Positions 1-64,000 of a stretch of DNA of 64,000 nucleotides are shown here, piece by piece. The notes below the pieces were generated by a model. The model did no database searches, was not told where the DNA came from, and saw only the letters and a list, made by a program, of their open reading frames with translations. The translations under genes and the position numbers were made by a program. The stretch is taken from assembly GCF_037975245.1 (NCBI RefSeq), contig NC_092563.1, forward strand, positions 4,578,501 through 4,642,500, read 5' to 3'. The first letter of the stretch is position 1, and the number at the start of each line of letters is the position of its first letter. Source of the DNA: Apostichopus japonicus. Taxonomy: Eukaryota; Echinodermata; Holothuroidea; Aspidochirotida; Stichopodidae.

Positions 1-1140
1 CAGATCAGCTTTAATATTTTTATCAATAATTTTTTTGTTTTAAATGTTATGATTTTTTTCTTCAAAGATTCAGATTTTGTTGAATAGAACTTTGACTGGT
101 AACTTGTAAAAAACATGTAACAAATGTTCAATAAACTGATCAATGTAAAATGATAAGGTACACACATCATGTTTGGTGTGAGTACATATGAGTTCATTAT
201 GATGCAAATCAAATTAAATGCAGAGGTGATCATATAAAAAAGTTTCGAGTAGGGAGCGAAGTATGTTTACTGAAAAATGGCTAAATTGCCAAAGATTTTT
301 GAAGAATGTTTTCTTCAAAATAATGAATTACCATCACTTTTCCATTCATCAAATTAACTGAAAATTTTAAGTTGTTTTTGTGATGAACATTTATGCAAGC
401 AATTAAAAATTGCAAAATATTAAAAAAAAAAAAGAGGGAATAATCTGATTTACAAAAATCTTATTCTAATAACTGACAATATAGCTGATTATATGTAACA
501 TATAGTTACATTGACAGGCTAATCCCCTCCTTACCCCAGGAAGTGGATCTCAGTGGGTGCCCTGTGATGTGATCATGGTCAATCTTCAAAAGTGTGATGC
601 AATGATTACATCACTCACATGCTGTTGCCAGATGCAAAAATTAACAAATTCGAACAATTCCACATCTTTGCTACACAAAATGCTGTCAGGATGGGAGGCC
701 CCTCCCCCTCCCATCCTGACAGCATTTTGGGGGAGGAGATTTGACCTACTGTAAGATTGCAGAAATTGTCCCTCAAAGTAAAATGTTCTTGCGGTGACTG
801 GAATATTCCTTTTAGTGAAGCATTTGTCATATATTCAGGTGGATGCAACTAATCGAGATGTGTGCTACGATATTATTAAGGAGCAATCCCTTTCATTGTG
901 TTACTTTCATGAACTAAGTTGTATTAAATTGGTTATAACAAAAAAATCTGCCAAACTTTATAAGTTATTCTTCTAAAACTTTGTTAAAAGAAAATGTTTT
1001 GGATCCAGATGTATTCAAAATTTACTTCACGTCACTGTAGAAATTAATTAATTATATGTCGATCGCCTCAAACTTAAATTTACACAGGGTTGTTAGAAAT
1101 ATGATCTCAACATTGATTTGATAATTTATATGAATTTAAC
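1..1140. other. AT-rich DNA without a supported gene
   Basis: AT-rich sequence with short open frames only, none of which resembles a known protein or is flanked by credible splice sites. It could be intergenic DNA or part of a long intron or 3' UTR of a gene outside the window. The only clear structure is the inverted repeat at 676-729, listed separately. Confidence 0.5.
676..729. repeat. Perfect 22-bp inverted repeat (hairpin)
   Basis: Bases 676-697 (beginning CAAAATGCTGTCAGG) are the exact reverse complement of 708-729, separated by a 10-base C-rich loop. A transcript of either strand would fold into an uninterrupted 22-bp stem. The arm length resembles a small-RNA precursor, but there are no extended imperfect flanking stems. 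It could equally be the remnant of a palindromic insertion. Confidence 0.85.
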
Positions 1141-1149
1141 CCTTGAGTG

Positions 1150-1840
1150 GGAATGAACAAAGCCAAAGGTAATATTACTGTATGTAATGAACCCAATAGC
1201 ATCTAGGATAACAGGTAAAGAGAGAATGAACATAGGTAATACTACTATATGTGTTAAATTTCAGTTGACTTACAGCATTAAGATTTCAGGTAATGAGTGA
1301 ATGAACATAGGTAATACTACTATATGTACTGAATTCAGTTAACACACAGCATTAAGGTAACAGGTAATGAGAGAATGAACATAGGTAATACTACTATATG
1401 TGTTAAATTTCAGTTGACTCACAGCATTAAGATTTCAGGTAATGAGTGAATGAACATAGGTAATACTACTATATGTATTAAATTTCAGTTGACACACAGC
1501 ATTAAGGTAACAGGTAATGAGAGAATGAACATAGGTAATACTACTATATGTATTAATTTCAGTTGACACACAGCATTAAGGTAATAGGTAAAAAGAATAA
1601 ACATAGGTAATACTACTATATGTATTAATTTCAGTTGACACACAGCATTAAGGTAACAGGTAACAAGAGAATGAACATAAGTAATACTACTGTATGTATT
1701 GAATTCAGTTGGCACACAGTATGTTTGGTGACAGGAATCAAGGGTATGAAGATGTATGTAATGAACCCAGTTGACACTTAGCAACAACGTAACAGGAAAC
1801 AAGGGCATAAACATTGCTAATGGAACTGTGTTCCTTGAAC
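1150..1840. repeat. Minisatellite, about 74-bp unit, 8-9 copies
   Basis: The landmark CAGCATTA recurs at about 1273, 1347, 1422, 1497, 1571, 1643 and 1717, giving a period of 72-75 bases. Each unit carries GAATGAACATAGGTAATAC and TCAGTTGACACACAG. The outer units are degenerate and the central ones are nearly identical, as expected for unequal exchange or slippage. The long minus-strand open frame across it follows from the repeat and is not a gene. Confidence 0.9.
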
Positions 1841-4800
1841 CTATTGACACATACCATCAGGGAAACAGTTTAACATTAAAATGCTACGAGTCCCCATAGG
1901 TGGTAGGAGTTAGGAGCAATAGTGTCAATACATTACACTGTTAATACATAATGATAAGAAATTGTATATTGGATACGTTACGTTACATTAATACATTACG
2001 TTAATGCATACACCAATGCACACAAACATACATGCACCCACCCACCCAAACATACATACACACACGTTCATTAAGAGAGTGTTAATACATTACGTTATGA
2101 ATTTCTATTACAGAAGTATACCGAAATAAATAATCCATTATCCTTATAGGGTCTGTATGACATCAGCCAATATTTAATACATTACAACTGCAGACAACAA
2201 CTTAAGTGTAATCAAACATGTTATTGCTTTGCCATAAACCATGGTATGAGTCCATTGGATGATATACAATAATGTCAAAATTTACATATTTTTACAGTTG
2301 TTTCACAGGATTTAGGGGAATGATCTGTTACGAGTTGTTTGTTGTGATACTATTAATTCAACAATGTCAAAGTGGGCATCGCTCTTTCCAAAACAAAATT
2401 GAGGCAATGCCCTGGTATCAAAGTAATCATATTATAACTTTGAGATAATGTACTTGTGGATATGCTTGTAAAATTTAACCACTAGAAGAAGTAGACCCTT
2501 ACTCATAGCTCATTAGGTTCATTTGGTTTTATTCAATTTTTTTTTGTAAAACTTGTAGAACCACTGTATAGTTACTATTCAGCTTTTTCACAAAAAAGTT
2601 TCACAATGGTTGCTTCATTGCATTATGATATTTTTCTTCTTTTTTATGATCATTGATAATATAAGAGGTGTTTTTTGCTACTTTCCAAAAACACTGCCCC
2701 ACCTCACAGTTTCCCACTCTGCTTCCCCCGCATTTAGTATGCAGAACATTTTTCCCAGTTCAGTTTTATGAAACCTTAACTAACTTTGTCACACTTCAAT
2801 ATCTCCCACATGAAAGATATATCAGTATAATTGTTTTGCTGAAAGATACAGCGTATTGATTAGCTTTCACATATGGCTGTGTAAATATCTTATAATATAT
2901 GTGTCCATTCTAGGAGTCATGTGAGTCACATTGTATGGAATATCTTAAATATCAATTACAGGTGCACATATCATAATGTATGAGTTAAACTTGACTGTAT
3001 TCAGGTTGGTAGCTATGGATCAATCTAACTAGGGTTGCAGCAATAGAAATGAGCCGTTTGCCCCTGACTGTCCTTGACACTGGGCCTCCTAGGGCCTGGG
3101 GCCACGGATTTTACAGTGACCTGGTTTATGCCACTTACTGTCCTTTACACTGGTCCTTCTTGGGCCAGGGGCCCTGTATTTTACACTGATCTAGTTTATG
3201 CCACTGACTGTATGTCAGTTTCATGATCTACATTAAATAACATCTCACTCATGTCAAGGACATTTGCTAGTTTGTGTTCTACCTTTCTCAGTTTTTGTTT
3301 GTCTCACTGTAGGATATTTTTTATTTATATTGAACAAGAAAAGTGTAAAATCTAAAGTACAGTTATAATTGTGATGCAAGACCCCCAGCTATTTGTAAGT
3401 CAACAGAACCCAAGTCAGGTTACAGGAGGGTACTCACCTGACATTACCCAATATTCTGCTTTATCTTGAAGTTTGATAATATTTTACTTTTTTTTTGTGG
3501 CTACTGATTATTCTCGTTTACATGATGTAAAGAAAAATTGAAGTTAACATATTTTTTATTTTGTTAAGTTTGTATTTCTTTATATGATAGTGATGTAGTC
3601 TAGCAATATGTTATGTAAATATTTTGTTTTCTCAGAAATACAGAAACAGGATCGAAGAAGAGATGATTTTTGTTACATGTCAATGTTGTATATTTAAAAC
3701 TTTTATCATATCCTGCAATATACTTTGAAGGAATAAAATCGAAGATAAATATTCATAACAATTGTCGCTCTTCATTCAAATGTTTCAATTTTCCAATAAT
3801 CTTACAAATCAAGTGCTCAATAAAGAACAAGTGACTATAACATCGCTGCATCCCTCCGGCCCCACCTATACCAAACGATCCCATACGTTGCCCCCCCCCC
3901 CCCACCTCCACATGTACACAATGACCCTCGGATGACCAATACCAACATCATACAGAACGCACCCCTGCAGAACACAGCAAACTTCCGCCTAGATAATCGT
4001 CATCTGGTTTCATCGCAACAACCAGAGCAATTCAATTTATACCAATATGGTATACTAACTAATACAACAGTCATGCAAGTGTTTGAAAATAAGCAACCAG
4101 ATTACCAGAGCCGTCTATATACGGCTCTGTAACGAACTAGTGTTCCTTTATAGAGGCACTCTTATAACGAACATCGTCACATGGCTTCCCATAATATTAC
4201 CTATAGCTAAAAAGTCTGGAAGCATTTCCAAAGAACTTCACTCTACGTTCACATGCTGAAAGAAAACCCAATCAGATAATTACATGCACACTTCCAGAGG
4301 CGTTACTAAGGGTGTGTGATGCTGAACTTTTAACCGACAGAAAACATAAATGTTTTTCTCGTCAAAACGTACGAACTTGAATTTACCTGCCTGGATTCAT
4401 CATCGTCCAAATGATACTCTATGCTATCGACATCTGGGGGAATTTTCCCGATAAACACAAGATTCAAGCGACCGACAACTGGTGTCCTGATCCAATTTCA
4501 CCACCTATTATATTTTCGAAAACTACCAGCAAAAGAGTTCATCGAACAATTTCAGACGTTTGCGAGTATGCAATGCTTTATTGATAGATTTCCTGACGAT
4601 TTTTTTTTGTATACATGAAAGTAATTTAAATCTCTGTGATGGAAGCGATGCCTGCATCCTCACATTTATCTTTAAATGATTTCCCAAGAGGATCAAGCCT
4701 CTCATAGTTTAGTTAAAGTTGTTTACAGAACTGATCGAGTATGACCTTATAGCAAATATTGAAGTTGGGTGAAATCGCCTTTCGTAATATAAATGAAGGC

Positions 4801-6134
4801 GTGTAGAACCAATCCATCTTTGATATATCAGTTACTTTGTTTAGAACGTTTCCGGTAGATCAAAAAAGAAGAAAAAAGAACCAGTTCAGGTTAAATATAT
4901 GACGTCACATGAAACATATTTCAGACACGTCAAATTTCATAACAGTGTTCTTCTTGTAGTATAGAAAACGAAATGACAGTTATAACTGGTAATTTTGCTG
5001 TGCGATGATTTTTTCGTAGAATTTTCAATGTAATAGTTGTAATTAATTAAAGGGATGTTCCGGCATTGCTTGAAGCTGATTGATTTACAAAATCGTTGAA
5101 GATTTCCTGTATCTTGACTTTAGGTAAATGGTTCAAACCAATATCCTCATAGCAATTCGTATGGTTTAAATGTACTCAGTTAAGTGTTACAATGTCTGCC
5201 AACGGGATATTCCTTTGAGTAACAAACCACAATATACTGTAATTTACATCCGCTCGCGGAAATGCCATTATCGAAAAAAGAGACCTAAAAGTGCAGTAAT
5301 TGTTTCGGCATGTTTTCAGTCATTATCATTTGTAATTTGTTAACCTCTATGTGAAGGAGTATAAATCAATGTACAAATGTTGTAAGGGGTCAGTTCGGGG
5401 TCCCCGGAAAATAATTCAATTTTATCAATCGGAAAAGGTTGGGTAGTAGGCCTATATCGCAAAACCGGGATCACCATTAACATAGAAGTAAACACAACCA
5501 TCTTATTTGTGTTGCATGAAGGATCTTGTAACCCATGACGAGCACATGCAGTGCCTGAAATAATGCACTTACATTTGCTGGATGTAAACGTTTCACTCAT
5601 GCCAGTCTAGCCTATAATCTGTTTTTAATAATTTTGTTGATGCTTTCATGGTTTAAATAACGAGAATTGTCACCGTACATTCATTAGTTACAGTTATTGA
5701 ATAATTGCTTTGATATTTAGGCAACTGTGCAAATTCCATTTCTGTCACACATAACCAACTGTCACAAACTACAAATATATGCCTGTTGTACAAATATATG
5801 CCTGTTGTATTAATGTTAATAATACGATTTATTCAATTCTTTGTTGTGGTTGTTAATCATCAGCATCATCAAATTGATCACATGTACATCAGTAACGTTA
5901 GTTGTTCTTATTTATCGATTGGTTGTGTTGTGTAAGTATTTCCCCTTTAGAAACTTCATCATTGAAATTGTGTACCTGCAACAACTTTCTTGTTTCTCCA
6001 CACTACTGTTCTTATGGAAACTTTACTATTCAACGGACCAGCAACTTATATTGCAAAATTTAAAGTATAAAGTAAAGTTTTTTTGTCAGCTTCAAAATAA
6101 AGAGGGTGAGCATTTAGAGTTCTTAGCTACATTG
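1841..6134. other. Intergenic DNA, no supported gene
   Basis: No open frame here looks like a conserved exon. Visible items are a short CA/ACAT-rich stretch near 2010-2070, a degenerate two-copy repeat of about 70 bases at 3068-3208 (units containing TTTACACTG and GTTTATGCCACT), a C run near 3890-3903 and an AATAAA at about 3733 that could be a polyadenylation signal of an upstream + strand gene. A minus-strand frame at 5340-5600 has no recognisable domain. Confidence 0.4.
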
Positions 6135-6951
6135 GTCCTATTCAGGGACGTATAGCTAAGGTCTGATGATTTTTTTTTTTTTGGGGGGGGGGGGTTGTAG
6201 TGGCTGAAAATCCAACTGAATGGGTTTGAAGCCAGAAAATTCCGACTGCTGCCTTGTACCCCCCCCCCACCCGCGCTACTCGTTAACGATAAGGTCAGTG
6301 TCAGTGCACCCCATCTTTCGCGACTGCCCTACTGTTCCGAACTTTTTTTCGATACATTTGTACCCACTGGCACTCACTTCACAAACTTATTAGCCCCACC
6401 CCCCAACCGATTATTTTTGTGAAAATTTGGGCAATATGCTGATAACTTTTCGGGTACCTACTGAAAGAAAGATAATTTGCAATGTGTTTTTCAATGGTTA
6501 AACTTATATTATTATTACCATTAATATTTTAACGACTTCCCCAATGGTAACCAACTTGGAAAGGTAAAAACACGGAAAATGATTGCACGGTTATTGACAT
6601 GTGTTGTAAAATCCGATGCATGCCTATGATATGCACATTAACAAACTTTGGTTATGTTTTTCGGGCAAGTCGTTACAGCTTTGTATGCTGGAGCATAAGA
6701 ATCGCGAGATACATTTTCTCAAAGTGGCAAGGAAAACGTGGTAAATATGACTGATTAAAGGTCAATTTTGACCGAAATTTTCAATTTTAGGTCATTCACA
6801 ATCACATGAATATATGAATAGGCCTAGGTAAATTAGAGTGCGACAGTCGGAAATTCCGACTGCCGCACTCCAATTTTCCAACTACCGTCAGTTTTACCAA
6901 GTTTGGGGTGAGACACCCCACATCCCCTCTAGCGACGTCCCTGGTCCTATT
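6135..6951. mobile_element. Non-autonomous hAT-type DNA transposon with 8-bp target duplication
   Basis: The element proper is 6143-6943 (801 bp). It starts CAGGGACGTATAGCTA and ends TAGCGACGTCCCTG, so the termini are imperfect inverted repeats of about 14-16 bp beginning CAGGG, the usual start of hAT elements. Identical 8-base sequences GTCCTATT lie directly outside at 6135-6142 and 6944-6951, the target-site length expected of hAT transposases. No transposase frame is present, so it must have been moved in trans. The interior contains homopolymer T/G runs and a short palindrome with TCGGAAATTCCGA near 6848. Confidence 0.88.
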
Positions 6952-7660
6952 GAGAACTTGACTATGTTCCTTATCTACCCTAATGGGTAAGTCCTATGTG
7001 GAATGAAGGAAATATGACAACCGCTGTTTTAGCTTTGTGACACCGCATTCACCAGTGGCTGGAAAGTATGAAGTTGAAGTTAACGGCTGTTTCGCAATGC
7101 AACCCACTCTCCGTTGAGTTACTTCGTTGTATATTCCCTAATGACTGTTATCGTTTTAACTGCAGACAAAACATAAATATTTAGCAAGCCGTCAAAATAT
7201 TTATATTTTTATCAATTTAATTAATTTAAAGTTTCAAGTGACTATTTGGTGAAACTCAATTGAATGTCTGACATATCTATGATCGCCTGTTTGAGCCAGG
7301 TGGCTAACTAACTTCACAATATATCAGACGGCGACTTCTACAGCAATCACGTAGCCTAAAAAGTACAAGTTCACATGCGATGTTACCCCCAGGAAACTTG
7401 TTTCCTGTTAATTAAGGAAGGTCGTTGTGGACAATCGACAGTTATTCGCAATATCATTACAGGTTAGCATATTCATTATATATGTGTACTGTGAGCCTAG
7501 TTGGTAGTTGTGTCGTTATCATCCAGGTTGTTCAACAGAAGACACCCGATACTGGAACGGCGATAGCCTAAACGTAACCAATGGCAATAATTCAGTCCTA
7601 GCCTTGCAAGACCTAGGCTATGTCAAGGCCCGATACATTACAGCACAATTAACTTTTAGT
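6952..7660. other. Intergenic DNA, nothing recognised
   Basis: AT-rich sequence with no exon-like open frame, no tandem repeat and no inverted termini that I can support. Confidence 0.4.
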
Positions 7661-7665
7661 TACAC

Positions 7666-7972
7666 TATATATAAAGGCCGTGGCTATTCTTACGACGAGT
7701 CGTAACAATTATTTATAAACTATTCTTACGACAAAGGCAAATTCAAGTGCAGTAAAGTAAATAAAGCAACTGCGCATGTAGTAGGGGTAACCCTAACCCT
7801 AAACATAACCCTAAACCTCAATCCTAACCCTTACCCTAACCCTAACCGCAAATTATTGTTACTCCTCGTCGTAAAAATAGTACTCCTGGTCATGAAAATA
7901 GCAACTGCGCATGCGTAGTCGGAAATTATTCTTACAACTAGTCGTAAGAATAGCCACTTTGATATATAAACA
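7666..7972. mobile_element. MITE-like inverted-repeat element with a telomere-like core
   Basis: The left side reads TATATAAAGG then GTGGCTATTCTTACGAC at about 7667-7696. The right side at about 7930-7972 gives, reverse-complemented, TATATATCAAA then GTGGCTATTCTTACGAC, so the two ends are inverted copies about 300 bases apart. Each arm also contains an internal palindrome (GACGAGTCGT; the other arm has GACTAGTTGT). Between the arms, at 7788-7848, are degenerate CCCTAA repeats, the complement of the animal telomere repeat TTAGGG. No coding capacity. Target duplications were not identified. Confidence 0.65.
7788..7848. repeat. Interstitial telomere-like (CCCTAA)n tract
   Basis: About ten degenerate CCCTAA-type hexamers, with variants such as ACATAACCCTAAACCTC. 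The tract sits inside the inverted-repeat element rather than at a chromosome end, because unique sequence and genes follow on both sides. Confidence 0.85.
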
Positions 7973-8599
7973 TTGCCATAAGTTACGAAAGTGTACGTTA
8001 AGCCTGAAGTTAGTATGTAAACAGCAAATTCATGGAATAGCTGCTAAGGTATGTTCACACAACAAGTTAAACCAAGAACTGCTTGTGATTGAATTGACAT
8101 GGCCTTGGCATGGACCTGCCTATAAATAATATAACAACTTAAATTTGAGTGTGAATTGGCCTTTTTCAGCACAAACTTACAGTTTGAACAATGTAACATA
8201 GGCCTAGTTAATCCTCATAATTTATTTCATAAGGAAGAGATGTAAGAAGATAATAATACAAGTATCATTAATTCTGAGTCAATATAACCAGGGTTGCCAT
8301 GCTTGATGCTTCCCTAATGTCTATCGCAGCCATATCAACTTAAAGCATAATTTTGGGCTCTGTTTTTAATCCCACCCATTCCTGCTTCCGGTTTCCCCTC
8401 AACGAATGAAGAGAGATTGAACCTCAGTACCTGACCACTTTCTGACATACTGAGGGAGTCACCCCATTGATCAACACTGTAGTGCTGCTATTGTGAACAT
8501 ACTGTAGTTGTTTCAAAACCATTGAAAGAACAAAAGAATCAACAATTTTTAATTCGCAAATTGGAAATACCAATCCATGGAAGACTCCCATTACACCTT

Positions 8600-9325
8600 A
8601 CAACAGGGCACCAACAATTTTGAATGGTCGTGTCTATTGGCACGTGCACTTGCCAATAACAACCGTTATTGCTACGTTGACGTACCAATAAGCATCGATA
8701 TTCGCACGAACATGCTCGTGCTTATGGACAGTGACTTTGCACACGAAGGAGTACCAATAAGGATTGTTATTCGCACGAACGTGTTTGTGGGTATAAGTAG
8801 ACATGTAGTGATTAGAAAAGCACTGCCAATAAATATTTATATTCGCACGAACGTGTTCGTACTGAGTAGGCGGGGAAGGTAAACCATGGCCCCAACCACA
8901 GTACGTGTTGGGTATGCACGGTCGATTTGCCCCGTGGCCCCCCCCCCCCCCTCAAGATTTTGGTGGATGAAAATTTGCTGATTCTCAAAAAATGGTTATC
9001 TTTTTCAAAATCAATAGCCAAATCTGTAAAATATGTGAGAAATCAAATAAAGAGGAATCCTTTATTACAAAAATTGAAAAAGTATCCGCAGATATCCACA
9101 CAGATATGAACATAACCCTGGAAATCCCCATAGTTATCAAATTCCTGTTCCATTGTCATGCACTGCAGTGTTATTGTCCATCGATGTCCTGTTCATCCCT
9201 CCCGGCCAGCACATATCAGGACAGTTCATTGGTTACATCAACCACAAGCGCTGATTTGTCAAGTTACATGTGTGCGAATAGTCAATGTTATTCGCACGAT
9301 TACATTCGTGCGAATAGCCACAACG
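8600..9325. repeat. Cluster of GCACGAA/TTCGTGC hairpin repeats
   Basis: At least four palindromic modules occur: about 8690-8722, 8768-8790, 8838-8862 and 9268-9320. Each is built from TATTCGCACGAA followed by TTCGTGC or close variants, often with a neighbouring CCAATAA. A related module with TATTGGCACGTGCACTTGCC lies near 8635. The rightmost module ends TGCGAATAGCCAC, whose complement GTGGCTATTCGCA shares GTGGCTATTC with the ends of the element at 7666-7972. This suggests one or more non-autonomous foldback elements of a related family. Boundaries are uncertain. Confidence 0.55.
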
Positions 9326-9354
9326 ATTTTGAATAGGTCAAGATAATATGGTGC

Positions 9355-9428
9355 CTGTGGTTAGAATTTGAACCAGGAATCTAACGATTGTGATGTTGAC
9401 ACTCTAAGCGCTTCACCACTCCTTTTCG
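9355..9428 (-). repeat. tRNA-derived SINE fragment or tRNA pseudogene
   Basis: Read on the minus strand, the segment has AGTGGTGAAGCGCTTAGA followed about 30 bases later by CCTGGTTCAAATTC, which resembles the B-box of RNA polymerase III promoters (GGTTCRANTCC). The paired arms of a functional tRNA are not intact, so a SINE head or pseudogene is more likely than an active tRNA. Confidence 0.5.
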
Positions 9429-9929
9429 CCTTGTAGATGACTTCGCAAGTTGGTTTTCAACATTTTTTGGCCCAAATTCTTTGTTACATTAGTATCAAAC
9501 TTGTGTAAAATGCAAATTAGAAAAGTTGTCATGAGCTATATATTGTTAGGAAATTTTGGGATCAAATAACATAGAAAAATTGATAAACTGCAACTGAAAT
9601 AAGCTGTTTCAGACGATCAGCCAAACAAATTTTAAGCAAAGATTGACCAGTAAAAAATTTTGTAGTGTATACGTTACTTGGCTGAATTCAGTCATGTGCA
9701 CACTTTTTTTTCTTTTACATTTTTGTTTTGTTGTGAAATCCGATAGAATGCTCCTAATCCTTTGCTTTAATTAATGTTGTTTGTCCCTCTGATTTTTCAT
9801 TCAATAGCACAGCATTTGAGAGATGACAATACAATAGCATCAATGACAATTGCAATCTAATTAAATTTTTATCGATCATTTAGAGTACCTTCTTTTCTTT
9901 CTGTTTTCATTAGTTTCTCTGAGAAGTTC

Positions 9930-12900
9930 ATGATGGCATCTTTTGGTTCCATTATTAACGTCGTGGTGATTGGCTGCTTTTGTGCTTATTTCCTTCAAGT
10001 CGGTTTTACCATGTATGAGATGTTTAACCCAAAGCAGTGTGATGACAAGAAAAATTGTCTTGGCCCTGCAATATCAGTGGAGGAACAAGTTATGGTATGT
10101 ATAGCACAAAGTATTTTCAAAATGATTTCAAAAACAATTTATAAGGACTGTTAACATTCTTGCTATGGTCCATGTAGCTAAGTTGTAAAGTTGCGGTCAC
10201 AGCACTGTCGGAGTGTTGGGTCATATTGCCATCTCAATATCTCTCAGTGTATTGATTGCAGATAATGTTTAATGCTTGTTTATCTGATGAAAGCCCAGAT
10301 CTCAGAAATGTAGCCAATTGGGAGTGGGCTATGATATGACCATGAAAAATGTTCTTTAAAGCTGTACTGTATACATGCCTTGTACAACATTGTTGCTGAT
10401 TTGTCTTTGGAATACAATTATTAGTGGCTACTTAATATCTGTTAATACTCTGTAGTTCAAGCTTCATCAAAATGCAAATTGTAAGAGGTTGAAAACATGA
10501 CGATGTCCTTCACTGTTGAGGAATCAACAAGTTTCATAAGACTTGAATAATAACTCATATCTTTTTAGTAAAACATGCTGCAGTATTTGCAATGCTAATG
10601 TGGCTCTCTCTTGTTGATATGGGAAACATTCAGACACAAAAGCAAGACTTCAGTATTGTGCTGTATTGTTGTTTTAAAGGCACAACAGATGTATCAAGTC
10701 TAAGAAGAGTTTGTTTGATCATGAAAACAGCCTAGACCTATCACACTTTCACAGTAGAGGTACCTAGCCTAGCCTACTTCACATATATAGACATGTCAGT
10801 CTTTTCCATTAACTGCTTAGCTAATGCTGTGCAAATCGGGGCCACTTTAGCAACAAGTACATGACTTATCTCACAGGACCAAGAAATAGCAAAAAACTTG
10901 GTCCATTTGTACCATGGAGTATATGGTTATGAATGGGTCACTGGGCTACAGCCATCCACCGTTAGAATACATACCACGGACAGTCTACGGCTATCAACAG
11001 TGACTGACGTCTTGTCTCCTTTTACCACGGAATTTATTATTATGAAAACAACCAACTACCCAAGTCTGCTTGTACCCTGCTGGATGATATGGTCACTGAC
11101 TAATTTAGTCAGATATTTGACATACCGTTGACAATGTGGTCATGAGAGGTGACTTAGTATCATATAGTCAACTGTTACATGTAAATGGTTGCAGAAAAGT
11201 CACTGAATATACTGTACAATATTGGAACCACACTACTTATCCAGCAGTTTGAAGCAAGGACTGTTATATTTTGAATTTGCAAGTGGTCATTTCTACTATT
11301 GATATTGTTTGTTTTTGATAGGTGAGACTTTATACAGCTGTAAAACCGGGAAAGAGAAAACAAAAGGACTTAGATTTGCTGTTAGAGGATACCATCAGTA
11401 TACAAGATGGCAAAACATGGTAAGTGGTTAGGATACTAGCCTAACATGATCTAACTTTGTTAACCAAAAATTTGTAATATGATCTAACTATATATGTATA
11501 ACAATTACCCGTACACCCATCGGTCTAACAATTTTTGTTGTATAATGGAAATGACGAACAAGTCAAGGAAAGTTTGGCTAGAATGGTTACCCATGATGAA
11601 CAATCCTAACACATGATCCATATAACTGCTCATTATCTTCAACAAATATTATTGGGCTGTTCTCTGAAAGGTTGTAAACTAGCTGTTCTGTGTTGTAATT
11701 AAGGAAAATGCCATTAAGAAATTTTTAAGCACTCACTTTTTTTTTTTTAGTAAATGGCAAAAATTGTGGATTTTTATGCCATAGAATTTCATGGGACTTG
11801 TGATTAAATAAGAATGCAGAATCCACTTGCAAGATATATCACAGAAGACATATGTATGTATACAAACAAATCCTTTGGTTTGGGTTACTAACTTACAAGT
11901 TTCACCTTTTACCTTTTTTTAACTACAAAGGGACTTTAACGTGTCACTGCCGAAAAAGACAATGGAGAATGGAACATTGCATATGACAGTGATGGTAACG
12001 AAGGTTGGGGAAAGTCCATGGAGCGGTAAAGGAATGTCCTTAAAGGAGACCTCGGTTACCAAGTACGCACCGCCACGTGAAGAAGAAATAAACCTGCTGA
12101 GAATGACTAATGAGGTAGGACAATTAGCAGAGAGGTATATAATTTACCTGAGCAATAATGGTTATCTTGCCATATTTAACTGTATAGAAAACTAACCAGA
12201 TAAGGACAAAACAAACATATTGTGGTATTAATAGTGAGGTTGGTCCATGACAGTTGGGTATAGAAGTTCAGCTGGGTAGTAATTGTAATCTAACCATGTT
12301 TAACCTATATATAGAAAACCATTAAACAAACGGTTTCGCACCCTGGAACTTGTATTTGTGAGGTCACTGGCTCAAATCCTGTTCTAGCCAGTGATGAATC
12401 CTGTATGCAACAGCTTGTTTCTTGGAAGTTGAGATATCATGACAATATCTTCCTTCGCTTGAACCAAAATTGCTTTCACTATAAAGATATCTGTTACGAA
12501 TAAATAAATTCCCAGTGTAGATCCAATGTTGTTACATAACTGTAATTCTGTCCGTCAGAATTGGATGGTTCTACATTTTGCGTTCTTTTTTTTCTTTCAG
12601 ACCAAAAGTAAAAGGAATGAAAGTACCCCTGAGGCACATTGGAGACCAAAGATTGAATTCAGTTTGATGAGTCATAATTTCGTTTTTGATAAAACACAGA
12701 TTCCCAGAGAAATCTTTCCACATTTGAGGTGAGTTAATGACTTGGTCTTTCCATGACGTTCTTTCAACTACTACAAAATATTTCTGTATGAGAAACAGAA
12801 ATCAGGAAATCTGGAAATAAAACAACCAAAAATCAGGGTCACTCTGCCAATTGGGAGTTGATTGCGTCAATAGGGAGCTATTATTGTTGGAATAAATGGC

Positions 12901-15900
12901 TGCCAAGTTGTTTATGTAAACAGATGTCAGAAATGGCAGATCCAGGTGCTCTTGGAAGAGGAGTCTAGGAAGACAGATATCAGTAGATAAACGTAATCAC
13001 TACTTTTAGAGCCAGGAGTTACCCAGTAAGAGGTACCATGATATGCCATGCGATTTATTCGGAGTTCTGACTGACATAGCAAAGAAATTAGTAACATAGA
13101 GTTCCAGAAAACGAAGAGCTGAAGAATAGAGTTGATTTTAGTACAGAACTTGTATTCCTGAGGGAACTGGTTTCAATTCTGTTATAGATACTTGCCCATC
13201 ATCTTGGCAAAAATCCTTGGAATATTTTTGTCCTTTTTCAACCCTGGAGTCAATCGTGTACTAATATTGTCTTTCTCATTAATTCATTCGACGGTTTTTC
13301 AATTTTCAGGATTAACGATCAGAATCGATATTTACCAATCCTATTTGTGAATGAACTCATCTACAGAGGAAAAGATTTATTGGTGAGTGATCTAGGATAT
13401 CTGTATGATTTTTTCTTATTTCTTAATTCATCACTTGTTTGGTCTTAACAAAAATTCCATTAATTACTTAATCCAGTTGATCTTTGCTTCATGGCATCTA
13501 TCTGAAAAATACTCATCTTTTTTTATCTTTTTTCGTGCAGCCAATAAATACTTCGGCCCCAGTGTTACCATTACATATTGAATATAAGCCAATATCAGTC
13601 GGTAAACTGAGGTTGTTTACGACTTTAGGAGAGTCCATGAAGATGATGGTGAATCTTGGTAAGTAGACTGCTGTAACTTTGAAAAGATGGTACCTTCAAT
13701 TGGGTAAGCAATTAAATATGCTAAGGGACTCTCCTTAGAAATTTCTCTGGATATTCCCCATATCTGAAAAGCTGCTTGAATTTAGAAGGTCTCCGAATAA
13801 GTTCTGGCCACATCATTTCGTTGATGTGATCAAACTTTGTAAAATATTTTAACCATGATTATCTACATTAAATCAACTTGAACTTTTTTCATCTTTTTTT
13901 CATCTCAAAGCTTCCACCTCCCTCCACCCTCAGCAATGAAATGATTATATAGGAATCACCACAGGACTTAATATGTCAGTTGGTAGAGCTTAGGGTTTAT
14001 TTATCCTGAGGTCAGTGGTTCCATTCCTGTTCTAGCCAAAACAAAATGTATCTTTGCTCCCCTCAAAATTCTGTTTAGGAATAATTAAAAAAAAGGAAAT
14101 GTAAAAAAAAATTTTTTTTTTACAAAGATCCGAAATTTATATGCTGTCAGGATTTTGTTAATTGTGAATCAAAAAGTGAGTTCTTCTTTAACTTTTCTTT
14201 CTGAAACTTTCTCTTTCTTGTTTATGTTCTTCTGCAGGATTCACCGAGAAGGATACCGATGAAGTGCTGTCTATTTTCTTAGATATCAATCTGTATCTCT
14301 TAGCTCTGACTATCGTTGTGTCTATGTTCCATGTAAGTTTAGTCATATGTTCACCTAGGTCCATCTTTTATATGCAACCAATTTGATACATTCATTCATT
14401 CAGTCAATCAATTAATCAATCCAAAACATTTATAGTTGATTCAAATTGTAGTAATTACTCTTTCATGCCCATGGCTCATTTCAATTTTATTTTTTTCAAG
14501 CTGAGTTTTTTCATGTAAGTTATAAAAGTCATATCCCTTCACACCTTTTCCACATCCCCCTTTCTCCTCCTCCCTTCACCTCCTCCACCCCTCCCCCTTT
14601 CCCTTCCATCCCCTGCCCTTGATAAATGTCACATGTTATTATGGACAGTGATAATTATTAAGGTTTACTTCTCTCAAGGAAGATGAGTAGAGTGCTTGCA
14701 TCTATTGCCAAACAAACTCTCTCATTTCTTCAAAATGAATAAAAATTTTCCTGTGGTTTTTTTTCTTTTTCATAAGAAGCCTTCTGAGTCACTTTCAACA
14801 TTTGATTGTTACTTCATCTTGAAATACTTTCTATTCCTTACAGATGCTCTTCGACTTTCTGGCCTTCAAAAACGACATTCATTATTGGAGAAATCGGAAA
14901 AACATGATAGGACTCTCAACCAGAACAGGTATAACCGACATTGGTACTCTGCCCGTGTGTTTGTAAATAATTTTAAGTTTTACTCAACTTCCGACAGTGC
15001 ACATAGTGAACATTTTATACTACAACAGTGAGGGGCCGAGGGGGGGGGGACATGAAGGCCCTTGGATCCCTCTCATGAAATGTTCTTGGCATGTACAGCT
15101 GACTTGGATAAATGATATATATTCCTTACCAGAGACATCTTGGCTTTCATGTTCATTAATAGAATAACAAAGAGCAAAACTTATTGGAGTGCTTTCATCT
15201 CCTCTTCACTGTGTACTACAGCACAACTTTACCTAAAATCTCCAACAATTTAAATGTAATCTAAATACACAATACTTGTATCTGCCATCTACAAGCCTTG
15301 TAAATTGTATTTTATTAGCATTGTACCTGCCCCTGCAGCCTAAACCCATGTTAATTAATAAACAGAAATAATTTGACTACGTTTTGGCGATATTTATGTT
15401 CCTTCTATTCCAGTATTATGGAGGGCAGTGAGTCAGATGATTATTTTCCTTTACCTCTGGGATGAAAAGGCGAGCCTTCTCGTTTTGGTACCATGTGGAA
15501 TCGGAACGATAATAGAGGTATGTTTAACATTTTTGTTACTTTTAACCATAAATTGATGAAATTTTACTTAATATAATCTGAGCAATCAAGGATGACAATC
15601 AATGTCAATAACAACAACAACAAACATTTTGGTATCCTGAGAATTTCTGCAGCTAAATGATACTTCTTTCTCCCCCTGGCTTACATGCAGAATAGATGTT
15701 ATTTCAAATCAATTCTTTGAAATTAAACATACTGTAGCATATGGAGTTTTAAATAACATAGGTCAGATGTATACAGTATTAGAGGGAAACTTCAACTTGT
15801 TGTTGTCTTAAAAATGATCACCTGAATACATATATTTACATAAATTAACAAAAATTAACATAAATTAACAAAACGACATAAATTTAATAATCGCAGCTTG

Positions 15901-18573
15901 AGTTTAACAGTTTTATTCGTTTGGCCCTCAGAAGAAAAGTTGAACTCTTACTCTTAATACTAACATGGTTTGATTCTTTATTTATCCCATAATATTTTCA
16001 TCGTTGTATAATAACTCATTTTCAGATGTGGAAGGTGAAGAGGGCATTTAAGACTGAGATTTCTTTCACGGGATGGAGGCCTGTCATTTCGTTCGGTTCT
16101 AAACTGGACTCTGAGAAGGCGACGGATGAGTTTGATTCTCAAGCTATGAGATATTTATCGTACATCCTGTATCCGTTGTGTATAGCCGGAGCCGTCTATT
16201 CTCTACTCTATGTTTCATATAAAAGGTATTGATCTCTCTGTTGTTTATTACTGTATGTAGGTGCCTCTGCTGTCATAAACCAATCAATGAAACTTCCTAC
16301 TCACGTGGCAACAATATATTTTTGCCTTTTCAGATTGGATGATATTTTACGATATGTAAATCATTTGCCACAAAGAAAAACATAATTCTACAAAAAGTTG
16401 CATATTTTATGGAATTATATTACAGAGAACATTCACAGCTAAACATTTATTCCAAATATGTATTCAAAGTTCACGGATAAATCAATATAAATGTCATATT
16501 CTTTTAGAGCTTGTGAACAATATTTGCTATGATGATATCACAGACCATCTACTTGAACCCATTACCAGGAGTAAGAGAGACATGGGGGCCAGAAGGTGTC
16601 AAATTGAACATAAAGTGACAAGGTTATGAAATCGACTATCAGGCGAAAAAATTCCAGTCATCTAAGGCCTATAGTAGTGTAATGACATGATAATTGTACC
16701 TATTGGTGTAGTTAAATATTCACACAGGTAACATAAAAAATAGTGATTATTATTACAAGTGGCTTTAAGAACAACCAAAATGAATAACAAGTTTATATGT
16801 GTTAGTCCCATGGATGTTAATTGTGCAGGCTGTTTGTCCACATAAGGTGAATCAATTTGTATTTCTTTATTATTTTTTTAAAATATATCTTAGCAGTAGA
16901 AGAAGCAGTGAAGATGGAAGTTGGAACCAGTCCAATGAGTTTCTTCCTACATTTGCTTTATGATACCCAACTTTTACTATACATTTAAAAAAAAAATGTT
17001 TTCTTTATTTTATTTTTCAAGCTGGTACTCCTGGATAATCCATTGTCTCGTTAATGGGGTCTATGCATTTGGCTTTCTTCTAATGATGCCACAGTTATTT
17101 GTAAATTACAAGGTCAGTTTGATTCTTTCTGTGTCGTTTAATCGTAGTTCTGTTATAATGAAGTGATTGCCTTTGTTCTAAGTTTGCTAAAATTGAAAAG
17201 ATTTTTGTTTTTAATATTGGAAGATTCTGCAGTTTATGAAGAATTTTGTGACATGAAATATTTTGTTTGGTTGTCCCTCGGACCACCAGGTCTGACTTTT
17301 CGATTGTCCAACTTAGCTGATTTGCTTTTAATACAAACACAACAGCGTGTATTATTGAGTACAGTACATCAGGGAACACCTTGGTGTCCATATCCTGGGT
17401 AGCAGCCCTGAGGGTTTGTGAATTTCAGATAAAATATTCCCTACAGTAAGTATTGTCCACTACAATCAAATTGTTTTCAAGTTTACTTTCCATAGCAATC
17501 AACCATATCTGTCTTATTTACAGCTTAAATCAGTTGCCCATCTACCATGGAGAGCCTTCACATACAAGGTGAGAGAATTAACAATATTTTACTTGATTGA
17601 CGACATGAGATTGACAAGAATACCCTCCTCTGTAGATGTAGGATGATCTAAACTTTGCAACCCTTAACTTTATTCTTTAATTTACTTGGACAATGTCATG
17701 TCTAGACCAAAAATTCTGCAATAGGTTTCCTTTCATAGGTATAATGAATAAAGAAACAGATTGCACATATCTGTCAGCCAACCGTATCTGTTACTTTATG
17801 ATAATTTCTCATCGCTGTTGTTCAATATTCATATTTATTTATATTTTCCCTTCTTTCTTTAGGCATTCAATACCTTCATTGATGACATGTTTGCTTTTAT
17901 AATCACCATGCCAACATCTCATCGACTAGCTTGTTTCCGAGATGACTTTGTATTTCTCATATTTCTTTACCAAAAGTGGTGAGTTTTTGTCTTCTTTTAT
18001 TATTTATAGGAAATAGTGAAATGACCTTTGGCTAAAATGTCTTAGATAACTACCTATCTGGTCAAAAAACAAACATTCCAATATGTGCATTACATGTTAT
18101 TTATTGTAATATTTAAATTGTCTATGTTGCTGATGAAATGTTCCAGGTTAAATGGAATCGTTAATTCCTTCTTCATTATCCTTAAAAAAAAAAATTAAAA
18201 AAAAATCTAGGATGTTTGTCCTAGTTTTATAATTTATGATCTTATTTTTGAGTATTTTGGAATTTTGATGGCAGTGCCTACCAAATGCAACATTAAAACT
18301 GGCTAAAAGCAATCACATTACTTTGAATTTCCAACTTTAAATCTACAAATGTTATTTCTTGTCGTTGCTTTTGAGTGTTATGATTGTACATAAATTTCGA
18401 TTTGGTGTTTTACTTTTTCGGTTAAATACGACTTTTATTGTCCTGTTTATTGTCCTGTCTCATATTCCTACAGGCTTTATCCAGTGGATAAAACCAGAGT
18501 TAACGAATACGGAGTCTCTTATGATGATGATGATGATGATGATGAGAAAGAGGATAAAGAGCACAGAGATTAA
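9930..18573 (+). CDS. CLPTM1L: CLPTM1L (cleft lip and palate transmembrane protein 1-like), 14 coding exons
   Basis: Multipass ER membrane protein of the CLPTM1 family, reported as a glycolipid (GlcN-PI) scramblase in GPI-anchor synthesis and linked to cisplatin resistance. Coding exons: 9930-10094, 11322-11419, 11931-12114, 12601-12728, 13310-13382, 13541-13658, 14238-14332, 14844-14928, 15414-15517, 16026-16225, 17022-17112, 17524-17568, 17863-17978, 18474-18573. All junctions are GT-AG with compatible phases, and the sum is 1602 bases (533 aa; human 538). An N-terminal membrane segment (residues about 7-28) precedes a lumenal domain with HWRPKIEF. Hydrophobic segments then include [23 protein letters not shown] and the highly conserved stretch from SWYSW through LKSVAHLPW to [15 protein letters not shown]. 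The start is the first ATG of a conserved N terminus; an AG at 9910-9911 may join an upstream 5' UTR exon. The tail carries seven Asp codons from a GAT repeat. Confidence 0.95.
12330..12415 (+). repeat. tRNA-derived SINE-like fragment in CLPTM1L intron 3
   Basis: Contains GAACTTGTATTTGTGAGG, then GGCTCAAATCCTGTTCTAGC, which resembles a B-box followed by a conserved tail. The same word order occurs at 13135-13195 and 13965-14050 in this gene, which supports a dispersed family. Confidence 0.5.
13135..13195 (+). repeat. tRNA-derived SINE-like fragment in CLPTM1L intron 4
   Basis: GAACTTGTATTCCTGAGG followed by CTGGTTTCAATTCTGTTATAG is a diverged copy of the unit at 12330-12415. The B-box-like core is degraded. 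Confidence 0.45.
13965..14050 (+). repeat. tRNA-derived SINE copy in CLPTM1L intron 6
   Basis: This is the best preserved copy. It has an A-box-like TCAGTTGGTAGAGCTTAGG, then ATCCTGAGGTCAGTGG, a B-box-like GGTTCCATTCC and TGTTCTAGCC. The A/B box spacing fits a tRNA-derived head. It runs into A-rich sequence downstream. Confidence 0.55.
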
Positions 18574-21565
18574 ACTGCAAGATATGCAAGATAAGAGATC
18601 ATTGTACCACTGACTTGCTTTTACTACAACTTCTTCATGTAAAAGAGAGAAAGCGATAGAGGGAGCTGTTCCCTTAGCGTATATACCGGACCCGCAACAG
18701 TGACTTTGAAAATAAGAGGGATGGGTGCTTATCGACAGTTTGTGATGATTTGGTATCAGGCTTTGTAGTTCCTCTTGGGATCTTAGGGAGGGTGAAGTGA
18801 TAACATTTTTACATCACACAGCACATCATTTTTGTCAATCATAAACCTTAATTCTAAAAGTAAAATATGCATGAATCATGTTTCAATGGACATTCATCCA
18901 AAATGCTTTCATCTTTGCTCGATTTTACTGGTCAGGATGACACAGTGACATCAATATTCTTAAATCTACTACTAAAGACCAACCGCTTTTGTACTGCATT
19001 GGGGTGGGGGGGGGGTGGTTGAGATGTTTAGTCATCTAAGTGGGTATTAGGGGAGGGCATTCCCATCCCCCTTTGAACAATTTTGATAAAATGGAAGGTT
19101 CTTATAAATGCTAACTGGTGCTATATTTTGCACTTTTTAGAAACAATGTTGAAAATATTTTAGCGGTTAGATACCCAGATGTGTTTATATGTATAGGTAC
19201 TGTACACTAGGAATTTTCGTACTGTTTGCCAGTGAAATATAAAAGTTGCCCCCCCCCACTTCCCAGACATGATTGCTCCCCTGTTAAAGACTAATTTGAG
19301 GAGGTATGAATCAGTTTAGATTGCGTAGCTCATAAGGTAAAGTACAGTTATAATAAGTTACAATATGTTTGTGTGCAATATTTTTGTTTGGTTCAATAAT
19401 TTGTATTAATTTCATGAATTTTAATTAAACTATAAGTAGACCGAGGTAGTATCGTGCAGACTAAAGAATTTTTGTTTGAGAACTGAAATGAGTAGCATTC
19501 TGGGGAAAAAAAGCTTGTGTGAGAAAACAGACCTCTATCTGGTACGTTTGTCTGTTTCATGAAGTAGAAGATGAGGGCAGTATCTACTGCTTATTTTCCT
19601 GAGAGGGAGAAATATTTTGAGGAGAGGGGGTGGGGGTGGTGAGGTCAGATGAGGGACTTGCTGTTTATTGGACAGGATAGTAAGGATGTATTTACAAGGC
19701 TGTCTACATTCACCAGGTTGCTTTAAAAGGAATTAATTTAATGCTTTCACATCAGCACCATTTAAAGAAAGTTCTCATTCAACCCACTGAACAACTGAAT
19801 GTTGTAATTTTTAATATTTTGTATCCAAACTTTTTGTATGGTATTGTATTGTACCATCAACCGGGTCATACAGGTAATCTGATTCAAGTTTGAAACCACC
19901 ATTGATTCTATTCAACTGTACGTTGCAAAGCTAAATGAATTTAACATCCAGAATAGAATATTGGATATGAACATAGTTTTGTAATACTCAGCCTGTTGTT
20001 TCTTTTTTTATTTTTATTTCTTTTATTCTATCTGATGTAATTATTAGCTGCTAATGCAAAATATGAAGACAAGTAACAGGAGTACACAGTACAGTTAAAA
20101 CAAAACAAGAAAATTATGATTTTTTTTAGATTTATTTCATAACTTCAAAGAAAACAAACTGTTCGGATCTCCATGCCCAGCAATAAAGACACACATCATC
20201 CTCCTATCACTGAGGATGTCACATAAGGTCTTCAAACTCTAGCTATTTTTGAGTTTCCAAAAGATTCATTTCATATTAATAGATGCAATGAAGTGCACAA
20301 ACTGTGTGAATGATTTCTTTCTTGGCTCAAAATGTAACAGTTTTGGATGATAATAATTTTTAAAGAGTTATGAACAGTTCAGTCTGAGTTATATACGCAA
20401 AGTAGGGAAGGTTAGAAACATCTGATGTGTAGCACCAAGTTTTAAGTTTCGGAAAAATTTCAGCATGCTTTGTCAAGATATTTAAAGCATAAATATGTGA
20501 CGTTAATTCGACAGATTAACCGATTGTACGTTCAATCCCATCTCTTGATCAGGAACAGTTTCAACACAAAACTAACCAGCTGCTTTATAATGGCATTTCA
20601 GTTCTGACATTGATTGATAATGATTCCACCACACATCAGACTTATTTCTTACTAGCTGTTATTATTGGAATCTCTGGTGCAGCAACTCTGTCATAGAGAA
20701 TATGTCATGATTATCAGCGAATCATAAAAAAAACGATTGGAGACGTTTGACCAGCTGTATGAACACACACATTCACTGTGGCATATTCCACAACCACTTT
20801 CTTCTTATCATACGCACCCCAGCCTGTCCTGCTACCTCGACCAAATCTATTCCACTAGCTCCACCCACTGCCTCGGCCATATCTATCCCACTACTTCAAC
20901 CGTATCCATGAACCTCTCTCATTGTCTCACATCTGGCATATATCACTAACTCAACCTTCTATACAACTGTTCTTAAAACTTTACATTCACTGTAGCAGTT
21001 TCATTACCTCACGTGCATCCAATACTACACACACAAAACAACGCTAAGCATACTGCTGGCTTCTGGACGTAACTATCCAATAAATTAACATAGTAACAAA
21101 ATGAAGTTTGTCAGTATGCATGACGTTATCATAAGTACAAATGATCCTAACAAATAGAAAAATCTAACTCGCAAACTTCAATTCGTAGCTAATTGCAGCA
21201 ATCTCAATGTACATGTATAAAAAGGAGTCCCAAGATGAAATACACTGTGAGAGGTGCTGGCTGTATTGATACATCCTTCCTATTTTGCTTCGTCCCAATC
21301 AAAACCCTTTCTATCTATATTATTCTGCTCTCATACCTACAGTACGTAGGTGTGGAACTATGGGCATAGAGAATCTTAAATACACAGCAACGAAAAATTA
21401 CTTCAGAAATTGAAAAGGGAGGTTTACACTCCCCAAGTCTATGATGCGGATTGATGCCCTTACTCCTTTTAGACAAAACTTCTGTTCCAAGCCCCAGGAG
21501 TTCAAGGTGATGCCCATCATTTGTTCCAGCGATGCAGTCATTCTGTTTGCGGGAGAGGCAAACAT
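18574..21565. other. 3' regions of convergent CLPTM1L (+) and PDCD5 (-)
   Basis: The two genes point towards each other, so this 3 kb must hold both 3' UTRs and whatever lies between them. There is a C/G-rich patch near 19000-19020 and 19250-19262 and an AATAAA near 20182 on the + strand, a candidate polyadenylation signal for CLPTM1L. No further exon-like frame is visible; a + frame at 20737-20949 is low-complexity (His/Ser/Tyr-rich) and unsupported. Confidence 0.45.
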
Positions 21566-24500
21566 TCAGTAGTCATCCTCATCGTCTGAATCGAGTACTC
21601 TTCTTCTCTCGTACTGCAGAAAGATGAAGATGAAAACTTGATATGTCAATATTTCTGACAGAGGAGAGCAGGAGTAGTATAATCATTTTCCTAGAGTTGC
21701 TGCCAGCATTCTACCAACCTGTTCAATCTCAATAAACTTAAGACACATCTAGCTTTTGTTAAGACTCTACAGAAAGGTGGGGCTGCTTGCCCATAAATGC
21801 TTCTATCTCTCTAATAAGAAATTAATATAAAATGATTCCCCAGTAAAGAGTACACAGTTGCACATCATGGTGTGGAGAGGTCACTTAGAGCCACCCAAAC
21901 CTTTCATGGCTTTTCATTTTACTTTTTCATTCGGCTAATTCAATTAGTTTGATCAATTGGTTTGATCAAGGTTTGGTTAAAGGCATCGCCCCAAACCGCG
22001 TGCCGCGCTCTGAAAAAGTAAACTTTCTGTTGCTTGCAAGTGAAGTTTTCTTGTTGTCGCTACAAAATGCAGACAGTAATGAAACATGATACCTTGTTAT
22101 CTTTTATCTAGACCTGATATGTCCATCATTGCTATGTACACTGTGTTGTGGGCATTGACTGTAGCTGTATGTATTGACTGTACACTAGTGTCTAATTACC
22201 GACGGTAACAAGCTGTGTGTGTATTTTCTGGGATCGATGGTGGTGTCTAACACTTCTGTTACACCTCATTCGAAACTAGGTCAGATTACCGGCATGAGAC
22301 GTTTCTTTGTGCGTGAGTCTTCACACCCTCTAAAGGCATTGCTCCGACGTGTTTAGCGGTCTGCAGGCTGTATGTTTAGGGTTTTGAAGACCTTGCCCAC
22401 TGCAGTGTTATTACTTTCTCACTTATCAGTGTAATCAAACTACACATTGATGTCCACCTCATTGACTCTATACTTTTCTCCATGTAATGATCAATACTCT
22501 ACCTTAAGTTTGGTGGTTTTCTTGGTTTGTTGAGAGACACTCTCTAACATACTCTTCAGCTGATCCTCACCAATCTATTTAGAAAGTGATAAAGAGAGTA
22601 CCAATGGTTAAACAGGGGATATTGCAAATATTCATGGCCAAGATATGAATGTTTTCCCTTCATTTTTTTATATTTTTTATGACACTTTGTGAATGCATCT
22701 GGCAACAACAGAGTAAATGATATCATCCTGGCAACTGAGTCAAAACTTGTGTTTTATGTTTTATCCAAAAAATATTTTCAATTTTTTCTTCATAATATTT
22801 AAATCCTCTATCCACAGAGGGAAATGATATTTCCACAAATAGAACTATTAAGGAAATTCAACAAAAGGAGTAAATAGCCAACTGCAAACATTCTTTCTGG
22901 ACCTAGGATAATTTGACTGTTTTTTTATAAAATGTAAAAAGGAATGCAAAAACGTTTTCCAATCGAATCATTCAATACATACCATACCATTTAAGTGCTT
23001 ATATAATTTTTATCTACAGTGTAATTACCCTGCCAGGTAGTTGTCCTGTGGTCGCCATATTGCACAACATACTCTCCACCATCTTTGCCTTTTCAGGTTT
23101 CACCAGGGCTATACTGTTCACTATATAGAATAAAAACATTTACAATTAAGCAGATGTTCTTCTTTGTCAACTGTCTTGTGTATGTACTATGGAAAGTTAA
23201 TTACCACGGATCAGAGTATCTACAATGAAATCAAATCAATGTCAATTTCTCAAAGAGTAATATCACAAAATTTGTTGATTCCAAAGGACTTCCATGGGGA
23301 AAAATTTCTTTTTCATTTACACAGCAAAAAGTACAAAGATTTGAGTAACATGGCAAAGTTCTTGGCATATTAAAAGTAAACTCAACAGTGAGGTCTTCTA
23401 GAATGGCATAACAAACATAAAGCTATAAAAATTGGAATCTAAAGTGACAGCCATGTTAATTTCAACAGGACTGTTGTCAAAGGAGTTGCCAGTCAACTAA
23501 ATTTCTTATTAAATCGCACCTTTCTCTGGGTTTGTCCCAAGGATTGAGTCAAACCTCGCATAACTTGTGCTGGTTTTTGGCCTAACTTTAAAAGAAAATT
23601 CACCTTGTCTACATAACAAGCAATCTATCATCAAATCAAAACCAGTTTAGCACTGTAACAGAAATTACTTAACAGCAACCGACCAAAGTAGGGAATCAAT
23701 TTATGGCCTCTACTTACGTCTTGCTCTGGCTGACTGGTCTAACACCTGAGCTAATATTGAATTCATCATTTCTTCTCTCCTGGCATTTAAGAGAAAAGAA
23801 AATGTTAGCAGCTGTCATTAGTATCAGCTGAAAGCTGACAATGTCAGAAAAAGTAGCCACCAATTTGTTTCATACATTGCTTTATTACACAGCAGACAGA
23901 GAATTGGTACTCATTACATTACCATCATTTGATGCCTCCAGCAGCAACTATACACTGAGTTATTCTGCACTGTTAGGCTGTTTGAGAGTTTTACAAGTTA
24001 TTCCTTCCTTAGCTACAGTATTCCTTTTAGCAATTTTATCCTTGCAACTTTATAAGAAGCTTTGAAAACACCTTGTTCAATTTGAAAAGTGTAGAATATA
24101 AATAGTGCCATAAATATGGAGACATAATTCAAATAAATAAATAATTCTACACATGGAACAATAATAAACAAGATGTATGTTATCTTAGTACTTGTATATA
24201 TATATGGTACCTTTGTGCCTCTTGTTGCTGTTTCTGCTGTTTATCCATTCCTCCACCCATCTGAAAAATGAATGGAAAATATTACACTGGTCAGTGAAAT
24301 TTCTAACATTGTAAACTCAGTAGCAAATAATGCAAACTTGTCTTTTTAGTATGTGGAAAAGATTTAGGGGTGTGCTGAATAGGTTGTAGTTATGGTGTGC
24401 AATATTTTGTTGTTGTTAAACATTCCTTTTTTGGGGTAAATGTACATGAAGGAGGGTCAAGTTAAGTGTTTGCAGATTGTCTGTCAAGTTTCGACTCACA

Positions 24501-24948
24501 AGTGCATCAAAAATGTAAACTGTGCCTCAGTGCCCTAACCATGTCAAAACATGGTGACTTGTGTGCAATGACTTAATGTTAATGGTGGCAGCAGTGATAG
24601 CAACAAGCTGGGGATCACATACTGTCATATAGAAACTCTCTGAGTCTGAAACAAACCAATATGTGTCCCCTTTTTTCAATATCATCAGCACTTCTGTGCT
24701 TACTGTTTAGTACTAATATAAGTAACAGTAATACAGTGCTTAATTTAAGCCTAGCCAAGTGCATGCCTTGTTAACTGTAGACAATACTACTATTAATAGG
24801 CCTATACTACTGCTACTTGCTAGGCTGTAGTATAATACACAGTTTAAACTAAATTTTTATATGTAGCCTATATAGGTTTTACTTCACTAACCTCCTGCTG
24901 GAGTTCGGCCATCCGCTTTGCCCTTATAGCTTCCAGATCGTCGTCCAT
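21566..24948 (-). CDS. PDCD5: PDCD5 (programmed cell death protein 5), 6 exons
   Basis: Small conserved DNA-binding-like helical protein (PDCD5/TFAR19 family; archaeal homologues exist) that acts in the cytosol and nucleus. It is linked to apoptosis promotion and to regulation of the TIP60 acetyltransferase and the CCT chaperonin. Exons on the minus strand: 24892-24948, 24211-24260, 23718-23779, 23029-23120, 22503-22574, 21566-21613. All have GT-AG borders and consistent phases, and the total is 381 bases (126 aa; human 125). Landmarks are the start MDDDLEAIRAKRMAELQQE, then MMNSILAQVLDQSARAR, LNSIALVKPEKAKMVE, the helix ending in VSQQTKKTTKLK, and the acidic C terminus RRVLDSDDEDDY. A Gly/Gln-rich linker (MGGGMDKQQKQQQEAQR) replaces the human linker. 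The gene is divergent from EXOSC7. Confidence 0.95.
21977..22333 (+). mobile_element. TTAA-flanked MITE, copy 1 (PDCD5 intron 5)
   Basis: Begins after TTAA at 21977-21980 with AGGCATCGCCCCAAACCG and ends GAGTCTTCACACCC, followed by a mutated CTAA. It shares its whole length with copies at 31883 and 46915. Internal landmarks are GTCTAATTACCGACGGTA and GGGATCGATGGTGGTG. It has no coding capacity. Confidence 0.8.
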
Positions 24949-25775
24949 TTTGGATAAACTTGAAGTAAAACTGTATATAGAAACTCAATGAATAGATGAG
25001 CGCCAAATGTTACAAACTTTACCAGTTAGATTGTGTAGCCAAGTCCAACCCAGTACGTTAAAACCATAGAAATTGATAAGATTCATTTGTTGGTTCTAGC
25101 AAGTTACTTTAGAAAATCTTACCAATACAATTATAACTACCGTTTTTTTTTCAATTCTTCCGTCTAGCGCATGCACCACGCTGTTAGTGTTACCGTAAAA
25201 TTAACTGGAGAAAGTAGAGAAGCAGGCTAACTCTAAGCCAATATCATTAAATTCCAGTGGTCTACACGATATTTTTCTCAAGAAGGTATTCAACCTTTAA
25301 TATGTTTCACATTATCGCAACTGTCATCTGTAGTGCATTCCTTGCAAACGCGCTTAGGTCTAGGTTACATTGTCATTAGGTACAGTAAAGGACGGAATTT
25401 TCTCGCATATCTGCTACCTGTTAGTTTGTGTACCACTTATTGACTTAAAAAGTGAAAACTCAACACAGAAAGGGAAGATAACACTAGATGTATAGAAGCA
25501 ATGCAGTTCAGTCGTGAAAATACCGTGTATACAATTCTATCAGATCATAAGCCTTGAATAAATGTTACAGTAGTTTTTTACCACAGCATCAACTGGCAGT
25601 GGTCCCTAATTTGTTGTGAAGAGTGCTCTTTTCTTTCTTTTGACATATTACAGTAAAGCCCACAATCCAATCATTGGAAAAAGAGGTACCCAGACATCAT
25701 TATGCAAATCTCTCTGTTTTAGTCCAAACATTTTTCTTTGTTTAATCTATAGTGAGAAGAGAAGCGGCTGTCATC
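24949..25775. promoter_or_regulatory. Shared divergent 5' region of PDCD5 and EXOSC7
   Basis: The start codons of PDCD5 (24948, minus) and EXOSC7 (25776, plus) are back to back with 827 bases between them, so both 5' UTRs and promoters must lie here unless there are more distant 5' exons. I see no convincing TATA box. Bidirectional use is inferred from geometry alone. Confidence 0.5.
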
Positions 25776-28513
25776 ATGGCCACTGCACAATTGAGTGAGG
25801 GAGAAAAAACTTTTATAATTCATGGCATCATGGTAAGTTTGTATGGTTTGTATTGGTCCACAGGTTTGTAGCCTAAATGAACCACAGAAAGGTAACTGGG
25901 CATTTAAAACAAAAATCTTTGCTGTTTTGTGTAACTGTTAATGCTTTTATTCTTACAATGATGAACTAAAACAGCAATTCAAGTGCTTAGTGCTTTAAAG
26001 TGAATGAAAAGTTGATGTCAGCCAACAAAGGACAAAAAAAAAATAATGATTCTGCTCAATTGTCTTAGTACCATTTAAAGTAATATTTATAATTAATGAT
26101 AACATCCAATAATGATGCTGACTATTTTTTTGAATTTCAGGAAGATGTTAGGACGGATGGTAGATCTTGTGAAGAATATAGGCAGGTTGAGGTCGAATGT
26201 GGAGTTGTCTCAAATACCAGTGGGTCCTCTCGCCTGCGTCTCTTAAATACAGAAGTCATCGTAGGAGTAAAAGCCGAAATGGGAGATCCTTCACCCAGCC
26301 ATCCGAATGAAGGACGACTAGAATTTATGGTGGATTTTTCAGCAAATGCATCGCCAGAATTTGAAGGAAGAGGAGGGGATGATTTATCCGTTGAGATGTC
26401 CACAAGATTTGCTGAAGTCTTTCGGACTCAGTCAGTTTTAGACTTGGTGTCATTGGGTATTATTGACGGGCAATGTTGTTGGATCCTATATGTAGATATC
26501 GTTGTATTGGAATGTGGAGGTAACCTTCTGGATGCAATGTCTTTGGCAGTAAAAGCTGCTTTAGCAAATACCAGGTGAGTTCCTCTACAACCACTGTCAG
26601 CAAACTAAGGGTAGAGACTCAATGTTTGGATCACAAAGGATTTTTCAACTAGTTTTTTATGCACTTATCTTACTTCAAATTTTCTTTATATACTACTGAA
26701 CCTGGTGGCCCTGTGTGCTTAGGATTGCATTTTCGCTTCTTCAAGCCAAGATCAATGAACTTGTAGCAAGGAAGCAGAGCCAACCATCACAGTAGTAACC
26801 ATATTCCTGTGGCATTGAAATGACAAATTTGTTAATTGGGGGAAGGGGAGGGAGAGAGGCAGAGAGTAGAGAGGGTTACAGCCATATACCAAAAGTGTTG
26901 GTCTAAAAAGATTGCAGACCGACTGTGCTGCAGCTCTTTAGGAAAGCATTTGCCATTATTCATCAGCAAGGTATCACCTATGTGAAGCACCCTAGATTCT
27001 AAATGGAGACCAACAATTGCTTGCATGATTTCAAGTCATGAAAGTGTTTCATGAATCTTTGAAATGATAAAGTCAGCTATTTCGCTGTGTTCTTTTTTCA
27101 AACAGAATCCCTAAGGTCACCGTTTTAAAGGACTCAGAGGGCGGTGAAGACATTGAAGTATCCGATGATCCAGATGGTTACAGCACATTGAATATTGACA
27201 TGGTACCATTGTTTGTGACATTAAGTAAGGTAAGATCCTTCCTTCAATAAGGTTCCTCTACATTTTATATGGATATGAATAGCTTGGTTACACTGAGGTC
27301 CTGTAATACTGATTTCACATCTTATTTATTTATTAGATAAAAATATGAATAATTCAGTTACTGTACACTGAGGTCTTGTAATACTGATTTCACATCTTGT
27401 TTATTCATTAGATAAAGATATGAATAATTCAGTTAATGTACACTGAGGTTCCGTCATACTGATTTCACATCTTGTTTTCTTCATAAGATAAAGATATGAA
27501 TAATTCAGTAACTTACTGTACACTGAGGTCCTGTAATACTGACTTCACATCATGTTTATTCATTAGATAAAGATATGAATAATTCAGTTACTGTACTCCG
27601 AGGTTCTGTAAATACTGATTTCACAACATGTTTATTAATTAGATTGGTCAAAGGCATGTGGTCGATGCAACGCTAGAGGAGGAATGCTGTTGCAGTGCGT
27701 CTCTGGTAACAAGTGTCGACAGTTCTGGAAAGTTCACCGGAGTTGTCAAAAAAGGGACAAGTAGCCTGTCGAACGAGAGCCTCCATGAGATGCTACAGGC
27801 AAGTTTTCAAGATAATTACCTTCCCTAGGTTTTTTCATTCTTTATCCTTTGTGTAATAATTCTGTCAGCTTGATTCCAATCTTTCCATATATTATCAGTC
27901 ACTTGAAAAGGGTTTGCATTTTCAACGAAAGAAGATAGGTGGACAATTTCATGAAGTGTATTTAGTGCCAGACTTTCAAATTCAGTTAAGAAAATTATAA
28001 ATGTATGCTGCTAATTGAACAGCATAACTTTTCCTTTTGTACTTTTGTGTATAGAGAAGAGTAATAAATTAAGACTTTCTCCATGGTGATATGCCCAAGT
28101 TTGGTATTTTTAAGTCTGTACAAGAACCCGAAGGGAGTGTCAATCTACATGAAACTAAACTTTATACCTTGACTGCCGTACTGTAAGCAGCTCATGTTTT
28201 TTAGTTTGCATGTTTTACTTGATATCATTTGTCATTTGTCCTGATTATCATACAATTCCAACCAATTGGCTCCCACTCTTATCGCAGAAAAGCTTCATCT
28301 GTGTAAATATTAAACTTACATCTGGCTTCTAAATCATTCTCTCCAATTTTCCTTCCTAGGAATATTACAGTATTTAAAATCCTTGTCAATGATCTCTCGT
28401 TTGTTCCTTTGTAGGCAGCTAAAAAGGTAGGCATACAGTTACATCATAGCCTGAATGAGGTTCTGAAGGAAGTTGGGTCAAATACCTCTGGAAGAGGGTT
28501 CTTGGTCGGTTGA
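25776..28513 (+). CDS. EXOSC7: EXOSC7 (exosome complex component RRP42), 5 exons
   Basis: RNase PH-fold subunit of the hexameric ring of the eukaryotic RNA exosome (nucleus, nucleolus and cytoplasm), which threads RNA to the catalytic DIS3/EXOSC10 subunits and is itself catalytically inactive in animals. Exons: 25776-25832, 26141-26574, 27106-27229, 27643-27798, 28415-28513, total 870 bases (289 aa; human 291). Conserved blocks are MATAQLSEGEKTFIIHGIM, EDVRTDGRSCEEYR, VVSNTSGSSR, GVKAEMGDP, SPEFEGRGGDDL, VDIVVLECGGNLLDA, IELSDDP-like IEVSDDPDG and GQRHVVDATLEEE. The last intron appears to use a GC donor (CAG|GCAAGT). The 3' splice site of intron 3 lies at the edge of a tandem repeat. Candidate polyadenylation signals (AATAAA) occur near 29107 and 29915. 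Confidence 0.95.
27255..27642. repeat. Tandem repeat in EXOSC7 intron 3, 75-80 bp unit, 5 copies
   Basis: The word TGAGGTCCTGTAATACTG (or a variant) recurs at about 27294, 27369, 27444, 27524 and 27599. Each unit also contains GTTTATTCATTAGATA. The final unit runs directly into exon 4: its TTTATTAATTAG forms the 3' splice site. Confidence 0.9.
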
Positions 28514-30376
28514 CCATCTCTTCTTGACCCTACCCGTGTAACAGGTCAGGTCAAGGTCAAGGTGGCCCTGATGATGAATCCAGCCGTGGTCGATGAAAAC
28601 TGGTGGATCTGATAGTCATAGGTGCTTAATGTTGTGGTCATCACAGCGTCAGTGCCGATCATCATTGTAGATCCTGGTGTCCATGCCGAGATTCAGCTGT
28701 AGTTCCTAATTGCCATGCACATACGTTGTTGAGAAGGTTTGAAGAGAAGTCAAGAGTTTTAGCCCATGATAACCTAAAGAGAACTGTAGTAGCAGTGGTT
28801 TTCCTTCTGTTCATGATCATTTAAAGTCTCATACCTCTGCACAGAAGAAGCTCTGAAGGAACATTTTTTGCATAAGGGAACATCTTTTAAATCAAATTAA
28901 TATTCATTAATTTAATGTTTATGGTTAATCTGTTTGCTTAAATATCCTTGTGATAGCTGAATGTATGAAACAGTGGAACTAGCATGAAACCACTAAAACT
29001 CTACTATCAACAAACTTAAATTACACACATTTTGTGAAATTTCTCTTTCATTTGGAACTATTTCACCATATTACATTTACATAAACTGGAATGGTAGTAA
29101 TTTATATAAATAAAGGAAGGGCTGATTTTTTTCAAGTTTTGTCGAGAGGTATCTTAAGAGAACTTATGACTTATATCTATGATTGATATTACATAGCTGG
29201 ATCACAGTGGTGAGAAGTTTCTGCCAGATGCACTCACTAGCCCACTAAGTGGATCACAGTAATTAATTGTGTCAAATATTAATGAATATTAATTTTAAAG
29301 AACATCCATCAAGCAAATGTTTTTGTATTTCTTTGCTCTTTAAATCTGCTTTGTTAACATCATTTCATCGTTTCAAAATAACAATCATGAATTTGTCATA
29401 AACTTTCACTGGGTTCCAACTACATCAGGTTAAAATATTATCTTTGTGGTCATCACAGCTGTTGTATGTTCTGATGTCCTGGACATATGTCCAGCATATG
29501 CTGCCAACAAGATATACCATTACAGAATGTTATAGACTACATTGTATTTTTGGAATGTCATTTTTATCTATTTAAAGTCCAGTATGCTACTTGCTATATT
29601 ATGTGATGGAATTACATCCCTGAGTTTTTACAAGTTGGCAGGTATCTCATAGTACTGAAGATTCATTTTATACTACTTCAGATGTGGCTAACCAATTTCA
29701 TGAACTTGTCAAACTTATCAAAAGTTTCACCAATATTGGATTGTTTGGTTGTAAGATTAACTGTATTGTTTTGTATTTTGTTCTTTAAAAGGTCTTGTCT
29801 TGTCCTGGTGATTAATGTGGTTAAGAAGTTTAAGGGAAACATGAAGGTGCAAAATGTCATTTGTTCAATACTCAGTAATTCAAAGTTGTTTAAGCAAAAC
29901 TGTCCTTTACCACAAATAAAAGTAAATGGTAGAAACAAATTGAATCCTTGTGTTTTCTTTCTTTCTTTTTGTTGGTGTATTTTTAATCATTTAATGAAAA
30001 CGAAATGAAAATGAAGAAGAGTGTGACCATATCAAAGATTGATACCTGTCTTGTCTCTTTAGTTTGGTGATTTTGCTACAACAATTTTTCCGCTTTGACC
30101 AACTTCAATGTTAGACCAACATTCATCTTGGGAATCAACTTAATCTTAGAGCAATGAAATTCTGAACTTAAAAGATTAAATTATGTGAGCAAAATAGTTT
30201 TGCAACAGTGTATGCTTTGGTTAAATTAGTGATAGTTCATGAAAAACTTGATTGGTCTAACTTAACTCCATACTTTATTCTGCCCGCCGAAAACTGGTCA
30301 GGGTACGTTCGAAGTTCGTGGTGCCATGGACGTAATATGATTGTTGTTCAATGCATAACATTTGGCATTCAGGAGT
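28514..30376. other. EXOSC7 3' UTR and EXOSC7-ADAT1 intergenic region
   Basis: AT-rich sequence with AATAAA near 29107 and 29915, suitable for EXOSC7 mRNA 3' ends. Overlapping + and - frames near 29680-30000 lack any conserved feature. The ADAT1 promoter must lie in the last few hundred bases unless there is a non-coding first exon upstream. Confidence 0.45.
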
Positions 30377-33300
30377 ATGGATGCCACTGAAATATGTCGC
30401 GCGTGCTTTAACTGCTATTACCAATTACCAAAACATGGTAAACCACAGGAGGGACGAGAGTGGACACTTCTGGCAGGATTCGTTCTCGAAAGTAGGTTTC
30501 CATCACCAATGCAGTCTCGAATCTTGACCTTACAAGTGAAATGTAAACATGGGTTTTGTTTAAACGTGGGGACCAGTTTCACGAACTGAAGAAGCATGTG
30601 AACGTGTGCCCAGAAGTGTGGGGGTGGGTAGGGGGGTTGAGGGTCGGGGAAGCTTGAGGGTCGGGGAAGCTTGAGGGTCGGGGAAGCTTGAGGGTCGGGG
30701 AAGCTTGAGGGTCGGGGAAGCTTGAGGGTCGGGGAAGGGAGTAAGAAGAGGGAATATCATGGAATTATACATGTCTTGCGATAAAATAAAGAGTTGCCGG
30801 TGATTACAGTTCCTGGACTTCGGCTACATCAAATTTGATCATATACTACTCTGCCTAGCACTACAGCAGTAGCACCTCACGGTATATTTGCTGATTTGCA
30901 TTGCACTTACAGTCCTGAGTCTATATGCATATTGATAGGAATCGTGAATAGTTATTGAGGTTGATCTTGAATCTGCCGGAAATGTATGCTTATGGAATTG
31001 TGTATATCTTTTAGAAAGTTAAAACTAATTCACCAGGCAATAAAAGGCTTTGATTCTTCCTGGACATGTTATTACTAGTTAGATATATAGACAATTAGAT
31101 TCAGTACCATACAAATCTTTATTGTTTTTGATACATCTTTGCAGGCGATGGCAGCTACACAGTAGTATCTTTAGCTACAGGCACCAAATGCATAGGGAAG
31201 AAAAATATGGATCCCAAAGGTAGGTGTGACAGGACTATTTAATGAAGGAACTTGGAAGTTAGACCAACCTGTACAGTATCTGCTTCCATAGAACTTACAA
31301 CAGTGAGGCTGTGACATTTTTGTAATTAGTTGTTCACATGCTTCAAATGATCCAAATCAAGTGAGCGAAATTCCAGGGACGACCTTGAAGAAATCACTGC
31401 TACCTCTCTCCCTCCTTCCAACCCTCTGCCAGATAAAATGAAACCTGAGCATCAAGCACTAAGCAACTCCCCCATCCCTCCCCCACCCCAAAAAAGAAAG
31501 AAGACAATGTGAATTTGAAAATTAATCAAAAATTATTTTGGGCAGCATGCCTTAGGGCTTCTTTGCATATTGCCAAGCTTGTTTATAAGACTAATTGGTC
31601 ATCAGATTGTTAGTAAGGGGTGAACTGATTTCTTTGAACTTAGTTTTGTAAAGATCCAACATGAAGACTAGAAACATTTTATCCAGCATTGCAGGCCTTA
31701 AACCAAGCTCAGGATGGTTGCTCTAATGTTCAAGGCCATGTTGACTATAATGCCTTCTTTTTTGTTTCTTAGGGGAGACCCTTAATGACAGTCATGCAGA
31801 AGTTTTAGCAAGAAGAGGATTTCTAAGGTACTGTGACATCCAATGATCAAAGTAACATTTGGATATTTGGTAAAATTTTACTTTAAAGGCATTGAACACT
31901 TGCCCCAAACCGTGTGCTGCCATCTGAAAAAGTTAACTTTATGTTACTTGCAAGTGATGTTTTAATTATGTTGCTACAAAATGCAGCCAGTAATGAAATG
32001 TGATACCTTGTTATCTTTAACTGGACCTGAGATGTCCATCGCTGTATCGTTTATACACTGTGCTGTGGGTAATGAACGCAGCTGTATGTAAGTAGACTGT
32101 ACACTAGTGTCTAATTACCGACGGTAGCAAGCTGTGTGTGTATTTTCTGGGATCGATGGTGGTGTCTAACACTTCTGTTACACCTCATTCGAAACTTGGT
32201 CAGGAATTATCTCTTTCCTCTTTGAAGGTATTTGTATGACCAACTGGTGCTTGCCTATTCTAACCAAACCAGTATTTTCCATCTACAAAGTCAATCAAGA
32301 TGTTGCCAACTCAAGGATAACATCAAGTTCCATTTCTTCTGTAGTCATACACCATGTAAGTACATGCTACTTTTCTTTGGATTTGGTACATACTCTTTTC
32401 TTATCCTGTGGCTCTCACCATGTATTATTGTACTCTGTATGCTTCTTCTCAGGCTCAATGTGCAATAGGGATCAATTAAGATCAATACCATGTCTGAAAT
32501 ATGAAAATGGTAAATTTACTTTGTAACCACTTATTTATTATAGAATTATCCAGTGGCTCACCATCATGTTGCACTGTGATAGTTACAGTGGAGGGTGCGG
32601 GGGGGGGGGGGTTAGTTTGAGAGACAGCTGTTTTATGGTCCAAGATGACCAGATATTGAGCAGAAATATCATGAGCCCTGTCAGGTTGCCCAAAGAGAAA
32701 TCTCTTTTGAGTTCAGAGATAAAGCCTTAGATTCTTCATTTGACCAGTTTTGTACATGTCAAGTGATTTCTAGTGATACATGTTTCATACAGGTACAGTA
32801 AAAGTGTAGAAATATTTTCTCAGGACTTTTGATTCTCTTCTGAATAAGGTGGTGATGCATCAATCTTTCCAAAGAAGATATCAACAGGAGATACCCAGCC
32901 AGATGGGAAAGAGTCACCGAACCCGGAACAACGTAAAGGCTGTGATCAGAAGATGCAGAAAAGAGACGGAGAATTGTCAAGGAGCAGACCAGCCAAGAGA
33001 GTCTGTGTATCTGAAGTTACCGAACAGAGCGTGTCTGTACCGTTACATAATAGAATCAACAAGGAAGAAAGAACAGAAATAGACACAGGGGACACTTATA
33101 GAACGAGGGGTGAACATGACACGACAGAAACAATAGAATCAAACAATGCTGATCAACAAACAATAGAATCAAACAACGCTGATCGGCAAACAATAGAATC
33201 AAACAACACTGATCGGCAAACAATAGAATCAAACAATGCTGATCGACAAACAATAGAATCAAACAACACTGATCGGCAAACAATAGAATCAAACAATGCT

Positions 33301-36300
33301 GATCGAGAAACAATAGAATCAAACAATGCTGATCGACAAACAATAGAATCAAACAATGCTGATCGAGAAACAACCTGCACAAGCAATCAAACATGTATTA
33401 AGGAAGATATTTATCGGACAGGAGCCAAGTGCGTGTCTGGCGAAGAGCAAGATTTGCTGCTGGCTGGGTCGGACTATCATGTGACTGGTGTACTACGTAC
33501 AAAACCAGGCAGGGGAGACCCATCTCTTTCTATGTCTTGTAGCGATAAATTAATGCGCTGGACGGCCCTCGGTTGTCAAGGAGCTCTGCTTTCTCATTTT
33601 TTACCTGAACCTATAAGACTTTCATCCATTGTTGTTGCAAAGTAAGTTGACTGCTGAGCGATAGAGCCTTGTGTGTTATGATTTCAAGATCCAAAGAAAA
33701 AAATTAAGGAAAATAAGGGAAGCAGGCTATTTATTTCTTTGTTGGTTGTTTGCTTCCGTTTCTTGTTGTTTTCTTCAGAATTTAAGTGTTGTTAAGAGAT
33801 TTTAAGTGTTGTACTCTACTATAAAAGGTTCTTGTTAGCTGCATTGCAAAACATAATCACTGTGTCTGAATTGGCTAAATACAGTATTTTTCTCCTCCAA
33901 ATTAGTAAAATACCATACCCTCACAGCAAAAAAGGGATAAGATTGTACATGTGATGGTTTATAGCAATAGTGACAAATAGAGTAGAACTCAATTGATTGA
34001 CCTTGGTATATTCACAACAGTTCATATGAATTTTCTGTAAGACACGGTATAATGATCACAGACTCATCAGTTAATGTTTGACGGAGGGAGGGGGGAGGTG
34101 GGAATGGGGGAGTGGAGGGGAGGGGAGTTGGAGGGCAGCCAAGAGTTGGGCCCAACTATATACGGATGAATATCAGTTAGTGACAGAGGTCCTGTGTTGT
34201 TTATTGTGTACTAATAAAACCTTTATCCAAAGGTAGTACTTATTTTTCAAAATTATTTCATGGTATCAGGATTTTGTGAAGATCTCTTTTATCAATTATG
34301 TAATATATTTTACCCTTTTTTTAAATTTACAGCTGCCCTTACAACCAAGCTGCAATGGAGAGGGCTGTGACTGGCAGACTGACTAGTATGTCAATGCTGC
34401 CACCAATCTATCCATCTATATACAATACCCAACTTTGCTTTAAATATTCCAAACATGAAGTAACAAAGAGGCACGATGTGAGCAAAGGCAAGCTGACACC
34501 TTGTGGTTCAGGTATAAACTGTTGTATAAGCCCCCAATGAAATCTAATCCTGATCAAATTTATGTGGAGAATGCAGCCTTTTTTTTATTACTTCTTTTTC
34601 TTATTTAGAAATATGTAACGATGATACAAATGTTTTAGACTACATGGTAATAAAGAACACTAATAATTACAAAAATGATTTAATAGAAATTATGGAAAAA
34701 AGTTTGGTGTATGGTTTCACTGGGTTCAAAGAGGGCCAGTGACAGGGCCATTTTATGAAGGAGAGGTGCATTACCCCATTTGTACCATTTTGAGAATTGT
34801 ACCATCTTCTTTTGTTCATTGCCTCTGTTTGTGATAAGAATTCTTGTGATGGGGAGAAAAAGTCTTTGGTCATCAAGCTTTCCATTGTAACTCTCGACTT
34901 AACCAACCTTTAAAAAAGAATGACACTTCAGACATATTGTTTTATGTCATAGGAACTATTACTGTAGTATGTGGATTGTATGAATGGTATTTATTCTTCG
35001 GAATGATTTTTACTAATCCATGCATTTCTTGATTTATAATTATATGCCAACCATTTGACTATATTGCATCATAAGCAACCATAATAGCAATGACAAATGT
35101 TATTAGAATAAAGTAAAACTTTTGTAGCTGAATTATGTCATAAAGTCAGAGTTCTTAACAGACACCCAGATGCTATTTTAATGTATATGCTATTACTTGT
35201 CATATGTCATCGTGGAAACCTCCTAGTTATAGAATAGCGTGCAGTTTAATTTATGTCTTTAAGTTTCATTAAAATTTTACAGCGATTGTCTGGAGTTTAG
35301 TGTCACGTGACAGCATGGAAGTGTCCGTCAACGGCAAGAGGCTTGGAGTGACGGCTAAGAACTGGAATAAATCTACGTCTAGGTAATAAAGACACTTCTT
35401 CCACTCTTTTACACCAGCCCCACTGCTCAAATGCATACCAAGGAATCTTCTATATCCAACTTCAAATTAGGAAGGTGCAATTTCCACTTCTAAAGCCTGT
35501 CGCACACTGTGCGCATTATCCCGACAAGACTCAATTTGATCTTGGGTACATGGAAAATCTTTAACCTACCTGAGACATTTATTGTTCACTGGTTTAGCTT
35601 TTAGTTGAATCTATTACTGTCTTTCCTTGGTGCATTCATTCTATATACGTTGAACATTGGAGGGGAACAGTGACCGTGAGGAGTGAGGGAGGGGGGGTGA
35701 CTACTTTTTCACTTCAGTACATATACTCCTTCATATTGCAGATGCCACATAAGCAGTGCCTCTCTATTCAGCAGCTTCAAGGCCCTGGTGGACTCCATCC
35801 CAGTTGAAGAGCGCCCTCATACATTATTGTAAGTTCATTTAAAAATAAATATTGGGGGGGGGGGCAAGATTTTCTGTGGTAGGATAATTTATTACAGTAC
35901 TTCATATGGTAAAAATACACCCTTTTATCTAAAGGGTAGTTCACAAAAAACTTATGTCGAGATTTGAGTTTTAATTTGAATTTAGGGTATGCTTGTAATT
36001 AATTCCTCTATGATTTACTTCACAAAATAACTTTGACACAAAAACCAATTCCTGTCAAAGGTTGTAGATTTAGAATCAATTGAACTGCTTGAGATTCACA
36101 CGTAATAACTGCATCCATAGTATTCTTATGAACTAGAATGAAAAATGTGACCATTTCTTTCTGATGAGAGTGGTATTACTTTTTACTTTTTGTACAATTT
36201 TGTTAGAGTAGCCATCTCATAAGATTGAATGAAATCATTGCTTCATTGCATTCAACACTCTGAAGACAATTATTAAGCCATCTTTAACACCATAAATTTG

Positions 36301-37682
36301 TGTATCCGTCATGAAAGTGAGAGTTGTTGATTCCAATCTTGGATTTTTGTAGAACTCCATCAAACAACCTTGAAGTGGATATAGACCGTAGTTGTATCAC
36401 ACGTTGTAACCACACATAAATAAAGCCCGTACTTTGACGTAATAATTTGAACACTCATGGTTCCCCAAAGTATTGTCTTATTTGAAGAGCTGTATGCAAA
36501 TTTAATTTGAGTACTCTATCCACATTAAGTTCCTAATATGCAATCAAGGCCAGGAAGGCTTGTTATGTAATATGTAATCACCTAACTTATTAAACTGGAG
36601 GGTGGTTTCTTTAATTACTTTTGGCGAAAGTGTTTTTTCTTGGAATGGGATAATGCTGATGTAAGCAATAACTTAAAGGGATGCTGTCTGTAATAACTTG
36701 TGAATGTTGTCAGCTTCATCTACTGCATGTCGAGCAGAGACTCTTGTCAAAGGTCCTTTTTGTTATTTTTATCGACTACATGCTCGCCTCCTTATAAATG
36801 TCAATGAACTTCTGCATGACCCCTGAACCTGCCAGAATCTCTGTAGTTCTAAGGAAAATCTCATTGGCATTCCTACTTCTCAACTACATCCCTACCTCTA
36901 TCATTCTTATAGTACATTTGGCATATATCATTGGAATTTGCTGCCTTTAATTGTTCTATTACACATGAGTTTTAATTGCAGGAATTTCAAATTGAATTTT
37001 ACACGGGCCTTTTGTGTATAGTTAGTATCAGTGTCCATTTGTTTTTGTGAAGAACTCTAGGTCGTAGCTCTTCTAGAGTTGCATGTAGTGCGGTATAAAA
37101 GTGTTTTCATTACTATTCGTGATTGCAGATGACGTTGATACTTTTGGAAACAGAAACACATTGGAAAAGCTCCTATCCTAATCATATGTCTAGTTACATT
37201 GTCAAGATAAAACATTGAAAATTATTCATTCTATCTGTTGTAATGCAAAAGAAAACATCAGTAAAAAGTGAGGATTACCTGATTGCAAAACGTGCTGCCA
37301 CTGAACAAACTTAAGTGTGCAGCTAATCTTTAGTGCCCACCAAAAATATTTCAAAAGATGGCACCTGATCTTTACAGCAACAGTTTTATATTCAGAATGT
37401 TTCCTGGCAGAAATATGCAAGTTTTTTTGGTGTCTACTGGCAAATGGTAAAATCCATTCCCATTTAGCATAAAAATAGTCTGAAATTGGAGGCCTGGGCT
37501 GTGTGAAACTGATTCAAAATTCAGGCCCAAAGCAAACCGCAGCTTTTAACGTTGTTTCCTGCAGAGACGAAAACCTACAGACTTACGACGAATACAAGAG
37601 AGCAGCTACTCGCTATCAACAAGACAGATCGGACTTCATGTCTAAATTCCCCAATTGGGTGCAGACAGCTATGGATTTTTAA
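30377..37682 (+). CDS. ADAT1: ADAT1 (tRNA-specific adenosine deaminase 1), 9 exons
   Basis: Deaminates adenosine 37, 3' of the anticodon, to inosine in eukaryotic tRNA-Ala; founder-type member of the ADAR deaminase fold. Exons: 30377-30491, 31145-31219, 31773-31827, 32228-32355, 32849-33641, 34333-34511, 35283-35382, 35742-35828, 37565-37682. All GT-AG borders have matching phases, total 1650 bases (549 aa; human 502). The zinc and catalytic residues are visible: HAE (His71, Glu73 in [12 protein letters not shown]), Pro-Cys-Gly (Cys125 in SHTPCGDAS) and the distal Cys355 in [15 protein letters not shown]. Flanking conserved blocks are [31 protein letters not shown]-type CGSAIVWS and the C-terminal DTYQEYK-like [10 protein letters not shown]. 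The extra length is an in-frame 10-residue repeat (33130-33369) in the variable insert between Cys125 and Cys355. A MITE ends just before exon 4. Confidence 0.95.
30637..30736. repeat. 17-bp tandem repeat in ADAT1 intron 1, about 6 copies
   Basis: The unit CTTGAGGGTCGGGGAAG is repeated almost without change. G-rich on the + strand; each unit contains GGG and GGGG runs. Confidence 0.9.
31883..32203 (+). mobile_element. TTAA-flanked MITE, copy 2, 3'-truncated (ADAT1 intron 3)
   Basis: TTAA at 31883-31886 is followed by AGGCATTGAACACTTGCCCC and about 315 bases matching the copies at 21977 and 46915. The match stops within GAAACTTGGTCAG, before the right inverted terminus. ADAT1 exon 4 begins only 24 bases later, so the element's end lies in the polypyrimidine region of that 3' splice site. 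Confidence 0.8.
33130..33369 (+). repeat. In-frame 30-bp coding repeat in ADAT1 exon 5, 8 copies
   Basis: Eight consecutive 30-base units encode [10 protein letters not shown], with substitutions at three positions (A/T, Q/R and Q/E). The frame stays open throughout. The repeat falls at about residues 220-299, in the non-conserved insert between the second zinc motif and the distal catalytic half. Minus-strand open frames across it are shadows. Confidence 0.95.
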
Positions 37683-38369
37683 GAAGTGCGATATTTGACC
37701 AATGCTATCGAAGAGATTTTTCTTTGAGTTTTGCCATTTTAGGCTTTGAAGAACTTCAAAATTTGTATGTGGGTCCAACCTGTTGAGTACAATGATCTTA
37801 TTGTTCATGTTGAATGTTAAATGATCTCATTTGAAATATGGCAAGGAATCATTAAACCTTCTCTGGAATTCTGGTCAGAGAGATGTTTTTTTAGTTTTGT
37901 TTTTTAGTTCCTTTATTAAGTAACATTTGCAGAAGGAATAGTGTACCATTAAATCATCATCATAAGGAAACCAAACATGGGCCATTTTGCAGCATGTTGT
38001 GGTATCGTTGCAATACATATATGCTTACCTAACATTTAATTGATGTTTGTGTTTGGTTTTATTTCCCCTGCGATAACATGCTGGCATTTATTTTAGTGGG
38101 AAAAATGGTTTCAAATTACAACTTCTGCTCACGTTTTCAGGATAACAAATATATGTAGTTAAATGAATAATGCAGACATTGTACGTATTTTTCTGTGTGA
38201 TAGTTTAAACCATGCCTAGTAAAATACAGAAAAACACAGGGAAAAAAGGACTTTGTTTTTCTTCAAATTTTTATGTATCCAAATTTACCATACATGTATT
38301 ATGTCTAATAATATAAATACCACATCCTTTATAATACCATGGTTAAACAACATGAACTTTGAGCAAATT
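37683..38369. other. ADAT1 3' UTR and intergenic DNA
   Basis: AT-rich sequence between the ADAT1 stop and the end of the minus-strand Atg8-like reading frame. No other exon is visible. Confidence 0.4.
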
Positions 38370-38842
38370 TCATTCAAAAGTATTCTCCCCGCTGTAAGCA
38401 GCGTACAAGAATCCATCGGGATCCTTGTGCTCTTGGTAAATGGCTCCCATTGTGGCCCAGCGAAGCAAAACATGGATTAAAGTCAGTGATTGCGAACCAT
38501 CGACATAAATCTGAATAATAAATAAATAATCAGTTTTAGTAATCGAAAATATGTCAATTAGTCAGTTGTTCACACATACTAGGGCCTGAATTAGGAATCT
38601 AGAATGTTGTGGGTAATATTTCTTGTATGTAAGAACATTGCCTTTTCTGGTGGATATTGCAGTCGTCTTCTGATGATGTACATAAACTTTGCTACAGTTA
38701 GATCCGAGGGGACCAAAAACTTAGTCTTGTCAATCTCTGCTATGGATGACCTGGGAGCTTTCTCAACAATTACCGGGATACGGCCTGGATTCTTGGCTCT
38801 GAGGTCAGCCGATTCTGCTATTCGCTCTTTTGTGAAGGTACA
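38370..38842 (-). pseudogene. GABARAPL2: Damaged GABARAP/LC3 (Atg8-family) gene, probable GABARAPL2 orthologue
   Basis: Atg8-family ubiquitin-like modifiers are cut after a C-terminal Gly, joined to phosphatidylethanolamine and drive autophagosome formation. On the minus strand, about 38842-38640, one frame reads RIAESADLRAKNPGRIPV, then VEKAPRSSIAEIDKTKFLV, PSDLTVAKFMYIIRRRLQ and PPEKAMFL, the core of an Atg8 protein. A second block at about 38511-38370, after an AG acceptor, gives [26 protein letters not shown] and a stop. Three things look wrong. There is no usable GT donor after AMFL, and the frame runs to a stop after 10 more codons. About 7 unexpected residues precede TMG in the second block. 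The last residue is Glu where the essential Gly should be. No first exon was found. The GABARAPL2 name rests on its position between ADAT1 and TMEM231. A diverged functional gene is possible. Confidence 0.72.
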
Positions 38843-40382
38843 AATGAATATTCATGTCATGGTTGAAGACCGTGAAACCAAAAGATCGTACAAATAAAGA
38901 GCATGGTATATGTAGCTGGTAATTTGAGGTGACTATACATGTCCTCGCTAGTAGCACTGTTAAGATACTAACACAGTAATCGATTGCAATTATGGACCTA
39001 CATTCTTGAACATTGCATCCAAACTAGGAATTAATCCAGTTCTTAAAACATACATGTACGTAGGATAACCAACGTCTACCAAATTCTGACATCTCAATTT
39101 TGGAAACAAAACACGCGCAATAACAGTTTAACAGAGTGGCCTTGTTAGACGGCCAGGTCGATAACGCGGAAACGCGGAAACCGCGGAAACCGCGGAAATC
39201 GAGAAACCGGTTTCAATATCAACGGTTTCCGCGGTTTCCGCGTTATCGACCTTGCTATATAGTAAGGTCGAAAACGCGGAAACCGCGGAAACGAGAGGAA
39301 TTTGTCAAGGGAGGGTGACGAAGTCTTTTGGGCGCATTTCAGCCTATATTCGCCAAAGAGGGGTGCGGGTTTAAAGCTAGTAAATGTAGGTCGAAAACGC
39401 GGAAATCGTACTTTACAATGGATGAGTTAGATTATTTTGTCAAGGGAGGGTAGTGTAGGTCGAAAACGCGGAAATTTTTTTTTTTTACAATGGCGAAACT
39501 AGATGATTTTGTCAAGAGAGGGTGAAAAAAATTTGGAGCGCATTTCAGCCAGTATGCGCCAGGAGGGGTGGGGATAGAAGATTTTGTTTCACTAAATGCC
39601 GGTCGAAAACGCGGAAATGTTTTTTTACACAATGAATGGCGAAACTAGAGAATTTGTCAAGGCGGAAGGTTAAGAGTTTTCGGCGCATTTCAGTCAATAT
39701 GCGCCAGGAAGGTGAGGGGTTGTAGGCTGTTTTTTTTACTAAATGGAGGTCGAAAACGCGGAAATGTTTTTAGCAAAGGCGGAAATAGAGGAGTTTGCTA
39801 AGGGAGGGAAAAGAAGGGTTTTGGCCGGCGCATTTCAGCCAAAATGCCAGGAAGGGGGTGAGGAAGGATGTTGAGGCTTTTTCACTTAATGCAGGTCGAA
39901 AACGCGGAAAAAGTGTTTGCCAATATGCGCAAGGATGAGGTGGGGGTATGAGACTTTTTTCAGTAAGTGTAGGTCGAAAACGCGGAAATTTTTTTTCACA
40001 ACATTTTTCACAACTAGATGATTTTGTTAAGACAGGGTGAAAAGGTGTTTTGGGCGCATTTTAGCAAATAGGCGCCAGAAAGGGGTGAGGTTGAAGTCTT
40101 TTCACTAAAGGCATGTCGAAAACGCGATTTTTTTTTTAACAATGACGGAAATACTCTAAATGCATGCAGGAATGTAAAGAAATGTTTTGGTCGCATTTCA
40201 GCCAACATGCGCTAAGAAGGGTTTGGGTTTGAAGCTTTTTTCACTAAATACAGGCAGAAAACTCAGTAATGTTTGTTAACGTCCATTTGGTATGCAGGGA
40301 TGGTTCCAGGATTTCTCCGACACGGGAGCTAAGGTCCCCGGAAACAATTGTGTGCACGTTGTAATATTAATAAAAAAAATAA

Positions 40383-40387
<5 letters not shown>

Positions 40388-40429
<42 letters not shown>

Positions 40430-40432
40430 CTT

Positions 40433-40467
<35 letters not shown>

Positions 40468-40512
40468 GATAGATATATTTACACATACAGATACATATCT
40501 ATGTATATATAA
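40388..40512. repeat. AT dinucleotide microsatellite inside the foldback element
   Basis: Two long (AT)n tracts at about 40390-40422 and 40441-40467, with interspersed ACATAC and GATAGAT, lie at the inner edge of the left arm. Confidence 0.9.
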
Positions 40513-41184
40513 ATCTAATATTGCCGAAGCGCGCGGTAATTTGTGGTGTCTTTTTTGGTATATGAGAGAAGTTTGAAGCCCGTATGTCGGTGCGGCTGAC
40601 ACCTGTCGGGGACTGATTTTCCTACATTTATCTTTATCATAGAATTATCATTATGATGATAAGAAATACACAATAATATATTTTTTTCTTCATTGCTCCC
40701 TGACGAAATCATAATTTCCCCTACCAGGGGGCTAGACCTCCCCGACGAGGGGAAGGGGACTGTTACCCCGCTTCTCCCTCCCCCTCTGGGGCCACCCCGT
40801 CGGTATATATAAAGGTGCGTATGTACAATGGCGGAACTAGAGAATTTTCACAGCTAGGGGACGGCAAAGGAGCTTTTGATCGTTTATGAAAAGAAAACAT
40901 AAAACCTATGTTTTGGGGCACGATTCGGAGGAAGTGTATGAACTTGAAGTTGCGAACTACTAGAAGTAAGACAGTCACATTTACAATTATTTGACCGATT
41001 GCGTTACAATAAAACTGGCAACCCTGCCATCTTCCCCAGTATTGGAATACCGGTGTGAAGTTAGATACTAATTCCTCGTTCGACGTTCGCGAATGAGTAA
41101 CTGCTACCTATTCAGTTACTTATTCGACAATGGTACCGACGTAACACTTATGACAAGACGAATGCATTCTTACAAGATGTTCAA

Positions 41185-41905
41185 CATTTGGTCGTGGAAA
41201 AGAGGTTTATCTGGGTCATTTGAACTCTAATGACAATGTAAATGGGTACCATAGTGCATCTTGCCCGGTCCAAAGAGTTCTTGACCAACTAAAATGACCA
41301 CTACATCATCGGTTCTTAAATTAATGTAACGGAAACGGGACCTGACGAAAAATCACTTTAGGCCCTAATCAAGACTAGCACGTCTTGGACCACCTAACCA
41401 ATGGGTCATATGAATTCTTAAGACAATGAAGAAGGATATCATAATGCGTCTTGCCTGGTCCAAAGAGTGCTTGACCAATTAAAATGACAACTAAATAATC
41501 ACTTATTAAATTAGTGTAACGGGACAACGAATGAAAAACATTTGGCTCCTAATCAAGACCAGCACGCCTTGGACCACCCAAACAATGAGTCATATGAACT
41601 CTACAGACATTGTAGAAGGGTACCGTAATGCGTCTTGCCCGGTCCAAAGAGTGCTTGACCAATTAAAATGACCACTAAATCATTACTTCTTTAATGAGTG
41701 TAACGGGACCACGAACACGCTCTGGGCCCTAATCCATGCAGCACGCCTTGGATCACCAAACCATTGGGTAACATGAACTCTAATGACATTGTAGAAGAGT
41801 ACCATAATGCGTCTTGCCCAGTCCAAAGAGTGCTTGACCGATTTAAATTACCACTAAATCATTACATCTTTAATGAGTGTTACGGGACCTTGAAAAAGCT
41901 TAATG
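41185..41905. repeat. 185-bp tandem repeat in the foldback interior, 4 copies
   Basis: Units contain GGTCCAAAGAGTGCTTGACCA (or a variant) at about 41268, 41456, 41641 and 41821, with GGGTCATATGAACTCTA and AACGGGACC at fixed offsets. The copies are diverged, so the array is old. It has no coding frame. Confidence 0.85.
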
Positions 41906-43364
41906 TTTTAGTTCTATACGTGTTTATATCAGAAAATTTCCATTGTACCTCCGTTTGTGTTTACTCTCTTTCTTTTAAGTTTGTTATTTGAGATATCGTT
42001 ATGTAGAAAACACTTAGATTCGTCGGGTATGAAGTACTTATATCAAGCTCTACTCAATTATTAGCTTAAGAACCGGTATGCTGAGACTTATGCCATGGCG
42101 AAATACTTAAGCTCTGATATTAATAGCCTACGTCACATTTTCTTTGATTAATGTCTGGAATAACCACCACAAAATCCTCTAGTTTCACCATTGTTAAAAA
42201 AACATTTCCGCGTTTTCGACCTGTATTTAGTGTAACAGCCTCAACCCACCTCCCCAGACCTTTGCTGGCGCATATTGGCTGACATGCGCCGGCCAAAACA
42301 CTTCATTTCCCTCCCTTAGCGAACTCCCCTAGTTCACCCTTTGTTAAAAACATTTCCGCGTTTTCGACCTGCATTTAGTATTAAAAAAGGCTACACCCCT
42401 CCCGCACCCCCTCGTGGCGCATATTGGCTGAAATACGCTCAGAATACATCTTCATCGTGCCTAGTTTCTCTTGTTTCGCCATTGTAAAAAACAATTCCGC
42501 GTTTTCGACCGGCTTTTAGTAAAATAAATTATTTTACCCCACCCCTTCTTGGCGCATTACAGCTGAAATGCGCCAAAACACTTTTTCACCCTCCCTTGAC
42601 AAACTCCCCTAGTTCCGCCTTTGTTAAAAACATTTCCGTGTTTTCGACCTGTATTTAGTGTAAAAGCCTCAAACCACATCCCCACACCTTTGCTGGCGCA
42701 TATTGGCTGAAATGCGCCGGCCAAACACATTTCATTTCCCTCCCTTGGCAAACTCCTCTAGTTCCGCCTTTGTTAAAACATTTCCGTGTTTTCGACCTGC
42801 ATTTAGGGGAAAAGCCTACAACTCCATCACCTTCCTGGCGCATATTGACTGAAATGCGCCGAAAACTCTTCACCCTCCGCCTTGACAAATCCTCTAGTTT
42901 CGCCATTCATTGTGTACAAAAACATTTCCGCGTTTGCGACCTGCATTTAGTATAAAAAAAAAAAACCTTAGCCCTTTCCCACCCCTCCTGGCGCATATTG
43001 GCTGAAATGCGCTCAAAAAACGTCTTTATAAAAATAATCTAACTCGTCCATTGTAAAAGTACGATTTCCGCGTTTTCGACCTACATTTACTGAAATAGCC
43101 TTAAACCCGCACCCCTTTTTGGCGAATATAGGCTGAAATGCGCCAAAAAAAAAGACTTTGTCACCCTCCCTTGACAAATTCCTCTCGTTTCCGCGGTTTC
43201 CGCGTTTTCGACCTTGCTATATAGCAAGGTCGATAACGCGGAAACCGCGGAAACCGTTGATATCGAACCCGGTATCTCTATTACCGAACCCGGTTTATCG
43301 ATTTCCGCGGTTTCCGCGGTTTCCGCGTTTCCGCGTTATCGACCTGGCCCTTGTTAGACTTAGT

Positions 43365-43690
43365 TATATTGTAGCCAGGGGGTCGGGGGGGGGGCTGCAT
43401 GGGGGCACGTGGCCCACTTTTTTCCAAAATAGAAAATGTGCCCTACTGGCAAATAAAATGTGCCCCTTTGGTGAAGAACTGTCTTTTGGATATCTTAAGC
43501 CTTTGTTTATATTTTATTCAAATTATTCACGTGCACCATAATAGTATTGATAGCATACTAACACATCATATATATTTAAGTGATATGGCCGGTGTGTATC
43601 GCTTTATAGCATAACGGGTGGTGGTTGTGGAATGAGAAAGTGCCCCTCGGATGTTGTGCCCCCCCCCCCACTTTTTGGAAGCTTCCTACC
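43365..43690. repeat. G/C-run-bounded repeat, possible degenerate MITE
   Basis: Starts GTAGCCAGGGGGTCGGG and ends with a long C run, GGAAGCTTCC and TACCCCCCTG. Internal repeats of GTGCCC with ACTTTTT appear in both halves. The layout suggests a short DNA transposon remnant, but neither clear terminal repeats nor a target duplication could be established. Confidence 0.35.
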
Positions 43691-43866
43691 CCCCTGATTG
43701 AAGTGGTACGTGGGCTACAACATGAACCATTCCTTTACATTCTAACACACGAAACACTGAGTACTGTAGCACGTAAAGCACGTGGATTGAAAAACTGTGA
43801 ACCCGGTTGATGATATACATAATGAAGCGTAGAAGGGACATTGCATGGACGCGTTACCAACTTGAC

Positions 43867-44591
43867 AAAGCGACAATTATCTGCAAATTGACGAGTTGAC
43901 GAGATGGTAACGTGACAAAAATCAGAAAATTGACGTTTTGACGAGATAACGGATCTCGTCAATGCAGCAATTTTCTGCAAATTGACGAGTTGCACACTTA
44001 CTACCATCTCGACAAAACGACAAAATTCAGAAAATTGACGTTTTGACGAGATAACGGATCTCGTCAATGCAACAATTTTCTGCAAATTGACGAGTTGCAC
44101 ACTTACTACCATCTCGACAAGACGACAAAATTCAGAAAATTGACGTTTTGACGAGATAACGGATCTCGTCAATGCAACAATTTTCTGCAAATGGACGAGT
44201 TGCACACTTACTACCATCTCGACAAAACGACAAAATTCAGAAAATTGACGTTTTGACGAGATAACGGATCTCGTCAATGCAACAATTTTCTGCAAATGGA
44301 CGAGTTGCACACTTACTACCATCTCGACAAAACGACAAAATTCAGAAAATTGACGTTTTGACGAGATAACGGATCTCGTCAATGCAACAATTTTCTGCAA
44401 ATGGACGAGTTGCACACTTACTACCATCTCGACAAAACGACAAAATTCAGAAAATTGACGTTTTGACGAGATAACGGATCTCGTCAATGCAACAATTTTC
44501 TGCAAATTGACGAGTTGCACACTTACTACCATCTCGACAAAACGACAAAATTCAGAAAATTGACGTTTTGACGAGATAACGGATCTCGTCA
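43867..44591. repeat. 105-bp tandem array abutting the Penelope-like element, about 6-7 copies
   Basis: The landmark CTTACTACCATCTCGAC recurs every 105 bases (43997, 44102, 44207 and onward). Each unit contains the palindrome GACGAGAT-AACGG-ATCTCGTC and several short inverted words built on TTGACG. Because 105 is divisible by three, the minus strand shows a 265-codon frame with a 35-residue period; this follows from the repeat and is not a gene. The last unit runs into the retroelement frame at 44591. Confidence 0.92.
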
Positions 44592-46358
44592 GATTCTGAT
44601 CCTACTCAAGAAATCACACAAAACGTGAAAAGAGTCATCCAAAAGATAGTCTCTAACGGTTCCATTGACCGCAAGTTAGGCCAAAACCTCCTGGAAAACG
44701 ACCCAAAACCTGGTCGCTTTTATTTTCTGCCTAAAATTCACAAAGAAGGCCATCCCGGGAGGCCCATAATATCGGGTAATGGCACAGCGACTGAAAAAAT
44801 TTCCAAATTCGTGGATCTCCTCATCCAACCTCTCGTTTCGGCCCTACCGTCCTATGTGCAGGACACTACGGATTTCATCCGGAAAATTGGGGAAATAAAA
44901 AATCTTCCCTTATCTTCTCTGTTAGTTACCTTGGATGTGTCTTCGTTATACACAAATATCCCTAGCGAAGAGGGCATTTCGGCCTGCACAAAAGCATTCA
45001 AACCGAAACGTGGCAAAACCCCCACGAAGAAAGAATTGGCCGAATTAATGCAACTTATCTTGACCAACAATAATCTGGTATTTGGCAACAAACACTACCT
45101 CCAAATTCATGGCACCGCAATGGGTACCAAAATGGCACCGTCTTTTGCCAACATCTTTATGGGAAACCTCGAGAAAGAATTTTTATCTCGACAAAACTTG
45201 AAACCACACACGTGGTTACGTTACATTGACGATATCTTTATGATATGGACCCATGGTGAGGCAAATCTAAAACTCTTCATTGATGACATAAACTCGTTTC
45301 ATCACACTATCAAATTCACTGCTGATTTTTCTGGACATGGCGTTCACTTTCTGGACACCACCGTGAGCCTACAAAATGGTTCACTCAAAACAGACTTGTT
45401 CAATAAACCCACGAACAAGCACAACTACCTCTTACCAAGCAGTTGCCATCCACGTCACTGTACCAGAAATATTCCGTACAGTCAAGCGTTGCGCATTCGA
45501 CGCATTTGCTCCTCTGAAGTCGATTTTGATTCACGCACCAAAGAACTGTCACAACACCTCCTAAACAGACAGTATTTTCGGGGTACTATTGAAAATGCCA
45601 TCAAAAAGGCTAAAAACAAACCCCGTACCGAAACATTGACGTACAAAACTCGTCAAACCAGTTCCAAAAGGGTACCATTGGTTACTGAATTCCACCCTGG
45701 TCTCCCACCACTGGCTAATATCATTCAGAAGAATTTTCACCTACTTCAAGGCACCGAACGCCTGAAATCAGTATTCCCAGAATTACCTGTCATCGCCTTT
45801 AAAAGACCCAACAACCTACGGGATATCTTAGTTCGGGCATCCTTTCGGGATGACACCCCATTAGGGGAAAGCAAAACAGAAACTACAGGATCATCGCCCT
45901 GTACACAAAATTGCAAAACGTGCTTACTTGTCGATTCGACCGGGGCCTTTCAGAGCAACCAAACCAAACGCACGTTCCAAATTCGGCACAAAATTAACTG
46001 CCTATCCAAAAATGTCATTTACCTCATCTACTGCAATATTTGTAACTTAAAATACATTGGAGAGTCAAAAAACACTCTTAGAATGAGAATGACACAACAT
46101 AGATCGGCGATCAAAACAAAAAAGATCTACCAACCTGTTGCAAATCACTTCAATCTCCAAAATCATTCAATTGAAAATTTGCGTGTTATTGCCATTGACC
46201 AGAACGATTCTTGGACAGATAAATCTAGGAAAGCGAAAGAAAATTTCTGGGAACTAAACCTAAAGACCACGGCACCATTCGGTTTAAACATCAGAAACGA
46301 TTTGCCGTCCCAGATAAACCAAAACAATTCCTTTACAATTACGACGGAATCGGATTAA
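44592..46358 (+). CDS. Penelope-like retroelement: reverse transcriptase plus GIY-YIG endonuclease, 5'-truncated
   Basis: Penelope-like elements retrotranspose with a telomerase-like RT fused to a GIY-YIG nuclease. The open frame enters from 44592 (DSDPTQEITQNVKRVIQ); a stop in the adjoining array lies just upstream, and the first listed codon at 44625 is GTG, so the native N terminus is missing. Numbered from 44625, RT landmarks are FYFLPKIHK, GRPIISG, LDVSSLYTNIP, HGTAMGTKMAPSFANIFMG, the catalytic YIDD at residues 200-203 and VHFLDTTV. A linker with ILVRASF and a Cys pair (CTQNCKTC) follows. The nuclease begins near residue 464 with VIYLIYCNICNLKYIGES and continues with LRMRMTQHRS and NHF. 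There are 577 codons without a break, so this copy is recent, though truncated. Confidence 0.93.
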   Translation, partial: DSDPTQEITQNVKRVIQKIVSNGSIDRKLGQNLLENDPKPGRFYFLPKIHKEGHPGRPIISGNGTATEKISKFVDLLIQPLVSALPSYVQDTTDFIRKIGEIKNLPLSSLLVTLDVSSLYTNIPSEEGISACTKAFKPKRGKTPTKKELAELMQLILTNNNLVFGNKHYLQIHGTAMGTKMAPSFANIFMGNLEKEFLSRQNLKPHTWLRYIDDIFMIWTHGEANLKLFIDDINSFHHTIKFTADFSGHGVHFLDTTVSLQNGSLKTDLFNKPTNKHNYLLPSSCHPRHCTRNIPYSQALRIRRICSSEVDFDSRTKELSQHLLNRQYFRGTIENAIKKAKNKPRTETLTYKTRQTSSKRVPLVTEFHPGLPPLANIIQKNFHLLQGTERLKSVFPELPVIAFKRPNNLRDILVRASFRDDTPLGESKTETTGSSPCTQNCKTCLLVDSTGAFQSNQTKRTFQIRHKINCLSKNVIYLIYCNICNLKYIGESKNTLRMRMTQHRSAIKTKKIYQPVANHFNLQNHSIENLRVIAIDQNDSWTDKSRKAKENFWELNLKTTAPFGLNIRNDLPSQINQNNSFTITTESD

Positions 46359-46388
46359 AATAATCCGACGCGGATTAAAATAATCCGA
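46350..46388. repeat. Twin perfect hairpins at the end of the Penelope-like ORF
   Basis: CGGATTAAAATAATCCG occurs twice, at about 46351-46367 and 46371-46387. Each copy is a 7-bp stem with a 3-base loop. The first includes the TAA stop codon of the retroelement frame. Confidence 0.9.
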
Positions 46389-46672
46389 ATTTCTAAAACT
46401 TCTGCTCAGTTCAGCAGAAATCAGTAAGTCGCTTTGCCCTTACAACCATGCCGACATCTTCTCTATAAAACAGTTTCAATTCCTGCTATTCCTTGTCACT
46501 TTCGGTGATCATGCACTGAAGAAGAGCTAGTTTTGCTCGAAAGCTCTGCAAAAACCAAACATTGGCTGTTTTACTTCCAATCACTTACCTAATTCAATTA
46601 TTGTATCTCACTCGAGATCCAGCCTTTCTCTAAATGCAGCATATATAGTTGTTTAACAGTTTTTCCGTTATT

Positions 46673-46705
<33 letters not shown>
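46359..46705 (+). mobile_element. 3' untranslated part of the Penelope-like element, ending at a (TA)n tract
   Basis: After the stop and twin hairpins there are about 300 bases of non-coding sequence. At 46515-46546 it contains CTGAAGAAGAGC, a short loop and GCTCGAAAGC. This stem flanked by CTGANGA and GAAA resembles the catalytic core of a hammerhead ribozyme. The element probably ends at or near the TA tract at about 46675-46704, but no target duplication was found. Confidence 0.6.
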
Positions 46706-46914
46706 GGGTTTGACCTTATTATGCAGGAAGTTTCCACCATGTTTTTTTATCCAATCCATTGCCACAGCCACCGTAATATCCTTTTGGACTTTTTTATTCT
46801 GGTAAAAATACATTTTTCTCGATTTTTCCCATCATAAAACATAACCAACCACCAAAACTGAGCTGCTTTGTACATTCCACCTTTCTCGTATAGCATACAT
46901 TCTACCATAAAGCC

Positions 46915-47281
46915 TTAAAGGCATCGAAGACTCGCCCAAACCGCGTGCGGCCATCTGAAGAAGTTTATTTTCTGTTGCTCGCAAGTGACGTTTTGTTCGT
47001 GTCGCTACAAAATCCAGACAGTAATGAAACGTGATACCTTGTTATCTTAAGCTGGACCTGAGATGTACATCTCTATATCGTTTGTATACTGTGCTGTGGG
47101 TATTGACCGCAACTGTATGTACTGACTGTACACTAGTGTCTAATTACCGACGGTAGGAAGCTGTGTGTGTATTTTCTGGGATCGATGGTGGTGTTTAACA
47201 CTTCTGTTACACCTCATTCGAAACTAGGTCAGATTACCGGCATTAGACGTTTCTTTTTGCGCGAGTCTTCACACCCTTTAA
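46915..47281 (+). mobile_element. TTAA-flanked MITE, copy 3 (most complete)
   Basis: TTAA flanks both sides (46915-46918 and about 47278-47281). The left terminus AGGCATCGAAGACTCGC and the complemented right terminus GGGTGTGAAGACTCGC form imperfect inverted repeats of about 17 bp. The body of roughly 360 bp matches the copies at 21977 and 31883 in the same orientation. A TTAA target with a G-rich terminus fits Kolobok; piggyBac also uses TTAA. It has no coding capacity. Confidence 0.82.
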
Positions 47282-47628
47282 ATGTTAGTTTTGTTCTCCT
47301 TTTTTCTCGCATAGCCTAACCGACTGCCATACTGCCGAAATAAACCTGTCGTTGTACCCATACTTCTCCTTTTATTATTCCTGTTTCCTGACATTTTGCT
47401 CGTTATTTTGTGAACGCGCATCTAACCCCTCACACCCCCTTCCCTATCCTGAAGGGGATTTGCTATGCACACTGAGCTCTACAGGTTGCATCCTCGGTGT
47501 ATGTTGAAATCTTGGTTGAAATACGGTCACCATGGATTCCCCACAAGCACAATTTTTTAGCGAATAAGAAACTCACGCTCCGTAGATTTTCTAACGCTAG
47601 CTGTGCAGTCACATGCAATGTTTTGGAG
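47282..47628. promoter_or_regulatory. Upstream region of TMEM231
   Basis: Only about 350 bases separate the MITE from the TMEM231 start, so the promoter is either here or interrupted by insertions. No TATA box and no full RFX X-box is convincing. In-frame codons extend upstream of the ATG to 47497 without a conserved sequence. Confidence 0.3.
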
Positions 47629-50600
47629 ATGGCTGTCGTGGAACTGCATTCTCATCCAGTTTTAGTGAAATACAGGGCTAGTCTATGCACCAGAGGCACT
47701 ATTTTCATGATAATTGTGTTCATTTTGACCGTGATACCACCACTTTTGATTGCATATCGTAGTGAAGGTTTGATGTCTTTTCTCAGTCATTTCACAACCG
47801 TCGAATATTACTATTTGATTAGCCTGTTAAAGCGTAACTACACAACGCTAGTACTAATAACATAGGCGTAGACTAGGCCTATAACGGCTATAGCATATTT
47901 CGTTAGGATAATAACGGGCATAATAATATTATTGTTTCATCGGTCAACTAATAAATTATTACTAATTCTATTTCTAGCCTAGACCTGCTAAGTACTGTAA
48001 ATGTAACAGCAAGTCAAGCCGAGACCTAAGCATGAGTAACAAACCAGATCCACCAGTGCCCCTAAGACTAGTAAGAGTGGACAGTAAGAGTAAGACTACT
48101 TCGTAAGACTAAATTTGAAAATGTAAAAAAATAAATAGGCCTAACTTAAGTTTTGGCCTAAATAAATAACCATGGAGATTGGTGCCTAAAACGGAGATTT
48201 AATAAACTTTCCAAATTCTAATAAAATTCCTGTTTTTCACATTCTAACAAGTTATTTGTGTTCAGCATTGTATTCTTTGACAACTTTCTTTGACTTTCCA
48301 AAAGTTCTGTAGCCTATCCGATTTGTTTTAACGGTGAAAGAATTTTGCTATTGAGATTTGAATATATACATAGAACTGGAGTCTCAAAGTAAAACCAGTA
48401 GAGTTGGAAGGTATTGCTATCTCATGTTAGTTTTACAATATGGTACTTACGAAGGCCTATGGTAACTTTCTGTATGATTAAAGCTATAGGTGTATCAATA
48501 GGACCAAGGCTTCTTAATCAGGCTTAAGTTACCTACGTAGTCACCCGTGGACCTATAAGTAGCAAGTAATATATTGTAGCAAGTGTCACAGGCCGTTTGT
48601 ACTACCTTGTGCTGAAAGTTGGAGTGTGTAGTGCTTGTTGAACAAGGCTTTTTTTTAACCAAATTTTGTTTTCTTCCAACTAGGCCTAATGAATCTTTTG
48701 TTTCAGTCAAATAGCCACCTTTAAAGAATATAAAACAGAAGAAAGATTGTCGAATAGTGATTTTTAGCTCCTTCAAATCTGAAAAAATTGGATGCTCATC
48801 GCTTAATTCTAAAAGAATGCTGCTTTCAGCTATATGCCAACTTGTGCCAGCACCAAGTATCTTGTACAAATTTAAATGTAGCTTTCAAAGGGCTTTTGTA
48901 AGTAGTTATTCATCTATAGATTTCTTCCTCACTATCTCTACAGGATTTTGGATAAGGGAGGCCTTTTACCGAGAACAGCCTAGCGTTGTATTTAAGCATG
49001 GAATTTTGCTTGTTTTAGGAATGAGAGATGGTTCTTATGTGACATGGAGTACTTATTCAAATTTTAATCTGTTGGAGCAAAGTCATCTTATCATACCAGT
49101 CGTGAAGGTAAAGTGAACATGAGCTTTTTCTTACCTCAGAGTATACTATGCTTCTACCAATTCATGCTTTGATGTTAGATTAATTGATCAATTTCAAAAC
49201 TAGTATGCAGTTTATGAATGCTACACATATGATATTTATTTGAAATTGTTTCTGTTTATGCAATGTTATCAATTCTCTTCGATGTGATTTTTCCTGTTTC
49301 ATTTTGTACCATCCATATCATTACATATATAACCTAATGTTCATGGGAGGAAATGTCTTAGAAACCATTGCTGTTATCCATATTTGTAAATATGAGTGTT
49401 GATGTGGGATATGATAAGGTAAACATTTGTTTACAAGTATTTGTTTACATTCAAAACTACTAGTTGTGAGCATACATGTAAACAGAAATGAATGAACCAC
49501 TGTTGATTTTCAGACAAGAGAAGAAGATGTGAACAGAGATGGAAAAAGTGATAAACTTCACTTTAATCTGGAAGTTCCAGTTTCTGACTCTCAGGATGTT
49601 GTGTCAGTGGAGATGATCCTCGTCTTCGATTACAAATTAAATGTAAGTAGGAGGGTAATGAAAAGAATAACTCTTTATCTTTAATGTGGAGGGTTATAAT
49701 TAATTTAAATCCTGATGTTAATGTCTCACCCTGACATCTTGAATGTGCATAGTACCAGAGGGTGTAAAATAGTAGGAGGGGTGGGGGGGGGAGGTGGGGA
49801 GGACACAAAGTTTGAAGGGCAGTGGGACATGTGACTTTCATCTCAGAAAACAAACTGTGTGATAACCTCAAAATGTCCTGAAAATATTGACCTTTTGTGC
49901 TGTTATTCTGTTTAACAAATTCCATGATTTGAATGTTCTTCACCAACCAACACTTTTGCATACTAGCTTTTATTTTTACTCTACAAAGGGGCTGATGGTC
50001 CTTTTGAAATAACAATATGGCAATTTTTTTTAACTTTTCAATAACATAGAGAGGCACTTCTAATTTATGAAATTGTTTGAGAATTTTTCACAAACCTTGT
50101 GAAATTGTTTGAATTCCCCCCGTTTGCCTAGGTTTTTGCCATCTTTGGTAGGATTGTTGAAACAAGTTTGATGGTTTTAAGGAAAGTGTCTGACAGAAGA
50201 GACCATCTACAGTAGTCTATTTGTTGCTAACAGGGTTAGTTATAACATGGTCAATCCTATTGAAAGTGACTGTGATGTCATAAATGTAAGAAAAAGAAGT
50301 GTAACGTACAGCACCACAACACATCTTTCTCAAACTCAAGATAGGGATACCATCTCTGTAGTTCAAATCAGTTTTTACAGCGTATTGTGTACTGATGATA
50401 ATAATTGAAATAAGGATATCTTTACCTCGCACGTAACCCTACTTGTATTTAGAGTATAAACAAATTTAAAAAACACGTAATTTATCACAGAAAGGTAAGT
50501 TGTTGAAAACCAAAACACAAAGTCAAAATTCCACTTTTAAAAGATTTGAAATAATTAGTTGGTCAAGCTAGAAAGGTTATTTACAAAGATAGTGTAAAGT

Positions 50601-52856
50601 GCCCTAAAAATTGGCATTTATGCATTTGCTTTAGCAGTCCTGAATCTTTCATTTTACAGCGCTTCTCCACACTTCATATGGAGTCGATGGCCTTCATTCA
50701 ACGTGCATCGTTTGCTGCGGGAGCCAAGTTTGTAGCTGAAGGAGATCTCAGGTTACAGCTGAAACAACCGTTAGCACATAAAGGCAGTGATACAAGATAT
50801 AATGTAAGTCTTTATGTCTTTAAGTTTTCACCAAGCGAACTGATGATTGCATTGTATCAAAACATTACATACCTGGTTTTCCTGCTTGAGATGTGAATAG
50901 TATCTATCTATTTGCATGCGGTGTTCAGACTTCAAAGAAGTAAAAGTTGAGCCAATAGAGGCTACAGCCGACCAATTTTGGATTTTTAGCTTTCGTTCTT
51001 GTGACATGTTCGCTATTTGTTATTTTTGCCTGCAGGTTGCAATAATAGACGAAAACAGCGTCTTTGTAGAGGACTACACACTCTCAAACATATTTAGTAA
51101 CTATTTGAGCAGAAACGGTGAGAGATTATTTCATTAATGATATATTGTCATGTTTAAATTTGCGCATAAGATTCAATTTTATCTTCTTTGGTTCATGCAA
51201 TTTTTAAATATTTTTTGCAGGGTCCAGATCTTTATAAAAATAATATGGTGTTAAGCCTTCACAAAGTCTGTATAATAATAAAGCTTAGTCTAGACATACC
51301 ACACTTTATTATTTAGCTATCCCGAATTTGCATATAAGAATCAGGACTGAAGTTGATATTTTCATTATCCGTTGCACTTTGTGGATATAAAGAAAAACTT
51401 TTCCCTACCTACTTGCACTTTACTAGTACCAAGAGTTAAAGCTGGTAGAATGTGGTTTATATGAAATTATCCAACCCGCTACGTTGACTTAAATTTGCCT
51501 TTTAATTATTTTTGTTTTTGTTTGAACAGTGAGCACATATTTTGACTGCAAGTATCCGATATGGCAGACTGGTCGAGGAGCTGGGCAACCGTTTATAATT
51601 ACAGGATCTGTCAGCTACCCAGAGGAGCTGATCATATATCCTTTACGTCTTGACCGTCGGTGTTTGTACATCTATTTAAGCAATAGGACAGGAAATATAC
51701 CAGATGCATAGCTCATTAATCCGTAACAGTGTCGTATACCAGAGCTCAATAGGGATTGGAAAACCTAACAACAATAAACCCCCAAAATCTGATTGATTGA
51801 TTGACAAATTGATTGATCATATGTATCAGTTTTTTGACAATGTTCAATAGGGATTGGAAAACCTAACAACAACAAAAACCTCCAAAATCTGATTGATTGA
51901 TTGATTGACAAATTCATTGATCATATGTATCAGTTTTTTTACAATGTTCAATAGGGATTGGAAAACCTAACAACAAAAAACCTCCAAAAACTGATTGTTT
52001 GATTGACAAATGCATTGATCATATGTATCAGTTTTTTTAAACCATGTTCAATAGGGATTGGAAAACCTAACAACAGCATAACACCAAAATCTGATTGATT
52101 GATTGACAAATTGATTGATCATATGTATCAGTTTTTTGACAATGTTCAATAGGTATTGGAAAACCTAACAACAACAAAACCTCCAAAATCTGATTGATTG
52201 ATTAATTGATTGAAAAATTGATTGATCATATTATTAGTTTTTTTAACCATGTTCACTAGGATTGGAAAACCTAACAACAACAAAACCTCTAAAATCTGAT
52301 TGATTGATTGACAAATTGATTGATTGTATGTAACAGTTTTTTAAACCATGCTTACAAAAAATATTCCATTTGCTAAGTTTGAATGGCATGTGTTTGCATA
52401 CAAATCTATCTTTGTAAAATTGTATGGTGTAAATATGGATCAATTTTGGATTCCTTGTCCCTTTTATTTTGCCCCATTGTTGGCCTACCTATTCCTTCTA
52501 TTTCCCCAATATTTTTCCCCATACTTTTTCGACATTTTCATTCCTTCGTTTCGTCCAACTATTTTGTGAGGTTGTGTCGAACGGCTTGCATTCCATGACA
52601 TGAAGCATCTTAAGTCGCTGAGTTTATGTTTACTCTAAAATCACTGCTAGATTCTGAAAAAGGAAGTTTCCTTAACCTGTATCATACATATATTCCAGGA
52701 TTTTGGCAGACCATTAAGATGGGATGGATCCAGTATCTATCGGTCCTCGTAATCTTTGTCTTTCTTATGGAGAAAGTTAAAATGTTTGTGTTTGAAAACC
52801 AAGTCATTACCACGATTATCGAGAGACCGTCTGCTTCCAAGAACCATGCCATGTAG
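47629..52856 (+). CDS. TMEM231: TMEM231 (ciliary transition-zone membrane protein), 7 exons
   Basis: Component of the MKS/tectonic-like complex at the ciliary transition zone, which gates membrane-protein entry; human mutations cause Joubert and Meckel syndromes. Exons: 47629-47767, 48944-49107, 49514-49642, 50660-50803, 51036-51117, 51530-51635, 52688-52856, total 933 bases (310 aa; human 316). The start is the ATG giving MAVVELHSHPVLVKYRASLC, which matches the family start. Membrane segment 1 is about residues 25-41 and segment 2 is near the C terminus (MGWIQYLSVLVIFVFLMEKV). Between them is the extracellular domain with FYREQPSVVFKH, TREEDVNRDGKSDKLHF, AGAKFVAEGDLRLQLKQP and DTRYN. Introns 1-5 are GT-AG; intron 6 is AT-AC. 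Confidence 0.95.
51636..52687 (+). other. TMEM231: U12-type AT-AC intron (TMEM231 intron 6)
   Basis: No GT donor fits the conserved reading frame at the end of exon 6. Instead the exon is followed by ATATCCTTT (51636-51644), the U12 AT-AC 5' splice-site consensus. At 52668-52676 is TTCCTTAAC, matching the U12 branch-point consensus, and 11 bases later the intron ends in AC (52686-52687). Joining at these points gives ELI-I-YIPGFW, which aligns residue for residue with human VEVISYQPGFW and keeps the frame open to the stop. Confidence 0.9.
51745..52345. repeat. Minisatellite inside the AT-AC intron, about 100-bp unit, 6 copies
   Basis: Units contain GGGATTGGAAAACCTAACAAC, AAATCTGATTGATTGATTG and GATCATATGTATCAG. 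They recur about every 95-105 bases, with small differences in the GATT run length. The array occupies more than half of the U12-type intron. Confidence 0.92.
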
Positions 52857-54875
52857 AGAAGATCTAACCCGTTTGGTCCGTTACACACCAGAAGACAGTA
52901 TCGATGCCTCACTGCTGTTGCAATGAATCCATAAAGCCATGAATTTAGTCTTGTAAATAACACGGAAAGTAAATAATGGTCTACAAGACCGTTCAATTTT
53001 GTCCGCTGCTGATATGAATGAGGTTATCTCTAAGTTCCTCTCAGTGGATCCCTGCTTTACTTCTACCATCATCTTAAAGGAATTTCTGTGGGCCTGGTAG
53101 CCATCACACCATAACATGACAAGACTGATGTACTGCTAGCTTTGCATATCTGTGGGGGACTATTCTGGATGGCTCTGGACAATGGGATTGGGGGAAGGGG
53201 GAAGTTATGATGCCCCACAAAATGAAGCATATTTACCCACGTTTGATTGAAAGGTTGAAAGTTATGAAAACCATTGAAAAAGTACTACGTGTGGGGTTAA
53301 AAGTTTTTGATAAAAAAATATTGTAGTCATTTAGCATATCTAGCAAATTTAATGGTCCCTGTTCCCCTTTATTAGGGTTACTAACAATACATAGTGGTTA
53401 TATACAGCTTACAGAGGTCTTTTTACTCAGTGTAGATCTGTAAGGAATCCACTATAACTTTAGAATATCTGTCAGGGCTCTGCGGGGACAATGTGACTTT
53501 CGAGAGGTATCGATGTAGGTCTATGATGAAAGTGTCCCAAGTCAATGGAGGCAGTTTAGAGTATTAACATCAAATCTTTGTCACTGAGTTGATATTGTTT
53601 TACGATGAGAAGGGTTTATATTATTGTTGCCTATATATATATTATTAATACATAGGATCATCATGGGTACAGGTTTTTCTTCATAGAAATGAGGTACACT
53701 CAGATGTTATAGTTTGTACATACCAAGCTGGGTGTACGACGCCTCCTTTAATAGTGGCTTAGCTTTACCTTTCCACCTGAAACAACAGGCAACTTCAGGA
53801 CCACTCCTTGAAAGGAAGAAGAATATGACTTGTGGGTCATTGCTAGTGTGCATGCACAATTCACATATAGTAGGGGTGGATCTAAGACTGTATGAAGGAG
53901 CAGACGTGGCCCTGTCATTGAAGCCCACTTCCATGGTCGGGGGTTACCTGCACCAACACTTCTAAAGACATTATTAAAACTTTGATATGCCAAATCCTCC
54001 ATTCTGAGGCATATGAAGAGTAAAGTAAGGTCTACAGATAGGACTAAAGGCAAGGTTGTACTTAATTACTTTTTAGTTTTTGTGTGAGGGTGAAGTGATG
54101 GGAGAGGGCAATAGTGTGTACTACCACCTCCCCCCCCCCTCCCCACCCCCTCTGATTCCTTGTCTGTATTGTGTTTATACCCCAGTGTATAAGTTAAATA
54201 CAAGCAATTTAAAGAAACTTGTGAAATGTTTGTTTCTTCAAAGAGAGAAGTTTGCCACTAAGACTGAAATGTGCTTGAAGCAAGGGGTATATCGATGACT
54301 TACGGTTTTTAATATTAGTAATCATTTTGAGGAATTATAAAGCGCAGACATATCCACCGATAACAGTGCTCAAGGAACATCACAATATCACCTTGATCAA
54401 ACAGAGACAATCCCTCCACAAGTTGGAAGGGTTAGTGATGAGCAAAAACAATTGACCGATTGGCCCAGGAGATTTAAAGGGTAGGAATTGAAACATCTAA
54501 CCCATAATGACCTGGGCAAAATTGTATCATGTAAGAAGCAAAATGGTGTGGTACAGGAAATGCCAGTTTCCATTGAGGAACCCAATGCCCCCCCCCCCCT
54601 TTTGTGAAAGGCCTGGCGATGTCGCCATTTATATCACTGAGTCAGTAGCCTCTTTGACTGATCTGCCCCTGTGTGGTAGATTCCCCTTGATCTTAAGGAC
54701 ATCTTAACAACTTTATCACCTTGAAACTTTGTAGTCATTGTCAAATTGTGTACATATTTCAGTTTGTTTTATTACATTTAATTATTACAGTCATCTTATT
54801 GTGTTTCTGTTTTTCTCTGATGTGATGGAATATTTCTGTAGCCTTGATGGCCAAAATGATCCATTGTGGGTATAT
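52857..54875. other. TMEM231 3' UTR and intergenic DNA
   Basis: No conserved exon seen. Overlapping + and - frames near 53710-54050 have no recognisable domains. C-rich runs lie at about 54129-54140 and 54589-54600. Confidence 0.4.
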
Positions 54876-54876
54876 T

Positions 54877-55293
54877 CTCTCCTCTCCTCTCCTCTCCTCT
54901 CCTCTCCTCTCCTCTCCTCTCCTCTCCTCTCCTCTCCTCTCCTCTCCTCTCCTCTCCTCTCCTCTCCTCTCCTCTCCTCTCCTCTCCTCTCCTCTCCTCT
55001 CCTCTCCTCTCCTCTCCTCTCCTCTCCTCTCCTCTCCTCTCCTCTCCTCTCCTCTCCTCTCCTCTCCTCTCCTCTCCTCTCCTCTCCTCTCCTCTCCTCT
55101 CCTCTCCTCTCCTCTCCTCTCCTCTCCTCTCCTCTCCTCTCCTCTCCTCTCCTCTCCTCTCCTCTCCTCTCCTCTCCTCTCCTCTCCTCTCCTCTCCTCT
55201 CCTCTCCTCTCCTCTCCTCTCCTCTCCTCTCCTCTCCTCTCCTCTCCTCTCCTCTCCTCTCCTCTCCTCTCCTCTCCTCTCCTCTCCTCTCCT
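54877..55293. repeat. Pure pentanucleotide array (CCTCT)n, about 83 copies
   Basis: Roughly 415 bases of uninterrupted CCTCT units (AGAGG on the other strand). Strand asymmetry is complete: pyrimidine on +, purine on -. Several reading frames are open on each strand purely because the unit lacks stop codons. The true length may differ because such arrays collapse in assembly. Confidence 0.97.
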
Positions 55294-55811
55294 TTCTTTC
55301 TTTGCAAAATAAGAGCTACAAGTATGTATCCTCCCAACAACACTCCTTCACTGCTCACGTCACCGAGTGCGTTTTCAAAGAAAAGATATTTCCAAGTTAC
55401 GCAAATATGTGACCACATATCATTAGCCTCCAGACAAAAAAAAGCTCCAGAAAAATCGTTAGCATGAGAAGCAAATATCAACAGTAAGTCTGCTATTCCA
55501 GTGACTCAACCTTGACGATCGCACACGCGTGCACCGAAATTACCCTGTAACATATCTCTTACGTGTATAATATCACGTAACGTCGACGCCCGGTTTACTG
55601 CGCAACTCCAGCGACAGCCGCGTACGACGGTATCATTATCTCACTGAAAAATATGTGTGCACGTTTCATACGCGCGTTCATCGGTGTGTACGTGCGCACG
55701 TAAGCACACATAGTGACGAAACAGTTTCTGAAGCGTCTTAGCAACACGTGAAAGTCTGCGGCTCTAGAAGGATACAGCTAAAGATCATTGTTATACGACG
55801 TATAAACTGCA
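55294..55811. promoter_or_regulatory. 5' region of the 55.8-kb gene
   Basis: The sequence becomes CpG-richer than its surroundings from about 55510 to 55760, with CGCACACGCGTGCACC, CGTGCGCACG and similar words. That would suit a promoter just upstream of the ATG at 55812. A TTAGCAAC near 55738 could be half of an RFX X-box, which would fit a ciliary gene, but the other half is weak. Confidence 0.35.
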
Positions 55812-58800
55812 ATGGACAGCGATCAGTTCCAGCCATCTGAGGCAACTAATTACAACTTGAGTTATAGACGAAAAGGCCTTGTCCTGCCACCGATTAAATT
55901 CCACCAGATACCGTCTATTGTTCTGAGTGACGTCCCTAAATTACAGCCGAGAAAATTCCCGATTGAGCCAATTGGACCGCATCGACGTTGGGAAAAGCTA
56001 GCTCAGGGACAAGTCTGTAACATCAGGTCGGCCTTTCCTTTTTAAGCATATCTGTAGGACCATAGACAAGAATTGCTGAAATTTTATTTCAGAATCTGAA
56101 AAGACTATTTCGGGCAAATAAATCGTTGTACTCTTCTCCACCACAGAGATGTAGGATATATTTCTGATGTGGTTGGGGATGGGGGGGGGGGTCCATGGGT
56201 ATACACTAGCTGTTATTTGTTGGTGGGTGTATGGGCTCCAAATGAGGAATCCGGAGCTTTATGGGGCCCGGCTGCGAGGGACGAAACACCCTGGCATCTG
56301 CAGCATTGTCATACATTTCTTGTTGTTTGTTTTCAGCAACAAAACAGATGTATGAAAGAGGAATAACTTTGAACTTTATCTTCCTTTCCTTTTTTGTCCC
56401 CAATAAGTTGAACCAATGAGCTATAATCTTCAGTTGAGAGGCAAATTTGACATCGAATAACATAAGTTATTGTGTTGCCATGAAGACTCAATGTGGGAGG
56501 GTATAACCAGCGATTCAGTGCCGGGAGGGAACAAACATTAACATGCATATGTCTTAATTTTACGTACAAAACCCGACCAGCACAATATATTGATTACAAT
56601 TCTGTAATTTATACTCATGTGATAAGACATTATTACTTTTCCGAACATGTCAGAAATTTGACCGATAAACCAATCATCGTCGGAACCTCAGCTCGTAGCT
56701 CTCAAAGGACAAAGCCCGCCAAAGTTGCAAAGACTGGTTGCTCACTGCCAGAACTCACCGGCTCGTCGAAACGAGAAGAGGAGCAAGAAGCGGAAGAAAG
56801 TGAGGACGAGAGGGATACCGATGAGGAGTTTGTACCCACTGAGCAGTTAAATGAGCTGTGTCTTAAGTTTCGTTGGTCAACCACGAACGAAAAGGCTATG
56901 CAGGGCGCACATCTGCCAATTCCCAAAGTGAGTTTACTCAGTAACGGTATAATACACATCCACCAAAAAAAAAAAGATCACAATGAAAGCTTTCAGTTGA
57001 GCCAATTGTCCTTTTTTTTTTATCAACATGCAGTTTCAGCGCTCTTAAAAAAAGTTGGTTTGAGTTTTTTTGTTGTTGCTCATTGATATATCGAAAGAGC
57101 GATATGCTCTGAAATCAAGCCTAGCGGACTGAGTAGCCTAACGTAGAAAAATATATATGAGTTCTGATAGATGGTTAAAGGATGAGTTTAGGCAAGAATA
57201 TTAGCCTTGTTAAGTCACTTTAATTGACGAGCTTCAGATGATTATGGTATAATTTCTTAGCAAATTACAAGAAGTAGTAATAGTTCATATTGTAACGTGG
57301 ATCGATAGCACATTAGCAGGCACATTAAACGGTCCACAAAATAAGAATACCTTTAGTGTGCCTACAATCGTCCTACGTTTACTAAATAAGTGCTCGATCT
57401 GAGTGAGTCATTGAATGTACGTTATAACTTGTCGTCCTGGTAAGTGGAACGGCCATAGGATCTGAAGATTCCACATGGGAGATGGACCTATAGCTGTAAT
57501 CATCCGGTATAACAGATTTTGATTTGAATTTTGATTAAAATCACTGAGATCAAGGATAGTATCATTCTTGTGTAAATCTTAATTGGTCAATTTGATTTGT
57601 GGATGTATGTATTTTAGATCGTCCTGCAAGCAGGAACTCGCGAAGAAGCCATCATTATAAGCAGCAAGCTGACCGAAGTCAGTCTCTTAGATTCATATTT
57701 AACGTCCATGATTATGAATTGTTAATTGTCAACAACTCTGTAACTGGACGACATACATTAATCTTGGAGTGACTCGAACTCGGGACCTTATGATTGAAAT
57801 GCACCGGTGTTAACCACTGAGCTAACACAATTGACTTTCATTGTGTTTGTATTGTTTATGTTTGTTATGTTTGTCTTGTAGCATCTTGATTAACTATTAC
57901 TCCTCTTTGAATTCCTTCGCTACCATGAATGTCTACTGTAAGGCTATAATTGCGTCATATCGTTGCTGTTATGACTGCCTGCTTTCATTTGTTGCTATGA
58001 TTGTCTGCTATCATTTACTGCTATGACTGCCTGCTTTCAATTGCTGATACGACTACCTCCTCTAATTTACTGCTATGACTGCCTCCTCTCATTTACTGCT
58101 ATAACTGCTTGCTTTTATGTACTTCAATGGCCGCTTGCTGCCATTTGCTGCTATGACTGCCTGATTTTATTTACTGCTATGATCGCTTCATATCATTTAA
58201 TGCTATAATCGATTACTTTTATTTGTTTTTATATGACTACTTGCTCTAATTTGCTGCTATGACTACATGCTTATTGTTGTTATGATTGCAGCGCTATCGC
58301 TTGCTGCTATGGTTTCCTCAACTTTTTATGTTAAAAGTCATTGATTTTATTTGGCGCTATTGATTATTTTTTGTGCTTCAATTATTTTATTCATGTTACC
58401 CAATAAGCCTCTATGATTATTTGATATACTGATTTGCTACTGTTCTAATTACATTTAAGTTTCATTAAATTTACAGATCGTTTGTAGTTTGTCAGGCGTT
58501 GGGGATAAGTCCAACACTGTTACGACCCGCCCTCGTCTGCTGGAAGAACGCCCTAAAGTATGGCAAAACATAGCTTGTGTTTGGGATCGATGTCAAACCA
58601 GAAATCATTTTGGAAGGAAGAATAGCGTGAATGAGAATACAACAGAATAGCGTGAATGAGAATACAACAACAAGGTAATTTCCCTTATTTGCGACACAAA
58701 TTGACCTACAGTTCGTCATAATATTTGGATAAAACGTAAATATAATGATCTTTACGAGGAACTCGTGATGAATCATTCCTATGACAATATGGTGAGGGAG

Positions 58801-60679
58801 GGGGGGGGGCCAATGGAGTATATCCCGGGGTCAATTGAGGGATTCGAGAAAATACGGGATAAATAATTAATTATTCTCATTTTTCATAATATAATTAAAG
58901 AAAAGCGAAGACATAATAAAGGGGGCCCGGTGAACCAGACATTCAAAGTCATCTTGTCTCTGAGAAATCTCGTAAGTTCAGTGAGAATGACCTTATTAAA
59001 CTCATTGACCATTACTTTAAATGCTCTATGCCTAGATAGCCTATATGTTAATATATGTTACTATTTCTCGTCACACACATAGAAGAAACATCGTCAAGAA
59101 TCTCTCGTCTCAGATTGAAGAAATCCATAAGCTATGTGAAAGTGAAACTCTGACAAAAACCTTGTAAGTCGAGAATTTTTGTTGCAATTTATGAAAATTA
59201 TTTGGGGAATCGGCTGATGATAAGTCATCTCTCATTGCAATCCCGGTTACCCTCCAAGGAGATTAAATAGTTTTTCTGGAAATATTCAAGCCATTTTCTG
59301 TTGTTGAAAATTACATATTATATATATATATATGTATATCAATATGTATATTATATAAATACATATACCGTATATTATATTTATATATATCATATTATAT
59401 ATTATATATATATATATACAATAATTTTGATTGTTTTAACAATGTTCAATTAATGTTAATTAATAATGTTCGTCGGTGTCCACCCGGATGAGACTTACAT
59501 TAGGCTAATGTTCAGTGAATGCTATATCTATCATTTTCACATAGTAATATCCTAGCTTATACGCATTATATTTGCCTAATATTTAATGATTGTTATATTT
59601 ATCATATTTTGCTAGTATTATCCTGGTTGCCATGAATTTATTAATATTTCATTTTTTTGATTCTTCTAGTGTTCGACAGTGTCCTGGATATGCTGGCTTC
59701 CTGCCCAGATCGCCTCTCAAGTACGAACCAATGATAACGACGCGTAAACCTGACATCCTATCCACCATGTCTGCAGCGTACAGGTAGTTAAGGCTCACTT
59801 TATTGACAGTAGATAGTTTAGTCATGTGTCTAGTTCCTTACAATATCGAGTAGTGGACTAAGAGTTACACAAATCTGTTGACAGCATAGAAGTTCTATGG
59901 TTGACAGTCATACAAATAGCATATACATGTACGAACTCATGCATTCATGGGTTCATTCATAATGTCCAGTATTAGTTCATAAATGCCTATGCATTCGACA
60001 GTCATGGCCTACATGTAGGTCTGTACTGTCGACAGTGAGTATATACGTACTGTCGAATCCATATATTGTTACGTTCATGCATACTGTCTAACTTTAGTTC
60101 CTATATGCCTGCCTGCGTAGTCGACAGTCGTAGCCTAGATGTAGGCCTGTATACTGTCGACAGTCATATCATTAGCCATTACATATATACAGTCGAATCC
60201 ATGCATTGTTACATACTGTCGAACATTAGTAACTGTAGGCCTATGCTCTCGACAGTCGTAGCCTAGATGTAGTCCTGTACTGTGGACAGTCATGTCAACA
60301 CCATACGAACAGTCGAATCCATGAATTGATGAGTTCACGTATCATATTTCAAGTTCACGTGTAGGCATCTATTCCTACTGTCGATAGTTATAGGCCAGTT
60401 GAAGGCGTAGTATATAGACAGTCATACCGAATAGCCTATATACACGTACTGTCGAACCCACGCATTGTTGAGTTCATACATTTTGTATAGATAATTCAGA
60501 CCGATCTTCTCCATATGTTATTTTATTTGTTTTATAGACCGCTCCCTTCGAACGTGAAATCGAGATATTCTCATAAGGGACCACTCTCACGGACAGTTAC
60601 GTTGACTTACCCGTACAATCCGTATAATAAAGTGGAAAGCATGGCTTATTGCAGAAAAGACGTCGGGTCAAATTGGTGA
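55812..60679 (+). CDS. Unrecognised 315-aa protein, 7 exons; possible sperm/ciliary microtubule inner protein
   Basis: I do not firmly recognise this gene. The exon chain is 55812-56026, 56654-56927, 57618-57677, 58496-58557, 59083-59163, 59670-59783 and 60538-60679, total 948 bases, all phases compatible. Exons 3 and 4 are the least certain. The start MDSDQFQPSEATNYNLSY is followed by a basic/proline-rich N terminus (RRKGLVLPPIKFHQIP, GPHRRWEKL). Next comes an acidic Glu/Asp stretch near residues 110-130, a helical middle (REEAIIISSKLTE, RNIVKNLSSQIEEIHKL) and a C terminus with QCPGYAGFLPRSPLKYEP and LTYPYNPYNKVE. The Pro-Gly-Tyr-x-Gly-x-x-Pro motif and Tyr/Pro-rich tail recall axonemal microtubule inner proteins; SPATA48/SPMIP7 is one candidate, unverified. 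No signal peptide or membrane segment. Confidence 0.65.
57764..57828 (-). repeat. tRNA-derived SINE fragment or tRNA pseudogene
   Basis: On the minus strand it reads GTTAGCTCAGTGGTTAACACC (A-box-like), then AAGGTCCCGAGTTCGAGTC (B-box-like), the right order and spacing for a tRNA. The T-stem and D-stem do not pair properly, so it is probably a SINE head or dead tRNA. It lies in intron 3 of the 55.8-kb gene, in antisense. Confidence 0.6.
57950..58280. repeat. About 30-bp degenerate minisatellite
   Basis: The words TGCTATGACTGCCTGCTTTC and TTTACTGCTATGACTGCC recur roughly every 30 bases, with many substitutions, across about 10 units in intron 3 of the 55.8-kb gene. Confidence 0.8.
58620..58669. 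repeat. 25-bp direct duplication
   Basis: AGAATAGCGTGAATGAGAAT plus the next five bases occurs twice in immediate succession. A recent simple duplication within an intron. Confidence 0.9.
59318..59422. repeat. AT-rich microsatellite
   Basis: Interrupted TATATATA tracts across about 100 bases in intron 5 of the 55.8-kb gene. Confidence 0.85.
59930..60470. repeat. Degenerate tandem repeat rich in GTCGACAGT
   Basis: CTGTCGACAGT, TACTGTCGAATCCATGCATTG and GTCGTAGCCTAGATGTAGGC recur in the same order about every 110-130 bases, four to five times. Each unit thus carries a palindromic TGTCGACA. It lies in intron 6 of the 55.8-kb gene. Confidence 0.8.
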
Positions 60680-62137
60680 TTTATGATATTTCCTGAAAAT
60701 ATGATGCTTTATATAAAATTTGAAGATAATGAATTAATTAAAATAATTTATGCTATTATCGTGACTTGTTGTTTAGAATTATATGCAAGAGCTTATATAA
60801 TAAGACCTACCGTTGTGACGTGTATTCTCTTAATCTTGAATTAAATCAGCACACCACTCGCTGTGTTTTATATTATCACAACAGGTTCGTAGCCTGAATT
60901 GTGTTAGGGAAGCTAAAGGTTAATGTGCAACTCAGTGAATAACACGATTTCCATGAATATTGTAGCTCTTTCATTTTGCGGACACAAATTTTGTTCGGAA
61001 TATTGCAACACTGCATGAGATGTCGACCGTTTCTCTTTTATCAAGAAAATAGAAAGAAAAGAAGAGGGAAGAAATAATAAATTAATAAATTAAAAAATTA
61101 ATAATTAACGAAAATAATCTACGTCCGCTCTCCCATCGCCGCAAATGTAAGAAGACCAAAAGAAAACGCCTGCAGCTGTTAGATGAAAACCCCATCTCAA
61201 TGTCTTCTTCCTATCAATCTAGACACGACTATTTGAATGAACTGTTTTACAGAATTAAGTGGATCATAATGAGGCGATCTGTGACGGTATATATCATGGC
61301 AGATGTTCTTAAAATTTCAAAAGTTTTACTTTCATTTTAGGATATAATAGTGTAAAATGTGGCTTTCATCTTGAATTCCATCACACTTCGACTTGTTTAT
61401 AACAATACTATTCCCCCCCCCCCCTTCAATTGGTAACTAATTAATACATTATATAGAAAATAAAGACTTTATTCAGCTCAGTAAATGTTATGATGCCTTC
61501 ATAAAGATGCAGAAATATTCCCACAAAAATTGTTTTATCAATGAACGTCTGTCACCGAAGTACCCCTTTAATAAATCGAGTCAATTCCGACAGAAACTAA
61601 AGTTATCCACGTCGTGTAAAGTCATTAGTGAAGTAGGAGTTGAACAATTAGACAAATTCACACTTTGATAACGCCAACTAATAATTGAATCTGGTGGTAC
61701 TACATAATTATAGCTGCTTCTTAGAAATTCGCGTCTCCTCCCATGACGTAACGATACTCAGTTGATTTGGTTTGCCGGTCAAGTGAACTCCCCTCTGATT
61801 CTTAATGGATCAACCGGAATCGTACCATGAAGTTAGATGATTAATCAGATGTTACGCAAGACTATCTTGTCAAACCAACTCACGTGCAATACTCAATGCA
61901 TAAAGTAAATAGTTCTGTCTTGTATAGATGGTTGAGTTCGCCAATTGCAGCAGCTGTCACTTTTATGAATTGAATTTGAATTTATTGTCCACAATCGGAA
62001 ATTCGGCTTACACGGGTCGTAAACGAAAAAAGAAGAAAAAAAGGAACAGTATAAGTATAAGTATCAATAGACTGCGATACACATACAGTAATACAAACAA
62101 ATATAAAACAAGTCCTACAAATAAGAAAGTTATCTTC
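60680..62137. other. Intergenic DNA
   Basis: AT-rich DNA after the stop of the 55.8-kb gene, presumably starting with its 3' UTR. There is a C run near 61412-61424. No exon-like frame seen; the + frame at 61928-62152 is Lys/Asn-rich and unsupported. Confidence 0.4.
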
Positions 62138-62539
62138 TTACTTGTGAATTAAATATATTGATAGAATTAGGCACAAATGAGCATCTGTAGCGGCTCCTAA
62201 GTGTACGTGGTGGGCATAACGCAATCCAGAGCGGTTGTAATTGTAGCGCTCAAACAAAGGGTGTGTTGGGTCTTGCATGATTTGTTTCAATTTATTGCAC
62301 CCTTGGTTATGAATCACTCTATGGGGTGAATACCACGATGCAATGTGCTTTATCCCAACACTATGATTTTTCAAGTTTGAGGAAAGTTTATCTATGCTTG
62401 GGGTACTCAGTTTTAAGGCTTGGTAAGAGTTATAGGGTGACAAGAGTAAATTGAATGACACAAGCGTGTTAATATCTCTGAAACTTTGTTTTCTGTTTTC
62501 TTTAGTAGCGATAGTGTATGCAACAGCTGATTTGTCCAC
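62138..62539 (-). pseudogene. LINE-like reverse transcriptase C-terminal fragment
   Basis: The minus-strand frame of 133 codons contains LVSFNLLLSPYNSYQALK, then CNKLKQIMQDPTHPLFERY, NYNRSGLRYAHH and a short hydrophobic tail. This layout (conserved M-x-D-P-x-H-P-L followed by RSG-x-R) is typical of the end of the ORF2 protein in non-LTR retrotransposons, where the reverse transcriptase product terminates shortly after. The catalytic RT and endonuclease domains are absent, so this is a 5'-truncated dead copy. The clade is not assigned. Confidence 0.65.
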
Positions 62540-64000
62540 GAAATGGACAGATATACTCTAAAAGCAGCAACCAACATTTATCCTTAGCGACGGAGCCCTG
62601 AAATATAGGAGTTACATTGGTAGCTATATATGTTTACAAAAGGAAGTTATCACTAATATTATGAAGGAACAGAAACGATTTTGAAGATAATTTGCCCTGG
62701 TAAACGTCTCAGACTCCGTATACATGGGGTTCTGTCTATGCAAGTCAAGAGAAAAGATTGGTTAAGGCAAAAGGCCAGACAAAATCTCACAATATGGTCC
62801 TACCTAGATTGAACAATGTTTTAGAGTATAGGCTCAATATACAAAGTGTTAGGGTATGTAGGCCGGTATAGGATGCGAAAGACTTATTAAGGCCACAAGG
62901 GTTCCGGCGTACGAAATAAGTGCAAGATTTTGGGACTTTTTGGGTAGACTTAAGTCTTTGTTATGGGTCGCCAATTGAGAAACACTGCCCCTCCCCCCCC
63001 CCCCCCCTCGCCACACCTACTCGGGGAAACGACGATCAGTCTGGGATTTTTATTTTACTTTATAATTCAAGCTACTTATTAGCGCATGCAACCTTGTGTT
63101 TAGACCTTTACTTATAGACCTAACTTGACAGTCTGTATGCCTCAAAATGCACCATTTGACCTATAAAACTTTTCAGTTTTTGCTGATGGGCGACCCACTC
63201 CCCGTATTGGGAGTCGTATTCAACGGCCCCCCAATAGTCGCACCCCTCGTTCCAGTCGTGAAATATTTTTATCCGGATACTATATATATGGATGTTGTTG
63301 TCTATATACCATTGGATTATCCCTTTAAGGTACATATAGTCTTAACGCCATGTAATCACCAGTTCGTGCTGAGCTTGATGATATTAACATGTTTTCACAC
63401 CTTTTCTATTCTTGAAATAAATCGCGTTCATATATCCTGGCATGAGAAACGGTAAACCTTATTTAGGAGGGTCTTTACTACGTTTTAACTGCAAAAAACA
63501 AAATACAATTAAAAACGGTTGTGGTGATATTCTAGTTTCAAAGATTTTATAACGAAATGTCAAAGATTGCATATTCATATTGATATGCAATATGTAGATT
63601 ATTCATATGCTTGTCCACCGGGGACAATATTTCTACTCTTTACTTCCTTTACACTCTTCATAGCACTTTACTAACAGTATTGAATATCAAGTTTTTTCAG
63701 GAGTATATGGTTAGGGAACTGTTTGTTTTGTCAGTACGAGGGCATGGAATCGTGATACGGGAGGACAGTATACAATGGTATAAGCATTAGGAGAGTGTCC
63801 CCCCCCCCCCCATCAGTAAGAATCCAGTTGGGACAATTTTTATGTTCTCTACTTTCAGGACTACAATACGATTGCTTTGAAACGTGGCGTGAAATTAGAG
63901 TGGTATTATCGTTAGGAAATTGTCCCAACTGACAGTTTAACGTTTAAGGAATGTACATGCGTATTTGTGATATGTGTGTTCTCATATAGAGTCAGTATTA
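62540..64000. other. Intergenic DNA, nothing firm
   Basis: C runs at about 62991-63007 and 63801-63811. A + frame at 63147-63455 is hydrophobic and proline-rich but not recognised. The first few hundred bases may belong to the LINE remnant upstream of its surviving frame. Confidence 0.35.

Follow-up and report, generated by a model that had tools for sequence, protein, structure and literature searches.

A U12-type AT-AC intron very probably interrupts the TMEM231 gene of the sea cucumber Apostichopus japonicus

Both the minor-intron status of TMEM231 and the kind of minor intron concerned are already published. The excerpted text of PMC13216214 lists TMEM231 among the minor-intron-containing Meckel-Gruber genes, with down-regulation on loss of ZCRB1, and in that of PMC8280824, Figure 5A uses Tmem231 to illustrate how cryptic splice sites are activated when CENATAC is depleted, within the section on A-type minor introns. 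Further literature searches on TMEM231 in minor splicing led to the same 2 papers. U12-type introns follow the consensus (A/G)UAUCCUUU at the 5' splice site and UCCUUAAC at the branch site (PMC8199999, excerpt), and the optimal distance from the branch site to the intron 3' end is 11-13 nt (PMC6717393, excerpt). The original prediction had placed the AT-AC subtype in a small minority within the U12 class, which does not hold for human, where it accounts for roughly a quarter of them (24%, about 26%, and about 22% in the excerpts of PMC8280824, PMC10639083, and PMC6717393, respectively). Since the minor intron of human TMEM231 is known, the sea cucumber intron reported here represents a clear but largely expected case: the 2 have in common the gene and the minor-spliceosome class (PMC13216214, PMC8280824) and come from different phyla.

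The gene lies in a 64,000-nucleotide stretch of A. japonicus DNA (hereafter, the window), located at G000:C3:4578501-4642500 of the assembly; the piecewise match to the public A. japonicus protein P0004, described below, agrees with this origin. In our exon model, the coding part of TMEM231 extends over 47629-52856 on the plus strand and consists of 7 exons (47629-47767, 48944-49107, 49514-49642, 50660-50803, 51036-51117, 51530-51635, and 52688-52856), of which the first 6 are separated by 5 GT-AG introns of phases 1, 0, 0, 0, and 1. The spliced product of 310 aa matches the Pfam family PF10149 (TM231) from position 1 to 300/301 with 373.6 bits and contains 2 hydrophobic segments, with hydropathy peaks at residues 24 and 272; the TM231 domain along its length and the 2 segments together identify it as a TMEM231 protein. 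As a separate observation, the donor of intron 1 is unusual, with AAG at the exon end followed by GTTTGATG (intron start at 47768-47777).

Intron 6 (51636-52687, plus strand; 1052 bp, phase 2) carries AT-AC termini: the exonic CAT is followed by ATATCCTTTA, and the intron closes with TTCCTTAACCTGTATCATAC. The nonamer ATATCCTTT at 51636-51644 fits the published U12-type 5' splice site consensus as well as the pattern (A/G)TATCCTTT of U12-type introns, and the branch-point motif TTCCTTAAC at 52668-52676 fits the published branch site consensus as well as TCCTTAAC, the pattern sought near the 3' end. The terminal AC (52686-52687) lies 11 nt past the branch motif, which is within the optimal range. 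The coordinates of the intron, both motifs, and the distance to the AC are exactly as originally predicted, and the reading as a U12-type AT-AC intron is supported by the agreement of donor, branch motif, and distance with the published consensus. The interior of the intron contains a tandem array (51746-52344; no strand assigned) of a 98-bp unit in 5.9 copies with 85% matches. Taken with the evidence presented below, intron 6 is very probably a U12-type (minor) spliceosomal AT-AC intron, and the minor intron known from vertebrate TMEM231 is most likely its orthologue.

The frequency of the motifs alone was discarded as evidence, as each is expected about once or twice per 64 kb: shuffled 64-kb sequences contained on average 1.9 instances of RTATCCTTT and 0.93 of TTCCTTAAC, so that neither is rare in itself. 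It is their placement, not their mere presence, that lifts these signals beyond chance, as the probability of finding the donor at one fixed place together with the branch motif in a 13-position range is about 3e-9 under a first-order Markov model. Furthermore, the assembly (671,581,487 bases, 35 contigs) was searched for the minor-spliceosome snRNA genes U6atac and U12, yielding 1 full-length match each for U6atac (104.2 bits, G000:C21:14472172-14472301) and U12 (115.9 bits, G000:C17:2920891-2921040), both over the family cut-off, while none of 14 control genomes gave a U6atac match and none of the 14 a U12 match. The intron 6 donor contains TCCTTT, the complement of AAAGGA in this U6atac, and the branch motif pairs with GTAAGGAA of this U12 once one A is bulged. 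These complementary genes lend additional support to the U12-type reading, as does the published status of TMEM231 as a minor-intron gene. Within the 64-kb window, Rfam gave no matches at gathering score.

Whether other cut positions could account for the protein was assessed across 22,100 pairs, combining exon 6 ends within 51590-51759 with exon 7 starts within 52600-52729. Of these, 5402 pairs encoding 3062 distinct proteins read 290 aa or more ahead of a stop, and the proteins were scored against a profile of 65 of the 88 homologues P0001-P0088 (P0004, P0009, P0026, P0033, P0053, P0080, P0085, P0087, P0088, and all others shorter than 250 aa were left out). The AT-AC pair 51636/52687 reached 464.2 bits, the best score among all pairs with known termini. 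The identical protein also results from 4 other pairs with TA-CA, AT-AT, TC-TA, or CC-AT ends, none of which is standard, and a slightly better one (464.9 bits) from pairs with CA-CA, AT-AT, or TA-TA ends. The AT-AC junction preserves the reading frame and creates the motif [YF]xPGFW, which occurs in 73 of the 88 homologues (a count that includes P0033); among the 15 others are truncated, single-exon, and divergent entries as well as P0008, which reads FIPGFL. The original claim that AT-AC splicing restores the YxPGFW alignment is supported by a 310-aa protein with a near full-length PF10149 match.

The accompanying claim that no GT-AG pair fits was, however, too strong, since among the 17 GT-AG pairs with products long enough to be scored, 51647/52698 (plus strand) retains the frame and the same length. 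Cutting there by the major spliceosome would produce a 310-aa protein with PLR replacing IPG, and its 452.0 bits are the highest score of any GT-AG pair. We nevertheless regard use of this pair as highly improbable: its score is 12 bits worse than that of the AT-AC pair, the PG of the widely shared [YF]xPGFW motif is lost, the donor (C/GTCTTG) is poor and lacks the GTRAGT pattern, and the perfect U12 signals would have to be coincidental. Still less credible, to the point of being nearly negligible, is that the major spliceosome excises intron 6 with its AT-AC termini. The donors of major AT-AC introns are ATAAGT-like; such introns resemble intron 6 in terminal dinucleotides, while the sea cucumber donor and branch motif instead follow the U12 consensus, with the branch at optimal distance. 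Introns of this kind do exist, with 85 in the human set according to the excerpt of PMC8280824.

A third alternative arises from the public proteins of A. japonicus. The correct intron 6 junction is found in neither of the 2 proteins named for this species (P0004 and the partial P0009) among the 27 matches listed. P0004 is identical to the window over 27 aa (100%, exon 5) and 98% identical over a 61-aa stretch of exon 6, and its C-terminal end, ELIIYPLRLDRRCLYIYLSNRTGNIPDA, carries on past ATATCCTTT in the same frame and enters intron 6, as the DNA of the window reads, up to the first in-frame stop encountered on intron retention (TAG, 51709-51711, plus strand), where it terminates. Read-through of the AT-AC donor accounts for the missing exon 7 of P0004. 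This tracking of the DNA through the donor, together with the relatively high basal retention of A-type minor introns noted in the excerpt of PMC8280824, would fit a real retained-intron isoform without the second membrane segment, in which intron 6 acts as a switch. However, P0004 begins with a piece at 48032-48088 instead of exon 1, and the start of its exon 4 differs as well; for these reasons, we take P0004 to be an erroneous gene model rather than an isoform, and we consider a switch of this kind improbable. For comparison, retention of intron 6 behind the correct first exons would lead to a product of 279 aa with 1 hydrophobic segment instead of 2. The AT-AC junction is in turn favored by P0002, which is 69% identical, encoded in full length on a contig of 2087 bp, and reads YVPGFW at the junction; most simply, it would represent a spliced transcript from a related animal.

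Returning to the U12-type reading, the original prediction had suggested comparing the same position in other TMEM231 genes. A search with pieces of exon 6 returned 21 short proteins, of which P0109 is spliced and the other 20 are unspliced ORFs (10 vertebrate-like and 10 anthozoan-like, judged by similarity to named proteins; related sequences among them are not independent); 12 of 17 exon-6 pieces were used together with the window's own read-through. Read in phase 2, (A/G)TATCC yields x-Y-P, GTAAGT and GTGAGT yield a stop, and GTATGT yields x-Y-V. At the junction codon, x-Y-P was found in 17 of the 20 unspliced ORFs, x-Y-L in the remaining 3 (P0089, P0090, and P0094), and a stop in none. 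Since these are the readings that U12-type donors would give, a U12-like donor appears to be present at the same codon in other animals, and the U12 class of intron 6 looks ancestral at this protein level; the class assignment in the sea cucumber gains further support from the same ORFs. All 10 vertebrate-like ORFs have x-Y-P at this codon in the protein-level reading, with EVISYPF or similar where the sea cucumber sequence is cut, and a vertebrate protein reading of TCN-TAY-CCN fits an AT or a GT start alike.

The anthozoan-like ORFs (P0087, P0089, P0090, P0092, P0094, P0097, P0098, and P0105) concern the same codon, with a Y-P or Y-L read-through in 7 of them, and hint at a different subtype. 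M (ATG) occupies the junction codon of the 7 stony-coral-like ORFs, implying that the intron begins with G (GT, not AT); Pocillopora, the closest named coral to P0089, has I at this codon when spliced. Coral-like P0087 reads L-N three codons ahead of the junction codon R and then YRPGFW. On the protein evidence, this fits CTTAAC, 11 nt, and an AG end before A, that is, the spacing of TTCCTTAAC in the window, with the difference of an AG instead of an AC terminus; TTCCTTAAC would, however, place F ahead of L-N, where P0087 has H. Furthermore, 3 octocoral-like ORFs have L at the junction codon, compared to F in named octocorals when spliced, which marks an exon boundary at this codon. The frog model P0033 (LISCTYRPGFW) was rejected as evidence, as its odd junction is readable in more than one way. 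When a bacterial-genome and a viral collection were scanned for misplaced animal contigs carrying exon 6, pattern matches came up and no relative was confirmed. Judged from these protein readings, we think there is a reasonable, somewhat better than even, case that an intron at this one TMEM231 codon has been U12-type since before the cnidarian-bilaterian split, with its subtype being GT-AG in stony corals and AT-AC in the sea cucumber.

The surroundings of TMEM231 in the window offer several further observations. An ORF with an A_deamin domain (32848-33642, plus strand; 76.2 bits), which by inference is ADAT1-like, contains an in-frame array of a 30-bp unit (33128-33373; 8.2 copies, 92% matches) coding for a 10-aa repeat. 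Exons of the GABARAP family (38376-38830, minus strand) showed 63% identity over 67 aa and 73% over 26 aa to a probe sequence. As the human gene order at 16q23 is TMEM231-GABARAPL2-ADAT1, the position of both genes beside TMEM231 looks like conserved gene order. Upstream of TMEM231, an open frame of 592 aa (44580-46358, plus strand) contains RVT_1 (47.2 bits) and GIY-YIG (24.4 bits) matches, presumably resembling a Penelope-like element, and is immediately preceded by a 105-bp tandem array (43914-44591; 6.5 copies, 98% matches). An additional open frame at 26093-26578 (plus strand) matches the exosome component RRP42 (EXOSC7) with 190 bits to human PDB chains. Soon after TMEM231, a 5-bp unit (CTCTC) is repeated in 83 perfect copies (54877-55293), with long open frames on both strands, and a telomere-like, contig-internal TAACCC repeat is located at 7788-7847 (9.8 copies, 80% matches).

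Following the established pathway, U11 and U12 would bind the donor and branch site of intron 6, U6atac would next pair with the donor, and the exon beyond the AC, 11 nt past the branch motif, would be joined to give ELIIYIPGFW. If the intron were retained, the stop at 51709-51711 would be reached, and exon 7 with the second hydrophobic segment would be lost. We infer from the genomic signals that A. japonicus transcripts use the junction 51635/52688 and, as originally proposed, that TMEM231 expression in this species would depend on the minor spliceosome.

As far as our literature searches reach, what is new comprises a member from an echinoderm, an explanation of the annotation fault, and the hint of a change of subtype between coral and sea cucumber. 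These findings add an echinoderm example to a ciliary gene already known for its minor intron and explain the absence of exon 7 from public A. japonicus TMEM231 through read-through of an AT-AC donor. Moreover, U12 donors would be detectable from predicted proteins alone, since an unspliced phase-2 ORF reads x-Y-P, in contrast to the stop resulting from GTAAGT or GTGAGT. If this codon has indeed kept a U12-type intron from before the cnidarian-bilaterian split onward, exon 7 would be missing from gene models of non-model animals wherever AT-AC introns are ignored, and the minor spliceosome would, via TMEM231, have been linked to the building of the ciliary transition zone for most of animal history.
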